The notes beneath the pieces were generated by a model. It had not been told where the DNA came from and did not search any database. It was given only the letters and a program-made list of their open reading frames with translations. The position numbers and the translations under genes are program-made. From Flavobacterium frigoris (GTDB lineage Bacteria; Bacteroidota; Bacteroidia; Flavobacteriales; Flavobacteriaceae): a stretch of DNA of 64,000 nucleotides. Location of the stretch: assembly GCF_900111075.1 (NCBI RefSeq), contig NZ_FOFZ01000003.1, positions 62,001 to 126,000 of the forward strand. The letters run 5' to 3'. Positions 1 to 64,000 of this stretch are shown in pieces. Position 1 is the first letter of the stretch, and every line of letters begins with the position of its first letter.

Positions 1-1214
1 TTGGTTTTACAGGAGGTTTTGACAGCAACGCTACAAATTTAGCAAACAAACCTAACCCGAATGACCCGAATGCAAAAGGTGTTAATGTTAATTTATTTTT
101 AAAGCTTCAGCCTTACCAATGGGCTAAAGGAGCTCAGGATAATACCATACAACAACAGGGTCTGCCGGCAAGAGCGAATATACTAAACGTTGCTGCTTTA
201 GGCGGACCCACTTATGGAAAAAAAAGAGGTTACTTTATCAATGCACCCGCAGCTCCTGCTCAGGACAGCTTTACAGCTCCCAATCAAAATAAGTATACGC
301 CATACCAAAAAATTATAGCTGCTTGTACCATTGCAGAAAACCCTATAAACCTATTACCTGTATATGGAATAGGAGGAAATGATGCTACAGGTGTAACCAA
401 TGCAAACCCTGAAATACTTTCTCAAAATGTATTATTCGACCTTATAACCGCTGTCAGATATACACAACGTTTTTCTACACTGGCTAATTTACAGCGTGGA
501 GCAATTATTGTAAATATTGCCGACATTCCGGCTGCTAGTTATACCGCGCTCAATACCTTATTAAGTGGAGCAGCAGCGGACTTACCAAACCTGAATGCGC
601 TTGTAACGCAATTACCTGCCATACAAGGAGACATAACGGCCAATCATGTAGAGGTAATTAATTATGACGATGGTGACCTTGATGCAAAAATTGCCGCATT
701 ACAGGGAGCCGATGGTGCTAACAAAATATTGGTAATAAAAATGGGAGGCTTACCTATTAGGGCATTTGATTATATGTATGCCTGCAGTTCGCTGCCTAGT
801 TTATTGGAGGGAAAAGCCACAGCTAACTTGGTACTCAATTTAAATAAGCCTTACTTAAACTTATTAAAAGATGCAAGCATTGTTTATCCGACTCTGCCAT
901 TAAGTGCTCCTGACGGCCCCACAGCTACCAGATGCAATAGTGCTGTATCAGGATTCAAAAATTCAGCAGAAACTATTAACACCAGCCTTGGAGATGCCTT
1001 TGTTTTAAATCCTCCTTCGGCAGGTCTCCTGGCAACACCCATTTATACCATTGCTTCCTTAACCATTGATTCTTATAAGGCCGCTGATGCTGATGGTTCT
1101 CTGAAACCCTATTTTACCAACTTATATAATTTCTTTCAAAATCAGCAGCAAGACAAACTCTTCTTGGGGCTTCTGTATTTCTTAAGTTTCGTAAATAATC
1201 TTGATGGTCAATAA
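1..1214 (+). CDS. 3' part of an unknown protein, 5' end outside the window
   Basis: The frame that ends at the TAA at 1212-1214 is open back to the left edge, so the gene starts upstream of the window; the in-frame ATG at 729 is internal. The visible ~403 residues are rich in Ala, Asn and Leu with few charges and no clear membrane segment. The most conserved-looking part is around 720-870 (KILVIKMGGLPIRAFDYMY, then SLPSLLEGKATANLVLNL), an alpha/beta pattern that could be the nucleotide- or sugar-binding half of an enzyme, but I cannot name the family. The next gene starts 14 bases after the stop, so the two are almost certainly co-transcribed and may work together. Function is unknown. Confidence 0.8.
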   Translation, partial: GFTGGFDSNATNLANKPNPNDPNAKGVNVNLFLKLQPYQWAKGAQDNTIQQQGLPARANILNVAALGGPTYGKKRGYFINAPAAPAQDSFTAPNQNKYTPYQKIIAACTIAENPINLLPVYGIGGNDATGVTNANPEILSQNVLFDLITAVRYTQRFSTLANLQRGAIIVNIADIPAASYTALNTLLSGAAADLPNLNALVTQLPAIQGDITANHVEVINYDDGDLDAKIAALQGADGANKILVIKMGGLPIRAFDYMYACSSLPSLLEGKATANLVLNLNKPYLNLLKDASIVYPTLPLSAPDGPTATRCNSAVSGFKNSAETINTSLGDAFVLNPPSAGLLATPIYTIASLTIDSYKAADADGSLKPYFTNLYNFFQNQQQDKLFLGLLYFLSFVNNLDGQ

Positions 1215-1228
1215 TCATACAAAAACCT

Positions 1229-4200
1229 ATGAACGCATTACAATTACAAAAATTATATACTGGCTTACAGCAACAGATAAATGCTCAACAACAATTATTT
1301 TTTGTTAATGCCACGGCTGCCCTTAACCTGCCTGTTACCTCAAGCGCATACAAACAATTTGTACCCGATAATCAATTAGTGATTAACAAAGTACTTATTA
1401 CCATGCCCGATGCAAACAGTATATTAATTACGGGCAATACCAATTCATTTGAAATACCCAATTGTGCTTGCTCAGTCAATTTTTATTTAGAAAATGGTAT
1501 TCTCAACTCTACATTTAACATCTTGCTTTCAGGAGAAATGTTATCGCTTCCTGGAGTTGAGTGGTTTTCTATAGGTGCTCCATTTTATAAAATTTCAGTA
1601 GCTGAAGCACAATTGCCAGTGGTTGGTTTATTAGGTGGTACCATTGATACCGCAGTAAAACTGCAAATAGCCATGGGGTATCCCATTACCAATAATACTT
1701 GGCTATTTGAAGGGACTTTTTCCGATCCATATCCAAGTATTTCTAATTTTTATCAATTAGTAGGAGGTGTTAACCTTACAACTGCATTACCACAACCTTT
1801 TAGTACCTTAACCACACTTGGACTTAAAACCATTGATATTAGTTATAATTCAGCCAATAGTAATGTAGATTATATCGCTGTTGATATTAGCACACCTTCT
1901 GATTATGTCTGGCAAATTTTACCAGGTGTAGCTGTTACCGAAATTGATATTAATTGCCTTGTTTTAGGTCTGGGAACAGCTAGTACTATTAATACAGAAT
2001 TTACTATTACCGGTAATTTTACTATAGGGCCAGCGAGTTCCAATACTATTCAGCTTATTGCCAAAGTACCAGTTTTTACAGCCAGTGTACAACTTATCGA
2101 CGGCACCATACAATTGGGTGATTTACTTACCATGTTCTGGTGTGGAACTACCATTGACCTGCAATCGCAAATAACAGTTTTAAATATAGAAATAGATCCC
2201 AATGCTAAAAACTATATACTCAATTGTAGTATAGTTACCAACTGGATATTCTTTACTATAACAAATCCCAACTTAAGTTTTACCATGACTGGTCTTAGTT
2301 TGGATGTGAGTAGTCAGCAAGGTGTAACTACTGGAAAGATAGCAGGCTCATTTCACATAGGCCCAAGTACCCCAGACACAGGAGTTGACCTAAATATATC
2401 TGCCGCTTACGATGGAAGTGCCTGGATTTTTAATGCAAGCACAGGAATAGATCAAACCATTTCCTTAGGCGATATTGCTACTACTTTCCTACAAGCCTTT
2501 GGCATGGGATATGATACCATTCCGAGTTGGGTAACAGATAATTTACCCAATATAAGTAATATAAGCTTTACCGATACATTGCCTGACGACAAAAGCAAGT
2601 CATCTAAATACGAAGTAAAAGGAGATGTTGACTGGCATTTACAATACAGTTCCTTCGACTTAAAATTAAGTGCCAACGTAAATATTAGCTATACCGATGC
2701 CAAAACATCGGGTACCATTACAGGTACAGCCGATGCACGCCAAATGCTTGGCTTAACATTTATAATTGGTTATCAATTTGGCACAGCCGATACCGAAGTG
2801 TACTTGAAACTCCCTGAATTTACTAGTACCATTACCTATACAAGCAATGCTAAAAACGATATTATAGAAATTAAGTTTGATAAGATTTCGTTGGGCGAAA
2901 TTATAAGTACTTTGGTTGGTGTTTTTAGTCCAGGCTTTACGTTACCTGCCCCTTGGAATTTATTAAACAGTATCGATTTATCTGGATTTGATTTTACCTA
3001 TACACGTTATAAAGAAGCTGGAAAGAGCAGTATTGTAGCCACCATTCCGATAAAAGTAGATTTAGGTTTCATTAATATAAAATCCCTCAAAATCACCAAA
3101 GACGATTCGATCGCGGGCAGTGGTGTTTATATCTATATTGACGGCACTTTCTTGGGGCTTCCTATCGAAAGTGATTCTCCATTACAAAAAGATGGCAAAG
3201 GAAGTGATGCCACCAAAATGCCTGGTGTACCTGGTATGGGCAGCGAGTTTTTCGACTTAAAATTATTGGCCATGGGACAACATGTTTCTATGTACGATAC
3301 CGTAAGTTTAGACTCTGTTGATGCCTCTATTACTGCATTAGAAAATGCTTTTACAACTTCGTCTGATGAAAACTCAACCAGCATACCCGTACCTGCTGCT
3401 ACAGCAACTACCAAACCAGGTACTTTGGTATTTGACCAAAACAGCAATTGGCTGATCGGGACAGACTTTACTGTAGCTAAGTTTTATCGCATTGCCGCGG
3501 TGTTTAACGACCCCAATATGTATGGATTATTGGTGGGGGTAAGTCCTGATGCCGGTGCTTTTAAAAATCTTCAATTTGAAATTCTATATAAAAAAATAAA
3601 CGACACCATAGGTATGTATCAGATTGATCTGCAACTACCAGATGAATTCAGACATCTTGAATTTGGAGAAGTTTCTATTACACTTCCCATTATAGGTGTA
3701 AAAGTTTATACCAATGGTAATTTTTATCTTGACTTTGGTTTCCCTGCCAGTATTACCGACTTTTCACGATCTTTCTCTGTACAGGTATTTCCTTTTGTGG
3801 GATTTGGCGGATTTTATTTTGGCTACCTCAGCGGAGCTACATCGACCAGTGTACCTACCACCAGCTGCGGTGTATTTAACCCCGTTATAGAGTTTGGTCT
3901 TGGACTCTCACTAGGAGTTGGTAAAACAGTAGATCAAGGTATATTAAAAGCGGGACTTTCATTAACCGCCGTAGGTATTTTTCAGGGTGTATTAGGTTTT
4001 TTTAATGCCAATACTTCACTAAGTACTCATGATGAAACTTATTATAAAATTCAGGGAACTTTTGGTTTAACAGGGCACATTTACGGTGAAATCAATTTTG
4101 CTATCATATCGGCCAGACTAGATGTTATGGCGTATGCTTACATCACTATGATAATAGAAAGTTACAAACCAATTCCTATTACTTTTGAAGCTGGTGTTTC

Positions 4201-7200
4201 TGTAAAACTTACCGTTAAAATTAATTTAGGATTATTTTCTATCAAAGTATCATTGCACTTTAGTGCCACAATAAGTGCTTCCTTTATCGTTGGAAGTGAT
4301 ACATCGGCTCATGCTCCGTGGAATTATTGTCCAGTAAAAGGATTGAATGCCAAAGCTCCGTTAGAACTTGCAAGTAGAAATAGGCGAATACTCAGTCTGG
4401 CTGGAGCTCCTGTATATCTAAAATGGCAACCAATAGTGCCTATCACAAAAGTACCTCTTGATTTATTGTTTTTTCCACAACTTACAGTTTCGGGAGAGAC
4501 AGGATCTGCAGGGCCGCAATACGCATCAATGTTGTATATTAACACAGATACAGCCAACAACAGTCTTTCTGCTTTAACCGAAGGCGTACTTTACTGGGCC
4601 ATTAATGCACTCATCGGAAATACAGCTGAAAATACAGGTCTGGAGTGGCTGAAATTACAAGATATAACAGCCGACCAAATTAATAGCTTACTATGTTATT
4701 TTAACACAAGGCCAAATCATGTTGCCCCTTTCAATTATATAAATGCGGCACACGATGACATTCAGACTTTTTTCAGCAATTACTTTCAACTGAATATTCG
4801 TGCTGTGGATGCTACTCAAAATGGTAGTATGGATGCGGCTGTTTTCCCTGTAGTGCCTGAATTGACTCTGAATACGGATTTAAACGGAAATCTTGGTACA
4901 GCAGTAGATTTTTCGACAAAAAATATGACTGGAAACCAAAATTACATCAGCGATATTACAATACTCCTTGCCTCTTCTGCTGTTGATTACCAGTCAGATA
5001 TTACCGCAACCTATTATGATTCTTCCGATTGCAGTAATGTTATAGATCTTAGTTATGAAGAGCAGCATAATCTGTCATTTCCTACCTTTATGTTTACAGA
5101 TTTTATCGCTTTGCTAGCTAAACAGGCCTTGCAAGCAGCATCGGATTATCTTAATAAACAAGAGAAATTATCAGGCACAGTAAGTGATGTGATAACCAAC
5201 GCTGTCGCAGATAGTGTGCAAGGAATTGGTGGAATGGCATCTCGATTTATGCTTCATGGCCTAAGATTACCTCAACCACCCGACGCTGCAAAAGGAATAA
5301 CAGAACCTTTGTACGTCCTTACGGGCCAACAGATCGCTATTCCGTCGACACTACAAAAAGGGGATAAATATTCGGTATTGCTACAAAATCCAAATGTATC
5401 ATGGATTACTATGGTATTAGGCACCAACAACACCCTTAGTATCACTATAGATGACAATGAGATTCAGCACATACACGATGTAGCGGCGATTACGCTGTCT
5501 CCGACATTATCGTATGGACCAAGTGCTCTTATCAATTATAATGATACACCACAAACATTTTCATTAGGAGCTCCGGCTTTGTGGCAGTATCCCGGCGATT
5601 ATTATTCAGGCGTAATCAATAAACCTGTGCTGTGGAAATTACCATCAAACTTGACAACTATTTTTGCCGATGAAGAAGATTGGCTTTTTGATGTTAAAAC
5701 TTTGACCACTACCAGCACAGGAACTACCCAGGCAAAAGTAAATAATTACAGTTGGGGCACTATAGTTAATTTTTCTTTGCAGAAGATAACCGCCATTGAT
5801 GGACAGGTAACGCCATTATCTAATAATATGTATAATCTGGTGGGTGCCGATGATGCAGGAACAATTTATTTGCAAGAACTCCTGACTTACCTCACTACAA
5901 ATAATGATAGTGATGGGACTAAAACCATTCAGCAGCTTCAGGTATTGTATCAGCCCGATCCAACACAAAATTCAGAAGGAGGTTATATTTCAGATGCCAA
6001 TGGTGCTTTCAAAACAGCAATTATACAGGCCAATCTTTCAACAGAAACCAATCCTGTAGAAGGAATGATGGGCAGAATGGCTTTTGTTGAAACTCCGATA
6101 AGAGATTATAATACCCTGAATAGCGCTGGAGATTTTATAAAATTATTGTGGGAATGCAGTATTGTTCGCAGTGGCGGTTTTTATTTCTATTACAACAATA
6201 GCGAAAACAAAGGACTCCCTGAAACCCTTTTTGCTGGTAACGGAATCGCGAATCTGGCATTAGTAATCACTTATGACACCTTGATATTGAGCCCCTTTGT
6301 AAACAGTGTTGTCATAGGAGATCTTATCGATACATCAAATACATCTGTTTATGTTCAGTCGCCAGATACTGAGCCAATAGCCCATCAATATACCACACGA
6401 GTTGCTACTTTGTTACCAGGAACTGTTGGTTATGAAGTTTCTCGTAACAATCCGGGAGAATATGTGCCAACGCAACCTGTACCATCCTTAGGAGAAGATA
6501 AAATATATCTAGAGACACAATTTAATCTAATAGGAATAACGGTACCTGCATTACCTGCATATATAAATCCAACACCTGCAGGACCAGTAGATTCGATGGA
6601 CGATGAAGCAATTGCCAATACCAAAAATGGAAACCCTTCTGCCAATGATGATGCGGAAGATTGGAACTATAGTGCCGTTGTACCTTATTATAAATATGTA
6701 CAATCGGCAGAAACAGATCCCCAATATCCTAATCCATATGCGGGTATAGGAACTACAGTTGAAATGATATTGAACTGGCAGGATATGTTTGGAAATGTTC
6801 CTCCAACTGGTACAGCTCCTTTAAATGCATCTATGCAATTATTGTATTCAGATGCCATTATTGCACTTAGTCAGTGGCCATCAGTATCTGTGTCGTATTT
6901 GTTTAGTTTAGTGAATAAAAAACCGAACATCAACCTTAATTTTAATTTTAATACGGTTCGATATATAGGAGATGGAGCGCAGAATAACGCTCAGATAGAT
7001 ATGACCACTTATATGAATATCTTCTATCAGCTTAGTAATGGAGATATGGTAATTCATTATACCACTACTGTAGAAGATCAGGTCAACGCACAAGGTGACA
7101 CAATTGCGACAGAACATACTATTGCAAATGATGATTTATTGAATAATTTTATCAATCCAATTATTGCATATTTACGAGCTATCATCTATGTTGATCAACC

Positions 7201-9778
7201 AGTTGCATTAAAAACTTATACCATAAGCGCCGAAATAATAACGACCAATATCACCACATTGCCTGAAATTTCGTTGGTTGCTGCAAGTATTACCATGCTA
7301 CGAATTGCCAATTTAGATCCTAATTTTAACAATGTTGCAGGAATAGCCATCGCCAGTACAAGCATACAACCATTGTCTGAAAACGATACAAACAGTATGT
7401 TGGCTCTTTCTTATTTTGCTCAACAGTTTGAGGCTGCCTTTATCAATCAGCCTGCTACTGGCATTGTACTTAAAGCAGCTACTGGAGCCAATTTGACTAA
7501 AGGAAATAGCGACACCACCGCAAATGCACCTCTTTGGATGGTACGTTTTGATAGTACAGGAGCTAATGGTCTGAAATTTAGATTTAACAATAAACAAGTG
7601 TATTATTTTGCTCCAATTCCGTTGGCCAATAGTTTACAATCTTTCTCTGCCCGAATAAATAGCTACGAGCAAGGCAAAGCTTTTCCTTCGGATCAAAATA
7701 TTAGCAAAAATTATACTAGCATTGATATGGACAGCTGGGGCTTGCAGTTTTTACAAGCCGTTGATAAATTTCTGAGTCCTACTTATTCGGTTCCTGCATT
7801 TTTATTAACCGCAAATGATGTGTTTGCTGGTGATCCCGATTATTTGCAACTGATCTTAGATGCCAAACAAAAATTGGCAGACGCGATAGAAGGTACAATA
7901 GATTTTATTATTGAGCCTGATGGTGGAAAAGAACCATCAAACATAGGGAATGCTCAGGAAAAGTGGAAACAGCAAATACTGATTCAACTTGCCAATACCT
8001 ATCGCTACGTAGCATCTGTACAGACAACGGCAAGCATAAGCTCGGCTTATAAAGGCAACGAATATGCCAATTCAAATAATGTACCAGCACAATATCCTTA
8101 TGTTCCTTCTTTGTACGGAAAAATGTTGGGGCTTGATCCCTCGACTTCCGGATCTGATATTGTACCCAAATCTAGTGAGTATTCCTTATCTACAGCAAAA
8201 GTGCCAACAGCCAATGGCAACTCTTGGCTGACTTATATGTTTGAAGCCAAGGATGTTGCCGAAAGCCGTAGTTTTTCTTTTGGAGATATGGAGTATTACG
8301 TGAGCCATCTTGAATTTGATATTACTAAAATACCCGATTTGGCAGATTATCTGGCTTCTTCATGGCTGACATTTATTATTCCGCTTGATGGAGAAATAAA
8401 TCAGAAAGAGAGTCCTCTTGCTGACATGAGCGACGTTGGCCAAACAACCATACCAGTACCATTGCGCGCTTATCCTACGCCACCATCCATATCGGTGCAG
8501 AACTTTGATTATCCTGTGAATGAGACCAACCCATTGGCTGCAATAACCATAGAAGAGGCACGTTTATGGGAATATAATTACACTTACCAAAACCCTTCTG
8601 CGGCCCAGGATACTATTGTAACAGAAATTCAGTTTAATGTTACCGATGAAAACCAAAGTTTTTACAGCAATTCTAATACTTCAAATTTGCCTTTATATCA
8701 AGCATTGGCTCAGTTTATTGATAGTTATCCATTAATTAATGCCGACTTTGATAATTGCCTTGCACTACTTACACCTGCCACTTTGAAAGCAGACTCGACT
8801 TTGGCTATAAATGCACGTTATGCCATGCTGGCTTTTATAGAAATTATAAATCAGGTGGCAGAACAATGGTCCGTTACCAATCAGGTCAATCCAAGAAAAC
8901 CGCTGACACAGGCAAGAGCGCTTAATGTAGCGCCTGCACCACCATTTACACTGTCATATACCATAACGGAAAGTGCACAGGAATTAACAGAATATCTAAT
9001 TGTAAGCGTTGATTTTAATAACGAACAGTCTTCAGATATTACTATTAGTCTGACTATTAATGACTATACAAGCGAACTGGTTGAAGGCGAGAAAAATGAA
9101 TACGTTTATTACTGGGTGGATAATCTTGGAAATCGTGCATATCTATTATACGAAGACAGAAATAGCAATCCGTCAAGAACAATAAATTTGGGAGGCCTTG
9201 ACATTCTAAGTGCGCAAAATGCCTGGAGCAGTGTGGCCGTGATTAGAAACGAAGAACTACTGGAGAATCAGGATGGAACATGGCAAACCACCAACCCACT
9301 GTTTATTTATCAGACACCACAAGTCATGTTTTACAATAAACTAATTCCGTTATTAGTTGCCAATAGTGCGATTAATGTTAATACGATAGAAACCGCAACA
9401 TATCCAGTACAGCCAACACGAACTCTAAATGTGCAAATGCTGGTATTGTTTGACGCCTTAACAGAAAATATTAACAGTGCCATTACAGAATTTACAATAA
9501 AAATGCAGTGCGATTATACGTATATTATTCCAGGAACAGCATTCCCTGTTGACGTACCTGTTTTAATGATTACACCAACGCAAATAACAGTAGCAGATCA
9601 CGGAAAAAGCATGGCAGACTTAATAACCGCAGGGATAAACAATTGGATGCAAAGCAATAATCCGCAAACTAATGCTGGTGTCTTTACTTTTACGTTAACG
9701 GCTTACTCGGTAACAGACAGTTATGTGCCAATATTGAAAATTCCGTTTACATTGCCATTAACGGCTATCGCATCATAA
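1229..9778 (+). CDS. giant beta-rich protein of unknown function, 2849 aa
   Basis: The gene starts at an ATG 14 bases after the upstream stop and ends at 9778, just before a strong terminator. The protein has no obvious N-terminal signal peptide. It is dominated by alternating hydrophobic/polar strands rich in Thr, Asn, Ile and Tyr with very few Cys. The first ~1000 residues look like successive beta-sheet units. A Gly/Phe-rich stretch near residues 850-880 (VGFGGFYFGYLSG) and long amphipathic strands to about residue 1030 resemble the core of large bacterial proteins annotated only as DUF6603-like, which is a low-confidence comparison. The remaining ~1800 residues show no motif I recognise. 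It may be a cell-surface or injected multi-domain protein, or a lipid-binding scaffold; none of these can be shown here. The paired upstream gene suggests a two-protein unit. Confidence 0.9.
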   Translation: MNALQLQKLYTGLQQQINAQQQLFFVNATAALNLPVTSSAYKQFVPDNQLVINKVLITMPDANSILITGNTNSFEIPNCACSVNFYLENGILNSTFNILLSGEMLSLPGVEWFSIGAPFYKISVAEAQLPVVGLLGGTIDTAVKLQIAMGYPITNNTWLFEGTFSDPYPSISNFYQLVGGVNLTTALPQPFSTLTTLGLKTIDISYNSANSNVDYIAVDISTPSDYVWQILPGVAVTEIDINCLVLGLGTASTINTEFTITGNFTIGPASSNTIQLIAKVPVFTASVQLIDGTIQLGDLLTMFWCGTTIDLQSQITVLNIEIDPNAKNYILNCSIVTNWIFFTITNPNLSFTMTGLSLDVSSQQGVTTGKIAGSFHIGPSTPDTGVDLNISAAYDGSAWIFNASTGIDQTISLGDIATTFLQAFGMGYDTIPSWVTDNLPNISNISFTDTLPDDKSKSSKYEVKGDVDWHLQYSSFDLKLSANVNISYTDAKTSGTITGTADARQMLGLTFIIGYQFGTADTEVYLKLPEFTSTITYTSNAKNDIIEIKFDKISLGEIISTLVGVFSPGFTLPAPWNLLNSIDLSGFDFTYTRYKEAGKSSIVATIPIKVDLGFINIKSLKITKDDSIAGSGVYIYIDGTFLGLPIESDSPLQKDGKGSDATKMPGVPGMGSEFFDLKLLAMGQHVSMYDTVSLDSVDASITALENAFTTSSDENSTSIPVPAATATTKPGTLVFDQNSNWLIGTDFTVAKFYRIAAVFNDPNMYGLLVGVSPDAGAFKNLQFEILYKKINDTIGMYQIDLQLPDEFRHLEFGEVSITLPIIGVKVYTNGNFYLDFGFPASITDFSRSFSVQVFPFVGFGGFYFGYLSGATSTSVPTTSCGVFNPVIEFGLGLSLGVGKTVDQGILKAGLSLTAVGIFQGVLGFFNANTSLSTHDETYYKIQGTFGLTGHIYGEINFAIISARLDVMAYAYITMIIESYKPIPITFEAGVSVKLTVKINLGLFSIKVSLHFSATISASFIVGSDTSAHAPWNYCPVKGLNAKAPLELASRNRRILSLAGAPVYLKWQPIVPITKVPLDLLFFPQLTVSGETGSAGPQYASMLYINTDTANNSLSALTEGVLYWAINALIGNTAENTGLEWLKLQDITADQINSLLCYFNTRPNHVAPFNYINAAHDDIQTFFSNYFQLNIRAVDATQNGSMDAAVFPVVPELTLNTDLNGNLGTAVDFSTKNMTGNQNYISDITILLASSAVDYQSDITATYYDSSDCSNVIDLSYEEQHNLSFPTFMFTDFIALLAKQALQAASDYLNKQEKLSGTVSDVITNAVADSVQGIGGMASRFMLHGLRLPQPPDAAKGITEPLYVLTGQQIAIPSTLQKGDKYSVLLQNPNVSWITMVLGTNNTLSITIDDNEIQHIHDVAAITLSPTLSYGPSALINYNDTPQTFSLGAPALWQYPGDYYSGVINKPVLWKLPSNLTTIFADEEDWLFDVKTLTTTSTGTTQAKVNNYSWGTIVNFSLQKITAIDGQVTPLSNNMYNLVGADDAGTIYLQELLTYLTTNNDSDGTKTIQQLQVLYQPDPTQNSEGGYISDANGAFKTAIIQANLSTETNPVEGMMGRMAFVETPIRDYNTLNSAGDFIKLLWECSIVRSGGFYFYYNNSENKGLPETLFAGNGIANLALVITYDTLILSPFVNSVVIGDLIDTSNTSVYVQSPDTEPIAHQYTTRVATLLPGTVGYEVSRNNPGEYVPTQPVPSLGEDKIYLETQFNLIGITVPALPAYINPTPAGPVDSMDDEAIANTKNGNPSANDDAEDWNYSAVVPYYKYVQSAETDPQYPNPYAGIGTTVEMILNWQDMFGNVPPTGTAPLNASMQLLYSDAIIALSQWPSVSVSYLFSLVNKKPNINLNFNFNTVRYIGDGAQNNAQIDMTTYMNIFYQLSNGDMVIHYTTTVEDQVNAQGDTIATEHTIANDDLLNNFINPIIAYLRAIIYVDQPVALKTYTISAEIITTNITTLPEISLVAASITMLRIANLDPNFNNVAGIAIASTSIQPLSENDTNSMLALSYFAQQFEAAFINQPATGIVLKAATGANLTKGNSDTTANAPLWMVRFDSTGANGLKFRFNNKQVYYFAPIPLANSLQSFSARINSYEQGKAFPSDQNISKNYTSIDMDSWGLQFLQAVDKFLSPTYSVPAFLLTANDVFAGDPDYLQLILDAKQKLADAIEGTIDFIIEPDGGKEPSNIGNAQEKWKQQILIQLANTYRYVASVQTTASISSAYKGNEYANSNNVPAQYPYVPSLYGKMLGLDPSTSGSDIVPKSSEYSLSTAKVPTANGNSWLTYMFEAKDVAESRSFSFGDMEYYVSHLEFDITKIPDLADYLASSWLTFIIPLDGEINQKESPLADMSDVGQTTIPVPLRAYPTPPSISVQNFDYPVNETNPLAAITIEEARLWEYNYTYQNPSAAQDTIVTEIQFNVTDENQSFYSNSNTSNLPLYQALAQFIDSYPLINADFDNCLALLTPATLKADSTLAINARYAMLAFIEIINQVAEQWSVTNQVNPRKPLTQARALNVAPAPPFTLSYTITESAQELTEYLIVSVDFNNEQSSDITISLTINDYTSELVEGEKNEYVYYWVDNLGNRAYLLYEDRNSNPSRTINLGGLDILSAQNAWSSVAVIRNEELLENQDGTWQTTNPLFIYQTPQVMFYNKLIPLLVANSAINVNTIETATYPVQPTRTLNVQMLVLFDALTENINSAITEFTIKMQCDYTYIIPGTAFPVDVPVLMITPTQITVADHGKSMADLITAGINNWMQSNNPQTNAGVFTFTLTAYSVTDSYVPILKIPFTLPLTAIAS

Positions 9779-9859
9779 AAATCTGTTTCTTTTTTGCTTT
9801 CATAAATACGAGTTTAAAATTAGACTATGAAATAAAAAAAAGGGGTTAATCTAGTCATG

Positions 9860-9889
9860 GTCGGAAGAAATTCTTCCGACTTTTTTTTT
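9860..9889 (+). terminator. rho-independent terminator of the giant-protein operon
   Basis: The arms GTCGGAAGAA and TTCTTCCGAC are perfectly complementary (10 bp, with the innermost pairs forming the loop in practice) and are followed by nine T. It sits 82 bases after the stop at 9778. Confidence 0.85.
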
Positions 9890-9997
9890 GCTTTATATTT
9901 TCAAAAGTAATTGATTTTATTTACTATTTGTAGCGAGATTTTTTTCTTGTTTAATTTATTGATTTTATATGTTTTCACTACTGTAAATCAATATTGT

Positions 9998-10190
9998 ATG
10001 ACAAATTTTAAACAACCACAAAGTATCCGTCAATGAGCTGTTAGGTTTTATTCTTGAGGCGCTTCTATCACATCTATCCACCAGTACTAAGGCGGATCAA
10101 TATTCAAAAATACTTGATGGTAAAAAAGTATTTTATCTGTTTGTCAAAATATACTCATATAATGACTTCTATATAGTATTATTGCGGCAT
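9998..10190 (+). pseudogene. N-terminal remnant of an IS4-type transposase
   Basis: From the ATG at 9998 the frame reads MTNFKQ. A one-base shift at about 10016 then gives HKVSVNELLGFILEALLSH followed by STKADQYSKILDGKKVFYLF. This matches the N terminus I know from Bacteroidota IS4-like DDE transposases (NELL, then TKADYYSKVLHG, then KVFYLL). The similarity fades after about 10170 and no catalytic domain follows, so only a dead 5' stub remains. It lies between the terminator of the giant operon and the first cassette-like site, and marks the start of the accessory stretch. The rest of 9890-10298 shows nothing else apart from the palindromic site at 10226-10281. Confidence 0.55.
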
Positions 10191-10225
10191 CTAAATCTGT
10201 GGCTTCTTAAAACTCATCCAGTTCC

Positions 10226-10281
10226 GCTCAACTTAGCTTTCATAGTTCGTGCTGCGTACGCAACGAGCTTAGCTGTTAGTG
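10226..10281 (-). repeat. attC-like palindromic site A (3' of HD gene)
   Basis: Read on the minus strand it starts with CACTAAC (inverse core type) and ends with GTTGAGC, which matches the integron core GTTRRRY. Between them lies an imperfect hairpin centred on TGCGTACGCA with flanking AGCT/AGCT arms. It lies 18 bases past the stop of the HD gene, the position expected for a cassette attC. Both conserved ends and the GTTGArCGG edge are shared with site B. Confidence 0.5.
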
Positions 10282-10298
10282 GCCGTCTTTCTTGGCGG

Positions 10299-10898
10299 TC
10301 AGTTAGTTTTTTTTATTAGAATTCCTTTGTCCACACTTTCGTTTATTAAATTCTCTGCATAATTCCAAACTGCAGACGAACCGTTTTTAATTGCTTTTTT
10401 CTTATCATAAACTTTTTTATACGGCACATTAAATTCAGTCCAAGTTCCACCATTATTTGAAGTGTTTTGCAATAGTGGTTCAAATCTATCCATTGATTTT
10501 GCAAATTTTGCTTCGTCCGTATTACCTTCTTCAAATTCTTCCCAAATAGATGTGAGTTCTTCGGCTTGTTCTGATGGTAAAAGTCCAAATATTCGCTTTG
10601 CGGCAATAAGTTCCTCTTCGGTATTTGTATGGCTTTTTGTAGAATCGTAAATAAAAGTGTCACCCGCATCAATTTCCACGATATCGTGGATTAAAACCAT
10701 TTTCAAAACTTTAAGTACATCTATCGGTTTGTCCGAATGTTCTGCCAATACAATTGTCATCATTGCTAAATGCCAACTATGTTCTGCATCATTTTCGTGT
10801 CTATCGCTGTTAAATAATTTGGTTTTGCGTTGAATGTATTTCAACTTGTCTATCTCTTTTATGAAGCTTACTTGTTTTAATAAATTGTCTGTCTGCAT
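10299..10898 (-). CDS. HD-domain phosphohydrolase, YfbR/HDDC2-like nucleotidase
   Basis: This 199-residue protein has the metal-binding HD signature: H34, the H40-x2-H43 region (ENDAEHSWH), H71-D72 and a downstream DAGD at 77-80. This is the pattern of the HD_3/YfbR/HDDC2 family, soluble enzymes that remove phosphate from deoxynucleoside monophosphates. The length matches that family. The ATG at 10896-10898 is the first in frame. Substrate cannot be fixed from sequence. It stands alone on the minus strand with an attC-like site directly 3' of it and another (site B) 148 bases 5', so it looks like cargo of a gene-cassette array and not a housekeeping yfbR. A role in nucleotide pool control during phage infection is possible but inferred only from context. 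Confidence 0.85.
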   Translation of the reverse strand: MQTDNLLKQVSFIKEIDKLKYIQRKTKLFNSDRHENDAEHSWHLAMMTIVLAEHSDKPIDVLKVLKMVLIHDIVEIDAGDTFIYDSTKSHTNTEEELIAAKRIFGLLPSEQAEELTSIWEEFEEGNTDEAKFAKSMDRFEPLLQNTSNNGGTWTEFNVPYKKVYDKKKAIKNGSSAVWNYAENLINESVDKGILIKKTN

Positions 10899-11045
10899 AT
10901 TTCTATAATTATTGAGAGAATTTTACTGTCCTTGTAATGTCGTTTAAAATTGCCACTAAAGTCAATTCGTCTAAAAAACTTAAAACGATCTTTATTTTAT
11001 TAATTAGGAAGTAAATATACAGAAATTAAACTGCCTCTAGTTTCC

Positions 11046-11097
11046 GTTCAACGCAGGCTTAATTGTTGCCTTTTCAACACAGCTCTCATTGTTAGGC
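11046..11097 (-). repeat. attC-like palindromic site B (3' of the AbiC gene)
   Basis: On the minus strand it begins with GCCTAAC, an exact RYYYAAC inverse core, and ends with GTTGAAC, an exact GTTRRRY core, 52 bp in all. The middle holds the short hairpin TGTTG-AAAAGG-CAACA. It begins 11 bases after the stop of the AbiC-like gene. Of the sites in this stretch it is the best match to a textbook attC. Confidence 0.6.
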
Positions 11098-11107
11098 GCT
11101 GCTTTTT

Positions 11108-12091
11108 TTAACTTAAAATATCTTCTCTGCTCTTTAAATTTATTCCTTCCACGTTATTATGTTTTTTATATATTAACTCTTCTTTTTGTAAGTTTTCAAG
11201 TGAATTATATTTTACAATTAATTTTTTAAATTTAGGAAAAGCTAGTGAATTATAAAATGTTAGAAATAATTCCGGCGTGGTCATTTGTGCTTGTACAAAA
11301 TTTGCATATTGATAAAATTCGTTCTCAACTTTCGTCTTTTCATCTGCTTGTATTAATTGAGCTTTTTTTTCTTCTTCTGATTTGTCTATAAACAGTAAAA
11401 TATGGTATATATGTCTAAAATAATGACCATAAACGTGTGAGAATTTATTAAAAAACTTAACGTAAATAAATTTGATAAGCTCCAAATCATTTAGTTTTTG
11501 AGCATTATCCCAATCTTGGTTATTAATATTATAATATTTTAAAGTATAAGCTAATTTTCTACTTTTAAACAAACTATTTTCTTCCCATTCACTTTCAGGA
11601 GCATGTAAATGTTCATCATATTCATCCCATTCTTTAAAATTTTCAAAAGGAAATTTAAGAGCTTGTTCTATTCTTTTGAGCTCAAACTTTGAGCGCATAA
11701 AAAATGTACGTCCATTAGTTTCATAATATGAATATGAGTTATATTATTTTAGATTAACAATAGTTGTTGAAATCTCATTAGCAATTTGTTGTTGTGTTTT
11801 TATTAGATTAAAAAAAGTTGTTTGAAAATTTTGGTCTTTAAATTCTTGTCTTGTGTCTGACAATTCTTTTCTCTGAAGATTTAGTTCTTTTTGTTGAAGA
11901 ATTATTGAGTAAATTATAACAGCAAGTGCTAAACCCGAAAATAATGAATTAATAAAACCAAACTTATCTCCGAAGTTTGATCTTTGTTCAATTGGGACAA
12001 GTATGTCAATAAATATCCAACTCCAAACCCATATTAATGATATTGATAGCAATAAAATAATAAATTTTAAATTGCCATTTTCTTCTTTCAT
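11108..12091 (-). pseudogene. AbiC-like abortive infection gene split by one stop codon
   Basis: Two pieces in the same frame, 11744-12091 (115 codons) and 11108-11698 (196 codons), are separated by a single TAA at 11744-11746. The 15 codons between that stop and the ATG at 11698 read YNSYSYYETNGRTFF without another stop. Joined, they give about 327 residues with the layout of the putative phage abortive infection family (AbiC, Pfam PF16872). That layout is two N-terminal membrane helices (residues ~8-28 and ~44-65), a coiled coil rich in QxKEL, then the family hallmark YFRHIYHIL, then YANFVQAQ and LFLTFYN. Known family members block phage growth by an unclear mechanism. The stop probably inactivates it; readthrough or separate translation of the soluble half from the ATG at 11698 cannot be excluded. 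Sites B and C flank it. Confidence 0.75.
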
Positions 12092-12113
12092 TCCTTCATT
12101 TTTTTAAAGTTGC

Positions 12114-12272
12114 GCCTAACGTCAGTCTGTGAAAAGACCTCCGTTGTATTACCACCAAATATAACAAAATACTTGCGTAAAAAGAGGATTATTCTTATTT
12201 ATAAGATTACAACACATAACTGGAATTTCCCGCCTACAAATGCGCTTTTAAAGTTTAGAAGACATAAACCCT
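12114..12272 (-). repeat. long intergenic repeat copy C, ends in an attC-type core
   Basis: The ~159-bp block resembles 13378-13537 over its whole length. They share CTAACGTCAGTCTGT exactly, then CAAATATAAC, a region around ACAACACAT / TAACACATCACTG, and TTTAGAAGA near the far end. Read on the minus strand it finishes with GTTAGGC (GTTRRRY core), 23 bases before the start codon of the AbiC-like gene. The following GCAACTTTAAAAAAATG resembles the GTAACCTTAAAAAAAATG that joins site F to the HNH gene. No protein is encoded here. The rest of 12273-12681 is AT-rich and holds only the hicBA promoter region. Confidence 0.55.
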
Positions 12273-12639
12273 AATTTTCGGCTTCGCCTTTTGGATAGGA
12301 ACCGCAAAAACAGCGAGTGGTTCCAAAACATTTTTAAAATAAAAAAAATCCATTTGTGGGTAAGGTTAGCTCTGTCTCAAAAATAGAAAAGATGGCCTCA
12401 TTACTTTTGATTGCCTAACAAAAAGGTTAAAAGAAAACCTACAAGCTACTAATTCCCCTATATTAGCGCAAACCAATTAGCAGGTCTTAGACAATACCAA
12501 CTAAACGAAAAAAAACCTCTCAACATTCTTGATTGACTTGCTTTTAAGTTTTTTTTACCTAGTTTGCTACATGTTTAGCGGTGTACTAAATCAAAAGTTA
12601 AGTTTCCTTTAAAAATAATTTTAAGTTTCTTTTTTTCCA

Positions 12640-12647
12640 TATATTTG
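12640..12647 (+). promoter_or_regulatory. probable -7 promoter element of hicBA (TATATTTG)
   Basis: TATATTTG matches the flavobacterial -7 consensus TAnnTTTG and lies 34 bases before the hicB start. No clear TTG element is seen at the usual upstream spacing. An AT-only palindromic tract (12651-12668) follows and could be the HicB operator. Confidence 0.4.
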
Positions 12648-12681
12648 CCATATATATTTATATATATAAAACTTCAATGTT

Positions 12682-13074
12682 ATGGCTAAATTAACAAAAA
12701 TTCCTCTTGAAATTCAACCTCAAGAAGATACTATACGAATTAAAGGAGGTGATTTAACTCTGGAAGCTACTGTCGTTAGTGGCAAAGATGGAGATCATTT
12801 TATATCTATTATTCCTTCTTTAATGATTAGTGGATATGGTTCTACAGAACAAGAAGCAATTAATTCCTTAGATGAAAATGTTGAAACTTTTTGTGAAGAT
12901 TTTATGAAATTGGGAGCAGAACAAAGAAAATTAGAATTAGTTAAACTTGGATTTTCACAAGTTCCTTATCATCGAAAGAATTTTTCTAAATTATTTGTTG
13001 ACGAAAATGGATTGTTACAAGGATTAGAAAATGTTACCATTAGAAAAAATAAGCAATATAAAGTAGCTTGCTAA
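12682..13074 (+). CDS. hicB: HicB-type antitoxin
   Basis: The 130-residue protein starts at ATG 12682. The N-terminal half has the HicB partial RNase H fold pattern: short strands, then GDHFISIIPSLMISGYGSTEQEAINSL, where the Gly-x-Gly turn before a helix rich in EEA/QEA is typical. The C-terminal half is basic and may carry the DNA-binding or toxin-contact part, though no clean HTH is visible. HicB proteins neutralise HicA and repress their own promoter. Its stop is 9 bases before hicA. The order antitoxin-toxin is the reverse of the classical hicAB but common in this protein subgroup. It is transcribed opposite to the neighbouring cassette genes, from its own promoter. Confidence 0.8.
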   Translation: MAKLTKIPLEIQPQEDTIRIKGGDLTLEATVVSGKDGDHFISIIPSLMISGYGSTEQEAINSLDENVETFCEDFMKLGAEQRKLELVKLGFSQVPYHRKNFSKLFVDENGLLQGLENVTIRKNKQYKVAC

Positions 13075-13083
13075 TTTTTATAA

Positions 13084-13320
13084 ATGGGAAATAATAGACC
13101 AGTAAAAACGAAAGATTGGGTTTCGTTTCTAAAAGCACACAACTGTAAATATCTTCGAACAAAAGCCTCACACGATCATTATAAATGTCCAAATTGTATT
13201 CGGACAATAACTCATCGTGAAAAAGATAAAGATATTCCAGCGTTGCATTTAAGAACTAATCTTTTTAGTATGGGATTAGCTATTGATTATTTATATAAAT
13301 GGATAGAGGAAAATTGTTAG
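13084..13320 (+). CDS. hicA: HicA-type mRNA interferase toxin
   Basis: The 78-residue protein has a dsRBD-like HicA fold: a basic N-terminal helix (KTKDWVSFLKAHNCKYLRTK), the catalytic His region SHDHYKCP (H30, H32), and the conserved tail LHLRTNLFSMGLAIDYL. HicA toxins cleave mRNA in a ribosome-independent way and are blocked by HicB. The CPNC pair (residues 35-38) is an extra feature of this branch and may bind zinc. It directly follows hicB with 9 bases between and is followed by long repeat D. As part of a cassette-like unit, it would also stabilise the array against loss. Confidence 0.85.
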   Translation: MGNNRPVKTKDWVSFLKAHNCKYLRTKASHDHYKCPNCIRTITHREKDKDIPALHLRTNLFSMGLAIDYLYKWIEENC

Positions 13321-13377
13321 ACATTTAAGCGAAATCAATCAAAATAACTGTCCTTTTTCATTTTTTCGGCGTATTAC

Positions 13378-13537
13378 CGCTAACGTCAGTCTGTAAAAAA
13401 ACGTAGTTATATTCTTTCAAATATAACGCTTAATATAAAACAAAAGCAAGAAAAGTTGTATATTTAATAATGTAACACATCACTGAAATACCGCGTACTC
13501 AGAGTGTAATTTTGAATTTAGAAGATACTCTTATACC
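13378..13537 (-). repeat. long intergenic repeat copy D
   Basis: This is the second copy of the block at 12114-12272, so hicBA is bracketed by two direct copies. On the minus strand it ends in GACGTTAGCG, close to but not an exact GTTRRRY core. It lies 58 bases after the hicA stop. No gene is seen in 13538-13738. Confidence 0.5.
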
Positions 13538-13715
13538 ACATAATCAAGTTCGTTTTGTATATGCTTTTTCGGATCATTTATCTTGTTCAATTAATTAAGG
13601 AAATCACGAAAAAAACTGCTCTTATAAAACTGCAAAAAAAGAGGCGTACTAGCCTCTTAACATTCTTAAATTTACTTTATGATAACTCCATAGTATTGAT
13701 GGTATGTAATTGGTT

Positions 13716-13733
13716 GTCCCGAAAAATCGGGAC
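13716..13733. terminator. short perfect hairpin GTCCCGA-AAAA-TCGGGAC
   Basis: A 7-bp perfect stem with an AAAA loop lies just outside attC-like site E. No T-run follows on either strand, so it may be a structural or partial termination signal for the minus-strand HNH transcript. Confidence 0.35.
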
Positions 13734-13738
13734 AGGCG

Positions 13739-13790
13739 GTTCAACCGTAGCTTTATTGTTGGCTTTTCAAGCCCAACGACCCCTTAGCTG
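13739..13790 (-). repeat. attC-like palindromic site E (3' of the HNH gene)
   Basis: On the minus strand it ends in GTTGAAC (GTTRRRY). Its centre is the hairpin TTGGGCTTGAAAAGCCAA. The 20 bases GGGCTTGAAAAGCCAACAAT are identical to site F. The inverse-core side (CAGCTAAG) is degenerate. It begins 15 bases after the HNH stop codon. Confidence 0.5.
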
Positions 13791-13805
13791 CTAGCTGTAG
13801 ACTTT

Positions 13806-14945
13806 TTATTTATTTTGTAATTCGTAGTCTTCGAATGATGAATAATTTTTCAAAACTCCTTTACTTTTATTCACTTTTGCTAAAATAGTTCTATCTATAT
13901 TTTTTTGTAAATATGAAGTTAATTCTAAAAAACGTGTTTGTGGAATATGAAAAAAGCCACCTGATTTAAAGTCTTTTTTCACTTTACCATAAAAACTTGC
14001 GTAGTTAAATTCTTGTCCTTTAGGTTTTAGTTCAAAATTTTTAAATTCGGAATATCTATCAGCTAAATATTTTGAATAATTATACATAATAACATTTTGT
14101 CCGATTGAGCCTTCAGGGTATTTTTGGATGACCTTTTTTTTCTGCATTTGGTTTTTCACAGTCAAATTCACTACATTATTGTTTCCCAAAATAGGATTGT
14201 GAAATGTACTATTTGATATTTCAATATTTGATTTATTCGCCTTATCCTCTAATAAATATTCATTTTTTAAATTCGATTTTTTTATTAGAACTTCATCTTC
14301 TGTAATTGCTTTTTCACCAATTAATGAATGACAATTGGGACAAACAGAAATTAAATTTTCTAATATTGTATTTGCTGAATTCTCATCAATATGATGAAAT
14401 TGAATTCTCCCTGCATCTGAAAAGTCACAAAAGGCACATTTGTTTTTTGATTCTTGTAGAAGCCTAACTTTTTGTCTGTAGGTTGGGTTTTTTCGTTTTT
14501 CTGTCATATTTCTTTTACTCGTATTTTTTTCGTAGTGAATTTTACTAAATTCAGCACATTCGCTATAATGTCTATAATTGAAATTTTTGAATTTATCATT
14601 TCTTAAATCATCCCATTCGCCACTTATACTGGCTGTATTTTGAGAATGTCTAAATCCGATTGAGTCAAATAAGTTAACTTCTGGACAAAAATTTTCATAA
14701 ACCTTGTATTGTTTTCCATTTATATATGAAGGTATTTCTCCTGCCAAATTAATAGATTTTTCATCAAAATCGGATTTTAATAAATCATTTTTTTGCAGTA
14801 TTTCTACGATACTTTTATTTTCGCCACCTTTCAATTCATTTAAAAAATATAGAGTATAAGCTCTTCTCGTGCAATATTCCAAAATAGGGCATCTTGCAGG
14901 AAGTTTTTTGTTTTCACTTATTTCAAAATATTCTCTTTCGTTCAT
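13806..14945 (-). CDS. HNH endonuclease-like protein
   Basis: A 379-residue protein with a central HNH nuclease: zinc pair C170-x2-C173, catalytic QFHHID with H184/H185, N197 in ENLIS, and the second zinc pair and His in CPNCH (202-206). The N-terminal 150 residues carry two extra Cys (C19, C25, in ARCPILEYC) and no known domain. Residues ~240-265 are an Asn/Ile-rich linker (NSTFHNPILGNNNVV), and the C-terminal ~100 residues are basic. HNH proteins of this build cut DNA in restriction, retrohoming or anti-phage systems; which applies is not visible. It starts 17 bases past the core of site F and is followed by site E, so it is a single-gene cassette. Confidence 0.75.
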   Translation of the reverse strand: MNEREYFEISENKKLPARCPILEYCTRRAYTLYFLNELKGGENKSIVEILQKNDLLKSDFDEKSINLAGEIPSYINGKQYKVYENFCPEVNLFDSIGFRHSQNTASISGEWDDLRNDKFKNFNYRHYSECAEFSKIHYEKNTSKRNMTEKRKNPTYRQKVRLLQESKNKCAFCDFSDAGRIQFHHIDENSANTILENLISVCPNCHSLIGEKAITEDEVLIKKSNLKNEYLLEDKANKSNIEISNSTFHNPILGNNNVVNLTVKNQMQKKKVIQKYPEGSIGQNVIMYNYSKYLADRYSEFKNFELKPKGQEFNYASFYGKVKKDFKSGGFFHIPQTRFLELTSYLQKNIDRTILAKVNKSKGVLKNYSSFEDYELQNK

Positions 14946-14961
14946 TTTTTTTTAAGGTTAC

Positions 14962-15019
14962 AGCTAACCGCGGGTTCATTGTTGGCTTTTCAAGCCCCAC
15001 AAACCCATACCGGTTATGC
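14962..15019 (-). repeat. attC-like palindromic site F (3' of the NdpA/TM unit)
   Basis: Read on the minus strand it runs from GCATAAC to GTTAGCT. Stems are AACCG/CGGTT, GGGTT/AACCC and GGCT/AGCC around a TGAAA loop, a long imperfect hairpin as in attC. The TAA stop of the upstream membrane-protein gene lies inside the first core, as is common in integron cassettes. Its central 20 bases are identical to site E. Confidence 0.5.
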
Positions 15020-16291
15020 GACGCTTTTATTTTCTGTTAGTTCTAAAATAATATTTCTAGCAAACGCAAATATTCCAAAGGAGATTATACTAATCATAAA
15101 AACAAATCCTGAAGATAATTCTAACTTATTAAAAATTAATATGTTTAATCCGATGTTTGTTATCCCAATAATCCAAAAGTAAGTTTCGCAAATGTTTTTT
15201 AACTGCTTAACTCTCGTATCTAATCGTGTTTTTATTTCTGTAAAATATTCTCTTTCTTCAGGGAAAACAGCAAAAAATTTATTTGAAATTATTTTTTTAT
15301 AATCTCTTTCTGCAATAGTCTTTATGTATGATAAATCATTAAAATTTATTTTTAATAAAAGAATCAAATAAATATTAGTAACTAATATTGTTATAATAAT
15401 CATCAATAAAAATTGAACTGAAATTTGAATCTTTTCTAATGCAAACAGTGTTGTAGCAATAACAATCGGTAGTCCAATTATTTTTTGTGTTATATTAGAT
15501 AGTATATCTGAAATTTCTTTAAAGTATTTGGTTTTATATTCATCATATTCCTTTTTAATAGAATCGATGGACAAATTATTCAAATATATTTCAAAATTTA
15601 TTTTCGCATTTTTAATTATTTTATCTAAATTTTCAAAAAGCTCATTAACTCTAATTTCTTTTTTACTTTTTGACGAAAATTCAATAATTGAATTTTTTAA
15701 AAATTTTGGTAAATGTAAATTTTCTTTAATAAAACAAGATTTAAATTCTTCCAACGAAATACTATAATTAATTTTGCTATCGAAGGAATGTATTTCATTA
15801 AAGTAATTTATGATTAACCGTCCTTTTTCACTCAAACTTGTAAATACGATTTTTCTATTAGTTTTGTTTACATAATCTACAAAATGAAATGCTTCATCAG
15901 AATCCATTTCCTGTGATTTTATAAATTCAATAAATTCGTAGAATGACCTTGAATTAGAAAAGAAAAAATTATTTTCATCTACAATGAAATTAGTAAAAGT
16001 TATATTATCAATTAAAGAGAGCGGAACGCTTTCTTTATTGATAATTAAAACGTTTCCCTTTTTTACTACTTCATTTAATTTTAGGTAATCTTCTAACTTT
16101 TCAAATATATTTAAATCTAAATCTTTTTTTTCAACAGTTATAAATTCTTCCCTGATTTTTAGAAATTTTAAACTTAAAGCAGATAATTGTTTTTCAATAC
16201 TCTTACAATATTGAAAAACAATATCGTCTGAATTTATAGAAAATTCAGATTCTTTAAATACCTTAAATATATTTTTATGAAAATCTATCAT
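15014..16291 (-). CDS. four-helix membrane protein of unknown function
   Basis: A 425-residue protein with a soluble, acidic, helical N-terminal ~265 residues followed by two hydrophobic hairpins (about 270-285/290-313 and 371-388/394-412) separated by a charged ~55-residue loop. No enzyme motif is visible. The ATG at 16291 overlaps the stop of the upstream NdpA-like gene by one base (TAATG), so the two are translationally coupled and should be made together. A cytosolic DNA-associated partner plus a membrane protein is a layout seen in several abortive-infection systems, in which the membrane protein is the effector. That role is inferred from architecture and neighbours only; I do not recognise the family. 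Confidence 0.75.
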   Translation of the reverse strand: MIDFHKNIFKVFKESEFSINSDDIVFQYCKSIEKQLSALSLKFLKIREEFITVEKKDLDLNIFEKLEDYLKLNEVVKKGNVLIINKESVPLSLIDNITFTNFIVDENNFFFSNSRSFYEFIEFIKSQEMDSDEAFHFVDYVNKTNRKIVFTSLSEKGRLIINYFNEIHSFDSKINYSISLEEFKSCFIKENLHLPKFLKNSIIEFSSKSKKEIRVNELFENLDKIIKNAKINFEIYLNNLSIDSIKKEYDEYKTKYFKEISDILSNITQKIIGLPIVIATTLFALEKIQISVQFLLMIIITILVTNIYLILLLKINFNDLSYIKTIAERDYKKIISNKFFAVFPEEREYFTEIKTRLDTRVKQLKNICETYFWIIGITNIGLNILIFNKLELSSGFVFMISIISFGIFAFARNIILELTENKSVA

Positions 16292-17304
16292 TAGTTGTTT
16301 TCTATTTCAACTCTTAATGCATTTGCAAAACTTGCTGATTCGATTATAACAATATTTGGATCATCTTCTGAAATTCTAATTTTTTCGTTTAAAGTTCCTC
16401 TAGAAAATTTTAAATTGATACCATCTCGATTTACTTCAAGTTTAACAAATTTTTTTAGTTGTCTTTTATTATATCTAAATTCAGTGTCTAATGATATATT
16501 GTTTTCATTTGCATAATCCGAAACGGTATTTGGGTTTCCGTAAAAATGTTGGCTTAAATCTCTAATGTTAACAGTGTCATTTGGACTTGAAGAAGTATAA
16601 CTATAAACTAAATTTCTAAAAGTTTCAATTGGATACGGTAAGGTAGTATCTGGATCAATTGGTGGAACAATTTGGGTTATAATTGTATATAAAGCTTTAG
16701 TATAATCAATACTGCTTTCAATTTGTTGAATAGAAATCCAAGCTTTAAAATATTCAGAAACTTCTTGTTGTCTTAATTGTGTAAATGAAAGATAATTTAT
16801 TTCTTCTTCGTCAATTCGATTCTCATTTATTCTACAAGCCATAGCCAGATTTTTTGTATCTACATATTCTACAGTCTGAATTGAAAATGAATTTCGAGTT
16901 TTTCTTAAAATTTTACCTTCAACATCACGAATTAAAAAAATAGAGACAAAATTATAGCCATTTTCAATATATTCTGCAAAAATAAAATATCCACCCGTTG
17001 CAAAAATAACTGGTTTTATGAATCCAACCAAATTTCCCATAACAAGTTTCGTAAAAGAAATAAAATCGTTATCGTTTCTATTATTTTCTCTATATTCAGC
17101 AAATTTTTCCGGAAAATATTTTCCTTCTGAATTGTCAAATATTGCATATAAAATCTTGTCACTTTTATAACTATCAGAAAGGGCAGATATCAAAGCTGTC
17201 GATTCATCGTTATTTGGAACTAATTCCTCTGAAAGAACGATTTCAACGTTATTACTTTCTTTTTCTTTTATTAATTCGTGAATTATTATTTTCCTTAATT
17301 CCAT
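16291..17304 (-). CDS. NdpA/YejK-like nucleoid-associated protein
   Basis: The 337-residue protein matches the general plan of the 37-kDa nucleoid-associated family (NdpA/YejK, Pfam PF04245). An N-terminal IIIHELIKEK segment leads into an alpha/beta domain with AIFDNSEGKYFPEKF, then a central segment with VIFATGGYFIFAEYI and FVSIFLIRD. These are followed by a helical DNA-interaction part and a C-terminal domain with ISLDTEFRYNKRQLKKFVKLEV. YejK proteins bind DNA and nucleoid partners. The assignment rests on pattern recognition, so it is moderate. It is the first gene of a two-gene unit with the membrane protein, overlapping it by one base, and stands in a run of toxin and nuclease genes. A sensor role for invading or altered DNA is plausible but unproven. 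Confidence 0.6.
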   Translation of the reverse strand: MELRKIIIHELIKEKESNNVEIVLSEELVPNNDESTALISALSDSYKSDKILYAIFDNSEGKYFPEKFAEYRENNRNDNDFISFTKLVMGNLVGFIKPVIFATGGYFIFAEYIENGYNFVSIFLIRDVEGKILRKTRNSFSIQTVEYVDTKNLAMACRINENRIDEEEINYLSFTQLRQQEVSEYFKAWISIQQIESSIDYTKALYTIITQIVPPIDPDTTLPYPIETFRNLVYSYTSSSPNDTVNIRDLSQHFYGNPNTVSDYANENNISLDTEFRYNKRQLKKFVKLEVNRDGINLKFSRGTLNEKIRISEDDPNIVIIESASFANALRVEIENN

Positions 17305-17818
17305 TAATTATTTCTTTAGTTTTTCTCGTTTTTTAGGTAAAGTGTCACATAACTCGTGTATAAAATCAACATTAACGCTTTTTTTAAAGTTTCACCCTAA
17401 ATTAAGCTATATATCGTAGTTGGTAAATAAAGGTTTTTTTAACTATTCTTACAATACCCACTTTTAGTGATATTGCTAAAATTGCCGTAAGTAAAAGTAT
17501 TCCGTAATAATTTTAATTCGTAATAGGCTTTCACGAAAACAAAACCAAAAAAAAAAAAAACACCTCCCATTATCTTTTCAACCCTTCCCTCTATTCCTCC
17601 TGCTAATTTTTTTATTATAATCCCTCATAAACTCATAAAACTTCCTTGTCACATAAAGACCTATAAATTACATAATAACACCCCCTATTGTTTCATACCA
17701 TTCCATATGTTGAAACTTTAATTAAGTTCAAAATTTACGAAATAATTTTCTAGTTTTCATGCCATTAGGGAATTTCAATATGTAATTAGGGAAGATTTAT
17801 AGACATAAAAAAAGATGC
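17305..17818. other. AT-rich non-coding gap with one long-range repeat
   Basis: No coding frame is convincing. It holds the first copy of a 19-bp repeat (17452-17470) found again at 46935, a 13-A tract near 17550, and the tandem motif ATTAGGGAA/ATTAGGGAA near 17765-17790. It separates the cassette-like array from the HTH/SusCD region. Confidence 0.5.
17452..17470 (+). repeat. 19-bp direct repeat, left copy
   Basis: CAATACCCACTTTTAGTGA differs by one base from CAATACCCAGTTTTAGTGA at 46935-46953 in the same orientation. The interval of about 29.5 kb contains the SusCD, mobilisation, hipBST and restriction genes. It may be an attachment-site relic or a conserved regulatory motif. Confidence 0.45.
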
Positions 17819-17834
17819 TTAAGCATCTTTTTTT
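17807..17834. terminator. perfect 28-nt palindromic terminator of the HTH gene
   Basis: Fourteen bases AAAAAAAGATGCTT are followed at once by their reverse complement. The stop codon of the minus-strand HTH gene lies within it, and both strands end in seven T, so it can act in both directions. Confidence 0.75.
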
Positions 17835-18145
17835 GTTTTTAATATGAAATCATCATTTATTCTAGAACCATATTTTATTTCTATTAATTTGAAAAAATCC
17901 GATAAAGCAATTTTTTTGTAAAAACAAATGATTGCTAATGTTGACATCGGTACTCTATAAGGTTGGTCATCTAGGATTTTCTTTATAATATGTCGATGTA
18001 CTCCTAATTCTTGTGCTTGAGAGAGAACAGGCCTATTAACATGTAACCATTCATTTCTTATGTAATCACATATAAATTGGTCAAGCAGAAATACAACTGC
18101 TTCTTTCTTAGCGTCTGAAGATTTATTATTTGTTTTACTAGCCAT
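17819..18145 (-). CDS. small HTH (XRE-like) transcription regulator
   Basis: A 108-residue protein. Residues ~38-70 (PVLSQAQELGVHRHIIKKIL) fit a helix-turn-helix in which SQAQELGVHRHII is the turn plus recognition helix. A second helical part (STLAIICFYKKIALSDFFKLI) follows, as in small XRE-type regulators that time or restrict gene expression. The gene diverges from a structured non-coding element and from susC. A perfect inverted repeat TGTCAC-GATA-GTGACA (18180-18195) lies 35 bases before its start, a natural site for autorepression and for control of the divergent promoter at 18233. It ends in a perfect palindromic terminator. Confidence 0.7.
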   Translation of the reverse strand: MASKTNNKSSDAKKEAVVFLLDQFICDYIRNEWLHVNRPVLSQAQELGVHRHIIKKILDDQPYRVPMSTLAIICFYKKIALSDFFKLIEIKYGSRINDDFILKTKKDA

Positions 18146-18179
18146 TTAGACAAAAGAATATATTATTAACCATATTTAT

Positions 18180-18195
18180 TGTCACGATAGTGACA
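18180..18195. promoter_or_regulatory. probable operator TGTCAC-GATA-GTGACA
   Basis: A perfect inverted repeat with 6-bp arms and a 4-base spacer lies between the divergent HTH gene and the TATATTTG promoter of the structured element. It is probably bound by the HTH protein; this is an inference from position and symmetry. Confidence 0.55.
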
Positions 18196-18232
18196 GTTTG
18201 ATATTTTTTTAGTAAGTTTGTAATTGAATACA

Positions 18233-18240
18233 TATATTTG
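18233..18240 (+). promoter_or_regulatory. -7 promoter element TATATTTG of the structured RNA
   Basis: An exact TAnnTTTG match 32 bases before the first stem of the structured element. A transcript would start near 18247. No TTG lies at the best upstream spacing, so it may need an activator. Confidence 0.5.
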
Positions 18241-18246
18241 CGATTC

Positions 18247-18476
18247 TTCATATAAAATATTTGAAGCATTCGCTTAGAATCTCGCGTTAGAAAACTGGTA
18301 ATTTGATAGAAACGAGATAATAAGTAAGATGCTCACGTCCCATGGCGTGGGCTCACTTATTGTTTCCAGGTATACCAGTACCTCTAACGCAGTAAGCTGA
18401 GTTCCATGCCATTTTTTATGCCTATTATTTAGGCTAAACTCAACTTCCATTCTAAGCACTGCCTCTTCATTTTTTT
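18247..18476 (+). ncRNA. candidate multibranched structured RNA
   Basis: A closing stem GCTTAGAAT (18272-18280) / ATTCTAAGC (18449-18457) encloses two arms. Arm 1 stacks GCGTTAGA/TCTAACGC (18284, 18383), ACTGGTA/TACCAGT (18294, 18373), GAAAC/GTTTC (18309, 18362), AATAAGT/ACTTATT (18319, 18355) and GCTCACG/CGTGGGC (18331, 18346). Arm 2 pairs AAGCTGAGTT/AACTCAACTT (18394, 18437) with an inner GCCTA/TAGGC (18420, 18430). The pairs nest cleanly and total about 58 bp in 186 nt, far more than chance. A T-run follows at 18470-18476. A 61-codon minus-strand frame inside it has no protein features. I do not recognise it as a known RNA family. Function could be a small RNA or a long leader of the susC operon. 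Confidence 0.6.
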
Positions 18477-18624
18477 ACGGTCTCGCATTGATCCTTACTG
18501 TTTAACCGTATAAACTTTCGCTTGCCTATGATTTAAAAAAAGAATCTCTACTAAATGCCTGTGCTGTCTTGTTCTTTATTTTGAATTAGTAAAAATGCAG
18601 TACAGGCTATTAAAACAAAAAAAA

Positions 18625-18663
18625 TGGCCCTCTAACTCTTCTTGGCGGTTGACTAGAGGACCA
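18625..18663 (+). promoter_or_regulatory. hairpin in the susC leader
   Basis: TGGCCCTCTA (18625-18634) pairs with TAGAGGACCA (18654-18663), ten bases with one mismatch, 42 bases before the susC start. No T-run follows, so it is more likely a mRNA leader structure or binding site than a terminator. Confidence 0.45.
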
Positions 18664-18704
18664 TTGCTAACAAAACTAACGTTTCAATTAACTAACCCAA
18701 TATT

Positions 18705-21700
18705 ATGAAAAAAAAATCATTTTACAAGGGTGGATTGGCTTTTTGGTACCTGATTGTATTTGGGTTCCTAATCTCCTACACCCCTGCTTTATCAAAAACT
18801 GCCCTGAAGCCAATTCAGTATTCGCCGCAACAAAACCAAATAAGCGGCACCATCACTGATGGTACAGGACCTTTAGTTGGCGTAACCATAACTATAAAAG
18901 GACAACAAAAAGGAGCTATCTCTGACTTTGACGGGAAATTTACTATCAATGCATTACCCAACGATAAGCTTATTTTTAGCTTTATGGGCTTCAAAACCCT
19001 AACTATTCCTGTTGATGGACGCTCTATCTTAACTATTAGTATGCAAGAAGATGCGACTTCACTACAGGAAGTCAAAATTAATGCGGGCTACTATTCCGTT
19101 AAAGAAAGCGAACGTACTGGAAGTATCGCTAAAATTACGGCAAAGGATATTGAAAAACAGCCTGTGACTAATCCGTTAGCAGCCATGCAAGGACGTATGT
19201 CTGGCGTCAATATTACACAAGCCACAGGAGTACCTGGTGGTGGCTTTACTATCCAAATTCGTGGGATTAATAGCATCCGTGCCGAAGGCAACGAGCCACT
19301 ATACATCGTGGATGGCGTGCCTTACAGCTCGCAATCGCTGGGTTTCAGTTCCGCTTCTTCAGGTATACTTGCGGGTACTACCAGTCCATTAAACGGTATT
19401 AATCCATCTGACTTAGAAAGTATAGAAGTACTCAAAGATGCAGATGCAACCGCTATTTATGGATCTCGTGGTGCTAATGGTGTTGTCCTGATTACTACCA
19501 AAAAAGGCACAGCAGGAAAAACAAAATTTAACTTAAATGCCTACAGCAGCTTTGGAACACTAACCCGTACACTCGATTTAATGCATACGGACCAATACTT
19601 GTCTATGCGCCGTGAAGCTTTCTCAAATGATGGGATCACAACCTATCCTGGTTATGCCTATGACGTCAATGGAAAATGGGATCAAACAAGGTATACCAAT
19701 TGGCAAAAAGAACTAATTGGAGGGACTGCAACAACCAATAATCTACAGGCTAGCTTATCTGGAGGCAGTTCTGGAACCCAATATTTAATAAGCGGTACAA
19801 TGCACAAGGAAACCACCGTTTTTCCAGGAGATGCAAAGTACGGTAAAGGGGCGGTACATACCAGCCTGACTCACAGTACTGAAGACGGTCGTTTCAAAAT
19901 AAACCTTTCAGCAACTTATACTGCCGATAAAAACATACTTCCCCCATCTGATTTTACCTACAAGGCAGCGGTTCTTGCTCCTAATGCACCCGCTTTGTAT
20001 GATGCAAATGGAAATCTAAACTGGGAAAAAAATTCCTGGACCAACCCTCTAGCTACCTTAAATGGAAGATATACTGCTACTACCGCTGCGTTGATTGCCA
20101 ATACATTGCTATCCTATCAAATTTTAGAGGGTTTAGAATTAAAAACGAGCCTAAGTTACACCGATAACCGAGTAGAGGAAAGTCGCATCAATCCATCTAC
20201 AATGTATAATCCTGCGTTTGGAATTGGTAGTGAACGTTCTACTCTCTACCTAAACAATGCATCAAGCCATTCATGGACAATTGAACCACAACTAAGTTGG
20301 CTAAAAAAAATAGGTAAAAGCGAGATTAATATCCTTGCAGGAGCTACTTTTCAGGATCAAAAGTCCAGTCAGTTAGCACAAACAGGCTCGGGGTTTCCCA
20401 GTAACGGTTTGATATATAATCTTGCCGCCGCATCGCGCTTAAGTATTTCAAGCAACACCTTTTCTGAATATAAATACCAAGCTTTTTTTGGCCGAATTAA
20501 TTTCAATTATAAAAGCAAATACATCCTAAATGCAACGGGCAGACGCGATGGTTCCAGCCGATTTGGACCTGATAACCGCTTTGCTAATTTTGCCGCTGTT
20601 GGTGCCGCTTGGGTATTCTCAAAAGAATCCTTACTTGATACTAGTACCTTTCTTAGCTTTGGAAAACTTAGAGCTAGCTATGGAACCTCTGGAAACGATC
20701 AAATTGGCGATTACCAGTTCTTAGACACCTATGATGTTACAGGAAACAATTATAATGGTATCATCGGACTCCAGCCTTCGAGACTATTCAATCCTAATTT
20801 TGCTTGGGAAACGAATAAAAAATTAGAAATTGCTATAGAATTAGGATTTGTTAACGATCGTGTTTTTTTAAGTACAGCTTATTACCGCAACCGATCTTCT
20901 AACCAATTAGTAGGTATCCCATTAGCAGGAACTACAGGGTTTTCTTCCTTACAAGCCAATCTAAATGCAACAGTTCAAAATTCGGGATTAGAACTGGAAT
21001 TACTAGTCGAACCATTCCGCTCTACAAACTGGAATTGGACTTCGAATTTCAATCTAAGTCTACCCACGAACAAGTTGTTGGAATTTCCTAATCTAGAAAG
21101 CTCTCCCTACGCTAATAGATACCTAATTGGACAATCTATTAGTATTCAAAAAGTATATCACTATACAGGAATCAATCCACAAAACGGACTGTATTCTTTC
21201 GAAGATTATGATAGTGATGGACAAATTAGTAGCCCCAACGATCAGCAATGGGTTGAAGACAATGCTCCCAAATGGTTTGGAGGTTTTGCAAATCAATTAA
21301 GCTATAAAAATTGGTCCATGGATTTCTTATTCCAATTTGTAAAACAAAAAGCACGAAATTATTTATACAACACTTCTTGGGCTGGAGATATGGTCAATCA
21401 ACCTATAGCTATAGAAAACCATTGGCCGGTGGATGGATCAAACTCTCACACGCAATTGTATACTACTGGAGAAAATGGAGAAGCGCTCGATGCTTGGTCT
21501 TCTTACAGCAATAGTAGTGCAACAATCAGTGATGCATCTTACATCCGTTTAAAAAGTGTTAGTCTATCGTACACAATTCCTACCAAAGGATCGGCTATTA
21601 ATACTGCTAGAGTCTATTTACAGGCACAAAATCTACTGACTTTTACGAACTACAAAGGAGCAGATCCTGAAAACCAATCTTCCTTTTTCATAGCACCATT

Positions 21701-21737
21701 GCGTCAGATCTCATTGGGTGTGCAACTGGGTTTATAA
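18705..21737 (+). CDS. SusC/RagA-type TonB-dependent outer membrane transporter
   Basis: A 1010-residue protein with a hydrophobic signal segment (residues ~10-30). A CarboxypepD_reg-like domain follows at ~45-110 (ISGTITDGTGPLVGVTITIKG, then SDFDGKFTI). The plug has the family hallmarks at ~155-265 (AMQGRMSGVNI, IRGINSI, PLYIVDGVPY, SIEVLKDADATAIYGSRGANGVV), then the 22-strand barrel with C-terminal ISLGVQLGL. It forms the import channel with the SusD-like lipoprotein encoded next. The operon continues with an S9 peptidase and no glycoside hydrolase, so the cargo is more likely a peptide than a glycan. The leader holds a stable hairpin, and a structured element and an HTH gene lie upstream. 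Confidence 0.95.
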   Translation: MKKKSFYKGGLAFWYLIVFGFLISYTPALSKTALKPIQYSPQQNQISGTITDGTGPLVGVTITIKGQQKGAISDFDGKFTINALPNDKLIFSFMGFKTLTIPVDGRSILTISMQEDATSLQEVKINAGYYSVKESERTGSIAKITAKDIEKQPVTNPLAAMQGRMSGVNITQATGVPGGGFTIQIRGINSIRAEGNEPLYIVDGVPYSSQSLGFSSASSGILAGTTSPLNGINPSDLESIEVLKDADATAIYGSRGANGVVLITTKKGTAGKTKFNLNAYSSFGTLTRTLDLMHTDQYLSMRREAFSNDGITTYPGYAYDVNGKWDQTRYTNWQKELIGGTATTNNLQASLSGGSSGTQYLISGTMHKETTVFPGDAKYGKGAVHTSLTHSTEDGRFKINLSATYTADKNILPPSDFTYKAAVLAPNAPALYDANGNLNWEKNSWTNPLATLNGRYTATTAALIANTLLSYQILEGLELKTSLSYTDNRVEESRINPSTMYNPAFGIGSERSTLYLNNASSHSWTIEPQLSWLKKIGKSEINILAGATFQDQKSSQLAQTGSGFPSNGLIYNLAAASRLSISSNTFSEYKYQAFFGRINFNYKSKYILNATGRRDGSSRFGPDNRFANFAAVGAAWVFSKESLLDTSTFLSFGKLRASYGTSGNDQIGDYQFLDTYDVTGNNYNGIIGLQPSRLFNPNFAWETNKKLEIAIELGFVNDRVFLSTAYYRNRSSNQLVGIPLAGTTGFSSLQANLNATVQNSGLELELLVEPFRSTNWNWTSNFNLSLPTNKLLEFPNLESSPYANRYLIGQSISIQKVYHYTGINPQNGLYSFEDYDSDGQISSPNDQQWVEDNAPKWFGGFANQLSYKNWSMDFLFQFVKQKARNYLYNTSWAGDMVNQPIAIENHWPVDGSNSHTQLYTTGENGEALDAWSSYSNSSATISDASYIRLKSVSLSYTIPTKGSAINTARVYLQAQNLLTFTNYKGADPENQSSFFIAPLRQISLGVQLGL

Positions 21738-21753
21738 CATAAAAATTAACAAG

Positions 21754-23151
21754 ATGAAATATTACAGACAAATACAAGTTGGATTAATAGCTGCTTTAAT
21801 AGTTATTATTTGCCTTTGGCTTTTTAGTTGCGATAGTTTTACTGAAACGGATCTCCCGAAGACGCAACTAATCAAAACTGCGGTTTTTCAAGATGTAAAA
21901 ACAGCTACCGCAGCTCTTTCCGACTGCTATGCACAAATGCGAGATTACAGCATGATTTCAGGGAATTCTGATGGACTTTCCAGTCTGTTAGGAAATTATG
22001 CGGATGAATTAACTTACTACGGGGTTAGTGACTCCCCCTTACAAAACTTCTATTCCCATACACTGTTACCTTCCAATAGTGGGGTTTCCGTTTTATGGAA
22101 TTCTAGCTACAATCAAATTTACGCTGCAAACGCTATAGTAGAAGGTGTAGATAATTCAACAGCGATTACAGGAGATAATCGAAACCGCTTGAAGGGAGAA
22201 GCGCTATTTATCCGCGCTTTTATACACTTTAATTTGGTAAACTTGTTTGGAGATATTCCCTATATCACCAGTACCGATTATAAAATAAACACTATGATTT
22301 CAAAGCAGACCCAAGCAGACGTCTACAACCAAATTATAGCAGACTTACTAGAAGCAAAAGAGCTATTACCCGAGTCGTATACTTCCGCTCAACGAATCCG
22401 TCCCAATAAATATACCGTTTCGGCCTTACTGGCTAGAGTATTTTTATATACGGAAAACTGGCAGTTAGCTGAAAATGAAGCGAGTGTTATTATCAATAAA
22501 ACAGCCCTTTACCAGTGGCAGGATAACTTGGATTTAGTTTTCTTGAAAGACAGTCCTTCCACGATTTGGCAATTGCATCCTGGTGTTGCGGGCTTAAATA
22601 CAATAGAAGGTCGAACTTTTATTTTTACTAGTGCGCCGCCAAATATTGAAGCTATAAGTCCGGACTTACTCAATGCCTTTGAAACTGGAGATCAAAGAAA
22701 AAATCAGTGGTTGGGTAGTGTGAATGATGGAACAGACACCTATTATTTCCCTTTTAAATACAAGCTCGATACGAATTCAGGAACATCTCAGGAGTATTCC
22801 ATTATTTTTAGATTAGACGAGCAATACTTAATTCGAGCTGAAGCTAGAGTACATTTAGGAAAACTAGCTGAAGCCAAAAACGATATCAATAAGATAAGAC
22901 AAAGAGCAACTTTAACAAATACGAGTTCTAGTACTCCAGAGGAACTATCACAAGCTGTCTTACAGGAGCGAAGAGTGGAATTGTTTACTGAATTCGGGCA
23001 CCGTTGGTTTGACTTAAAACGTACTGGAAAAGCTGGTACTGTTTTGAGTGTAATTAAACCAGCATGGAAAGATAGAGATAATTTACTTCCACTACCTGCA
23101 TCTGAACTTTTAGCAAACAGTCATTTACTACCTCAAAATCAAGGATACTAA
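21754..23151 (+). CDS. SusD/RagB-type surface lipoprotein
   Basis: The start is placed at the ATG 21754 (MKYYRQIQ); the longer frame back to 21718 begins with GTG inside susC. A signal segment is followed by the lipobox LWLFSC, so the mature protein is anchored through Cys27. TPR-like helices (ALFIRAFIHFNLVNLFGDIPYI) and the C-terminal RRVELFTEFGHRWFDLKRTGKA are hallmarks of SusD proteins. It forms the lid of the SusC channel and binds the cargo at the cell surface. It lies 16 bases after susC and 3 bases before the peptidase gene, an obvious operon. Confidence 0.92.
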   Translation: MKYYRQIQVGLIAALIVIICLWLFSCDSFTETDLPKTQLIKTAVFQDVKTATAALSDCYAQMRDYSMISGNSDGLSSLLGNYADELTYYGVSDSPLQNFYSHTLLPSNSGVSVLWNSSYNQIYAANAIVEGVDNSTAITGDNRNRLKGEALFIRAFIHFNLVNLFGDIPYITSTDYKINTMISKQTQADVYNQIIADLLEAKELLPESYTSAQRIRPNKYTVSALLARVFLYTENWQLAENEASVIINKTALYQWQDNLDLVFLKDSPSTIWQLHPGVAGLNTIEGRTFIFTSAPPNIEAISPDLLNAFETGDQRKNQWLGSVNDGTDTYYFPFKYKLDTNSGTSQEYSIIFRLDEQYLIRAEARVHLGKLAEAKNDINKIRQRATLTNTSSSTPEELSQAVLQERRVELFTEFGHRWFDLKRTGKAGTVLSVIKPAWKDRDNLLPLPASELLANSHLLPQNQGY

Positions 23152-23154
23152 ATT

Positions 23155-25794
23155 ATGAAAGACACTATATTATTAATCAAAAAGCATATGATTTTACTTC
23201 TTTTTTTATTGGGATCTGTAACTATATGGGGACAGATTTCAGTAAAAAGAAAAGTTTCTCCTGCTGATTACAGCCAATGGAGTACACTTAACTCCGAGAA
23301 ATTAGCTGCTGATGGTCTGTGGGTGAGTTATAATCTGTCGTATGATTCAGGAAAGGATACTATTATTGTACAGCAAACTTATGGTAGCAAAAAATATACT
23401 TTTCCTTTAGCAACAGACGAAAATTTCAGTCGAGATGGAAAATGGTGGGCTGCAATAGCACCCGAAAAAGGACTTGGGATATTGAATTTAAAAACTGGAA
23501 AATGCCAATGGACTGCAGATGTTGAATCGTATGAATTTCTAGCAAATGGTAAATATTTGGCTTTCCTTAAAAAAACAGGACTGGAACAGGAACTCTGTAT
23601 TCTGAATTTGGGAACTGGACAAAAATATAATGCAAAAGACATTGCGGAATATCGTTCTAGTCCTAATGGGAAAATCGCGGCTTTTATAACAAAGCAACAA
23701 AACGCCGTAAAATTAATTTGGATTGACGACTACTTTCGTACTTCGGAAATAATTCAGAGTTCCGCAAAACGCTTTAAAAACTTGATTTGGAATAAAGAGG
23801 CAAATGCACTGGCTTTTTTACAGGAACTCCCGCAGGATCAATACCAAGGAACCAATCACAAACTGTATTTCGTCAATCATATGGATGGGGTTCCCAACCT
23901 GCATATTCTGGATCCCTTACTTGCTGAAGATATACTTAAGGGGCTGAAAATTGTAACACCGCCAGCAAAAAACCCTTTGGAGATGGCAACGGATGGCAAA
24001 AAGGTTTTCTTTTATACAACCGCTCCGAAATTGGAAAGCAAGGACAAGGAAATCGTACAGGTATGGGATGGTGCAACACCATGGACCTACCCTAGCCAAA
24101 AGAATTCAGAAAGCTGGCAATACAATTCCAAAATGGTAGTGTGGTGGCCCGAGGAAAACAAATTATTTAATATAGGAACCGATGAGTTTCCAAAAACGCA
24201 GTTAATGGCAGATGGAAATTATGCTTTAAACCATAATCCGCTGCAATATGAACCACAGTATGAAATTGCCAGTCCTGTTGATTATGTACTAACAGATGTG
24301 CGTACTGGACAAAGCAAAAAAATACTGGAAAAACAGATCCGAAAATATGATTTTATCAAGAGTTCCGGGTCCGGAAATTTCATCAACTATTTTAAAGAAA
24401 AGCATTGGTGGGTTTACAATATTAAGGAGGATAGCCATATCAATCTGACATTGCCTTTGGGAATCCCCATAGATGAGGTGGATTATGATTGTGGAGGCAC
24501 TGCCCCGCCTTACGGAAGTCCGGGATGGTCAGTGGATGAAAAATATCTGATTGTTTATGATCAATATGATATTTGGTTATTGTCTGCCGATGGAAAATCA
24601 CAAAAAAGAATAACACAAGGCCGTGAAAAACGTATTCAATACAGAATCGCAGAGGACAGCTATACGGATTCACTGTTGTTAGGAAATGCGGTATTGAGTG
24701 GGAATAAATTTGACCTGTCTAAAGGGTTATTTGTGGAAGCTATTGGAGAAGACAAATCTTCAGGCTATTTTTATTGGCATCCAGAAGGAAATATAAAAAA
24801 AATGGTGTATAAAGACCGAATGATAGATCACTTGATAAAGGCAGAACAATCCGCAAGCTACATATACAGAGAACAGTCTTTTAAATTATCCCCAAGATTG
24901 ATGTTTAAGACTGAGAAAGAGAAACAGCCAAAAATTTTGATACAAACCAACTTACAACAGAACCATTTTGATTGGGGGCATAACGAACTGATTTCGTATA
25001 CCGACTCTAGAGGGACTCCACTACAGGGAGTGTTATACTATCCGTCCAATTTTCAAAAAGGCAAACAGTACCCCATGATCGTACATATTTACGAAAAACA
25101 ATCGAATATTCTACATCATTATTTCAATCCAGCAGAAAATGCAATAGATGCATTTCCTCTTACCAATTACACTTTGGACGGTTATCTTGTTTTATATCCT
25201 GATATAGCGTATCAAGTAGGTGAACCCGGTAAATCAGCTGCGGATTGTGTAGTAGCAGCAGTAAAAACAGTGACTGCAAAAGGGATAGTAGAAGAGCAAC
25301 ACATTGGATTGACGGGAGCCTCATTTGGCGGTTATGAAACAGCTTATATTGTGTCGCAAACCAATATTTTTGCTGCAGCGGTAGCAGGTTGTCCACTTAC
25401 CGACTTTGTAAGCCAATACCTTAGTCTGGATGGTGCCGGCGGTACTACTAGGATGTGGAGATACGAATCGCAGCAACAACGCATGGGAGTTTCCCTCTTT
25501 GAAGATTATCAGGGATACATTGAGAACTCAGTTGTAGCACAGGCTGCAAAAATCAACACCCCATTATTAATATGGTCTGGCCTGGAGGATACAATGGTAA
25601 GTTGGACGCAAGGACTCGAACTGCATTTAGCCTTGCGTAGGCTTCAAAAGCCAAACCAATTTTTAGTATATCCAGGAGAAAACCACTCCTTTTTAAAACG
25701 GGAGACAAAAAATGACTTGACACAGCGTACCAAAGAATGGTTCGATCATTATCTTAAGGAGAAACCATTTAGAGATAATTTGAGTAGCAATTAA
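23155..25794 (+). CDS. S9 family (prolyl oligopeptidase-like) peptidase
   Basis: An 879-residue exported enzyme with signal segment LLLFLLGSVTIWGQ (residues ~14-28). An N-terminal beta-propeller (~40-600) is followed by a C-terminal alpha/beta hydrolase. The triad is visible as S723 in GASFGG, D812 in GLEDTM and H844 in ENHSF. The family trims short peptides whose size is limited by the propeller. Coupling to a SusCD pair with only 3 bases between genes points to degradation of imported or surface-captured peptides in the periplasm. The operon ends at a 14-bp hairpin. Substrate preference cannot be read from sequence. Confidence 0.9.
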   Translation: MKDTILLIKKHMILLLFLLGSVTIWGQISVKRKVSPADYSQWSTLNSEKLAADGLWVSYNLSYDSGKDTIIVQQTYGSKKYTFPLATDENFSRDGKWWAAIAPEKGLGILNLKTGKCQWTADVESYEFLANGKYLAFLKKTGLEQELCILNLGTGQKYNAKDIAEYRSSPNGKIAAFITKQQNAVKLIWIDDYFRTSEIIQSSAKRFKNLIWNKEANALAFLQELPQDQYQGTNHKLYFVNHMDGVPNLHILDPLLAEDILKGLKIVTPPAKNPLEMATDGKKVFFYTTAPKLESKDKEIVQVWDGATPWTYPSQKNSESWQYNSKMVVWWPEENKLFNIGTDEFPKTQLMADGNYALNHNPLQYEPQYEIASPVDYVLTDVRTGQSKKILEKQIRKYDFIKSSGSGNFINYFKEKHWWVYNIKEDSHINLTLPLGIPIDEVDYDCGGTAPPYGSPGWSVDEKYLIVYDQYDIWLLSADGKSQKRITQGREKRIQYRIAEDSYTDSLLLGNAVLSGNKFDLSKGLFVEAIGEDKSSGYFYWHPEGNIKKMVYKDRMIDHLIKAEQSASYIYREQSFKLSPRLMFKTEKEKQPKILIQTNLQQNHFDWGHNELISYTDSRGTPLQGVLYYPSNFQKGKQYPMIVHIYEKQSNILHHYFNPAENAIDAFPLTNYTLDGYLVLYPDIAYQVGEPGKSAADCVVAAVKTVTAKGIVEEQHIGLTGASFGGYETAYIVSQTNIFAAAVAGCPLTDFVSQYLSLDGAGGTTRMWRYESQQQRMGVSLFEDYQGYIENSVVAQAAKINTPLLIWSGLEDTMVSWTQGLELHLALRRLQKPNQFLVYPGENHSFLKRETKNDLTQRTKEWFDHYLKEKPFRDNLSSN

Positions 25795-25800
25795 AAACAA

Positions 25801-25832
25801 CAATGCTGGATTTTAAAAAAAATCCAGCATTG
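25801..25832. terminator. bidirectional hairpin between convergent genes
   Basis: CAATGCTGGATTTT pairs perfectly with AAAATCCAGCATTG (14 bp, loop AAAA). It lies between the stops of the peptidase and the DUF6520-like gene and can serve both. T-runs beyond the stem are weak. Confidence 0.65.
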
Positions 25833-25865
25833 TATTACCAATAAATATTGGCTTAAGAACGGTTA

Positions 25866-26129
25866 TTAAATTTTTTTAAATAGCGCATCCGGACAATCGG
25901 TTCCCTCAGCATTCAGACGGTAAAGCTGCTGACCACTAGAGGTACACATTTGCGGATTTGGAACTGTTGAGCACTTTACGTTTGTTTCCTGACAGGAAAT
26001 AGGAAGACGTCCATTAACATCAATTGTGCTGCTTAAATTAGAACTTGAAACATTGTTAGCGAAAGCTCCCGCAATCGCAAAAACAACTACTGCAATGGGA
26101 AATCCCATTTTTAAAAAATTTGTTTTCAT
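25866..26129 (-). CDS. DUF6520-like small secreted Cys-rich peptide
   Basis: The start is set at ATG 26129 (MKTNFLKMGFPIAVVVFAIAG); the longer frame to 26231 would need a TTG. The 87-residue product has a clear signal peptide cleaved near FANN. The mature part carries the pattern C-x(6)-C, VPNPQMC and a final CP, four Cys in all, as in the DUF6520 family common in Flavobacteriia, often in several copies. Function is unknown. It follows the MauE/DoxX-like gene by about 98 bases on the same strand, so its disulfides may depend on that partner. It converges on the SusCD-peptidase operon, which could handle a peptide of this type. Confidence 0.75.
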   Translation of the reverse strand: MKTNFLKMGFPIAVVVFAIAGAFANNVSSSNLSSTIDVNGRLPISCQETNVKCSTVPNPQMCTSSGQQLYRLNAEGTDCPDALFKKI

Positions 26130-26227
26130 AATACTAAAATTAAAAGTTAATGATCTACTCTTTTTTACAGGTTTTCGATCGCAATCCTGATACTGCGCAG
26201 TATATTTTAATTTCTTTTTAATAAAGA

Positions 26228-27760
26228 TCAAGGTGCGTCTACAATCTTCGATTCCCTTGGTTGATAAGCATTAGTCCGTATCTTATATGTAACGATAGAA
26301 TAATCGTATAGGGCTACAAAAACATCCTCAACTACCCTAACATCAGTCATTTTTTGATTTAGAAGATTAGGAACATAAAAACTAAATAAATAAGTTTTTT
26401 TCAAAAAATCATAAACATCAATTATGGATGATTTGTCCCACATCTCTTCTGTTTCATAACGCCCCATTAGACCGGCTTGAACAAAAAGATAATTACCAAA
26501 AGTTGCTGTTCTTTTATTTACTATGATTGGAGGAGCACTTAGCTTACTTTGATTTTTTGAATGAATAGTAGTTACTTTAATTTGCGCTCGACTAATTTTA
26601 TCAACAGTATGACCTCGATGTACTAAATTTAAGCTATCATCACATACGAGATACTCATTGCGATAATAGTAAGTATAAAGGACTTTTTTTAATTGCTCAT
26701 TATAAATTAAATTACCATCGGTATCAAAAACACCATCAATTTGCTTTTCCAATAGCTGCGGTGCTAATCTTACTTTAATCACATCATTAATTGTTATAGT
26801 TCCTAAAACATTTTCATGATTTTTACTGCTTACTGAACGAATAGCAAAAGACTCCTTATTTATTGGCTCTCCTTTAACAAAATAAACTTTATCGTACATC
26901 CATAAACTGGCTTTCCAATCGGTAAGATTACCTCTAAAGATGCAAGGAACGGTACCGTCCATCAAATAAAAATACGGTGGTTGGACACGTACTTGTACAG
27001 AACGAAAAGGAAGGTTAGATTTGGAAAGTCTTATAACATAACTTTTTTTCGTTTGTAACCCAATGTCGATTACTATGACATGAAGTGGTGCCTCATAATT
27101 ACCTAGATAAACTTTGTTCTTCTCGATTCCAGCAATATAGAAGGACGGATGTTTTAAATCTAATTCATTAATTTTTGTAACTGGATGATGCGGAAAACGA
27201 CGAATAAAGTTGTTGCGATGATGAATAATATCTTCCGATAATACAAAAAGTAAAACTACAACAGCAATACTGCTCAATAAGGTGATAGAGACCGTTCTAA
27301 AAGTTCTATTATACTGATTCTTACTACCAACATATTTTGGGTTAAATAGTAACAGCATTATACCAGTAAATGCCAGTAGAACGAATAAAATATTAAACAC
27401 CAAATGCTCAGTCCAATCTAAATTTTCAAGTATTCCTCCACAAGAGCAAGGAATAGAAGAACTATAATTCAAGATAATGATAATGTATGTAGTAAACATA
27501 ATCATTAGGCTAAAAGCTGCAAATAGTCCTACTAACCGATATCTTGGAATTAGCAGTGTCAAGGCTATCAAAATTTCTACAATTGGAACGCCCCAGGATA
27601 CCCATCCTGCAAAAGCACTTAACAAGGGAGACTGTCCCAGCTGCACCTCAAAGTTTTCAAAATCCAATAATTTACTCACAGCAGCATAAACAAAAAGCAG
27701 TATGTACAACAGACAAATTATCTCAATGATTCCATTCTTTATTGTTGCGCTTACTTTCAT
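26228..27760 (-). CDS. MauE/DoxX-like redox membrane protein with periplasmic domain
   Basis: A 510-residue protein. The N-terminal ~170 residues hold four to five membrane helices with the MauE/DoxX signature AAVSKLLDFENF and a Cys pair in PCSCGG (C105, C107), which is typical of proteins that pass redox equivalents for disulfide formation. The C-terminal ~340 residues are soluble with repeating strands (about 190-500), perhaps a beta-propeller or receptor-like domain. Such fusions recur in flavobacteria next to DUF6520-type peptides and SusCD genes. A TAATTTTG element on the minus strand (27888-27895) fits the -7 consensus and may drive it. Confidence 0.75.
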   Translation of the reverse strand: MKVSATIKNGIIEIICLLYILLFVYAAVSKLLDFENFEVQLGQSPLLSAFAGWVSWGVPIVEILIALTLLIPRYRLVGLFAAFSLMIMFTTYIIIILNYSSSIPCSCGGILENLDWTEHLVFNILFVLLAFTGIMLLLFNPKYVGSKNQYNRTFRTVSITLLSSIAVVVLLFVLSEDIIHHRNNFIRRFPHHPVTKINELDLKHPSFYIAGIEKNKVYLGNYEAPLHVIVIDIGLQTKKSYVIRLSKSNLPFRSVQVRVQPPYFYLMDGTVPCIFRGNLTDWKASLWMYDKVYFVKGEPINKESFAIRSVSSKNHENVLGTITINDVIKVRLAPQLLEKQIDGVFDTDGNLIYNEQLKKVLYTYYYRNEYLVCDDSLNLVHRGHTVDKISRAQIKVTTIHSKNQSKLSAPPIIVNKRTATFGNYLFVQAGLMGRYETEEMWDKSSIIDVYDFLKKTYLFSFYVPNLLNQKMTDVRVVEDVFVALYDYSIVTYKIRTNAYQPRESKIVDAP

Positions 27761-28016
27761 ATCTGTTCCTTTTTGGGTTAAACCGAATGAAGTTTAAATG
27801 TCCACCACTTTGAAGTTTCTCTGGATAAATATTTTAGAGTTTCAAAGTCTTGACGCTTATTTAAAACAATCATTCTTAAATACTTACCAAAATTACATTC
27901 CTTTTTTTCGAAACATGCTTTGAAAATCAATCCAAAATATTTAAAAATCAAGCCAATTTTCGAAAAAAGAACAGAAACAGCTATTACTATTAGAAACGCA
28001 GATGATTAAAACCAAA

Positions 28017-28053
28017 GAATGCCAAATACGCAGTATCCGCTTATTTGGCATTC
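28017..28053 (-). terminator. 12-bp perfect hairpin, terminator of the 28079 gene
   Basis: GAATGCCAAATA (28017-28028) pairs perfectly with TATTTGGCATTC (28042-28053). It starts 26 bases past the stop of the minus-strand gene at 28079 and is followed on that strand by a T-rich tract (TTTGGTTTTAAT). Confidence 0.65.
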
Positions 28054-28078
28054 TATTAGGTTCACTTAATATCACATG

Positions 28079-28372
28079 CTACTTCGTGGTTCCACTCAAC
28101 ACATTCAGTTTCTCACTTAGTTCTATCAGTCCGGCTTTTAATAAGCACTCCCCTCCTAACGACCGCAACTCTTCCAAATTTTCTTCAGGAACACTGGTCA
28201 ATAAGTTTGATGCTTTATCATCTATTTTAGTCAATAATCCACGTTCGATAACATGGTTTAATAACAATACATTTTTACGGGAGATTTTCAAATCAATCTT
28301 CACCAGCTCATTCATGCCAGGGATACTAAGGATCGTATCAAAAACCTGGGCTACATCATTTGTTGTTAGCAT
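28079..28372 (-). CDS. small conserved protein of a mobile element, unknown function
   Basis: A 97-residue, helical, soluble protein starting at ATG 28372. Sequence such as VFDTILSIPGMNELVKIDLKI and KNVLLLNHVIERGL has the look of small proteins often found beside mobilisation genes in Bacteroidota elements, but I cannot name a family. It lies head-to-head with the Toprim primase gene (147 bases between starts) and ends at a perfect hairpin. An overlapping 128-codon frame on the plus strand is low-complexity and rejected. A regulatory or replication-linked role is only a guess from position. Confidence 0.6.
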   Translation of the reverse strand: MLTTNDVAQVFDTILSIPGMNELVKIDLKISRKNVLLLNHVIERGLLTKIDDKASNLLTSVPEENLEELRSLGGECLLKAGLIELSEKLNVLSGTTK

Positions 28373-28518
28373 AATCTTCTCGTTTTAAATTAATATTTCA
28401 GTACTCCAAAAATAAGAAGCTTACTCCAATTTATCCCAGTCAAAATATGATGAGGATTGGTCAAGGGATTTAGCTTTTTTACTTTAGTAAGCGGAATCTG
28501 AATTATGAACCTGATAAA

Positions 28519-29430
28519 ATGTATGTTATGAATTTCAGCAACAATAGCTTTTCAATAGAGCAAGCCAAAGCAATAGATCTAGTTAACTACTTAAAGTCCT
28601 TGGGTTTTGAACCTGAAAAAATTAGGTACAATGACTACTGGTACCTTTCGCCATTTAGAGATGAAAAAGAAGCGTCTTTTAAAATCAATCGCAGATTAAA
28701 TCGTTGGTATGACCACGGCCTTGGCAAAGGCGGAAACTTGATTGATTTTGGTATCGAATTTTACAAGTGTACCATTCCTGAATTACTACGCAACTTAAGT
28801 GGTAATCTTTCTCTTCAACAGCCACTACTTTCCTCTTTAGAAAATAGTGTTCAGCAAGAACCCAAAATTAAGATTGTGGAAGTAAATACACTGACTTCGT
28901 ATTCGCTATTACGCTATCTCGAACAGCGTACTATTCCAGTTGCAATTGCTCAACAGTTTTGCAAGGAAGTTCACTATAGTTTAAATGATAATACCTACTA
29001 CGGAATTGGTTTCAAAAATGATTTGGGAGGCTATGAAATTAGAAATCCCTATTTCAAAACAACAGCTTCACCAAAGGGAATAACCACATTCGAAAATGGC
29101 AGTAATGAGGTAGTCGTTTTTGAAGGCTTTTTTGACTATTTATCCTTTAAAGCGATGACCAAAAACCTTCCTGAAAATAGTCAGGATTTTGTCATTCTAA
29201 ACTCTGTTTCTTTTTTCGAAAGAGCACGTCTTTTTATGGAAAATCATGAATCCATTCGGCTTTATCTTGACCGGGATGAAACAGGTCAAAGTTATACCAA
29301 GCGTGCACTTTCTCTGAGTACTAAATACAAGGATGAAAGTACGCTTTATCGAAACTACAAAGACCTCAACGATTGGTCAGTGAATTTTGGAAAGTCAAAA
29401 AAGAATGATTTGAGGCATAAAAACAGTTAG
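28519..29430 (+). CDS. Toprim-domain DNA primase of a mobilisable element
   Basis: A 303-residue protein. The N-terminal part (YWYLSPFRDEKEASFKINR, then GKGGNLIDFG) follows the CHC2 zinc-finger primase layout with the zinc Cys replaced. Residues ~195-285 form a Toprim fold with the acidic residues in VVVFEGFFDYLSF and the DxD-type LYLDRDETGQ. Such short primases prime the transferred strand after conjugation. The start could be ATG 28519 or the in-frame ATG 28528. It heads the mobilisation module, upstream of a palindrome-rich possible oriT and the mobC/relaxase genes. Confidence 0.85.
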   Translation: MYVMNFSNNSFSIEQAKAIDLVNYLKSLGFEPEKIRYNDYWYLSPFRDEKEASFKINRRLNRWYDHGLGKGGNLIDFGIEFYKCTIPELLRNLSGNLSLQQPLLSSLENSVQQEPKIKIVEVNTLTSYSLLRYLEQRTIPVAIAQQFCKEVHYSLNDNTYYGIGFKNDLGGYEIRNPYFKTTASPKGITTFENGSNEVVVFEGFFDYLSFKAMTKNLPENSQDFVILNSVSFFERARLFMENHESIRLYLDRDETGQSYTKRALSLSTKYKDESTLYRNYKDLNDWSVNFGKSKKNDLRHKNS

Positions 29431-29459
29431 CTACTATTCCATTTCTCAAAGTAAATTAG

Positions 29460-29700
29460 TACTATCCCATGCAATTTACTAAAAACAGCTTTTATGAACT
29501 AAGGCCATTAAAAGTAGCTAAAAGATTGCCACGTTCCTGCAATCGGCCAGATGTCCGGTTGTTAAACAACCGAGTCTGGCTGCCTATCACTCGGGACTCG
29601 TGGGCAGTGAAACTGAAAAGCAAAAAAAAGGCCTAAACACAATGAAATGAAGTATTGCAGCTCCGCAAGGACAAGTTAAAAATATTGAATTAATGAGTAA
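29460..29700. other. palindrome-rich region, possible oriT
   Basis: Between the primase and mobC-like genes lies a nested hairpin: GCCAGA...TCTGGC (29546-29580) around CGGTTGT-TAA-ACAACCG. It is followed by a second imperfect hairpin CTGCC...GGGCAG near 29580-29608. Inverted repeats directly upstream of relaxosome genes are usual for oriT; no nic site can be read with certainty. Confidence 0.4.
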
Positions 29701-29708
29701 AATGAAAG

Positions 29709-30101
29709 ATGATGGAAAAAGGAAATTCAAACCGAACACGCATAATTGGGCTACGTTTAACAGCTGCCGAGTATGCAAAAATAGAGCGAAAATGGAAAGC
29801 CAGTACCTGCCGAAAACTGAGTGATTATGTACGCAGAAGTCTTTTTGATAAGCCTATTGTAACTACCTACAGAGACGCTTCGTTGGATGAATTTATGTTG
29901 CAAATGATTCAGCTGCGAAAAGAGCTAAATGCAATAGGTAATAACTTTAATCAGGCTGTAAAAAAGCTTCATATTCTCCAGCAGATTCCTGAATTTAAAA
30001 TTTGGTTGATTCGCTATGAACTAGAAAGTAAAATTCTTTTTAATAAGATTGATGAAGTTAAAAAATCCATCCAAAAATTTGCAGAATTATGGTTACGGTA
30101 A
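29709..30101 (+). CDS. MobC-like relaxosome accessory protein
   Basis: A 130-residue basic protein with an N-terminal ribbon-helix-helix-like part (RTRIIGLRLTAAEYAKIERKW, then SDYVRRSLF). A C-terminal helix carries the family motif LRKELNAIGNNFNQAVKKL. This is the plan of the MobC/BfmA-type mobilisation proteins of Bacteroidota that bind oriT and assist the relaxase. Its 3' end overlaps the relaxase start by 13 bases, indicating translational coupling. ATG 29712 is an equal start candidate. Confidence 0.85.
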   Translation: MMEKGNSNRTRIIGLRLTAAEYAKIERKWKASTCRKLSDYVRRSLFDKPIVTTYRDASLDEFMLQMIQLRKELNAIGNNFNQAVKKLHILQQIPEFKIWLIRYELESKILFNKIDEVKKSIQKFAELWLR

Positions 30102-31231
30102 TCAAAACAGGACACTCTATTCATCGTATTTTAAACTACAATGAAAACAAAGTCAAAGAAGGAGTGGCGGTATTTATGGGGGCAGGAAATTACCCTATTG
30201 ACGATGCTAATTTGGCAATAAATATAAAGCTGAATCGGATGTTAAAACAAACTGCCTTAAACGAAAATGTGACACGAAATAGCGTGCATATTTCTCTGAA
30301 TTTTGACCCTTCAGAAACATCTTTATCTAAAGAAAAACTAATGGCTATTGCGCATACTTATATGGAGAAAATTGGCTTTGGCCAACAACCTTATTTGGTC
30401 TATCAACATCATGATGCTGGGCATCCTCACATTCACATCGTCTCCATAAAAGTGAGGGAAGATGGAAGCAGAATTGATACCCAAAACATTGGTCAAAACC
30501 AGTCAGAAATAGCCAGAAAAGAAATAGAAATTTCCTTTGGCTTAGTTCCCGCTGATTGCCATAAAAGGAAACAAGATTATGAACTAACGCCAGTTGCAAC
30601 TAGCAAAGTGTTATACGGTCGTACTCCCACTAAAAGAGCTATTACTAATGTGCTAGATGTAGTGCTAAACCAATATAAATACACGAGCCTTCCAGAACTT
30701 AATGCAGTCTTGCAACAATACAATATATTGGCTGATCGCGGTAGCGAAAATTCGAGGGTGTTTGCCAATAAAGGATTACTATATCGGATTCTAGATCAAA
30801 ATGGAAATAAGGTTGGAGTACCCATTAAAGCGAGTGACTTTTACAGTAAGCCAACGCTTAAATTTCTAGAAGAGAAATTCATTCAGAACGAACAGCGTCG
30901 AAAGCCTCATAAGCTAAGGGTCAAAAACACGATTGATCTTCTATTACTGAGTAAGAAAACGGTCAGACTTCCAGAACTATTAGAAAGATTGGAAAAAGAG
31001 GGTATCAAGGCTGTACTTCGTCAGAATACCGATGGTTTACTTTATGGTATCACCTATGTTGACCATAGAACAAAGTGTGTTTTTAATGGCAGCGCTTTGG
31101 GAAAACAATACAGTGCTAAAGCAATTCAAGAGCGTTGCGGAGCAGAATCTGCTAGTCAAAATAAAACAACTTTTAGAATTAAAAATTCTAGGGAGGGTCA
31201 GCGTCATGGGATTCTCAAGATTCTATTTTAA
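30089..31231 (+). CDS. relaxase/mobilisation nuclease (MOBP-like), C terminus frameshifted
   Basis: The N-terminal ~170 residues hold the relaxase domain: NVTRNSVHISLNFDPSE, then the metal-binding histidines in HHDAGHPHIHIVS (H112, H114, H116). The frame stops at 31231 with an atypical end. In the next frame the sequence 31193-31380 reads SASWDSQDSILKETSTVLP and ends in KQIKGKRKKKKRKGHSDNQ, a typical lysine-rich tail of these relaxases. One missing base near 31190 would restore a protein of about 430 residues. The nuclease domain is intact, so nicking may still work. It sits between mobC and the coupling-protein gene. Confidence 0.88.
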   Translation: MVTVIKTGHSIHRILNYNENKVKEGVAVFMGAGNYPIDDANLAINIKLNRMLKQTALNENVTRNSVHISLNFDPSETSLSKEKLMAIAHTYMEKIGFGQQPYLVYQHHDAGHPHIHIVSIKVREDGSRIDTQNIGQNQSEIARKEIEISFGLVPADCHKRKQDYELTPVATSKVLYGRTPTKRAITNVLDVVLNQYKYTSLPELNAVLQQYNILADRGSENSRVFANKGLLYRILDQNGNKVGVPIKASDFYSKPTLKFLEEKFIQNEQRRKPHKLRVKNTIDLLLLSKKTVRLPELLERLEKEGIKAVLRQNTDGLLYGITYVDHRTKCVFNGSALGKQYSAKAIQERCGAESASQNKTTFRIKNSREGQRHGILKILF

Positions 31232-31380
31232 AAGAGACTTCGACCGTACTCCCTATTAGCGATTTAGGAAAAGTATTGGATCCGTTACTACAGCCAGAAC
31301 AAGCATCCGATTATTTACCGAAGCAGATAAAAGGAAAGCGCAAAAAGAAGAAAAGAAAAGGACATTCTGATAATCAGTAA
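31193..31380 (+). pseudogene. out-of-frame C-terminal tail of the relaxase
   Basis: This stretch follows a stop (TAG 31190-31192) in the frame one base off that of the relaxase. It codes for an acidic segment and then a Lys-rich end, as expected for the missing relaxase C terminus. It has no start codon of its own. Confidence 0.6.
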
Positions 31381-31391
31381 ACTATTAAATT

Positions 31392-33380
31392 ATGGCTATG
31401 CAAACTGGAGAAAACGACCAAGCCTTGAGGAAAATATTAGATATGACTCGGCTTATCAGCATCCTACTTTTAGGATTGCATTTTTACTATTACTGTTACT
31501 CCTCTTTCAAATTCTGGGGATTCAGTAGTGCATTTAGCGACCAGATCTTAGGCAATATTTATAAGGCTGGTTTATTTAGTAATTTTCATAAGTCAAAGTT
31601 ATTTGCCTTAGGATTTCTTTTCATTTCTTTATTGGGTGCCAAAGGCAGAAAACAAGAGAAACTAAATTATAAAACAGCTTTTGCTTATATTAGTACGGGA
31701 CTGTTAATCTATTTTTTAAGTTCGCTTTGCTTACTACTCAAAATCAATATAACGGAAGTAACGATTTTGTACATTTCGATTTCTTCGATTGGTTTTCTAT
31801 TGATACTTTCTGGAGGTACTATTCTCTCCCGAATCATTAAAAACAGACTAAATAGCAAAGATATCTTCAACAAAGAAAATGAGACTTTCCCACAAGAAGA
31901 ACGCCTACTCGAAAATGAATTTTCGATCAATCTTCCAGCGCGTTATCATTTGAAAGATAAGGTACGAAACAGTTGGATTAATATTATCAATCCTTTTCGA
32001 GCTTTGATGGTTTTGGGGTCTCCAGGATCCGGAAAATCCTATTTTGTTATTCGGCATGTGATTACCCAACATATTCGAAAAGGATTTACCATGTTCGTCT
32101 ATGATTTTAAATTCGATGATCTTTCCAGAATAGCTTATAATACGTGGCTGAATCACAAACACGAATATCCTATAGATCCTAAATTTTACATCATCAATTT
32201 TGATGACTTAACACGAACCCACCGATGCAATCCGTTAGATCCTTCTGCTATGACGGATATTACAGATGCAGCCGAATCAGCCCGCACTATTCTTATGGGA
32301 CTCAACCGAGAATGGATCAAACGTCAGGGCGATTTTTTTGTGGAATCTCCTATCAATTTTCTAACAGCTATTATCTGGTATTTAAAAAAATACAAGGAGG
32401 GACAATTTTGTACGCTTCCCCATGTGATTGAACTCATGCAAGCGGACTATGACAGTCTCTTTACCCTATTGCGCACGGAGAATGAAGTAGAGGTATTAAT
32501 AAACCCTTTTGTCAATGCCTACCTCAACGATGTTATGGAACAATTAGAAGGTCAGATCGCTTCCGCCAAAGTAGCGATGGCACGTCTCTCCTCTCCCCAA
32601 CTGTATTATGTTTTATCTGGAAACGATTTTACGTTAGATATCAATAATCCAGAAGAGCCAAAGATTGTTTGCATGGGAAATAATCCACAGAAAATACAAA
32701 TATATGGTGCTGTTTTATCACTCTATGTAAGTAGGCTGATCAAACAAGTAAATCAAAAAGGCAAACAGAAAAGCAGTTTGATATTTGATGAATTCCCAAC
32801 AATATATCTCAACAATATGGATAGCCTTATTGCCACTGCACGATCTAATAAAGTCGCCACTTGTTTGGGGATTCAAGACTTCAGTCAGCTCCGTAAGGAG
32901 TATGGACGCGAACAGGCTGATGTAATTATGAACATCACCGGAAATATTGTTAGCGGTCAGGTTACTGGTGATACGGCCAAACAACTTTCGGAGCGATTTG
33001 GGAAAATTATGCAGGACAGAGAAAGCCTTTCAATTAATAGCGGAGATACTTCTATAAGCCGTTCTAAACAATTAGAGTCTGCTGTGCCACCCTCCAATAT
33101 TTCGTCTTTAAGTTCTGGTGAATTTGTAGGTATGGTAGCTGATGATCCTGACTGCAAAATTGAATTGAAGACTTTTCATTGCGAAATTCTAAATGACCAT
33201 CAAGCACTTAAAAAAGAACAGGATAACTATAAAGAAATTCCAATTATTCGAAAGTTAGACAATGCCATGGTGCAGCGTAATTATCTTCAAATTAAACAGG
33301 ATGTGCAGGACATTATTCATTCTGAGATGGAACGTTTGCTGAATGATCCTGGACTGGCTTACTTGGTGTTGAAGAAGTAG
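31392..33380 (+). CDS. TraG/VirD4-type conjugative coupling protein
   Basis: A 662-residue inner-membrane ATPase. Two or more N-terminal membrane helices (residues ~15-35, ~60-80, ~95-150) precede a P-loop GSPGSGKS (209-216). The Walker B is IFDEF (D466, E467), followed by ARSNKVATCLGIQDFSQL, the type IV coupling signature. It brings the relaxase-bound strand to a type IV secretion channel; no channel genes are present here, so the element would need a helper for transfer. It follows the relaxase tail by 11 bases and ends directly against the truncated recombinase. Confidence 0.92.
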   Translation: MAMQTGENDQALRKILDMTRLISILLLGLHFYYYCYSSFKFWGFSSAFSDQILGNIYKAGLFSNFHKSKLFALGFLFISLLGAKGRKQEKLNYKTAFAYISTGLLIYFLSSLCLLLKINITEVTILYISISSIGFLLILSGGTILSRIIKNRLNSKDIFNKENETFPQEERLLENEFSINLPARYHLKDKVRNSWINIINPFRALMVLGSPGSGKSYFVIRHVITQHIRKGFTMFVYDFKFDDLSRIAYNTWLNHKHEYPIDPKFYIINFDDLTRTHRCNPLDPSAMTDITDAAESARTILMGLNREWIKRQGDFFVESPINFLTAIIWYLKKYKEGQFCTLPHVIELMQADYDSLFTLLRTENEVEVLINPFVNAYLNDVMEQLEGQIASAKVAMARLSSPQLYYVLSGNDFTLDINNPEEPKIVCMGNNPQKIQIYGAVLSLYVSRLIKQVNQKGKQKSSLIFDEFPTIYLNNMDSLIATARSNKVATCLGIQDFSQLRKEYGREQADVIMNITGNIVSGQVTGDTAKQLSERFGKIMQDRESLSINSGDTSISRSKQLESAVPPSNISSLSSGEFVGMVADDPDCKIELKTFHCEILNDHQALKKEQDNYKEIPIIRKLDNAMVQRNYLQIKQDVQDIIHSEMERLLNDPGLAYLVLKK

Positions 33381-33389
33381 TCGATTGTA

Positions 33390-33962
33390 TTGACTATTAC
33401 GCCAAAGAAAGATTTTAGCTCAAATAAAGATCATCAATTTGCAAAAGACATGTATCTATTTAGTTTTTATTGTAGAGGAATGAATTTTATAGACTTGCTA
33501 AAATTAAACAACTCAAATTTGTACGATGGTAGACTATCCTATTTAAGAACTAAAACTGGGGTACACTTGAATTTTAAGCTGCGGGATCATTCGCTTAAGA
33601 TACTAGAAGTTTACAATCAAAAATCAATGAACGCCTATTTATTCCCTCTTTTACTGACGGAAGAGATGACCACTAAACAGATTAAATACCGTAGTCATAA
33701 ATTACTTGGGCAAATAAATCCAGGGCTGAAAGAAATGATGGAAGTTTTAAAAATTAGCAAGCATATCACTTTTTACACTGCGCGACATACGTTTGTAACA
33801 TTTCTAAAATTTGAAACTACACCAATTGATGCCATTAGTGAAATGCTTGGTCATACCGAGATCAGAACTACTCAGGCCTACCTTAATAAACTACCCAACA
33901 AAAAACTAGATAAAATCATTGATGATGTATTTGAAAATTCCAAATATTTCAAAAAAAGTTAG
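33390..33962 (+). pseudogene. 5'-truncated tyrosine recombinase (integrase) fragment
   Basis: The frame continues from the codon after the coupling-protein stop and has no ATG until residue 21; only a TTG at 33390 could start it. It encodes nearly the full catalytic domain of a Bacteroidota tyrosine recombinase: FAKDMYLFSFYCRGMNFIDL with the first Arg, TARHTFVTFL (second Arg box), LGHTEIRTTQAYL with His and the Tyr nucleophile. The N-terminal arm and core-binding domains are missing. It is probably inactive and shows that the mobilisation module was joined to, or cut out of, another element. The 8-bp-stem hairpin at 34013-34043 follows. Confidence 0.7.
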
Positions 33963-34012
33963 ATACATAATGCAGTAAACTGTTTTATAACAAGTTTGTT
34001 TACATCAAGAAA

Positions 34013-34043
34013 ATGCGGTGGTAATTTTTGCTAATCACCGCAT
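34013..34043. terminator. hairpin ATGCGGTG...CACCGCAT after the recombinase
   Basis: An 8-bp perfect stem with a 15-base loop lies 51 bases past the recombinase stop. The right arm TCACCGCAT is shared with the hairpin after hipT (35681-35711), so similar hairpins bracket hipBST. Confidence 0.5.
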
Positions 34044-34059
34044 ATATATATGATGATTA

Positions 34060-34219
34060 TTACCGCTATATCAGTAATTTTACATCTTTCTTACTTTTAA
34101 TAAGTAGAAACTATCATTTATTACTTAAATTTACTGCAATAACAGTAATATCGACTTATTTTCTATTAAAACATTTAATACATTAAATAAATACCGTATT
34201 TTTACCGCCTAAACAGTAT
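34060..34219. promoter_or_regulatory. three evenly spaced 18-bp operators upstream of hipB
   Basis: Copies of TTAC(C/T)G-N6-CAGTA(A/T) start at 34060, 34131 and 34202, exactly 71 bp apart. The middle one is a perfect inverted repeat (TTACTG-CAATAA-CAGTAA). The last ends four bases before the hipB ATG. They are very probably HipB sites; the regular spacing suggests looping or cooperative binding with the HipBST complex. Confidence 0.75.
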
Positions 34220-34222
34220 AAA

Positions 34223-34432
34223 ATGAATGATTTCAATTTAGGAACTTTGATAAAAGACCATCGAAAAGAAGCTGGACTTACCCAACTGGAGTTGGCAAAC
34301 CTTGCAGGAGTAGGAAAAACTACTGTTTTTGATATTGAAAAGAACAAAGAAACGATACGCTTTAATAATCTGCTTGCAGTACTTAAGGTATTGAATATAA
34401 AAGTAGAATTCATCAGCCCTCTAAATAAATAA
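34223..34432 (+). CDS. hipB: HipB-like HTH antitoxin/repressor
   Basis: A 69-residue Cro/CI-type HTH protein: LIKDHRKEAGLTQLELANLAGV then GKTTVFDIEKNKETIRFNNLL. This is the five-helix HipB fold with a short C-terminal strand for dimerisation (IKVEFISPL). HipB binds operator palindromes and represses the operon. Three palindromes lie directly upstream, the last 3 bases from the start codon. It leads a three-gene unit with the split HipA parts hipS and hipT; the stop is 2 bases from hipS. Confidence 0.88.
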   Translation: MNDFNLGTLIKDHRKEAGLTQLELANLAGVGKTTVFDIEKNKETIRFNNLLAVLKVLNIKVEFISPLNK

Positions 34433-34434
34433 AC

Positions 34435-34749
34435 ATGAGACAAGCAATAGTATTGGTTCACGGCAATAGAGCTGGAATCTTATCCGAGATTACGAATAAA
34501 GAGTATCATTTTGAATATGATCTTGATTATAATAGTGAGTCGGTTTCTTTGACTATGCCTACAACACATAAAAAATACAGTTACAACTCCTTTCCTTCAT
34601 TTTTTGAAGGATTATTACCCGAAGGTGTGATGCTAGAAGGATTGTTGCGCATTGGCAAAATTGACAAAAAAGATTACTTCTCTCAACTCATTGCTACAGG
34701 AAATGATTTAGTAGGATCTGTAACGGTTAAAGCATTAGAAGATGAATAG
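34435..34749 (+). CDS. hipS: HipS-like protein (HipA N-terminal domain)
   Basis: A 104-residue protein that corresponds to the N-terminal subdomain of HipA alone: GNRAGILSEITNKEYHFEYD, then FPSFFEGLLPEGVMLEGLL and GNDLVGSVTV. In HipBST systems this separate domain is the antitoxin that blocks the kinase HipT, unlike HipBA, in which it is fused to the kinase. It lies between hipB and hipT and overlaps hipT by 8 bases, so the ratio of the two is set by translational coupling. Confidence 0.85.
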   Translation: MRQAIVLVHGNRAGILSEITNKEYHFEYDLDYNSESVSLTMPTTHKKYSYNSFPSFFEGLLPEGVMLEGLLRIGKIDKKDYFSQLIATGNDLVGSVTVKALEDE

Positions 34750-35668
34750 ATGTCCCATTACTTACGAACTGTGCGGAACAGATAAATATAGCGTAAAAGG
34801 AATGCGTCTTATCGCTCCCAAATTAACGCACTTAAATGATTTGCCCTATACTGCTGTCGAACTTCGTCAAGAAGCCGCTAATAGAGCCAAAAAACTATCC
34901 ATTCAAGGGGTACAACCAAAACTTAGTGCAGCTGTTTCTATAGTAGATCAAGAGTTTAAAATTGTAGATCAGTTTGGGACCTATATTATCAAACCGCAAA
35001 ATGACTTATTCCCACAATTGCCCGAAAATGAGGACGTAACTATGCGCATGGCAAAAGCATTCGGCTTGGACGTTCCTTTTCATGGAATGTTGTACGGAAA
35101 AGATGGAAGTTTGTCTTATTTCATAAAACGTTTTGATCGTCACGGCAAAGGAAAAAAATATGCCACAGAGGATTTTGCACAATTGACGGGAAACACAAGA
35201 GATACCAAGTACCGTTTTACCATGGAAAAATTGATTCCGGTATTGGATGAATATTGTTCCTTTCCTGCTATTGAAAAAGCAGATTTTTTTAAGAGAATTC
35301 TTTTTTGTTTTATAACAGGCAATGAAGACATGCACTTGAAAAACTTTTCATTAATCACAAAAAATGGTAAAACTACACTCACTCCTATTTATGACTTTCT
35401 GAATTCTACCATAGCGATTAAAAATCCCAATGAAGAAATTGCACTGCCCTTGAAAGGAAAAAAGAGCAACCTGAAAGCCTCCGATTTTATAGATTATTAT
35501 GCTAAAGAAAGATTACAACTCAACGAAAAAACAATAGCTACAATTCTAGAACAAATGAAAAAAGCAACTCCTAAATGGAAAGAGCTGCTTGAAATTTCTT
35601 TTCTTTCTGATGAAATGAAAGAGAAGTATTTGGATTTATTGGAAGCTAGAATAGGTATGTTTTTATAA
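34742..35668 (+). CDS. hipT: HipT-like serine/threonine kinase toxin
   Basis: A 308-residue kinase lacking the HipA N-terminal subdomain. The Gly-rich loop with the regulatory Ser is SIQGVQPKLS (S53), the ATP-binding Lys lies in TYIIKPQ, and the catalytic loop is GNEDMHLKNFSL (D196, H198, N201). The metal site is YDFLNS. HipT of enteropathogenic E. coli phosphorylates tryptophanyl-tRNA synthetase and stops translation; the target here is unknown. Together with hipB and hipS it forms a HipBST module behind three operators, ending in a hairpin terminator. Confidence 0.88.
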   Translation: MNRCPITYELCGTDKYSVKGMRLIAPKLTHLNDLPYTAVELRQEAANRAKKLSIQGVQPKLSAAVSIVDQEFKIVDQFGTYIIKPQNDLFPQLPENEDVTMRMAKAFGLDVPFHGMLYGKDGSLSYFIKRFDRHGKGKKYATEDFAQLTGNTRDTKYRFTMEKLIPVLDEYCSFPAIEKADFFKRILFCFITGNEDMHLKNFSLITKNGKTTLTPIYDFLNSTIAIKNPNEEIALPLKGKKSNLKASDFIDYYAKERLQLNEKTIATILEQMKKATPKWKELLEISFLSDEMKEKYLDLLEARIGMFL

Positions 35669-35675
35669 TTTACGC

Positions 35676-35715
35676 AAAAAATGCCGTGAATAAACTAGTT
35701 ATTCACCGCATTTTT
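35676..35715. terminator. terminator after hipT
   Basis: ATGC-C-GTGAATAA pairs with TTATTCAC-C-GCAT (12 bp, one mismatch) with A-run before and TTTTT after, so it can work on both strands. The stem resembles the hairpin at 34013-34043 on the other side of hipBST. Confidence 0.7.
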
Positions 35716-35790
35716 AAAATTTGATATTATGAGAGCTATTTCGTTTGTAAAAAGACTGTTTAGCGTATATAATAACTGTAATAATTTATT

Positions 35791-38700
35791 TTAGTAATTA
35801 GCAACAGCTCTAATAAGAGCTTTATCTTTCTTATCTATATCAAAACTATTAATCAGGTCCTTTGATTCTAGATTCTTAAGCAACTCTCTATTATATAAAT
35901 TATCGCTAAATGATGGTCTATGCTTTTTTACAAATAATTCATTATAATAATACCCTACACTTTCAACCAAAGAAATAATGTTTTCATGATTTAAAACTTT
36001 GAAATATAAATTTATTAAACAAACCTTCTCTTTAATTGAATCTAAGTTTTTTACAATGCTTTGAATTGCAAGAAATTCAATATTTATTTTCTCACATTTG
36101 GTAAGGATAATTTCTCCAACTTTGTTAGCTATAGCTATATTGTCTGTAATTACTTGTTCATTCAGTTTAGAAATAAAGTTGAATTTACTGTTAGTATCAA
36201 TTTTTTCAAAGTTCAAAATCATTAATATTTCATCTTCCTCTAATTCAAAATCATCTATCTTCTCGATAAATTTGTGAAAATCTTTTTTAATTAACTCAAT
36301 ATGATTCTTTGGAAAATTCTCTCTCAATAAATCATAATTTAACTTTGTTGTATTTAATATATTATTAGTTAAGTATTCGACTTTGTCGTCATCAAGATTC
36401 TCAAGAAGTAAAAAATCGATAGTATAAATACTTTGTTTAAAAATTGAGCTGTAACAATCATATGAAAGTTCATTACTTAAAAGCAATTTTTGTCTAAATG
36501 TAAAATAGTCAAAAGTTTCACTTGTGTCAATCATTTTTTCATTAGATAGTTCATTGTAAACATTATCTAAATTCAAATAGCTAGCTAATACTTCATCTAT
36601 CACTTCTCCACACTCTATATAATAAACAACAATATTATTCCATAAAGGAACAACTTTATCGGCCCTCAAGAGCACCTTTTTTAAAACTCTGCTATTTATA
36701 CTATTTAGGTCGGTAATCTTGGTTTCTACATTTACAATTATATCCGATTTTAAACTAAAATCTAAATCTCTATTATTCAATAAAATTAACAAGCTTACTT
36801 CGCTTTCAATCTTCCTTTGCTCTAACTTCAGATAAACATTTCTAACGTAATCATTTATTTCAATATTAACATATTCAATTAACGGTTGACAGTTAGAATA
36901 AATAATAGTTGAATAGTTGAAAATTTCAAAATTGATTTTACCTTCCCCGTATTGTTGCAACATTTGTATAAGATTGTTATTGTTAATCTCATAGTTGTTA
37001 TTGTTGTAAACTAAATCAAAAGATCCTTGAGTTTTTTCAGTTGGATTATCCAATTTGTTGAATTTGATATCCAATACTTCAATAAATTTAGTGATTTTAG
37101 CAAAATAAAATAACTCATCAGATTCTTCTATTAAGGATAAAAAATGTGGGGTCTTTTCAATAGCTTCTTTAACTAACACAGTATTTTGACAACGCAATAC
37201 TGTTCCAATATCTGAATATTGAATAATCAATCTCAAATATCTATTTACTTTTTCAATATTATAATACTCGTTAGTGTAAATATAAGCCCAAAGATTTTTC
37301 CAGCTATTAACTAATTTTTCGATAAACAATTTTATATCTGGGCCCTCTCTTGTAATATAATTATCAATAAACTCAATTGATTTGTCTTTCTCATTAGAAA
37401 CCGTTTGAATTATTAAATCATATTGTCTCGAATATAAATTGTAATTCTTGGCCATATGATCTAATAAATCAAAATTTAAAATCGTCTCTCTTTCAAAATA
37501 TTTTAATTCTAGATGAGAATTAATAAGATTATCAATGTGTGTCAGTTTATATTCAAAACCTTCATTAATACCACTTTTTACATTTCTTTCAAATTTTTTA
37601 TCTTCTTTTGTAAGTGAGATTTCGTGAAATAATGATATATAATCATTGTAATTTTCATTAATATATCCCTCTAAAATCAAATTTCTCAATAATCCATTAT
37701 TAGAAAAATCATTTAAGTATTGATTAATTTCAATCTCTTTAAAAATTTGCTTTAAATCCCAATTTTCAATTTCGCCTTTCTCTTTTTTTAATTTTTCAAT
37801 TTCCTTTTGCAATATAGTAATTCGATTATTATGTTTATTTTCAATGAGTTGTACTCTTTGTTTGTATGTCAAATCTGGATTAACTTCATTTTCTATATCT
37901 TTAAATGATACATTACTAGTATATGCACCACTTCCATTTTGATAATATTTAAAACTTGTCGAGTTGATAATTACATCAAATATATCATCTGGCATTAAAT
38001 CACTAAATCGGAGCCGTCTATTATTTATATATAAATCTGTAGCATTAGCAATTTTTTCTGAAATTTTAATTAAATATATTGGCTTTAATTCTTCAATATC
38101 AGAAATATTTCCAGCATTAATATTTTCAATTTCAGTCTCCTTAACGATTGTTTTTCCGGATATAGTAGAAATTAATTTTTGAATATATTTCTTTTTATCA
38201 TTAATCAACTTATATAATTTTCCTTCTTTACTATTTAGCTTATTGAAATCTTCAGGGTCAATATTTTTATAAGTAATCATTGCAAATAGTTCTGCTTCAC
38301 GCCCACTTAAAACATCCGGTTTTAAGATATTTCTATAAATAACAAACTCGTGGAAAATGTTTATCAATAATCTCATATCAATATCATCGATAAAAGTTGT
38401 TATATCAGAAATAAACATTCTAGGAAATACATCTTCTTCTAATTCAGATTCTTTTATTAAAGTCTTTAATTGGTCATTTGCATTTGAGGAATTGATGAAG
38501 GGGATTACAGGAATAATATATTCAAAGAATTTAACTCTTTCCTTTTTATCATTAAATAAATCATCACCAACTGCATATAAAAATTTAATTCCAAAATTTC
38601 TATAAGCAGGTTTATTTCTAATGGTATCAGCATTATTTAGTAGTATATTAAGTTCCCTTAATTTGGTAAAAATATTAGTATTATCAAATCGATCTAAATC

Positions 38701-39558
38701 TTCTATCACTACTACATTAAAGTCATTTTTTTCGAAATAATAAAGAATTTCATCATAATGCGCATTTAGTATTGACTTACTAGAATCATCTCCAATTTCA
38801 ATTTCGCCTTTTAGGTTAACCTTATTTATTTTTGAATTACTGAACAATTCGACTACCAATTTTGAAAAATATCCAATTCCAAAAAAAGAAATTAGGATAA
38901 CGCAAACAGAATTCCAATCTACATCATTTTTATAAATCCAAGTAATTGGATTTATATTGTCTAAATAATCATATTTAAAAAGTAATATTAAACATGAGAA
39001 CCATAGAACAAAAGAAAAAGGAATTAATCCCCATAGTTTCCAATTTGGAATATTTACGATTCTTTTAAATCGAGATTCAGGAAGATTTGACGGCTTTACC
39101 TTATAGATTATCTGCTGTAAAATACTAATTTCAAGTTGCTTTTCAACTTCAGTATTACTTAATATTGTTTCTTTAAATTCATTTAAAATCTCTTTCTCAG
39201 CTTCTTTTTCTGACTTCCCATTTTTTATTTTTATTTCATAAATATCTTTAAAGTTGTCTTTAATTTTAGTTTGATTGAATGCAGCTAAAGAAATATTTAA
39301 AAAATTGAAATCGTTTCTATGCAAGTGTTGAAATGTTTTTAACAACGTACTTTTACCTGAACCATACCCCCCTGTTAAAGCAATATTATTTATTCCTTTT
39401 GCGTTTAAGGTGTCACATAATTTATCTAAATACGGTCGAACATTTGCAAGATCATTATTAGATGTTAATGTTTTTGGTGCAAGTGAAGATATGGAAGTTA
39501 CTTCATCAATAACATTTACTGGTTTTCTTAAGAAAGCAAATACAGAGCTAAAATTCAT
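35791..39558 (-). CDS. YobI-like membrane P-loop ATPase
   Basis: A 1255-residue protein. Walker A is GGYGSGKST (~63-71) and the Walker B-type segment is VVVIEDLDRFD (~280-290) followed by KLRELNILLNNAD. Between them lie two membrane helices (~178-198 and ~215-240). This order, and the size, fit the YobI-like/KAP-type NTPases, large membrane-tied STAND-related ATPases often found beside restriction systems. The C-terminal ~700 residues are helical repeats without known motif, possibly the sensing part. It follows hsdR by 107 bases on the same strand. A role as an extra anti-phage gene is inferred from place and family. Confidence 0.78.
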   Translation of the reverse strand: MNFSSVFAFLRKPVNVIDEVTSISSLAPKTLTSNNDLANVRPYLDKLCDTLNAKGINNIALTGGYGSGKSTLLKTFQHLHRNDFNFLNISLAAFNQTKIKDNFKDIYEIKIKNGKSEKEAEKEILNEFKETILSNTEVEKQLEISILQQIIYKVKPSNLPESRFKRIVNIPNWKLWGLIPFSFVLWFSCLILLFKYDYLDNINPITWIYKNDVDWNSVCVILISFFGIGYFSKLVVELFSNSKINKVNLKGEIEIGDDSSKSILNAHYDEILYYFEKNDFNVVVIEDLDRFDNTNIFTKLRELNILLNNADTIRNKPAYRNFGIKFLYAVGDDLFNDKKERVKFFEYIIPVIPFINSSNANDQLKTLIKESELEEDVFPRMFISDITTFIDDIDMRLLINIFHEFVIYRNILKPDVLSGREAELFAMITYKNIDPEDFNKLNSKEGKLYKLINDKKKYIQKLISTISGKTIVKETEIENINAGNISDIEELKPIYLIKISEKIANATDLYINNRRLRFSDLMPDDIFDVIINSTSFKYYQNGSGAYTSNVSFKDIENEVNPDLTYKQRVQLIENKHNNRITILQKEIEKLKKEKGEIENWDLKQIFKEIEINQYLNDFSNNGLLRNLILEGYINENYNDYISLFHEISLTKEDKKFERNVKSGINEGFEYKLTHIDNLINSHLELKYFERETILNFDLLDHMAKNYNLYSRQYDLIIQTVSNEKDKSIEFIDNYITREGPDIKLFIEKLVNSWKNLWAYIYTNEYYNIEKVNRYLRLIIQYSDIGTVLRCQNTVLVKEAIEKTPHFLSLIEESDELFYFAKITKFIEVLDIKFNKLDNPTEKTQGSFDLVYNNNNYEINNNNLIQMLQQYGEGKINFEIFNYSTIIYSNCQPLIEYVNIEINDYVRNVYLKLEQRKIESEVSLLILLNNRDLDFSLKSDIIVNVETKITDLNSINSRVLKKVLLRADKVVPLWNNIVVYYIECGEVIDEVLASYLNLDNVYNELSNEKMIDTSETFDYFTFRQKLLLSNELSYDCYSSIFKQSIYTIDFLLLENLDDDKVEYLTNNILNTTKLNYDLLRENFPKNHIELIKKDFHKFIEKIDDFELEEDEILMILNFEKIDTNSKFNFISKLNEQVITDNIAIANKVGEIILTKCEKINIEFLAIQSIVKNLDSIKEKVCLINLYFKVLNHENIISLVESVGYYYNELFVKKHRPSFSDNLYNRELLKNLESKDLINSFDIDKKDKALIRAVANY

Positions 39559-39665
39559 CTCTTAATTTTTAAATTATATTTTTCGATAATATTTTTAATT
39601 GTGACTTTAATACTTTCAGAAAAAAACTTTTCCAAATAAATATTCCTGTCGCTTTTTGATACATT

Positions 39666-42539
39666 CTAAGCCACCATTCCCTTCTCAAACAACTCCACAA
39701 ACTCCTTCATCTTTGCAATAATCCTATCCCCAATAACTCTGGCTTGCAAAATACTTGGTCTATTATCCAAGCATTGAAAAACCTCGTCTTTTATGGGTTC
39801 TCGGCCGCTGTAGATGTAGGCATCGATTAGGGCTTTGAACTGGGCTTTGTCCAGGTGTTCTTCTTCGCAGAGTTTACCTAAGGCTAGAACTTTTTGCTCT
39901 TGCCAGAATTTTTCAAATTCTTCTTCAATGGCATCGCCGTCTTTGATGTGCGGCATGTTTTCGTCAATGAATTTCTGAATCAACTCACGTTTACTTCTCA
40001 GTTTGATATCGCCACCTAATAAGTCCAATATGGCTTTACGTTGGGCTTTGGCTTCCGAGGTGTTGGCGCCTTTCAATTGTGATAATAATTTCAGGATATA
40101 AGCCACTCCTATTTTATCTCGGTGTATCAATTCCAATTCAAAATCAATATCATCTAGGATCGAAGTTTTCTGTACTTGGGTGTCTTGCTTCACCTTTTCG
40201 TACAAGTCCAAATACTTTCCTTTGTAATCTTCAAATTCTTGTTGCTCAATTTCTAAATCCTCCCAATCAAAATCAGTGTAGGATTGTAAGACATTCATGT
40301 TACGCATCAATTTCCGGAAGGCTTGCACAAATAAAGCTTGCGCTTCTTCGTCTTTCAAATCATTTACGCTCTGGTATGTGGGTGTAATTTCACGCAATGC
40401 TTTTAAGGCTTCGGCAAATTTTTCGGCTATTTTTTCATAGTCGGGAATCGTGACTACGTCTATGGCGTCTTTGTTCGAAAACAAAGTAATCGCATCGTCG
40501 GTCGCTTTTTTGAGGTTTCTAAAGGACAGAATATTTCCTTGTGACTTCTGTTCTCCCAGTATTCTGTTAGTCCTTGAAAATGCCTGAATCAAGCCGTGCT
40601 GCTTCAAGTTTTTATCTACGTACAAGGTATTTACTTTCTTGGCATCAAAACCGGTAAGCATCATATTGACTACAATAACAATATCTAAACGGTCTTTCTT
40701 ATCATTGAAGTTTTCTTTCTCACGGTTTTTTAAACGCCCACTAATATCATTAAAATACGATTCAAATAACTTGGAATCTTTGGTAGTAAAGCTACCATTG
40801 TACATTTGGTTGTAATGCCCAATATACGTTTCTAGTTTATCTCTGCTGTGACTTGATGAATAACTACTTTCTGGTTCGGCTGCTACATCAAAATCATAAT
40901 CTCCTGGCAAATAATCTTGCGCTTCGTCTGAATCTTCATTGGCACCATAGGTAAAAATGGTCGCTATGCGCAAATCGTGTTCTCCTGCTTCTTTCTTTTG
41001 TTGAAAGAAATCATAATACTGTATGGCATTGTCAATACTACTCACGGTCAACAGTGCCGAATACTGTTTGCTGAACGTTTTCTGATCGTGGTAGGCTATA
41101 ATATAATCGACAATTTTCTCAATCCGTTTGGGCGAATCCAGCACTTCTTGTTTGTCTATTTCTTCTACTTCAATATCAATAAAAGATTTGCTTTTATTTT
41201 TGTATTTCCCCACATATTCTATTCCGAAAGGCAAAACGTTTTGATCATGAATCGCATCGGTAATGACGTATTTATGGAGGCAGTTGCCGAATAAATCTTT
41301 GGTGGTTCGTTTTCCCTTATCGTTTTTGGAAGCATTTTCAGCAAAAATTGGCGTTCCAGTAAATCCTATGAGCTGACTTTTATCAAAAAACTTCGTAATG
41401 CGCTCATGGGTTTCTCCAAATTGAGAACGGTGGCATTCATCAAATATAAAAACGATCTTCTTATGACGCAATGGTTCTATGCTGTGCTTGAATCGATCTG
41501 AAACAGCATTGTTTAATTTCTGAATCGTAGTTAAAACCAGTTTGGTATTGTCCGTCAGTTGCTTTACTAAGGATTGTGTGTTGTCAGTCACATCAACGCT
41601 GTCTTTCTTGAAGGCATTGAATTCATTCATCGTTTGGAAATCTAAATCTTTTCTATCGACTACAAATACCACTTTATGCACTTCTGGCAAATCCATTATA
41701 ATTTGGCTCGCTTTAAAAGAGGTTAAGGTTTTCCCCGAACCCGTAGTGTGCCAAATATAAGCGTTATCGCTAGAATGTTTGACCTGATGAATTATAGCTT
41801 CGGTAGCGAAATACTGGTACGGACGCAAAATCATCATGACTTTGTGCGTCTCGTTGATGACAATATAATGCGCAATCATTTTGCCCAAATGGGTTGGATT
41901 TAAAAATGCTGCTGCAAATTCTATTAATTCGGTAATGTTTTTGTTATTAGCATCAGCCCAAAAGAATGTTTGTTTGACCGATTGTAATTTATTATTGGCC
42001 AAATACTTCGTATCTACACTATTGCTAATCACAAAGAGTTGCACGTATTGAAACAAACCGTGATTGCTCCAGAACGAATGTTTTTGATAGCGATTGATTT
42101 GGTTAAAGGCTTCTTTGATTTCGGTACCGGAACGTTTGAGTTCTATTTGTACCAAAGGCAAGCCGTTGACCAAAAGCGTCACATCATAACGGTTCTTGTA
42201 GCTTCCTTCTTGACTGATTTGGTTGGTTACCTGGTATACATTAGCAGTTGTATCTTCACTATTAAAAAAACGAACATAAAACGAAGTTCCATCTTCCTTA
42301 GTCAATTGAAAACGGTCGCGTAGGGTTTTGGCCTTTTCAAATACATTGCCTTTGGCGAGATGATTCAAAACGGCATCAAACTCTTTCGTACTGAAGCTAG
42401 TTTCGTTAAATAATTCCAACTGACTTTTTAGATTAGAAACTAAAGCGTCTCCATCTTGAATTTTTACAGACGCATAACCTAAACCCTGCAATTGCTGGAT
42501 TAGGTTATTTTCTAATTGTGCTTCAGATTGATGGCTCAT
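39666..42539 (-). CDS. hsdR: type I restriction enzyme, R subunit (HsdR)
   Basis: A 957-residue subunit. The N-terminal nuclease has the PD-(D/E)xK core LPLVQIELKRSG (~130-140). The motor starts with Walker A TTGSGKTLTS (~265), DEAD-type box IFDECHRSQFG, and further motifs GFTGTPIF and AFSRTNRILG. The C-terminal helical part docks on the methylase. It translocates unmodified DNA and cuts at a distance. It is separated from hsdS by two small genes and a candidate small RNA, and so probably uses its own promoter in 42540-42660. Confidence 0.95.
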   Translation of the reverse strand: MSHQSEAQLENNLIQQLQGLGYASVKIQDGDALVSNLKSQLELFNETSFSTKEFDAVLNHLAKGNVFEKAKTLRDRFQLTKEDGTSFYVRFFNSEDTTANVYQVTNQISQEGSYKNRYDVTLLVNGLPLVQIELKRSGTEIKEAFNQINRYQKHSFWSNHGLFQYVQLFVISNSVDTKYLANNKLQSVKQTFFWADANNKNITELIEFAAAFLNPTHLGKMIAHYIVINETHKVMMILRPYQYFATEAIIHQVKHSSDNAYIWHTTGSGKTLTSFKASQIIMDLPEVHKVVFVVDRKDLDFQTMNEFNAFKKDSVDVTDNTQSLVKQLTDNTKLVLTTIQKLNNAVSDRFKHSIEPLRHKKIVFIFDECHRSQFGETHERITKFFDKSQLIGFTGTPIFAENASKNDKGKRTTKDLFGNCLHKYVITDAIHDQNVLPFGIEYVGKYKNKSKSFIDIEVEEIDKQEVLDSPKRIEKIVDYIIAYHDQKTFSKQYSALLTVSSIDNAIQYYDFFQQKKEAGEHDLRIATIFTYGANEDSDEAQDYLPGDYDFDVAAEPESSYSSSHSRDKLETYIGHYNQMYNGSFTTKDSKLFESYFNDISGRLKNREKENFNDKKDRLDIVIVVNMMLTGFDAKKVNTLYVDKNLKQHGLIQAFSRTNRILGEQKSQGNILSFRNLKKATDDAITLFSNKDAIDVVTIPDYEKIAEKFAEALKALREITPTYQSVNDLKDEEAQALFVQAFRKLMRNMNVLQSYTDFDWEDLEIEQQEFEDYKGKYLDLYEKVKQDTQVQKTSILDDIDFELELIHRDKIGVAYILKLLSQLKGANTSEAKAQRKAILDLLGGDIKLRSKRELIQKFIDENMPHIKDGDAIEEEFEKFWQEQKVLALGKLCEEEHLDKAQFKALIDAYIYSGREPIKDEVFQCLDNRPSILQARVIGDRIIAKMKEFVELFEKGMVA

Positions 42540-42675
42540 TTTTTTTCTCTTTAAACTGTCTAAAACTAAATCAATATATTGCTGCCCTTTGCTAATTATC
42601 TAAAAGTAAATATATTGAGACAATCATGTCTGTAAGTTTGTTTTTAACAATTTTGTTAATAACTATTGTTATTTG

Positions 42676-42707
42676 TTGATAAAACCGCTTTTTATTTCAT
42701 ATATTTG
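42676..42707 (+). promoter_or_regulatory. flavobacterial promoter TTG-N21-TATATTTG
   Basis: TTG (42676-42678) and TATATTTG (42700-42707) are 21 bases apart, an exact match to the TTG-N17-23-TAnnTTTG consensus. It faces away from hsdR, towards a short hairpin-rich stretch without a gene. Confidence 0.65.
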
Positions 42708-42713
42708 CACCGA

Positions 42714-42776
42714 GTTCATTTCTCATTTGAGAAAAGGAAATCGAGAAACGCAAGCCTAGATGCTCTGCGTTTTTTG
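42714..42776 (+). ncRNA. candidate ~63-nt small RNA with its own terminator
   Basis: Seven bases after a consensus promoter, the sequence holds a 6-bp hairpin TTTCTC-ATTT-GAGAAA (42719-42734). A terminator stem AAACGCA/TGCGTTT (42746-42752, 42766-42772), with an inner AGC/GCT and six T, follows. There is no room for a protein. It lies head-to-tail against the convergent 42780 gene and in the 5' flank of hsdR. The stem may also stop the minus-strand operon. Confidence 0.5.
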
Positions 42777-42779
42777 CTT

Positions 42780-43286
42780 TTATATCACTTCTACAATACG
42801 TCTTTTATACTTCTTTTTTATCTTATCTCTCTGAGCATCTTTACCTTCTAGATAATATGCTGTAAGCAAGAAGTAAACATTCTGTTTTATTTTTGGTTCG
42901 AATACTAAAACATATTTTTCATCCTCATCGTATAAATAAGTTCGAAAACCTTCTGGCTCTTTCACAGTAAATAGTAACATATTGTCTTTCTTTTTCCCGT
43001 CAACATGATAGCGAACCCAATGCAACCTTTTTGAACGGCTCATCTCAAACTCCCTTTTATTAGTAGCACGATCAGTAATAACTGTCGTTAAATGTCTAAA
43101 TAAAGTATCCATTTCTATTTTACCATCTTCAGGGCAGGGAATTAATCGTTTGCCATTAAAAGAAACAGGTTGTTTATTTGTGAAGTCTTTATCAAAAACA
43201 CCTTTCAATGAAGCTCCTCTCTCTTGTGTATTAAGTGCTGCTAAATCAAGATGTGCATTGTATGTTTTTAATGTATTTAATGGCAT
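42780..43286 (-). CDS. small basic protein of the hsd operon, possible RNase-like fold
   Basis: A 168-residue protein, rich in Lys and Arg. Segments GKRLIPCPEDGKIEMDTLFRHL, then SRSKRLHWVRYHVDG, then VYFLLTAYYLEGKDAQRDKI hint at a RelE/barnase-like (BECR) small nuclease core, which often ends with a strand-turn of the type FLLTAY. This is a weak structural guess. It follows the DUF3800 gene by only 4 bases and belongs to the hsdM-hsdS transcript. It may be part of a two-gene accessory with DUF3800. The stop at 42780 abuts the terminator of the candidate small RNA. Confidence 0.65.
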   Translation of the reverse strand: MPLNTLKTYNAHLDLAALNTQERGASLKGVFDKDFTNKQPVSFNGKRLIPCPEDGKIEMDTLFRHLTTVITDRATNKREFEMSRSKRLHWVRYHVDGKKKDNMLLFTVKEPEGFRTYLYDEDEKYVLVFEPKIKQNVYFLLTAYYLEGKDAQRDKIKKKYKRRIVEVI

Positions 43287-43290
43287 AATC

Positions 43291-43959
43291 TTATCTTAAT
43301 TCAATGAAAAAAAGGTTTAACTTATTCGAATAATTGGTTTTTAATAACGCATCATTACAATGGTGTTTCATTTTGTCAATTATCTGAATTTTTGCACTAT
43401 TTTTTTTGTCTTCTTCATTGTGTAAATAAGATATTGCACCCATCATAAAATCGGTTACTTGCATGATGATACTTTCATGAGAACGCATGTTTTGCACTGT
43501 TCTAAAAATACCGAATTTTGCATTTAGAACCTCTTTTAACTTATTTACCTTATAAGCACTCAGTGTATCTTTTATGTCTAGGTAAACATTGTAATTGTAC
43601 AAGCTGTTTAGATTGTGATTTAAAAGATAGTAATACATCTTATAATAAAAGTCGTCAAAGGTTTGATTGAATTGCTGGTTGTTAATCTTAGCTTTTTCTA
43701 TACCTACTGTTCTAAATTGTAAATCGGTAGCAAAAAAATAATCGACCAACTCTAAATAAAATCGAATTTTAGATTTAGAAACATTTGACCATTTTATTTC
43801 AGCATAAAAATGGTGTTTCTTTTTTAATTCGTTTATTTTCTCAGTATGTAATTTAACTTGATTGTAAGCTACGCTTGTCGACCCTAAAAACATATATTTT
43901 TTATGGTCATTCTCAATATGACAACTTTCGTCACAATAGATATTGAATGTTTTATTCAT
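43291..43959 (-). CDS. DUF3800-domain protein
   Basis: The start is set at ATG 43959 (MNKTFNIYCDESCH); the longer frame to 43977 needs GTG and overlaps hsdS. The 222-residue protein has the DUF3800 signature: an N-terminal strand with IYCDESCH, the segment EIKWSNVSKSK, the central NVYLDIKD, and C-terminal IIMQVTDFMMGAI. The conserved acidic residues (CDES, LD, TD) fit an RNase H-like nuclease fold. Such genes are frequent in defence islands. It lies 10 bases after hsdS and 4 bases before the small basic gene. Biochemical activity is not established for the family. Confidence 0.85.
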   Translation of the reverse strand: MNKTFNIYCDESCHIENDHKKYMFLGSTSVAYNQVKLHTEKINELKKKHHFYAEIKWSNVSKSKIRFYLELVDYFFATDLQFRTVGIEKAKINNQQFNQTFDDFYYKMYYYLLNHNLNSLYNYNVYLDIKDTLSAYKVNKLKEVLNAKFGIFRTVQNMRSHESIIMQVTDFMMGAISYLHNEEDKKNSAKIQIIDKMKHHCNDALLKTNYSNKLNLFFIELR

Positions 43960-43969
43960 AATGTATTTT

Positions 43970-45217
43970 TTACACAAACATTTGTTGCAACAACCCTTTT
44001 TTCCAAATCGTGGTTTGGTCTATTTGTTCTTGCCAATGATTAATTTTGACATCAATCGCCGATAGAAAATTTGCGATTTTCGTTTGTTCGGGTAAGCAGG
44101 GTAATGAAAAATATAACTCTGTCATCTGTGAAACTTTGATACTTGGTTGAACTGCTCCCATTTCTATTTGTTTAAATTTAAAATAATTATTTTGCTCAGT
44201 TAGAAGATAATACATAAATAATCCTAAATCATTAGAAAATCTTAGACCAATTATATTTTGAGCTATAACAGATTCATATTTAGCACTATAATAAGAACAT
44301 AGTGCAGTATTCCCAACAGTAGAAAACAATACATCACCCGTTTCTAAATATTTTCTGAACCAATTTTTAAAAGTACTTTCATTTACATATTTTGAGACTA
44401 CATTGTATTTTACTTCTTTAGACCCTAAAGAATTTACTTCAAGAAGAGGAATTCCTTCACTTTGAACTGGTGGTGTTTTCCCTCTATTATCAATAACCAG
44501 TGATAGCAAATCCCCCAACTTTTTCTCCTCCCAATCCGCAAAATCATTACCATTATCATCTTTAAAGCGGAGTTCTTGCGAGAAAATTTGCTGCATCACG
44601 CCTTTTTTGTATTGCTCTAAAAGGGTTTTCTTTTGGTTTAAGGAGGTTAGTTTTTCGTCGACTGCGGTGAGGAATGTGGTGATTTTGGTTTGTTCGGGAA
44701 GCTTAGGCATTGCAATTACTAAGTTCAAGAAATTTGGTTTTGAAATATTTTTCATACTTCCACTTGTTCCTGTCGCAATATTTGATATTTTCCCCATAGT
44801 CTTTTCTGACGAAAGAATAATGCTAAGCATTTTTGCGTTATTATTATTTTTATCAATCGTTGTCATCCATAATCTATCAGGAACAAATAAATTTGGATAA
44901 TCATTTTCAATATAACCACTTTCTCCAACAAGTTGTGGAGTATTCATTCTACTTATAATGATTGCATCTTTAGCAGGATTAAGTTTTGCTCTTACTATAT
45001 CTTCTTGAATGATTGTTTTATTTTGATTAGAATAAAACTTTCCTCCTGATATACTACTAGTTTTTAAAATCCCAAATTCACCATTTTCTTTTATTGGTTC
45101 ATCTGTAGAATTTACACTTACACCAGAATCTAATTTTAAAATAATTTGACCTAACTTCTTCTCTTCCCATTCCCCTATAAACTCAGGAAAACGTAATTGT
45201 GGTAGTAGTTTTTCCAT
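43970..45217 (-). CDS. hsdS: type I restriction enzyme, S subunit (HsdS)
   Basis: The 415-residue specificity subunit has two target-recognition halves, each starting with the same motif (PEFIGEWEEKKLGQI near residue 11 and NDFADWEEKKLGDL near ~225). Each ends in a conserved coiled-coil spacer (LPEQTKITTFLTAVDEKL and LPEQTKIANFLSAIDVKI). The two halves differ between the motifs, so the enzyme should recognise a bipartite sequence; the site itself cannot be read. It lies 2 bases after hsdM. Confidence 0.93.
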   Translation of the reverse strand: MEKLLPQLRFPEFIGEWEEKKLGQIILKLDSGVSVNSTDEPIKENGEFGILKTSSISGGKFYSNQNKTIIQEDIVRAKLNPAKDAIIISRMNTPQLVGESGYIENDYPNLFVPDRLWMTTIDKNNNNAKMLSIILSSEKTMGKISNIATGTSGSMKNISKPNFLNLVIAMPKLPEQTKITTFLTAVDEKLTSLNQKKTLLEQYKKGVMQQIFSQELRFKDDNGNDFADWEEKKLGDLLSLVIDNRGKTPPVQSEGIPLLEVNSLGSKEVKYNVVSKYVNESTFKNWFRKYLETGDVLFSTVGNTALCSYYSAKYESVIAQNIIGLRFSNDLGLFMYYLLTEQNNYFKFKQIEMGAVQPSIKVSQMTELYFSLPCLPEQTKIANFLSAIDVKINHWQEQIDQTTIWKKGLLQQMFV

Positions 45218-45219
45218 AA

Positions 45220-46782
45220 TTAAAAAGGCATTTCAATTCCTAATTCAGTACAAAAAGAAGCGATCGTTTTATCTGTCTCGCTAATTTGTATGTCTAATGC
45301 CTTTAAGGCTGTAGCAATAGCATTAATATCTATACTATCTTCGGCTTCAAAAGTATCTACATAACGAGGGATGTTCAGGTTGTAATCCTGAGACGCCATG
45401 AAATCTAGCGTGGCAATACGGCTGTATTTATCTTCTTCGAGGCGGTTGCTGTAGGTAGTTATGATTTTGTCAATGTGCTCTTCTTGTAATACATTTTGGG
45501 TTTTTACCTTATCAAAATGTTGGCTGGCGTCAATAAACAAAACGTCTTCGGGGTTTTGGCGTGTTTTTTTCAACACCAAAATACAGGTCGGAATCGAGGT
45601 TCCGTAAAAGATATTGGCGGGAAGGCCAATCACGGCATCGAGGTAATTTTTGTCTTCGATTAGGTATTTACGAATGTGACCTTCGGCACCGCCACGAAAC
45701 AAAACGCCGTGGGGCAAAACAATTGCCATGGTTCCGTTATCGTCTAGCTGGTGTACCATGTGTTGTACAAAGGCAAAATCAGCTTTAGAACTTGGGGCTA
45801 GTTTTCCGTAGGCCGAAAAACGCTCGTCAGTCATAAACAATGGGCTTGCACTCCAGTTAGCCGAGAAAGGCGGGTTGGCCACAATGGCCTCAAAACGCTG
45901 GTCAATGTGCTGTGGACGTTCTAAGGTATCTTCATTCTTGATGTCAAAACGTTTGTAATGTACATCGTGCATGATCATGTTCATACGACAAAGGTTGTAG
46001 GTCGTAGGATTCATTTCCTGTCCGTAAAAAGCGCTTACGTCTTTGACTTCTTTGGCAACACGTAACAGCAAAGAACCAGAACCACAAGTAGGATCGTAAA
46101 CACTCTTTAATTTGTCTTTGCCTACCGTTACTAGTTGAGCCAAAACGCTGCTTACTTGTTGCGGGGTATAAAATTCACCCGCTTTCTTTCCTGCTCCACT
46201 AGCAAACTGACCAATAAGGTATTCGTAAGCATCACCAAGAACGTCGCTATCTGTATTCTCTAGATCAAAATCAATTTCATCCAGATGTGTCAGAACTTTA
46301 ACGATCAATTCGTTTTTATCACTCTCCGACTTCCCTAGTTTGTGAGAGGTTAAATCCAAGTCGGAAAATAAGTTTCCAAAATCTTCTTCACTCTCTGAAC
46401 CCATGGTACTTTGCTCAATGTGAGTCAGTACTTTGGCAAGGTCGCCTAGAATGAAATTGTTTTTTCCACCGGCATTTCCTCTATGCGCCAATTCAGAAAA
46501 CAGCTCTGACGGTTCTAAGAAAAAGCCCAATTTATCAATGGCAAGTTGTTTTACTTCCTGCATTAGCAATGCTTCATCAGCATGTCCTTCAATCTCCTGA
46601 AAGGTTAATCCGTCTGGTTGTAGTATTTGGTTGGCATACAAATCCATTTTGGTACTCAGGTACTTGTAGAAGATGAAACCTAGTATGTAATCTCTAAAAT
46701 CGTCGGCATCCATTTTACCACGTAGGGTGTTTGCGATGTTCCAGAGTTGTTGTTCTAATTTTTGTTTTTGTTCGGCTGCCAT
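45220..46782 (-). CDS. hsdM: type I restriction enzyme, M subunit (HsdM)
   Basis: A 520-residue adenine-N6 methyltransferase. An N-terminal helical domain (~1-150) includes LRGKMDADDFRDYILGFIF. SAM motif I is DPTCGSGSLLL (~232), and the catalytic motif NPPFSANWS (~305) is of the NPPF type for N6-adenine. The C-terminal part contacts HsdS. It heads the operon hsdM-hsdS-DUF3800-small ORF, with hsdR further on. The 586-base gap upstream holds the promoter and a 19-bp long-range repeat. Confidence 0.95.
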   Translation of the reverse strand: MAAEQKQKLEQQLWNIANTLRGKMDADDFRDYILGFIFYKYLSTKMDLYANQILQPDGLTFQEIEGHADEALLMQEVKQLAIDKLGFFLEPSELFSELAHRGNAGGKNNFILGDLAKVLTHIEQSTMGSESEEDFGNLFSDLDLTSHKLGKSESDKNELIVKVLTHLDEIDFDLENTDSDVLGDAYEYLIGQFASGAGKKAGEFYTPQQVSSVLAQLVTVGKDKLKSVYDPTCGSGSLLLRVAKEVKDVSAFYGQEMNPTTYNLCRMNMIMHDVHYKRFDIKNEDTLERPQHIDQRFEAIVANPPFSANWSASPLFMTDERFSAYGKLAPSSKADFAFVQHMVHQLDDNGTMAIVLPHGVLFRGGAEGHIRKYLIEDKNYLDAVIGLPANIFYGTSIPTCILVLKKTRQNPEDVLFIDASQHFDKVKTQNVLQEEHIDKIITTYSNRLEEDKYSRIATLDFMASQDYNLNIPRYVDTFEAEDSIDINAIATALKALDIQISETDKTIASFCTELGIEMPF

Positions 46783-47368
46783 TAATTGTTTGTATTCAAA
46801 TTTGTTTAAGATGGTGTAAGATAAGGTAATTCGTAGTTTTTAGCTTTTTTAGGCCGTTTTATTTTCGTACGTTCTATCTGCTTGGGTTTCTTTCTTAGTT
46901 AACATGCAAAATAACACTGATTTTGAGGATTAGGCAATACCCAGTTTTAGTGAGATTTATAAAGTTTATGCAACTAATTCAGAAAGTTTATTTGAGATGT
47001 ATTTTGAAAAATGCTAGAACTGGCCACTTCATTTCCTATTCAACTAATTGTGAAAACGAATAATTAGTACATCTATCTGAACACCTTTAAATCATTTCAT
47101 TAAAACCATCCAATTCTAATTATAAACCTTTGAGTCAGTTGTCACCGTAAAATGGCATTTACAACAAAAGGTACTTGAGCAAACATTTCCAATTCTTAGA
47201 GACTAACCTTCGACAAATACTACAACAAAGTTAGGTAATAGGCTTCGGTTCGCTAGCAAAAAATTCCCCCATAAATACTCGGGTTCCCCTCCCTTTATTG
47301 CGTTGCTTTTTGCACTCGCTCGCCCATGACCTTTCGAGTTCTATTATTAATCTTTAATTATAGAAATC
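46783..47368. other. non-coding gap between divergent hsdM and JAB genes
   Basis: No coding frame is supported. It holds the right copy of the 19-bp repeat (46935-46953) and presumably both divergent promoters; no exact TAnnTTTG pair could be assigned. Confidence 0.5.
46935..46953 (+). repeat. 19-bp direct repeat, right copy
   Basis: CAATACCCAGTTTTAGTGA matches the copy at 17452-17470 with one mismatch and in the same orientation, 153 bases before the hsdM start. Confidence 0.45.
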
Positions 47369-47839
47369 ATGGAAAATCATGCTAAAAATTCAAATTGGGG
47401 TACTGTTTCAGAAATCCAATTGCATTACAAATCAAGAGTAAAAGCAGCAGAACGCCCTCTTATCACATCCTCTAAATCTGCCTATCAAATTGCTTTACAG
47501 ATTTGGAATCCCAATACAATTGAATTCTTTGAGGAATTTAAAATTTTACTATTAAACAACAGCAACAAAGTACTAGGTGCTTATGAAATATCATCAGGAG
47601 GTATCACTGGAACTGTAGTTGATATTAGATTGATATTTGCCGCAGCCCTAAAAGCCAATGCTACTGGGATCATAATGATTCACAACCATCCCTCAGGTAA
47701 ACTAATCACCTCTGAAGCTGACAAACAAATTACTGCTAAGGTTAAAGCAGCCAGTAAGATTCTTGATATCCAATTATTAGATCATTTAATTATTACTACA
47801 GAGAACTATTATTCATTTACTGATGAAGGGGCTTTATAG
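47369..47839 (+). CDS. RadC-like JAB/MPN-domain protein
   Basis: The 156-residue protein consists almost only of the JAB1/MPN metalloprotease-like domain found in RadC. It has the conserved E in EEFKILLLNN, then the zinc motif IHNHPSGKLITSEAD (HxHPSG with trailing D), and DHLIITTENYYSFTDEGAL at the end. It lacks the N-terminal HhH part of chromosomal RadC; short forms like this are typical of mobile elements and genomic islands. No enzymatic function is proven for the family. The stop codon lies inside its terminator hairpin. Confidence 0.9.
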   Translation: MENHAKNSNWGTVSEIQLHYKSRVKAAERPLITSSKSAYQIALQIWNPNTIEFFEEFKILLLNNSNKVLGAYEISSGGITGTVVDIRLIFAAALKANATGIIMIHNHPSGKLITSEADKQITAKVKAASKILDIQLLDHLIITTENYYSFTDEGAL

Positions 47840-47847
47840 CCCCTTTT
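47826..47847 (+). terminator. terminator overlapping the end of the JAB gene
   Basis: AAGGGGCT-TTAT-AGCCCCTT forms an 8-bp perfect stem ending in TTTT; the TAG stop at 47837-47839 lies within it. Confidence 0.8.
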
Positions 47848-48323
47848 AATAATACTAAAAATGACAGACCTGAATTCAATTCAACTGTTTTTTAGTTTTT
47901 TTTGATCACTAAATCTGATTAGTTTATCGAATCAAAAATAAAATCTGTCGAGGAAATTTCGAAAAAAACAGAAATTTATAAACCGAACAACTAGAGTAGA
48001 TTTCCCTAGCATTTTTGAAATTTATACTCCCTTATTTTTAAGGTAACTATCTTGAGGTGATTCCTGTTAATGAAACATAAGAATACCAAATATATATTTT
48101 AAGTAGAATTCTAAATCTCCAAAAGATTGTAACAAACTTAAATTAGTGTCAAAAAAAATGTCAGGGTAAAATTACAGTTAAGGATTTTCATGTGAAGTAC
48201 GTTAATAAATTTATAGACAGCGTCGCTGCTGAAAATCAATAAGTTGATGTTATTTTTGCTGCCAGAGTATGTGACGCCGCCATTTAATTCGAAAGTTTTC
48301 TGAACAGAGCCTAAACAAGTAAA
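47840..48323. other. non-coding boundary between island and glucan locus
   Basis: Beyond the terminator of the JAB gene this AT-rich stretch holds nothing I can support. It is the 3' flank of the minus-strand beta-glucan locus. Confidence 0.5.
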
Positions 48324-50558
48324 TCAAAATTTGTTTATCACCAATTCAAAACTATCTCTCAAACGAATATCTACAGAAGAAGCACCAATCATCAAATCAA
48401 AATCACCAGGTTCAGCTCCCCATTCTAATTCGTTATTATAAAATGACAGCTTTTCTTTGTCAATCCTAAACTTTAATTCTTTTGTTTCTCCTGCTTTCAA
48501 TTTTATTTTTTGAAAATCTTTTAGCTCGATTATCGGTCGCACCACCGATCCTACTTTGTCTCTTAGGTACAACTGAACTACTTCTTCTCCAGCAACCTTT
48601 CCTGAGTTTTTTAAGTCTAAAGTAACTTCAATTATTTCACTTTCTTTTATCTTATTTTTCGAAAGTTTCAAATTAGAATATTCGAAATTCGTATAACTCA
48701 ATCCATAGCCAAAAGAAAACTTAGGACTATTTTTCAAATCAATATATGCCGAGACATAATTAGTCGCCGTTTCGTTTGGTGCAGGTCTTCCTGTATTAAA
48801 ATGATTATAATAAATAGGAATTTGACCTTCTTCTCTCGGAAAAGTCATAGGTAATTTACCTGAAGGATTATAATCACCAAACAATACATCAGCAATAGCA
48901 TTACCCGCTTCAGTACCTAGCCACCAGGTGTAAACAATTGCGGGAACATTATCAGCGGTCCAATTAAAAATTAGCGGTCTTCCCGCATTGATTAGAACCA
49001 CCACCGATTTTCCTGTTGCTAGTATGGCTTTTACCAATTCTTCTTGAACTCCAGGCAAATGAATATTACTTCTGCTCTTGGCTTCACCGCTCTGGTTCCA
49101 ACTTTCACCAATACTTAAAATCACAATATCGGCTTGACTAGCTGCGGCAACTGCTTCTGCAAAACCATCTTTATTATCTCCATTTATTTCACAACCTTTG
49201 GCATAAAGTAATTTAGTATTGTTTCCTACTTTATTTTGTAAACCTTCCCATTGTGAAACTACTTCTTTATCATAATCCAAACCTGGTAATTCAACTGCCC
49301 AAAAACCCATGTTCTGCTTGTGTTCTTTAACTAGTGGGCCTATAAAAGCGATCGTATTCATTGTCTTAGATAAGGGTAAGATACTGTTTTCATTTTTCAA
49401 TAAAACGATACTTTTTGCCGCGATATCCCTAGCTGCTTTCCTATGCTCCGGGTTATTCAATTCTTTTCCTTCACGCGCTGCATCTGAAAATTTATACGGA
49501 TCATCAAACAATCCTAATTCAAATTTTTTACGCAAAATTCTTTTTACCGCGTCATCAATCAATGCAATTGGTACTTTATTTTCCTTCACTAATTCGGCTA
49601 AATGATAGCGATAAGCATTCCCTTCCATATCCATGTCGCTTCCTGCAAGTATGGCTGCTAAAGCCGCTTCTTTCTTAGTTTTTACATAACCATGGTTTTC
49701 CATTTCACTTATAGAACCCCAATCAGAAACTACAAAACCTTGAAAATTCCATTTCCCCTTTAGGATATCGCGCTGCAAATATTTATTTCCCGTAGCAGGA
49801 ACCCCGTTAAGATCATTAAATGAATTCATAAAAGTTGCAGCACCTGCGTCCAACGCTGACTTAAAAGGAGGTAAATAGGTTTCCCAAAGCATCCTTTCAC
49901 TAATATCAACCGAGTTATAATCTCTTCCGCCAACGGCAGCCCCATAAGCGGCAAAATGTTTTACACAAGCCATAACCGAATTGACATCTCCTAAATTTCC
50001 CTGAAAACCTTTTACTCTAGCATACGCGATTTTAGAACCTAAATAAGTGTCTTCTCCAGCGCCTTCCATTACTCTTCCCCAACGAGGATCACGACTAATA
50101 TCGACCATAGGCGCAAAAGTCCAATGAATTCCGCTCGCGGCCGCTTCTGTTGCTGCAATCCTAGCTGAAAGCTCCATAGCTTTTAAATCCCAACTTGCTG
50201 CTTCCGCCAAAGGAATAGGAAAAGTAGTTTTAAAACCATGAATCACATCCTGACCAAATAACAAAGGAATTTTTAGCCTAGATTGCATGGCTAATTCTTG
50301 ATATTGTCTGGTGTATTTTGTCCCAATAATATTCAGCATCGAACCCACATGACCGCCCTTGATGTCTTTCTCTTTGTTTGGATTTATAGTTATAGGGCCT
50401 GTCGCCTGATTGTCTCCCGTATATTGATTGAGCTGCCCTATTTTTTCTTCAAGTGTCATTTGCTTTAACAAAGCATTTACTTTTTGATCAATTATTTTTT
50501 GCTGAGCAATACCTAAAACGGTTACTGCTAAACACAATAGTGTGGTTATTTTTTTCAT
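48324..50558 (-). CDS. bglX: GH3 beta-glucosidase (BglX-like)
   Basis: A 744-residue enzyme with a signal peptide (to ~QQ20). The GH3 N-terminal barrel includes RDPRWGRVMEGAGEDTYL and the nucleophile D279 in GFVVSDWGS. The C-terminal alpha/beta sandwich and fibronectin-III-like domain (VAGEEVVQLYL, then FSFGYGLSYTNFEY) complete the usual BglX layout. It cleaves glucose from the non-reducing end of beta-gluco-oligosaccharides in the periplasm. It is the last gene of the beta-glucan locus and completes degradation of what GH16 and GH30 release. Confidence 0.93.
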   Translation of the reverse strand: MKKITTLLCLAVTVLGIAQQKIIDQKVNALLKQMTLEEKIGQLNQYTGDNQATGPITINPNKEKDIKGGHVGSMLNIIGTKYTRQYQELAMQSRLKIPLLFGQDVIHGFKTTFPIPLAEAASWDLKAMELSARIAATEAAASGIHWTFAPMVDISRDPRWGRVMEGAGEDTYLGSKIAYARVKGFQGNLGDVNSVMACVKHFAAYGAAVGGRDYNSVDISERMLWETYLPPFKSALDAGAATFMNSFNDLNGVPATGNKYLQRDILKGKWNFQGFVVSDWGSISEMENHGYVKTKKEAALAAILAGSDMDMEGNAYRYHLAELVKENKVPIALIDDAVKRILRKKFELGLFDDPYKFSDAAREGKELNNPEHRKAARDIAAKSIVLLKNENSILPLSKTMNTIAFIGPLVKEHKQNMGFWAVELPGLDYDKEVVSQWEGLQNKVGNNTKLLYAKGCEINGDNKDGFAEAVAAASQADIVILSIGESWNQSGEAKSRSNIHLPGVQEELVKAILATGKSVVVLINAGRPLIFNWTADNVPAIVYTWWLGTEAGNAIADVLFGDYNPSGKLPMTFPREEGQIPIYYNHFNTGRPAPNETATNYVSAYIDLKNSPKFSFGYGLSYTNFEYSNLKLSKNKIKESEIIEVTLDLKNSGKVAGEEVVQLYLRDKVGSVVRPIIELKDFQKIKLKAGETKELKFRIDKEKLSFYNNELEWGAEPGDFDLMIGASSVDIRLRDSFELVINKF

Positions 50559-50819
50559 TTCTTCGATTATTAATTTGGTATTAAGCCCGATAGTCTTTTC
50601 AATCCATTCGCCTTTAACTTTCCGTAAAAAATTAAGAGAAACTCACTACAAATTGTAAAACTTACAAGATTATAATTCGCTAATTTAGTTTGTACAACTA
50701 ATTTTTTTCGTGTGAATTTGATATTCTAACTTTACGAGACGTGACTAAAAAAATTGCTGATAAAAATTGTGTGTCATAACTTTCTAAAAGTAAATGCGCT
50801 GATTAATTGTCCACTTAGC

Positions 50820-52558
50820 CTACTTTTTTTCTTTAAATTCTAAATAATTAAAATTAAAACCTCCTTTTTCAAAGTGTACCCTGACTTTATTAGTTCCTTG
50901 TTTTAAAGTAACGTTCTTCAGTACGACTGTATCCCATTTACCTAATGCTCCAGATGAAGGAATTGTTATATTTTGTGACAATTTGTTTCCTTTTTCATCC
51001 TCTAAAAACAATTTACCACCCACTTTTTTACTAAAGAACCGAATGGAAACATCAAATGTTTGAGCTTTGACCAGATCAATTGTGTATTGCAACCATTCTC
51101 CACTTTCAATAAATACCACATCAAAACCATTAGTAACCTCATCGCTGCAAACCTCAATATCGACGCCGTCATTTCTCATAACACCTCCTTTATTCCATTT
51201 GGTAAATTTGGTGCCGTCATAATTGATTACATCAGTATCAAAATAGGCATATCCATTTTGACCTAAATCATAGTCGGTAGCAAATATTTTACCAGGTACA
51301 ATATGAGAAGAATATTCTTTTGTATCTGTAGTTTGTACTTGCCTGAACATCGCATCAATAACATCATACTTAATTACAGTGTTTTCTAACTTATAATTAT
51401 TCGCTAATTCCATTAAGGTCGCTTTGGCGGAAGACACAGTAGGCTTCTTTCCTCCCTTTTCCCAATATTCCAAAAGTGTATCATAAGACGCTGGTTTATT
51501 AACTGAAGTAATTCCTGCTGTATTTTCCACTTTTTTCATTGGCCAAAAGGCCCAACCTATATTATTTGATTCTAATAAATTAATAGCTTCTTGAAACCAA
51601 ACATTGGAGTTCTCTCCTCCTTCTCCCATCCAAATTGGGACATTGTATTTTTCTCTATAATCCAACATTTTTTGGATAGATCCCACATCATTTTTATTCC
51701 AATATTTATGAAAACTCAACGCCATATTATCATCCCACAATGGAAAAATCCCATTGTAATTATTTCCCCAGCAGTTCCCTTCTATGATAACTAAATGGTT
51801 CATATCTATAGCCCTAATGGCTTTTGTAATTCTTAATTGTAAAGCTCTCAATGGTGTATTTAGCTTTTCATCACAACCATTCTGGTTCGTTCCAGAAAAA
51901 TTCCAATTAGGTTCATTAATGATGTCATAACCTCCTATCCAAGGATCGTCTTTGTAACGAGTCGCTAATTTTTCCCACAGCGCAACCATTTTATCCTGAT
52001 TAGCTGTACTTTCCCAAAGCGATGGCTTAGAAGGATCGTAATCTGATATATTAGCATCTTTTCCTTGACCTCCCGGAGTCGCATGCAAGTCTAGAATCAA
52101 GTATATTTTGTTTGAAGTACACCAGCTTAGTAATTCGTCAGTTCTTTTAAAACCTTCTTCTAACCATGTTTGTTTTCCTGAAACTGTCTCTTGCTCGATT
52201 GGCAAAGTATAAAGGTTATAATGCATGGGCAATCGAATCGAATTAAATCCCCAGACAGCAAGTGAATCTACATCTTGCTTTGTAAATCCATTTGCTTTGT
52301 AAGAATCGTAAAACTCAGTTGTGTTTTCAGCTCCAATTAAATGAGTGATTTTCTGTTTAATTTCGCGCTGTGGCCCTGCAAAAGCTAATGTCTTTAGCAT
52401 ATATCCTTCCTGCACCATCAATCCGCCGATACCTAGACCTCTAAGAACAATATGTGTCCCTTACCATCTTCTATATTTTGTCCATTTCGATGTAAAAATC
52501 CTTGCGAAAAGGCAGAAATTGAAAGGAATGTTAAAAGTACTACTAGTATTTTTTTCAT
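50820..52558 (-). pseudogene. GH5 glucanase with CBM6-like domain, N terminus frameshifted
   Basis: The catalytic frame (50820-52421) starts at MMVQEGYML without a signal peptide. In another frame, an ATG at 52558 begins MKKILVVLLTFLSISAFSQ and runs to NIEDGKGH. The joined protein would read DGKGH-(N)-IVLRGLGIGG-LMVQEGYML, as GH5 enzymes of this type do. One missing A near 52451-52454 explains the break. The catalytic part has the acid/base Glu in IINEPNW and the nucleophile in MGEGGEN. Residues near the end (~380-533 of the catalytic frame) form a CBM6-like beta-sandwich with GEWLQYTIDL and NYLEF. Unless the indel is an assembly error, the product is not exported. Confidence 0.75.
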
Positions 52559-52664
52559 GTAATAATTATTTAATGCTTATCGTTGTTGGGTATAGTCAAT
52601 TCACGATCCATCTTCACGAAAGGAAAATTGTATCGAGAATTAATCTAGACTCAAGAAAATTAAT

Positions 52665-54128
52665 TTAAAAAACTAATGTTTGAATTGCATGAGGAAGAAT
52701 AGTAACCTCAGTTGCTTTTGTACCAATGCACAAATAATAGGTTAAGTTTTTATCCGTTTTATTCATAACTACGGTAACCACTTTTCCATCTTGATTTAGA
52801 AACGAAGTCGTTAATAAGAAACTTTGGCTTGATACGCTACTAATCCTTTTTGCTTTTTCGCCAATGAATTTAGAAAAATGTCCAATAAAATAATAAGAAG
52901 GCGTATAAATTAAGGCTCCAGTTCTTGTATCTCCATGAAGAGGTGCAAAACAAAAATTGCCTACATGGTTTGGTCCACCATTTTGATCTAAAAGAACATT
53001 CCAATCAGTCCATCCTACAGTGCCGTTATTAAAATCGTGAATCATAGATTCGCCATAACGCTCTCCATTAGCCCAAAGTTGTAATTTAGAGTAATCGAAT
53101 TTCTCCACACAACCTTCAGTAAAAAGTAATTTTTTGTCTGGGTACATCTCATGAACTTTTCCAACAGTTTCAAACATAGAATCTCCTCCACTCCAGCTTT
53201 CATACCAATGAAAACCAACTCCCCAAACATATTTACTCGCTTCAGGGTCATCCAGAATAGTACTTGCCCTTTGTGATATTAAATCTCTATTATGATCCCA
53301 AACCGTTAGTTTTTTATCCCCAAATCCAGATTTTTGCAATGTGGGTCCTAGATAATCTTTAACAAAATCACGTTCTTCTTCGGCTGTATAAATACATGAT
53401 TCCCAAGTTTGTTTTGCCATTGGCTCATTTTGAACAGTTAACCCCCAGATAGGAATTCCCTCTCTCTCATAACTTTCGATAAATTTCACATAATAATTAG
53501 CCCATGATTGGTAAAATTCTGGCAATAACTTACCTCCTTGCAGCATGTTCTTCGTGTCTTTCATAAATGCCGGTGGACTCCATGGACTCGCGTAAACAGT
53601 CGCCTTCCCTCCTGCAGTTGCGATTGCTTTTTTAATTAGTGGAATTCTGAATTCCTTATCGTGCGCAACGCTAAAGCTTTTTAGAGCAGCATCTCCCTCC
53701 TCAATATAGGTATAACTACCTGAACTAAAATCACAGCTGTGTATATTAGTTCTAATAATAGAATACCCTATTCCTTTGTCCTTATCATAATAAGCTTGTA
53801 AAAATTCCTCCTGACTTTTCTTCGATAATTTTGCAAAAACCTCTGCGCTTGCGTCAGTGATTGCTCCGCCAATACCTAAATAAGTTTGAAAAGTTTTACT
53901 TGGATTTACGAAAACACAAAGTTGGGTTTCAAGTGGTTGTTTTAAGTCTGTAAACTGTAAGTTTACATCTGTTTTTGTTAGTCTCAAGTCTGTGCTATCT
54001 GCAGAAGTATAAACCGTTACAGTTCTACTATTTATAGAAAAAGGTATCGTCTTAACTTGCATTTTTTGTTGCGAAAAAGCAAGAAGTGAAACCGTTAACA
54101 GTACCGCTGTTGTAATTTTTTTCATCAT
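52665..54128 (-). CDS. GH30 beta-glucosidase/beta-1,6-glucanase (first copy)
   Basis: A 487-residue enzyme with signal peptide (LLTVSLLAFSQQ). The GH30 (beta/alpha)8 barrel shows YLGIGGAITDASAE, SPWSPPAFMKD and the acid/base Glu in LTVQNEPMAKQ. WDHNRD, the nucleophile Glu in LLFTEGCVE, and the side beta-domain at the C terminus follow. It is not a lipoprotein. GH30 enzymes in laminarin-type loci remove beta-1,6-linked glucose or cleave beta-1,6-glucan. It lies 16 bases after the second GH30, which shares only the general fold, so the pair likely differ in specificity (branch removal and backbone cleavage). Confidence 0.92.
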   Translation of the reverse strand: MMKKITTAVLLTVSLLAFSQQKMQVKTIPFSINSRTVTVYTSADSTDLRLTKTDVNLQFTDLKQPLETQLCVFVNPSKTFQTYLGIGGAITDASAEVFAKLSKKSQEEFLQAYYDKDKGIGYSIIRTNIHSCDFSSGSYTYIEEGDAALKSFSVAHDKEFRIPLIKKAIATAGGKATVYASPWSPPAFMKDTKNMLQGGKLLPEFYQSWANYYVKFIESYEREGIPIWGLTVQNEPMAKQTWESCIYTAEEERDFVKDYLGPTLQKSGFGDKKLTVWDHNRDLISQRASTILDDPEASKYVWGVGFHWYESWSGGDSMFETVGKVHEMYPDKKLLFTEGCVEKFDYSKLQLWANGERYGESMIHDFNNGTVGWTDWNVLLDQNGGPNHVGNFCFAPLHGDTRTGALIYTPSYYFIGHFSKFIGEKAKRISSVSSQSFLLTTSFLNQDGKVVTVVMNKTDKNLTYYLCIGTKATEVTILPHAIQTLVF

Positions 54129-54144
54129 TTTTTTTTAGGTTATT

Positions 54145-55602
54145 TTACCAAATGTAAGTTGCTACTGCTCCTGCGTCCAGAGCAGTATTAATCCATTTTC
54201 CATTATACTTAATATTAAAAACTTCATTTGTATTTCCATCATTTTCTAGCACTAGAACTTTCTTACCTGCAGGAGTTTTAAATGCTACATTACTTAAATT
54301 ACCTATAGTATTACTAGCTATTCTTATTGATCCATCAGGAACAAACTTAGAAGCGTGCGCTATAATATAGTATGCTACATTTCTAGAAAAACTTTCACTA
54401 CTATTGATTGTTAAAGCTCCTTTACAAGAGTCACAACCTCCTTGAGTATGTGGACCGTAAGAACTATTATTTGCTAAATTCCACTCTAAGGCTGTTTTAC
54501 TCCAGTTCCTCATTGATCCAATAATAACATTCTTAACGTGCCACTTTAAATCTCCATCAAAACTCCCTGATGAAGAAGTATACTGCTCCGTGAAATAAAC
54601 ATTCTTATTTGGAAAAGCATTATGAACGGTCGACAGTGCGCTAATATCCCCAGCATATAAATGGAATGCTGAACCATCAACATACAAGTTTGCATCACTA
54701 TCATTCAAAATAGCAATAGGATATTCAGGTTTGTCACAGTTATGGTCATATACTACGATTTTTACCTTACTGTTTACCGCTTTAAAAGCAGGGCCTAAAT
54801 GATTTTTAATGAAATCAGCTTGCTGTGACGCTAACATCAATAAACTAGGATTATTCCCAGGGTGTAACGGTTCGTTTTGAGGTGTAATAGCGTCAATAGC
54901 TATTCCCTCTTCTTTCATTTTCTCAATATATTTTACAAAATATTTTGCATATACGGCATAATACTGTGGCTGTAAACTACCGCCTATAAAACTACCATTA
55001 TCCTTCATCCAAACTGGCGGAGACCATGGTACTGCCATAATTTTAATAGCAGGATTGATTGCAATGATTTCTTTAAGCATCGGGATTAAATCCGTCTTAT
55101 CAGGAGCTAAACTAAAATTTGTTAGATTGAGATCTGTTTGTCCAATGGACATATCGTCATAAGTAAATGGCGTTGCATTTAAGTCAGATGCTCCTATACT
55201 TATTCTTAAATAACTAACTGAAATAGAAGTGCTAATTGTACCAAATAATTCCACTAACAACTCTTTTCTTTTGATCGCATTTAACTGATTAATTGCCTGG
55301 GCACTTCCTCCTGTTAAGGTATAACCAAATCCATCTACAGTTTGAAAAGTTTGCGCCTCATCAACTGTTATATTAGGATAGGTGTTATAAGTCGTATTAA
55401 AAGCTAAAACTCCTGTTTGTTTTTGGAGCATACTGCTTTGATTCCCTTTGGTCATCCAAAAATCAACCTCGTTAGTAACCGTTACTGGCGTGGGATTAGT
55501 TGGTGTAGGACTAACGATATCATTAGAGGGCGAGCATTTTGAAATCATCACCGAAACAATTAATAAAAAGAAAGCTTTCATAGTGTTTTTTATAGTTTTC
55601 AT
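54145..55602 (-). CDS. GH30 family glucanase, lipoprotein (second copy)
   Basis: A 485-residue protein with lipobox VSVMISKC, so it is membrane-anchored, probably on the cell surface. GH30 hallmarks are VDGFGYTLTGGSAQ, PWSPPVWMKD, the acid/base Glu in AITPQNEPLHPG and the nucleophile in VYFTEQYTSS. The pattern matches GH30_3-type endo-beta-1,6-glucanases of Bacteroidota glucan loci, though subfamily is assigned by eye. It acts before import, making oligosaccharides for the SusC/SusD pair of the locus. It lies 7 bases after the endonuclease/phosphatase-fold gene. Confidence 0.92.
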   Translation of the reverse strand: MKTIKNTMKAFFLLIVSVMISKCSPSNDIVSPTPTNPTPVTVTNEVDFWMTKGNQSSMLQKQTGVLAFNTTYNTYPNITVDEAQTFQTVDGFGYTLTGGSAQAINQLNAIKRKELLVELFGTISTSISVSYLRISIGASDLNATPFTYDDMSIGQTDLNLTNFSLAPDKTDLIPMLKEIIAINPAIKIMAVPWSPPVWMKDNGSFIGGSLQPQYYAVYAKYFVKYIEKMKEEGIAIDAITPQNEPLHPGNNPSLLMLASQQADFIKNHLGPAFKAVNSKVKIVVYDHNCDKPEYPIAILNDSDANLYVDGSAFHLYAGDISALSTVHNAFPNKNVYFTEQYTSSSGSFDGDLKWHVKNVIIGSMRNWSKTALEWNLANNSSYGPHTQGGCDSCKGALTINSSESFSRNVAYYIIAHASKFVPDGSIRIASNTIGNLSNVAFKTPAGKKVLVLENDGNTNEVFNIKYNGKWINTALDAGAVATYIW

Positions 55603-55609
55603 ATTTTTT

Positions 55610-56452
55610 TTAAAAGTCTATTTCTACATAAACAGGCAAATGGTCTGATGGATATTTTAAATCTTTTGAATCACTTAAAACGGCATACTTTTTTACTTTA
55701 AAGATGCTGTTCTTAGAAAGAAAAATATAATCAATCCTTTTGTTAACTGCTTCATTGTGCTTAAAATTATTGAATGTCCCTAAAGGCCCAAAAGGACTCT
55801 CTTTAGCTATTTCTCTGGAATCATCCATTGTATTTTTTAATGCTATAATTCTATTTTCGGTAGGTTCAGAATTCAAATCTCCCATGAAAATTACTGGATA
55901 TTTTTTGGTATTGAATTGAGCAATTCGAGCCATGATAAGACCTAGCCCTTTGTTTCTAGCTACTTGCCCAATGTGATCTAAATGTGTATTGAAAACCCAA
56001 AACAATTGTTCGGTTTTTACATCTTTAAATAAAGCATAGGTACAAACTCTATTGTAGGCTGCATCCCAACCCTTTGAAACTTTTTCTGGAGTATCAGAAA
56101 GCCAGAAAGTGCTGCTCTTTTTAATCTCCAATCTATTTTTATCATAAAAAATGTTAGAAGACTCTCCTTGCCCATTTTCTTCCCTACCGAACCCAATGTG
56201 AATGTATGAAGGCAGTGCATTAGAAATATCCAAAACTTGATTGGGTAATGCTTCTTGAATTCCAAAAATGTCAGGAGCATAAAACTGTATTTGAGAAGTA
56301 AAAAAATCTTTCCTCAGATTCCAATTATTATCGCCATCACCCGCTATATCCAAACGGATATTGTACGTCATTACTTTTAATGATTGCGCATTAGAAATAA
56401 AAATCACTAACATAAAAATCACTAGAATAAATACTTTTTTGATACACTTCAT
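55610..56452 (-). CDS. endonuclease/exonuclease/phosphatase-family protein
   Basis: A 280-residue exported protein with signal segment VFILVIFMLVIFISNAQ. The fold signature is complete: MTYNIRLD, FGIQEAL, the central His/Asp GDLNSEP, and SDHLPVYV at the end. Exported members of this family act on phosphodiester or sugar-phosphate bonds; they are frequent in Bacteroidota polysaccharide loci without a settled function. Its position inside the glucan operon (7 bases before a GH30) suggests it removes a phosphate or lipid decoration from the target glycan or its carrier, which is only an inference. Confidence 0.85.
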   Translation of the reverse strand: MKCIKKVFILVIFMLVIFISNAQSLKVMTYNIRLDIAGDGDNNWNLRKDFFTSQIQFYAPDIFGIQEALPNQVLDISNALPSYIHIGFGREENGQGESSNIFYDKNRLEIKKSSTFWLSDTPEKVSKGWDAAYNRVCTYALFKDVKTEQLFWVFNTHLDHIGQVARNKGLGLIMARIAQFNTKKYPVIFMGDLNSEPTENRIIALKNTMDDSREIAKESPFGPLGTFNNFKHNEAVNKRIDYIFLSKNSIFKVKKYAVLSDSKDLKYPSDHLPVYVEIDF

Positions 56453-56543
56453 TTTCTATACTATTAATTAATTCTTCACTAGAGTTCCTGTCCAAATTTG
56501 AATATAAACTCTTAATGAAGAATCTACTAACCAAAACAATAAA

Positions 56544-57590
56544 CTAATTATAAACTCTTATGTAATCAATTTCAAATGTAGATGATGTAAAATTTGGATC
56601 AACATCACCTCCCCAAACGCCTCCCATCGCTAAATTTACTATTAGATAGAAGTTTTTATTAAATGGGAATTTATCCGAATTTTGAAAAGTATAATACAAA
56701 ACATCATCAACATAAAACTTAATGTCAGTAGCAGTCCAATTTGCTTTATAAATATGAAATTCTGTATTACTATTAGGAACTGTTATAATTCCTGTATCGG
56801 GCGTATTTCCTGATCTTCCTGGCGAATGCAACGAAGAGTGATTTTGATTTAAATTTTTTCCTACAGATTCTAAAATATCTATCTCACCGCAAGCTGGCCA
56901 TCCTAAACTACCAATATTACCACCTAACATCCAGACAGCTGGCCATGTACCAACTCCAGTAGGCACTTTAGCTCTTACTACTATTGTACCATAAGTAAAT
57001 TCGAATTTACCATTGCTTTCTATTCTTCCAGAAGTAAACTTACCTTTGCCAAAATCCTCTTTAAGTGCTGTAATTTTCAAAACGCCGTCTTCAACTTTTA
57101 TATTCTTTACACGAGTGGTATAAGATTGAAGTTCCTCATTAACATAACCTGGATCCCAAGTTTGAAAATTCCATTTAGTATCATCAGGAGCTCCATCCAC
57201 ATTAAACTCATCTGACCAAACCAATGATGACCCTACTAAAACTTTTATTGTAATTGAAGTAGAAACAAATTTTCCAGAATTGTATGCAGACACATATATA
57301 ACATAGGTATTTGTACCAGCTGTTAAATACGTATACGCAAGGTTCCCATCTGTTAGTTCTTTAGTCACTCCATTACCTAGTAAAATTTTATACGATGTCG
57401 CATTGGTTGCCGTAATTTTAAAATTTACTGTTCCACTGCCATCACCGTTAGGATTTTGAAAATCAGCACCTACAACCATTGCAGAAACTGAGAGGTTCGA
57501 TGGCGTTATTGCTACTACTTCAGCATCTGTGTTACTACTACTGCACGAAAAAAGGCTGATCAAGCAGAAAAACAATATAAATTTTCTCAT
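56544..57590 (-). CDS. GH16 laminarinase-like lipoprotein
   Basis: The start is set at ATG 57590 (MRKFILFF); an in-frame ATG ten codons upstream would break the signal peptide. Lipobox LFSCSSS gives a surface lipoprotein of 348 residues. A PKD-like domain (~25-120) precedes the GH16 jelly roll with the catalytic box GEIDILE (E236, D238, E241). WPAVWMLGG and the terminal FEIDYIRVYN are standard for laminarinases. It cuts internal beta-1,3-glucosidic bonds of laminarin or similar glucans at the cell surface. Upstream hairpin 57690-57722 separates it from the SusCD-SGBP part of the operon. Confidence 0.92.
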   Translation of the reverse strand: MRKFILFFCLISLFSCSSSNTDAEVVAITPSNLSVSAMVVGADFQNPNGDGSGTVNFKITATNATSYKILLGNGVTKELTDGNLAYTYLTAGTNTYVIYVSAYNSGKFVSTSITIKVLVGSSLVWSDEFNVDGAPDDTKWNFQTWDPGYVNEELQSYTTRVKNIKVEDGVLKITALKEDFGKGKFTSGRIESNGKFEFTYGTIVVRAKVPTGVGTWPAVWMLGGNIGSLGWPACGEIDILESVGKNLNQNHSSLHSPGRSGNTPDTGIITVPNSNTEFHIYKANWTATDIKFYVDDVLYYTFQNSDKFPFNKNFYLIVNLAMGGVWGGDVDPNFTSSTFEIDYIRVYN

Positions 57591-57689
57591 TGTGATATAA
57601 TTAAAATTTATTAAAATCAAGAATTAAAACTCTAAATAGGTACTTGTTTCACTACCCCTAATTCAAACAGTTTCTATTCCAATTTTATA

Positions 57690-57722
57690 AAGAGACTATT
57701 TCAAAATCGAAAATAGTCTCTT
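57690..57722 (-). terminator. intercistronic hairpin between SGBP and GH16 genes
   Basis: AAGAGACTATTT and AAATAGTCTCTT pair over 12 bp with a 9-base loop, 15 bases past the stop of the surface lipoprotein gene. The T-run on the minus strand is weak, so it may reduce rather than block readthrough, giving more SusCD than hydrolase. Confidence 0.55.
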
Positions 57723-57736
57723 CTATTAAAGCTCTA

Positions 57737-58618
57737 TTAAACCCCTCTAAACTCTACTTTGGCAATCGTAATTCCACTACTAGTGAAGATATTTCCGCCA
57801 CTTCTAAATACTAGATAAATCTTTCCTGTTTGACTAAATTTAACGACGTTTGAAATAGACCCAATTTGATTTTTTACACAACCTACCATAGATAATTTTC
57901 CGGAGAAAGCAGCTTTGGCACATCCATCCCAAGTACTTAAACCCATAACCCTGTTATCTTTATATTCAACACCTGACTCAGGCACCGTCGTTCCTGCATA
58001 TACTTCAAACCAAGTTTCATCAGAACCATTTTGTGAAGAAACTAGCATATCAATTTTGTATTCTTTATCTTTTACTACGTCTATGGCTTGATAAATTGCC
58101 TCTTGACTCCATCCACCATTAGAATTAATAATAGCACTACCAGTCTTAAAAGTCCATTTTGCTGCGCCTGATGGGCTTAAATTCATAACTTTCCATTTTG
58201 CATGATCAGTTGCATTTGCAAAATTACCGCCTTGTACTAAATTTCCTTTTAAAGGATCAGAAGTAGCAACTATAATCTCTTTAATAGTTGTGTTTTCTGA
58301 CCCACCTCGTCCTACTGCAACGTGCCTTATTTGGTAGGTTCCTGCATCTGGCAATGAAATTTCTTCATTCATTTTTCCTATGTACAAGCCATCACCCGTA
58401 TCCCATTTAGATAAAATTACACTTTGAGTTTGAGCCATTAATTTATAAGTATTTGTTTTTTCTGCAACTGGAGTAAATGTGAATGTTGCATCCACATTAC
58501 TATCCGTTAATCCGTTACCTTCTCCTATAGTGTCAGGCTGGCAACAAGTCAGCGACCCTAATGTTGCTATAATAAACATTAGGTAAACACTTCTTTTTAA
58601 AATGATATTTAATTTCAT
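57737..58618 (-). CDS. surface glycan-binding lipoprotein with PKD domain
   Basis: A 293-residue lipoprotein (signal with LGSLTCC). A PKD-like domain (~40-120) carries ILSKWDTGDGLY and DAGTYQIRHVAVGRGG. It is followed by a jelly-roll carbohydrate-binding part (~130-293) with WSQEAIYQAIDV, YKIDMLVSSQNG and the terminal VEFRG. Position right after SusD and the PKD-CBM layout match the surface glycan-binding proteins of laminarin loci. It should capture the polymer next to the SusCD complex and the surface enzymes. Confidence 0.85.
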   Translation of the reverse strand: MKLNIILKRSVYLMFIIATLGSLTCCQPDTIGEGNGLTDSNVDATFTFTPVAEKTNTYKLMAQTQSVILSKWDTGDGLYIGKMNEEISLPDAGTYQIRHVAVGRGGSENTTIKEIIVATSDPLKGNLVQGGNFANATDHAKWKVMNLSPSGAAKWTFKTGSAIINSNGGWSQEAIYQAIDVVKDKEYKIDMLVSSQNGSDETWFEVYAGTTVPESGVEYKDNRVMGLSTWDGCAKAAFSGKLSMVGCVKNQIGSISNVVKFSQTGKIYLVFRSGGNIFTSSGITIAKVEFRGV

Positions 58619-58636
58619 AATTATATGTTTTAGCGC

Positions 58637-60154
58637 TTAGTTATAATTAGGGTTTTGTACAATTTTTGTATTTTCCAATTCTTTCAAAGGAATAGGCCAG
58701 ATTTCATTTTTACCAACTGTAAATCCTTTAATTGCCAATGCCGAAGCTGCTTTTCCTGTACGTACTAAGTCAAACCAACGGTGTCCTTCTCCAGCTAATT
58801 CCATTCTTCTCTCTAGTAATATTGCATCGATAGAAACTGGTACTGAACCTAAACCTACTCTTGCTCTTACAGCATCTAATAATGCTTGTGCTCTTGTACC
58901 AGTACCACCAAGTGCTTCTGCTTCCATTAAATAAGTATCAGCTAGACGAATCGCATACACATTTTGTTTGTAATTTAAAACAGTAGCTCCTCCACCTGTA
59001 GATACATCTGTCGTTAATGGCATAAATTTTTTCAAAAAGTAACCTGTGTCTTTATAACCAGGAGAATAATCTGCTTGTCCTGAAGCTTTTAATGATTTCA
59101 TATCTACAATCGTAGCATCAAAACGTGGGTCTGATTTTAAAACATCATACAAACTTTGAGTTACTGTATTGAAACTATAACCCGAAGCATAATTTGGAGC
59201 ACTAGAAACTGCTGGTCTAGAAAAACTTCTAGGCCCAACCATGACATTAATACTATTTCCTTCATCTGAACCTGACCCCCAATTACCCCAATCTGTATTA
59301 CTTTTGTCGGTACTCATAATTTCTATAATTGACTCTGTATTAAGCTTGTTACTTATAGTCCATAATTCTGAAAATTTGCTTAGTAATTTATAACCATAAA
59401 CACTTGTTCCTGCAGGACTTCCGTTAACCAAAGCCAACGCCGCAGCAGCTTGGTTTTTTTTTCCTTCGTATAAATACACTTTCCCTAACAACGCCTGAAC
59501 TGATCCTTGTGAAAAACGACCACCTTCAATAGCTACATCAGTAATTGAAGTAGGTAGATCAGGCAATGCCTCAGTTAGATCTTTCTCTATCTGAGCATAA
59601 ACAATATCTGAACTTGATTGCATAATATTATAAATCTCACTAGTTGCAATTGGCGCGGTAATCAATGGAACATTTTTGAACGTTCTAACTAGCTCAAAGT
59701 AATAATAAGCACGTAATGCCTTAGTCTCTGCAGTAAATCTTGCTTTCGCAGCCTCTGGCATTGGAATAGCAGGAAGCTTTTGAAGCAAAATATTTGCTCT
59801 AAAAATACCTTGGTAAAAATCATTCCAAAAACTAGACGGTATTGTCACTGCACTTATTGAATAATCTGAAAAAGATTGCATTCCAGTACCATCTGTAGCT
59901 CCACCACCGCCTGCATAAAAATCGTCTGACCCAGCATTTAGCATACAAATCATGTTTTCAAATCCTCGTGATTGCTTCCCTAAAACGTCATAAACTGCAA
60001 CAAGACCTGAATAAGCCTCTGTTTCGTTTGTATAATAATTACCCTCTAATGCTGTCCCTTTTGGTTCCACATTTAAAAATTCCTCACTGCATGATGTAGC
60101 TGAAAAAATCACAATAAAGGCAATAAGTGAAAATTTTATATTTTTAAGTTTCAT
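58637..60154 (-). CDS. SusD-like glycan-binding lipoprotein of the glucan locus
   Basis: A 505-residue protein with lipobox FSATSCSEEFL. It has family motifs ETKALRAYYYFELVRTFKNVPLIT (TPR-type helices) and the terminal RRMELAGEGHRWFDLVRTGKA with IWPIPLKEL and QNPNY. It closes the SusC pore and binds glucan oligosaccharides. It lies 14 bases after susC on the same strand and 18 bases before the SGBP gene. Confidence 0.94.
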   Translation of the reverse strand: MKLKNIKFSLIAFIVIFSATSCSEEFLNVEPKGTALEGNYYTNETEAYSGLVAVYDVLGKQSRGFENMICMLNAGSDDFYAGGGGATDGTGMQSFSDYSISAVTIPSSFWNDFYQGIFRANILLQKLPAIPMPEAAKARFTAETKALRAYYYFELVRTFKNVPLITAPIATSEIYNIMQSSSDIVYAQIEKDLTEALPDLPTSITDVAIEGGRFSQGSVQALLGKVYLYEGKKNQAAAALALVNGSPAGTSVYGYKLLSKFSELWTISNKLNTESIIEIMSTDKSNTDWGNWGSGSDEGNSINVMVGPRSFSRPAVSSAPNYASGYSFNTVTQSLYDVLKSDPRFDATIVDMKSLKASGQADYSPGYKDTGYFLKKFMPLTTDVSTGGGATVLNYKQNVYAIRLADTYLMEAEALGGTGTRAQALLDAVRARVGLGSVPVSIDAILLERRMELAGEGHRWFDLVRTGKAASALAIKGFTVGKNEIWPIPLKELENTKIVQNPNYN

Positions 60155-60168
60155 AATAATATCTTTTA

Positions 60169-63100
60169 TTAAAATTGTAAATTAACACCTAGCATGAATG
60201 TTCTCGCTTGTGGATAAAATCCTCTATCAATTCCCATTACTCCTCCACCAATTTCAGGATCATATCCAGAATATTTAGTAAAAGTGAATAAGTTCTCAGC
60301 TGTTAAATAAATTCTTGTTTTTTGTAAACCCGCTTTATTAATGACATCACTTGGCAATGTATAACCAAACTGAACCGTTTTAAATCTTAAATAATCTCCG
60401 TCTTCTAAATAAAAATCAGATGGGTTATTAAAGTTTTTATTCGTGTCATCTGTAGTCAACCTTGGAAAGGTATTTGAAGTTCCTTCTCCTGTCCAACGAC
60501 CTAATGCAGTAGTTTGAAAATTAGCATTTCCAATGTCTAACCTACGTAAACCTTGAAAGATTTTATTACCACTAGCACCTTGTGCAAAAACTAATAGATC
60601 GAAATTTTTATAATCTAAATTGATAGTGAAACCAAAAGTATATTTCGGTATTGGACTTCCTAAAAATTCTCTATCATCTGATGTGATTTGTCCATCTCCA
60701 TTTACATCTTTCCAACGGAAATCTCCTGGAACTGCATTAGGTTGAATCAATCCACCACTAGCATTTGTGTATGCATTTACTTCAGTTTGATTTTGGAATA
60801 TACCTGCTGTTTTAAATCCGTAAAAGGCATTGTACGGTTGTCCTACTTGCACTCTTGTTATGGGATAAGTACTAGACTGAATAGTTTGACCTCCTGATAA
60901 GAAATCAATTCCGTTACCTAAATTCGTGACTTTATTATCTAAATAAGACACATTAGCGTTAATGGACATATTTACCTGCCCCACTGTTTTGCGGTACCCC
61001 AATTCAAAATCTATACCTTTATTCTGCATATCAGCAACGTTACCTACAGGATTTCCTGTTGAACCCACATATCCAGGAATTATAATATCTTGTAGAATAC
61101 CCACTGTTTTTTTATCATATAGATCTACCGAAAGATTAAAGTCATTAAAAATTGTTGCATCAAAACCTATATTAGCCTGACTAGTCTCTTCCCACTTTAA
61201 ATCTGGATTTGAAGGAGCATTAGGACTATTGCCTATAGTTACTAAACCTGAATTCCCAATAGTGTAGTTTCTTCCTCCGCCAATTGTAGCTAAATATCTA
61301 AAATCACCAATAGCATCATTACCCGTTACTCCATAACCACCTCTAAATTTCAATTGACTGATTACGTCGTTTTCTTTCCAAAATTCTTCCTTTGAAGCTA
61401 CCCAACCCAAAGAGAACGATGGAAAAGTACCATACTTATTATTTGAACCAAATCTTGAAGAACCATCTCTACGGACAATACCTGTTACCAAGTACTTTTC
61501 TTTATAATCATAATTTAATCTTGAAAATAAAGAGGTTACAATATGCTCTGAGCCAGTGTAAGCATATGCAACTATTTGATCTGTAGGCACACTGAAATTA
61601 AATGATGCATCTATATAGCTAGTTACAGGAATGTCATAATATGTTACTCCGCTACCGCTTGTGATATTATCAACATACGAGCCTTGACCTACTAAAACAC
61701 TGAAATTATGACTACTAATAAGTCTAGAATAAGACGCAATATTTTCAATATTCCAACCAAATCCAGTATTGGTACTTCTTGATATATTATTTCTAGCAAC
61801 AATACTTGAAGCATTTAAATACGATTCAGGAGTAAAACTTTCGCTACCCCAATACCCTAATTTCCCACCTAGAGTTGTACGTATTTTTAATCCAGTTATA
61901 GGTTCCACTTCTAAATAAGCATTACCAACAAAATTATCAGACCAAACATAATTGCCTAACTTCGTTTGAATATATGCCAATGGATTAGACATTTCCTGAC
62001 CTACATTAGATGAAATACCGTAAGGATTCCCATTAGCATCTCTAATAGCACCGCTATTTGTATAAGGAGATTGGTTAGAAAGAATTGGATCAGTTTCCAC
62101 GATTGGTGTTAGAGGATCTAAATTAATTGCAGAACTTAAGACTCCGCCAAACTCACTATTCGTATTTCCTACTCCAACACTTTTCTCTCTAGAATAACCT
62201 AATGTTTGACCAAAAGTAATTTTCTTAGTTATTTTATGTGTAGAATTTAATCTAATGTTTTTTCTTATATAATTAGAAATATCAGTGGCAACAATTCCTT
62301 CTTGATCCAAAAGACCAAATGAAACATAAAAAGTCGAAACCTCATTTCCACCACTTAAGCTTAATTCATGACCAACACGTTTTGCACTATTGTTAAAAAT
62401 AGCCGATTGCCAATCCGTACCAGTACCGTAAGAAGCAGGATCTGTAAACTTTATTCCATCACCACCAGCTACGGAAGCTTCGTTCATTAATGTTGCATAT
62501 TGCGTTGCATTTAGCAAATCTAATTTCCTAGCTGGAGCAGATATACCTGTGTAACCATTATAACTCACACTGACCTTTCCAGATTTCCCTTTTTTAGTAG
62601 TTACTAAAATCACACCTGTTGCAGCCCTCGCACCATAAATTGCTTGAGAAGCTGCATCTTTTAAAACTTCTATAGAAGCAATATCCGATTGATTTAAATA
62701 ACCTATTCCTCCGGCATCTACCACAACTCCGTCAACAACCCAAAGTGGCTCGTTATTCCCGAAAGTAGTAATTCCTCTAACACGTATTGTTGCAGAGGAA
62801 CCTGGTTGTCCAGAGTTTGCTGCAATCGTCAAACCTGAAACTCTACCTTGCAAGGACTGCTCAACTCTTGTAATAGGCAAATCTTCTAGGTCTGATGCTT
62901 TGATACTAGAAATAGCTCCAGTAACAACGCTTTTCTTTTGAGTTCCATACCCTACAACAACCACCTCGTTTAAATCTTGTGACTGTGAAACCAATTTAAT
63001 AGTAATAGAAGATCGCCCTTTAATAGGTTCGGCTATCGTAGCATATCCAATATAGCTAATTAGTAAGACTCCATTAATAGGAGCTTTAAACTGAAACTTT

Positions 63101-63276
63101 CCATCAAAATCTGAAGAGGTTGATTCTGTACTCCCTTTCAATAAAATTGATGCCCCTGGAATTGGCATTCCTGCTTCATCATTGACTATTCCGTTCACTA
63201 CAACATCTTGTGCTTGTGCATAAACTGAGAATAGTATCAATGAAAAACAAAAAATAAGTAATTTTCTTAATTTCAT
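60169..63276 (-). CDS. SusC-like TonB-dependent transporter of the glucan locus
   Basis: A 1035-residue transporter with signal peptide (LIFCFSLILFSVYAQA) and CarboxypepD_reg-like domain at ~25-100 (DEAGMPIPGASILLKG, then SSDFDGKFQF). A TonB box-like EVVVVGYGTQKKS lies at ~105-117. The plug follows with GRVSGLTI, RGITTFGNNEPLWVVDG and SIEVLKDAASQAIYGARAATGV, then a 22-strand barrel ending FMLGVNLQF. It imports glucan oligosaccharides produced by surface GH16/GH30. It is the first gene of the minus-strand locus and diverges from the sensor gene at 63616. Confidence 0.95.
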   Translation of the reverse strand: MKLRKLLIFCFSLILFSVYAQAQDVVVNGIVNDEAGMPIPGASILLKGSTESTSSDFDGKFQFKAPINGVLLISYIGYATIAEPIKGRSSITIKLVSQSQDLNEVVVVGYGTQKKSVVTGAISSIKASDLEDLPITRVEQSLQGRVSGLTIAANSGQPGSSATIRVRGITTFGNNEPLWVVDGVVVDAGGIGYLNQSDIASIEVLKDAASQAIYGARAATGVILVTTKKGKSGKVSVSYNGYTGISAPARKLDLLNATQYATLMNEASVAGGDGIKFTDPASYGTGTDWQSAIFNNSAKRVGHELSLSGGNEVSTFYVSFGLLDQEGIVATDISNYIRKNIRLNSTHKITKKITFGQTLGYSREKSVGVGNTNSEFGGVLSSAINLDPLTPIVETDPILSNQSPYTNSGAIRDANGNPYGISSNVGQEMSNPLAYIQTKLGNYVWSDNFVGNAYLEVEPITGLKIRTTLGGKLGYWGSESFTPESYLNASSIVARNNISRSTNTGFGWNIENIASYSRLISSHNFSVLVGQGSYVDNITSGSGVTYYDIPVTSYIDASFNFSVPTDQIVAYAYTGSEHIVTSLFSRLNYDYKEKYLVTGIVRRDGSSRFGSNNKYGTFPSFSLGWVASKEEFWKENDVISQLKFRGGYGVTGNDAIGDFRYLATIGGGRNYTIGNSGLVTIGNSPNAPSNPDLKWEETSQANIGFDATIFNDFNLSVDLYDKKTVGILQDIIIPGYVGSTGNPVGNVADMQNKGIDFELGYRKTVGQVNMSINANVSYLDNKVTNLGNGIDFLSGGQTIQSSTYPITRVQVGQPYNAFYGFKTAGIFQNQTEVNAYTNASGGLIQPNAVPGDFRWKDVNGDGQITSDDREFLGSPIPKYTFGFTINLDYKNFDLLVFAQGASGNKIFQGLRRLDIGNANFQTTALGRWTGEGTSNTFPRLTTDDTNKNFNNPSDFYLEDGDYLRFKTVQFGYTLPSDVINKAGLQKTRIYLTAENLFTFTKYSGYDPEIGGGVMGIDRGFYPQARTFMLGVNLQF

Positions 63277-63615
63277 TTTTCTATAATTTTTGGTTAATTA
63301 TTTAGTTATTTACCGCAATAATACCTCTTTAATTTTGGTATTGGCATTTTTAAATTATTACAAAAACACATCAACTAACAAAATATAACTTAACAAAAAC
63401 ACATCAAAATAATTACAAAACATTATTAATAAGACCTTTAAATATTAAAAAAAAATATTTAAAAATATAATCAACTAAAACAAACACTACAATAGTTAAA
63501 AATCAAGTATTTTAGCTTTTATTCGACAATCAAGGTATCAAAATGATTTAAGAAAAGTAGTTTCAACTTATAAAACTACTTCTAAATAAAACTACTCATT
63601 ACACATTATAGTATT
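63277..63615. other. divergent promoter region of susC and the sensor gene
   Basis: 339 bases, very AT-rich, without coding potential. It must hold the promoters of both the minus-strand glucan operon and the plus-strand sensor. No exact TAnnTTTG/TTG pair was found on either strand. Confidence 0.5.
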
Positions 63616-64000
63616 ATGAAATACACATCATTAAACCTACTACTTCTAGGGCTTCTAATGACTTCAACATTACTAACAAGTCAAGTAAAAAACATTGGGC
63701 TTCCTGACATACGCAACTACAAAAGATCCGATTATAAGGGAGGAACGCAAAACTGGGATATTGACCAAGATAAAAATGGCAACTTATATTTCGCAAACAA
63801 TAACGGCCTACTTCAATTTGACGGTTCATCTTGGAAAAAATATTCATTACCAAATTCCTTTGCAGTCAGATCGATAAAAATTGATGATTCCGGTAAAATA
63901 TTTGTTGGCGGCTATAGTGAATTTGGTTTTTTCGAATCCAATAAAAAAGGAAAGCTTGAATATTTTTCTTTATCAAAGATGATTAATAAGGACGCGAACA
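63616..64000 (+). CDS. propeller-type sensor/regulator, cut by the window end
   Basis: The 128 visible residues start at ATG 63616. A signal segment (LLLLGLLMTSTLLTSQ) is followed by repeats of a two-component-regulator propeller type: WDIDQDKNGNLYFANNNGLLQFDG, then IKIDDSGKIFVGGYSEFGFF. These are the blade repeats of periplasmic sensors such as hybrid two-component systems or triple-Tyr/LuxR regulators that control polysaccharide loci in Bacteroidota. It diverges from susC, as such regulators usually do. The output domain lies outside the window, so the exact class is open. Confidence 0.8.
   Translation, partial: MKYTSLNLLLLGLLMTSTLLTSQVKNIGLPDIRNYKRSDYKGGTQNWDIDQDKNGNLYFANNNGLLQFDGSSWKKYSLPNSFAVRSIKIDDSGKIFVGGYSEFGFFESNKKGKLEYFSLSKMINKDAN

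Follow-up and report, generated by a model that had tools for sequence, protein, structure and literature searches.

A conserved structured RNA family of Bacteroidota with two alternative folds, mostly ahead of SusC transporter genes

The window analysed here, a stretch of 64,000 nucleotides from the 4.05-Mb genome of Flavobacterium frigoris, carries at 18240-18417 what is, judged from sequence, a member of a structured RNA family conserved in Bacteroidota. The RNA lies in a leader of 559 bp that separates a divergent HTH gene (minus strand) from a SusC-SusD-S9 peptidase operon (18705-25794, plus strand), and the observation is confirmed as real and larger than a preliminary description of this DNA had made it. 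Since the leader is conserved, has two mutually exclusive folds, one of them terminator-like, and precedes a preferred class of target, an attenuator is the best explanation, and we consider it probable, without being sure of it, that the leader RNA works as a two-state attenuator of transcription. SusC transporters determine which substances these bacteria take up, and phages may plausibly use them as receptors. The RNA family found mostly ahead of these transporters is large, pseudoknotted and missing from Rfam, and it opens a testable question, that of RNA-switch control of surface receptors in Bacteroidota and of the signal sensed.

The leader and its relatives

The operon downstream of the leader encodes a SusC/RagA TonB-linked outer membrane protein (18705-21737; TIGR04056, 726 bits), a SusD family lipoprotein (21718-23151) and an S9 family peptidase (23155-25794), all on the plus strand. 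Facing it on the minus strand (25866-27760) are the genes for a MauE-domain protein and a DUF6520 small protein. Past the HTH gene lies a further minus-strand block (13806-17304) encoding an HNH protein, a protein without Pfam match and an NdpA/YejK-like protein; judged by eye, the genes past the HTH gene vary between copies of the family. The idea of a defence island was rejected, PADLOC giving no match at E<=0.001 for six proteins encoded next to the leader in the window, and ARAGORN found no tRNA or tmRNA gene in the window. The same genome holds a second copy of the RNA, 237 kb off and 89% identical across most of its length, which also precedes a SusC-SusD pair but with a different HTH gene and a different palindrome. 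When the two copies are compared, one stem has both of its sides changed together. Alignment with this paralogue also revealed a second hairpin immediately 5' of the susC start (18626-18662, plus strand); its loop is variable, and it is kept in both genome copies (at about 2308-2345 in the paralogous locus, L004).

Copies of the RNA occur in 16 of 60 relatives. A pattern scan of named genomes returned at least 120 stretches, and more exist; the 80 titles among the matches listed were, judged by name, all of Bacteroidota genera or MAGs. With a covariance model, 51 of 101 genomes of the genus matched at E<=1e-4, with 1-6 matches each, and strong matches at E<=1e-20 were found in 181 of 397 genomes of the genus. 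Across the phylum, the model matched 49 of 395 genomes and 22 of 170 genera. Rfam 15 gave no match at gathering score in the window; at a relaxed E-value, the best match within 18140-18740 reached 24 bits, where the gathering score is 105, and lay on the opposite strand. In 20 loci with more distant copies, the only Rfam matches were the rteR sRNA and a tRNA, both away from the element. No description of the RNA was found in the titles and abstract openings of the open-access literature, and a prior description is not excluded. As to a viral link, one P6 pattern had no exact match in viral contigs, and no phage record matched for two queries.

Two alternative folds

The main alignment was built from sequence only and comprises 124 non-redundant copies (<88% identity) out of 141 among the matches listed. 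The copies came from BLAST or from a pattern of the P6 region, and all of them match that pattern, so that the P6 stretch is fixed by the search; the 145 pattern matches include some loci twice, via two collections. In the first fold, state A (PA, PK and P2 to P6), 92.5% of 5324 cells are paired, 389 cells are double-changed against 128 in shuffles, and compensatory changes are found in 21 of 43 pairs. If the partner is slid by 1-3 columns, only 37-44% of cells remain paired.

All elements of this fold lie on the plus strand. The PA hairpin (18240-18273, with 18240-18249 pairing to 18263-18273) has 94.9% of its cells paired and compensatory changes in 3 of 9 pairs. PK joins UCUC (18280-18283) to GAGA (18314-18317), with 98.8% of cells paired and compensatory change in 3 of its 4 pairs; the variants among copies are UCUC/GAGA, UCCC/GGGA and UCUU/AAGA, and the four inner pairs are kept by 16 to 18 of 19 to 21 distant copies. 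Helices P2, P3 and P4 together span 18285-18389. Both P2 (about 18285-18291/18383-18389, 94.5% paired) and P3 (18294-18300/18373-18379, 99.7% paired) carry many double changes, and one position of P2 has more than four pair types, while P4 (18309-18313/18362-18366) was poorly aligned in the sequence-only alignment and has 52% of its cells paired. The P5 and P6 hairpin (18319-18361), which holds the switch strand in state A, is 99.6-100% paired; P6 and one strand of P5 were set by the search pattern, so their high pairing says little. A proposed outer stem, UUGCGA/UCGCA, is not claimed, because its 5' side hardly varies and covariation is uninformative. A leader peptide was considered and rejected, as the spacing in the P6 loop varies among copies without keeping frame (by eye).

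Read as its reverse complement, the segment 3' of P2 nearly matches P6 and P5 on their 3' strands, and from it a second fold, state T, can be drawn. Its helix, of 16 pairs as counted, joins 18344-18359, a stretch that shares bases with those 3' strands, to 18393-18410, and is mutually exclusive with P5/P6. In the alignment of 124 copies, 96.7% of 1978 cells are paired (25-56% in slid versions), with 33 double-changed cells against 12 in shuffles; compensatory changes are few, in 3 of 16 pairs. The 5' strand was set by the search pattern, so that the pairing is partly by construction and only the 3' strand is free, and this strand varies almost solely in ways that keep the pairs. A U-run (18412-18417, plus strand) follows like the tail of an intrinsic terminator: TTTT stands within 10 nt after the helix in 120 of the copies and is missing in the other 4, and in several copies, by eye, the U-run can fall in the loop of another hairpin. 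The loop of T is about 33 nt, longer than in textbook terminators. A terminator consensus scan that covers loops of 3-8 only did not flag T and flagged the operator palindrome instead. Within the loop lies hairpin H (GGUA/UACC, 18369-18382), which fits only state T. It is weakly supported in the main set, while in the distant copies its third pair is kept in 21 of 21, by UA, CG and GC, and the remaining pairs in 19-20 of 21. An attenuator leader is marked by two mutually exclusive conserved helices, one of them followed by a U-run, and this mark the family bears. By constrained folding of the 124 copies, with PK not counted, the states are on average -2.6 kcal/mol apart (sd 5.5). Such near-equal predicted energies are taken as those of a balanced switch, and may partly reflect the choice of constraints.

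Beyond the U-run is the 3' strand (18449-18457) of a closing stem, P1, whose 5' strand lies at 18272-18280; since the 3' strand follows the U-run, P1 can form only in read-through RNA. The preliminary description had given this stem as a perfect 9-bp helix. It is present as such here, and 8-9 of its 9 positions are Watson-Crick pairs in 45 of 124 copies, where about 1.3 would be expected from shuffled flanks, but the other 79 copies have fewer than 8 pairs. Its middle base covaries by an A/T swap: A goes with TTCTAAGC in 17 copies and with TTCAAAGC in 1, T with TTCAAAGC in 11 and with TTCTAAGC in none. TTCTTAGC, which leaves a mismatch, occurs in 34 copies, and a P1 motif of this kind is missing from 55.

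The stable fold described earlier holds up, 18255-18480 folding at -71.4 kcal/mol (z -7.2; none of 200 shuffles as good), though the opposite strand folds about equally well (z -6.8), so that fold energy alone cannot choose the strand. The cloverleaf-like, multi-helix drawing missed the conserved pseudoknot and the alternative terminator-like helix. The proposed covariance check on homologues found compensatory changes in abundance; together with the recurrence of HTH gene, RNA and SusC gene, they favour the earlier suggestion of a regulated structured RNA, or long riboregulator, of the SusCD-peptidase operon, its transcription being inferred.

Promoter, operator and the divergent HTH gene

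The divergent gene (17819-18145, minus strand) encodes a small Cro/C1-type HTH protein of 108 aa, which matches Pfam HTH_26 at E 3e-4, just below the curated cut-off (21.3 against 22 bits). At 18180-18195 lies the perfect palindrome TGTCACGATAGTGACA, its putative operator; both this palindrome and the HTH ORF are as first described. The promoter element then proposed, TATATTTG at 18233-18240, is probably not the -7 box, and the likely -7 element of the leader RNA is TAAGTTTG (18213-18220, plus strand), about 20 nt upstream. Of 117 named-genome loci among the matches listed, 100 have a TAnnTTTG ahead of the element, and TTTGCG runs into the 5' hairpin of the RNA. At the -33 place there is no conserved TTTG; an operator arm is found there instead.

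TGTCACGATAGTGACA has its centre at 18187.5, 32.5 nt ahead of the final G in the -7 box, and this spacing recurs. The count was made in 100 loci, the 17 of 117 without TAnnTTTG being left out: in 63 of them the best palindrome has its centre 31.5-33.5 nt ahead of the -7 G (3.5 per 100 in shuffles), and in 84 the centre falls 25.5-34.5 nt ahead of it (8.8 per 100 in shuffles). From the palindrome to the HTH start codon the distance is most often 41.5-42.5 nt (36 of 100), then 53.5-57.5 nt (26 of 100). In some loci, for example L240, L249, L251 and L281, a search at the usual place found no palindrome. The geometry fits an activator at about -40, and a repressor covering -33 would fit as well; while the geometry and the gene context can be read from the sequence, binding by the HTH protein, and its activating or repressing effect, are inferences.

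A divergent upstream ORF accompanies 141 of the 145 pattern matches, and 3 of the 4 without one have almost no upstream DNA in the locus. By eye, it was of the HTH kind in all 61 copies inspected from 22 genomes; in an enlarged high-scoring set a divergent ORF is present in 112 of 114, one of them not HTH-like. Three strong copies of a single genome (L323-L325, genome G692) have no recognisable divergent HTH gene, and L323 has only a short unrelated ORF. Units can also occur in series: a locus of Sinomicrobium oceani (L054) has two HTH-RNA units in tandem, 637 bp apart, and two further loci (L041, L051) have two consecutive small HTH genes, as if units had been stacked.

The HTH proteins are highly diverse. 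In an alignment of 137 ORFs (4 of 141, cut off at the locus end, were left out), mean column identity is 12%, with HTH_26 recognised in 95 and HTH_3 in 87 (E<=0.01, each model counted separately). One HTH cluster often means one shared palindrome, across genera too, as with TATTCGATACAAATTTGTATCGAATA beside L247, L256, L289 and L292, and TGTCACGATAGTGACA, or a palindrome like it, recurs in other genomes beside HTH genes of one and the same cluster. Within the largest cluster, however, the palindromes are unlike one another. Avoidance of like HTH types among copies of the same genome was considered and is not claimed: the direction fits and significance is lacking, with 2 similar within-genome pairs against 4.7 expected at a threshold of 0.4 (112 copies, 45 genomes; P 0.14), none against 2.0 expected at 0.6 (P 0.12), and P 0.28 in a smaller set.

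Targets, rival explanations and known systems

In 83 of 122 cases, the nearest downstream ORF with 120 aa or more encodes a TonB plug; in 7 it encodes ECF sigma factor domains, and in 5 AhpC/TSA (2 of 124 ORFs were excluded as duplicates, and 21 of the 145 matches had no such ORF). The downstream genes suggest no common metabolite.

Distant copies were taken from 40-105-bit matches at 20 loci, of which L221 and L222 were excluded, as they carry HTH and SusC genes, leaving 18. L221 is a degenerate copy without P6, with the HTH gene adjoining and a SusC-like gene downstream. Inspection by eye recognised no divergent small Cro/C1 HTH gene in the 18; the divergent gene of L216 is of the HTH_17 kind. 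Integrases of phage type adjoin L218 and L230, and HTH_17 excisionase-like genes are near L216, L225, L231 and L232 (in the last about 1.1 kb away), while the neighbour of L234 has no Pfam match. By eye, 11 of the 18 downstream ORFs begin like secreted proteins or lipoproteins. The sequence of these copies is much changed and the alternative folds are kept: the T duplex is more stable than the mononucleotide-shuffle mean in 18 of 18 (z -1.3 to -4.9); in 11 of them no more than 2 of 200 shuffles reach the same stability, and for the weakest copy 24 of 200 do. L215, L216 and L230 have a poor T-rich tail. Related copies precede a dihydrofolate-reductase-family gene on plasmids of Bacteroides ovatus and Parabacteroides distasonis, and one precedes a hypothetical gene on a Rhizosphaericola plasmid. 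L225, L226, L294 and L295 belong to the gut Bacteroidales type. Two of these, L294 and L295, are plasmids that also carry RteC-domain genes and genes for DNA topoisomerase, and they have the RNA before the dihydrofolate-reductase-family gene; in L226 an rteR sRNA match lies near the RNA copy.

That distant copies precede such different genes is what one would expect of a stand-alone trans-acting sRNA of about 190 nt with T as its own terminator, the SusC operon being either a mere neighbour or expressed by leak-through, and a promoter box upstream and a terminator-like end are also at hand. We nevertheless regard this as unlikely: a simple sRNA end has no need of a switch strand with two good and mutually exclusive pairings, P1 bridges the terminator in some of the copies, and SusC is strongly preferred as the target type. 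Quite improbable, in our view, is a processive antitermination element, whose pseudoknotted fold would modify RNA polymerase to pass terminators in a long operon; a conserved pseudoknotted leader before long operons, with a further stem-loop downstream, would suit it, but the fold is overlapped by a terminator-like helix of its own and the element also precedes short genes.

The preliminary description had held that homologous copies at many loci with transposon-like ends would refute it. That condition holds only by half: the copies are indeed many, but most keep the context of HTH gene, RNA and target, and neither transposase nor terminal repeats were seen around the two copies of this genome, other copies not having been systematically covered. 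A DNA element that merely folds well, such as a recombination or attachment site or a transposon end, is hardly tenable despite the integrase, HTH_17 excisionase-like or plasmid replication genes beside distant copies and the well-folding opposite strand, because G-U pairs are frequent on the plus strand (42 of 124 at one T pair, U-G in 114 of 124 at one P6 pair), where they point to an RNA of that strand and would be C-A mismatches on the other, and the promoter box and U-run lie on the same strand.

For the two-state attenuator, the following course can be envisioned. In state A, the nascent RNA would form PA, PK and P2-P6, sequestering 18344-18359 in P6/P5, and RNA polymerase would pass the U-run into the susC-susD-peptidase genes, after which P1 may close the fold. 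In state T, 18393-18410 would invade P5/P6 and form a helix of about 16 bp that, with the U-run, would stop transcription. Termination, read-through and the direction of control are inferred, as is the trigger. PK adjoins the base of P5, where invasion would start, and therefore whatever stabilises PK/P3, be it a ligand, a protein or an ion, would set the outcome. Initiation would be a separate matter, controlled by the divergent HTH protein from a site between the two divergent promoters, and this protein would decide whether the RNA gets made at all. It is conceivable, and offered only tentatively, that the family represents a new riboswitch-like class of Bacteroidota in which an unknown signal gates surface receptors, a conserved RNA switch being combined with interchangeable HTH/operator units. 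If that modular reading is true, each receptor operon of a cell would be switchable individually.

Riboswitches and transcription-attenuating leaders have a pseudoknotted core in a 5' leader, exclusive antiterminator and terminator helices, a U-run and near-equal energies of the two states. Judged from sequence, the RNA family shares all of these features, and it differs from riboswitches in being without a known ligand, in using the apical P6/P5 hairpin of the core as its switch strand, and in the divergent HTH gene that accompanies nearly all of the high-scoring copies examined. EAR and put are processive antitermination RNAs. Like them, the family may be a structured leader acting on elongation, which is conceivable; unlike them, it has its own conserved terminator-like alternative. 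The controller (C) proteins of restriction-modification systems are small Cro/C1-type HTH proteins whose palindromic operator lies some 40 bp ahead of the target start. A small HTH protein and a palindromic operator at a fixed place are seen here too, though only the geometry is known: the HTH type is alike and the palindrome stands roughly 40 bp before the point where the target transcript is predicted to start, whereas the target is a structured RNA leader with SusC and not a nuclease, and the HTH subfamily changes between loci. In Flavobacterium psychrophilum, a cobalamin riboswitch is reported to lie ahead of a TonB-dependent transporter gene (PMC9723704). The two are alike in being structured leaders of flavobacterial outer-membrane transporter genes; unlike that riboswitch, the leader RNA reaches no Rfam family's gathering score.
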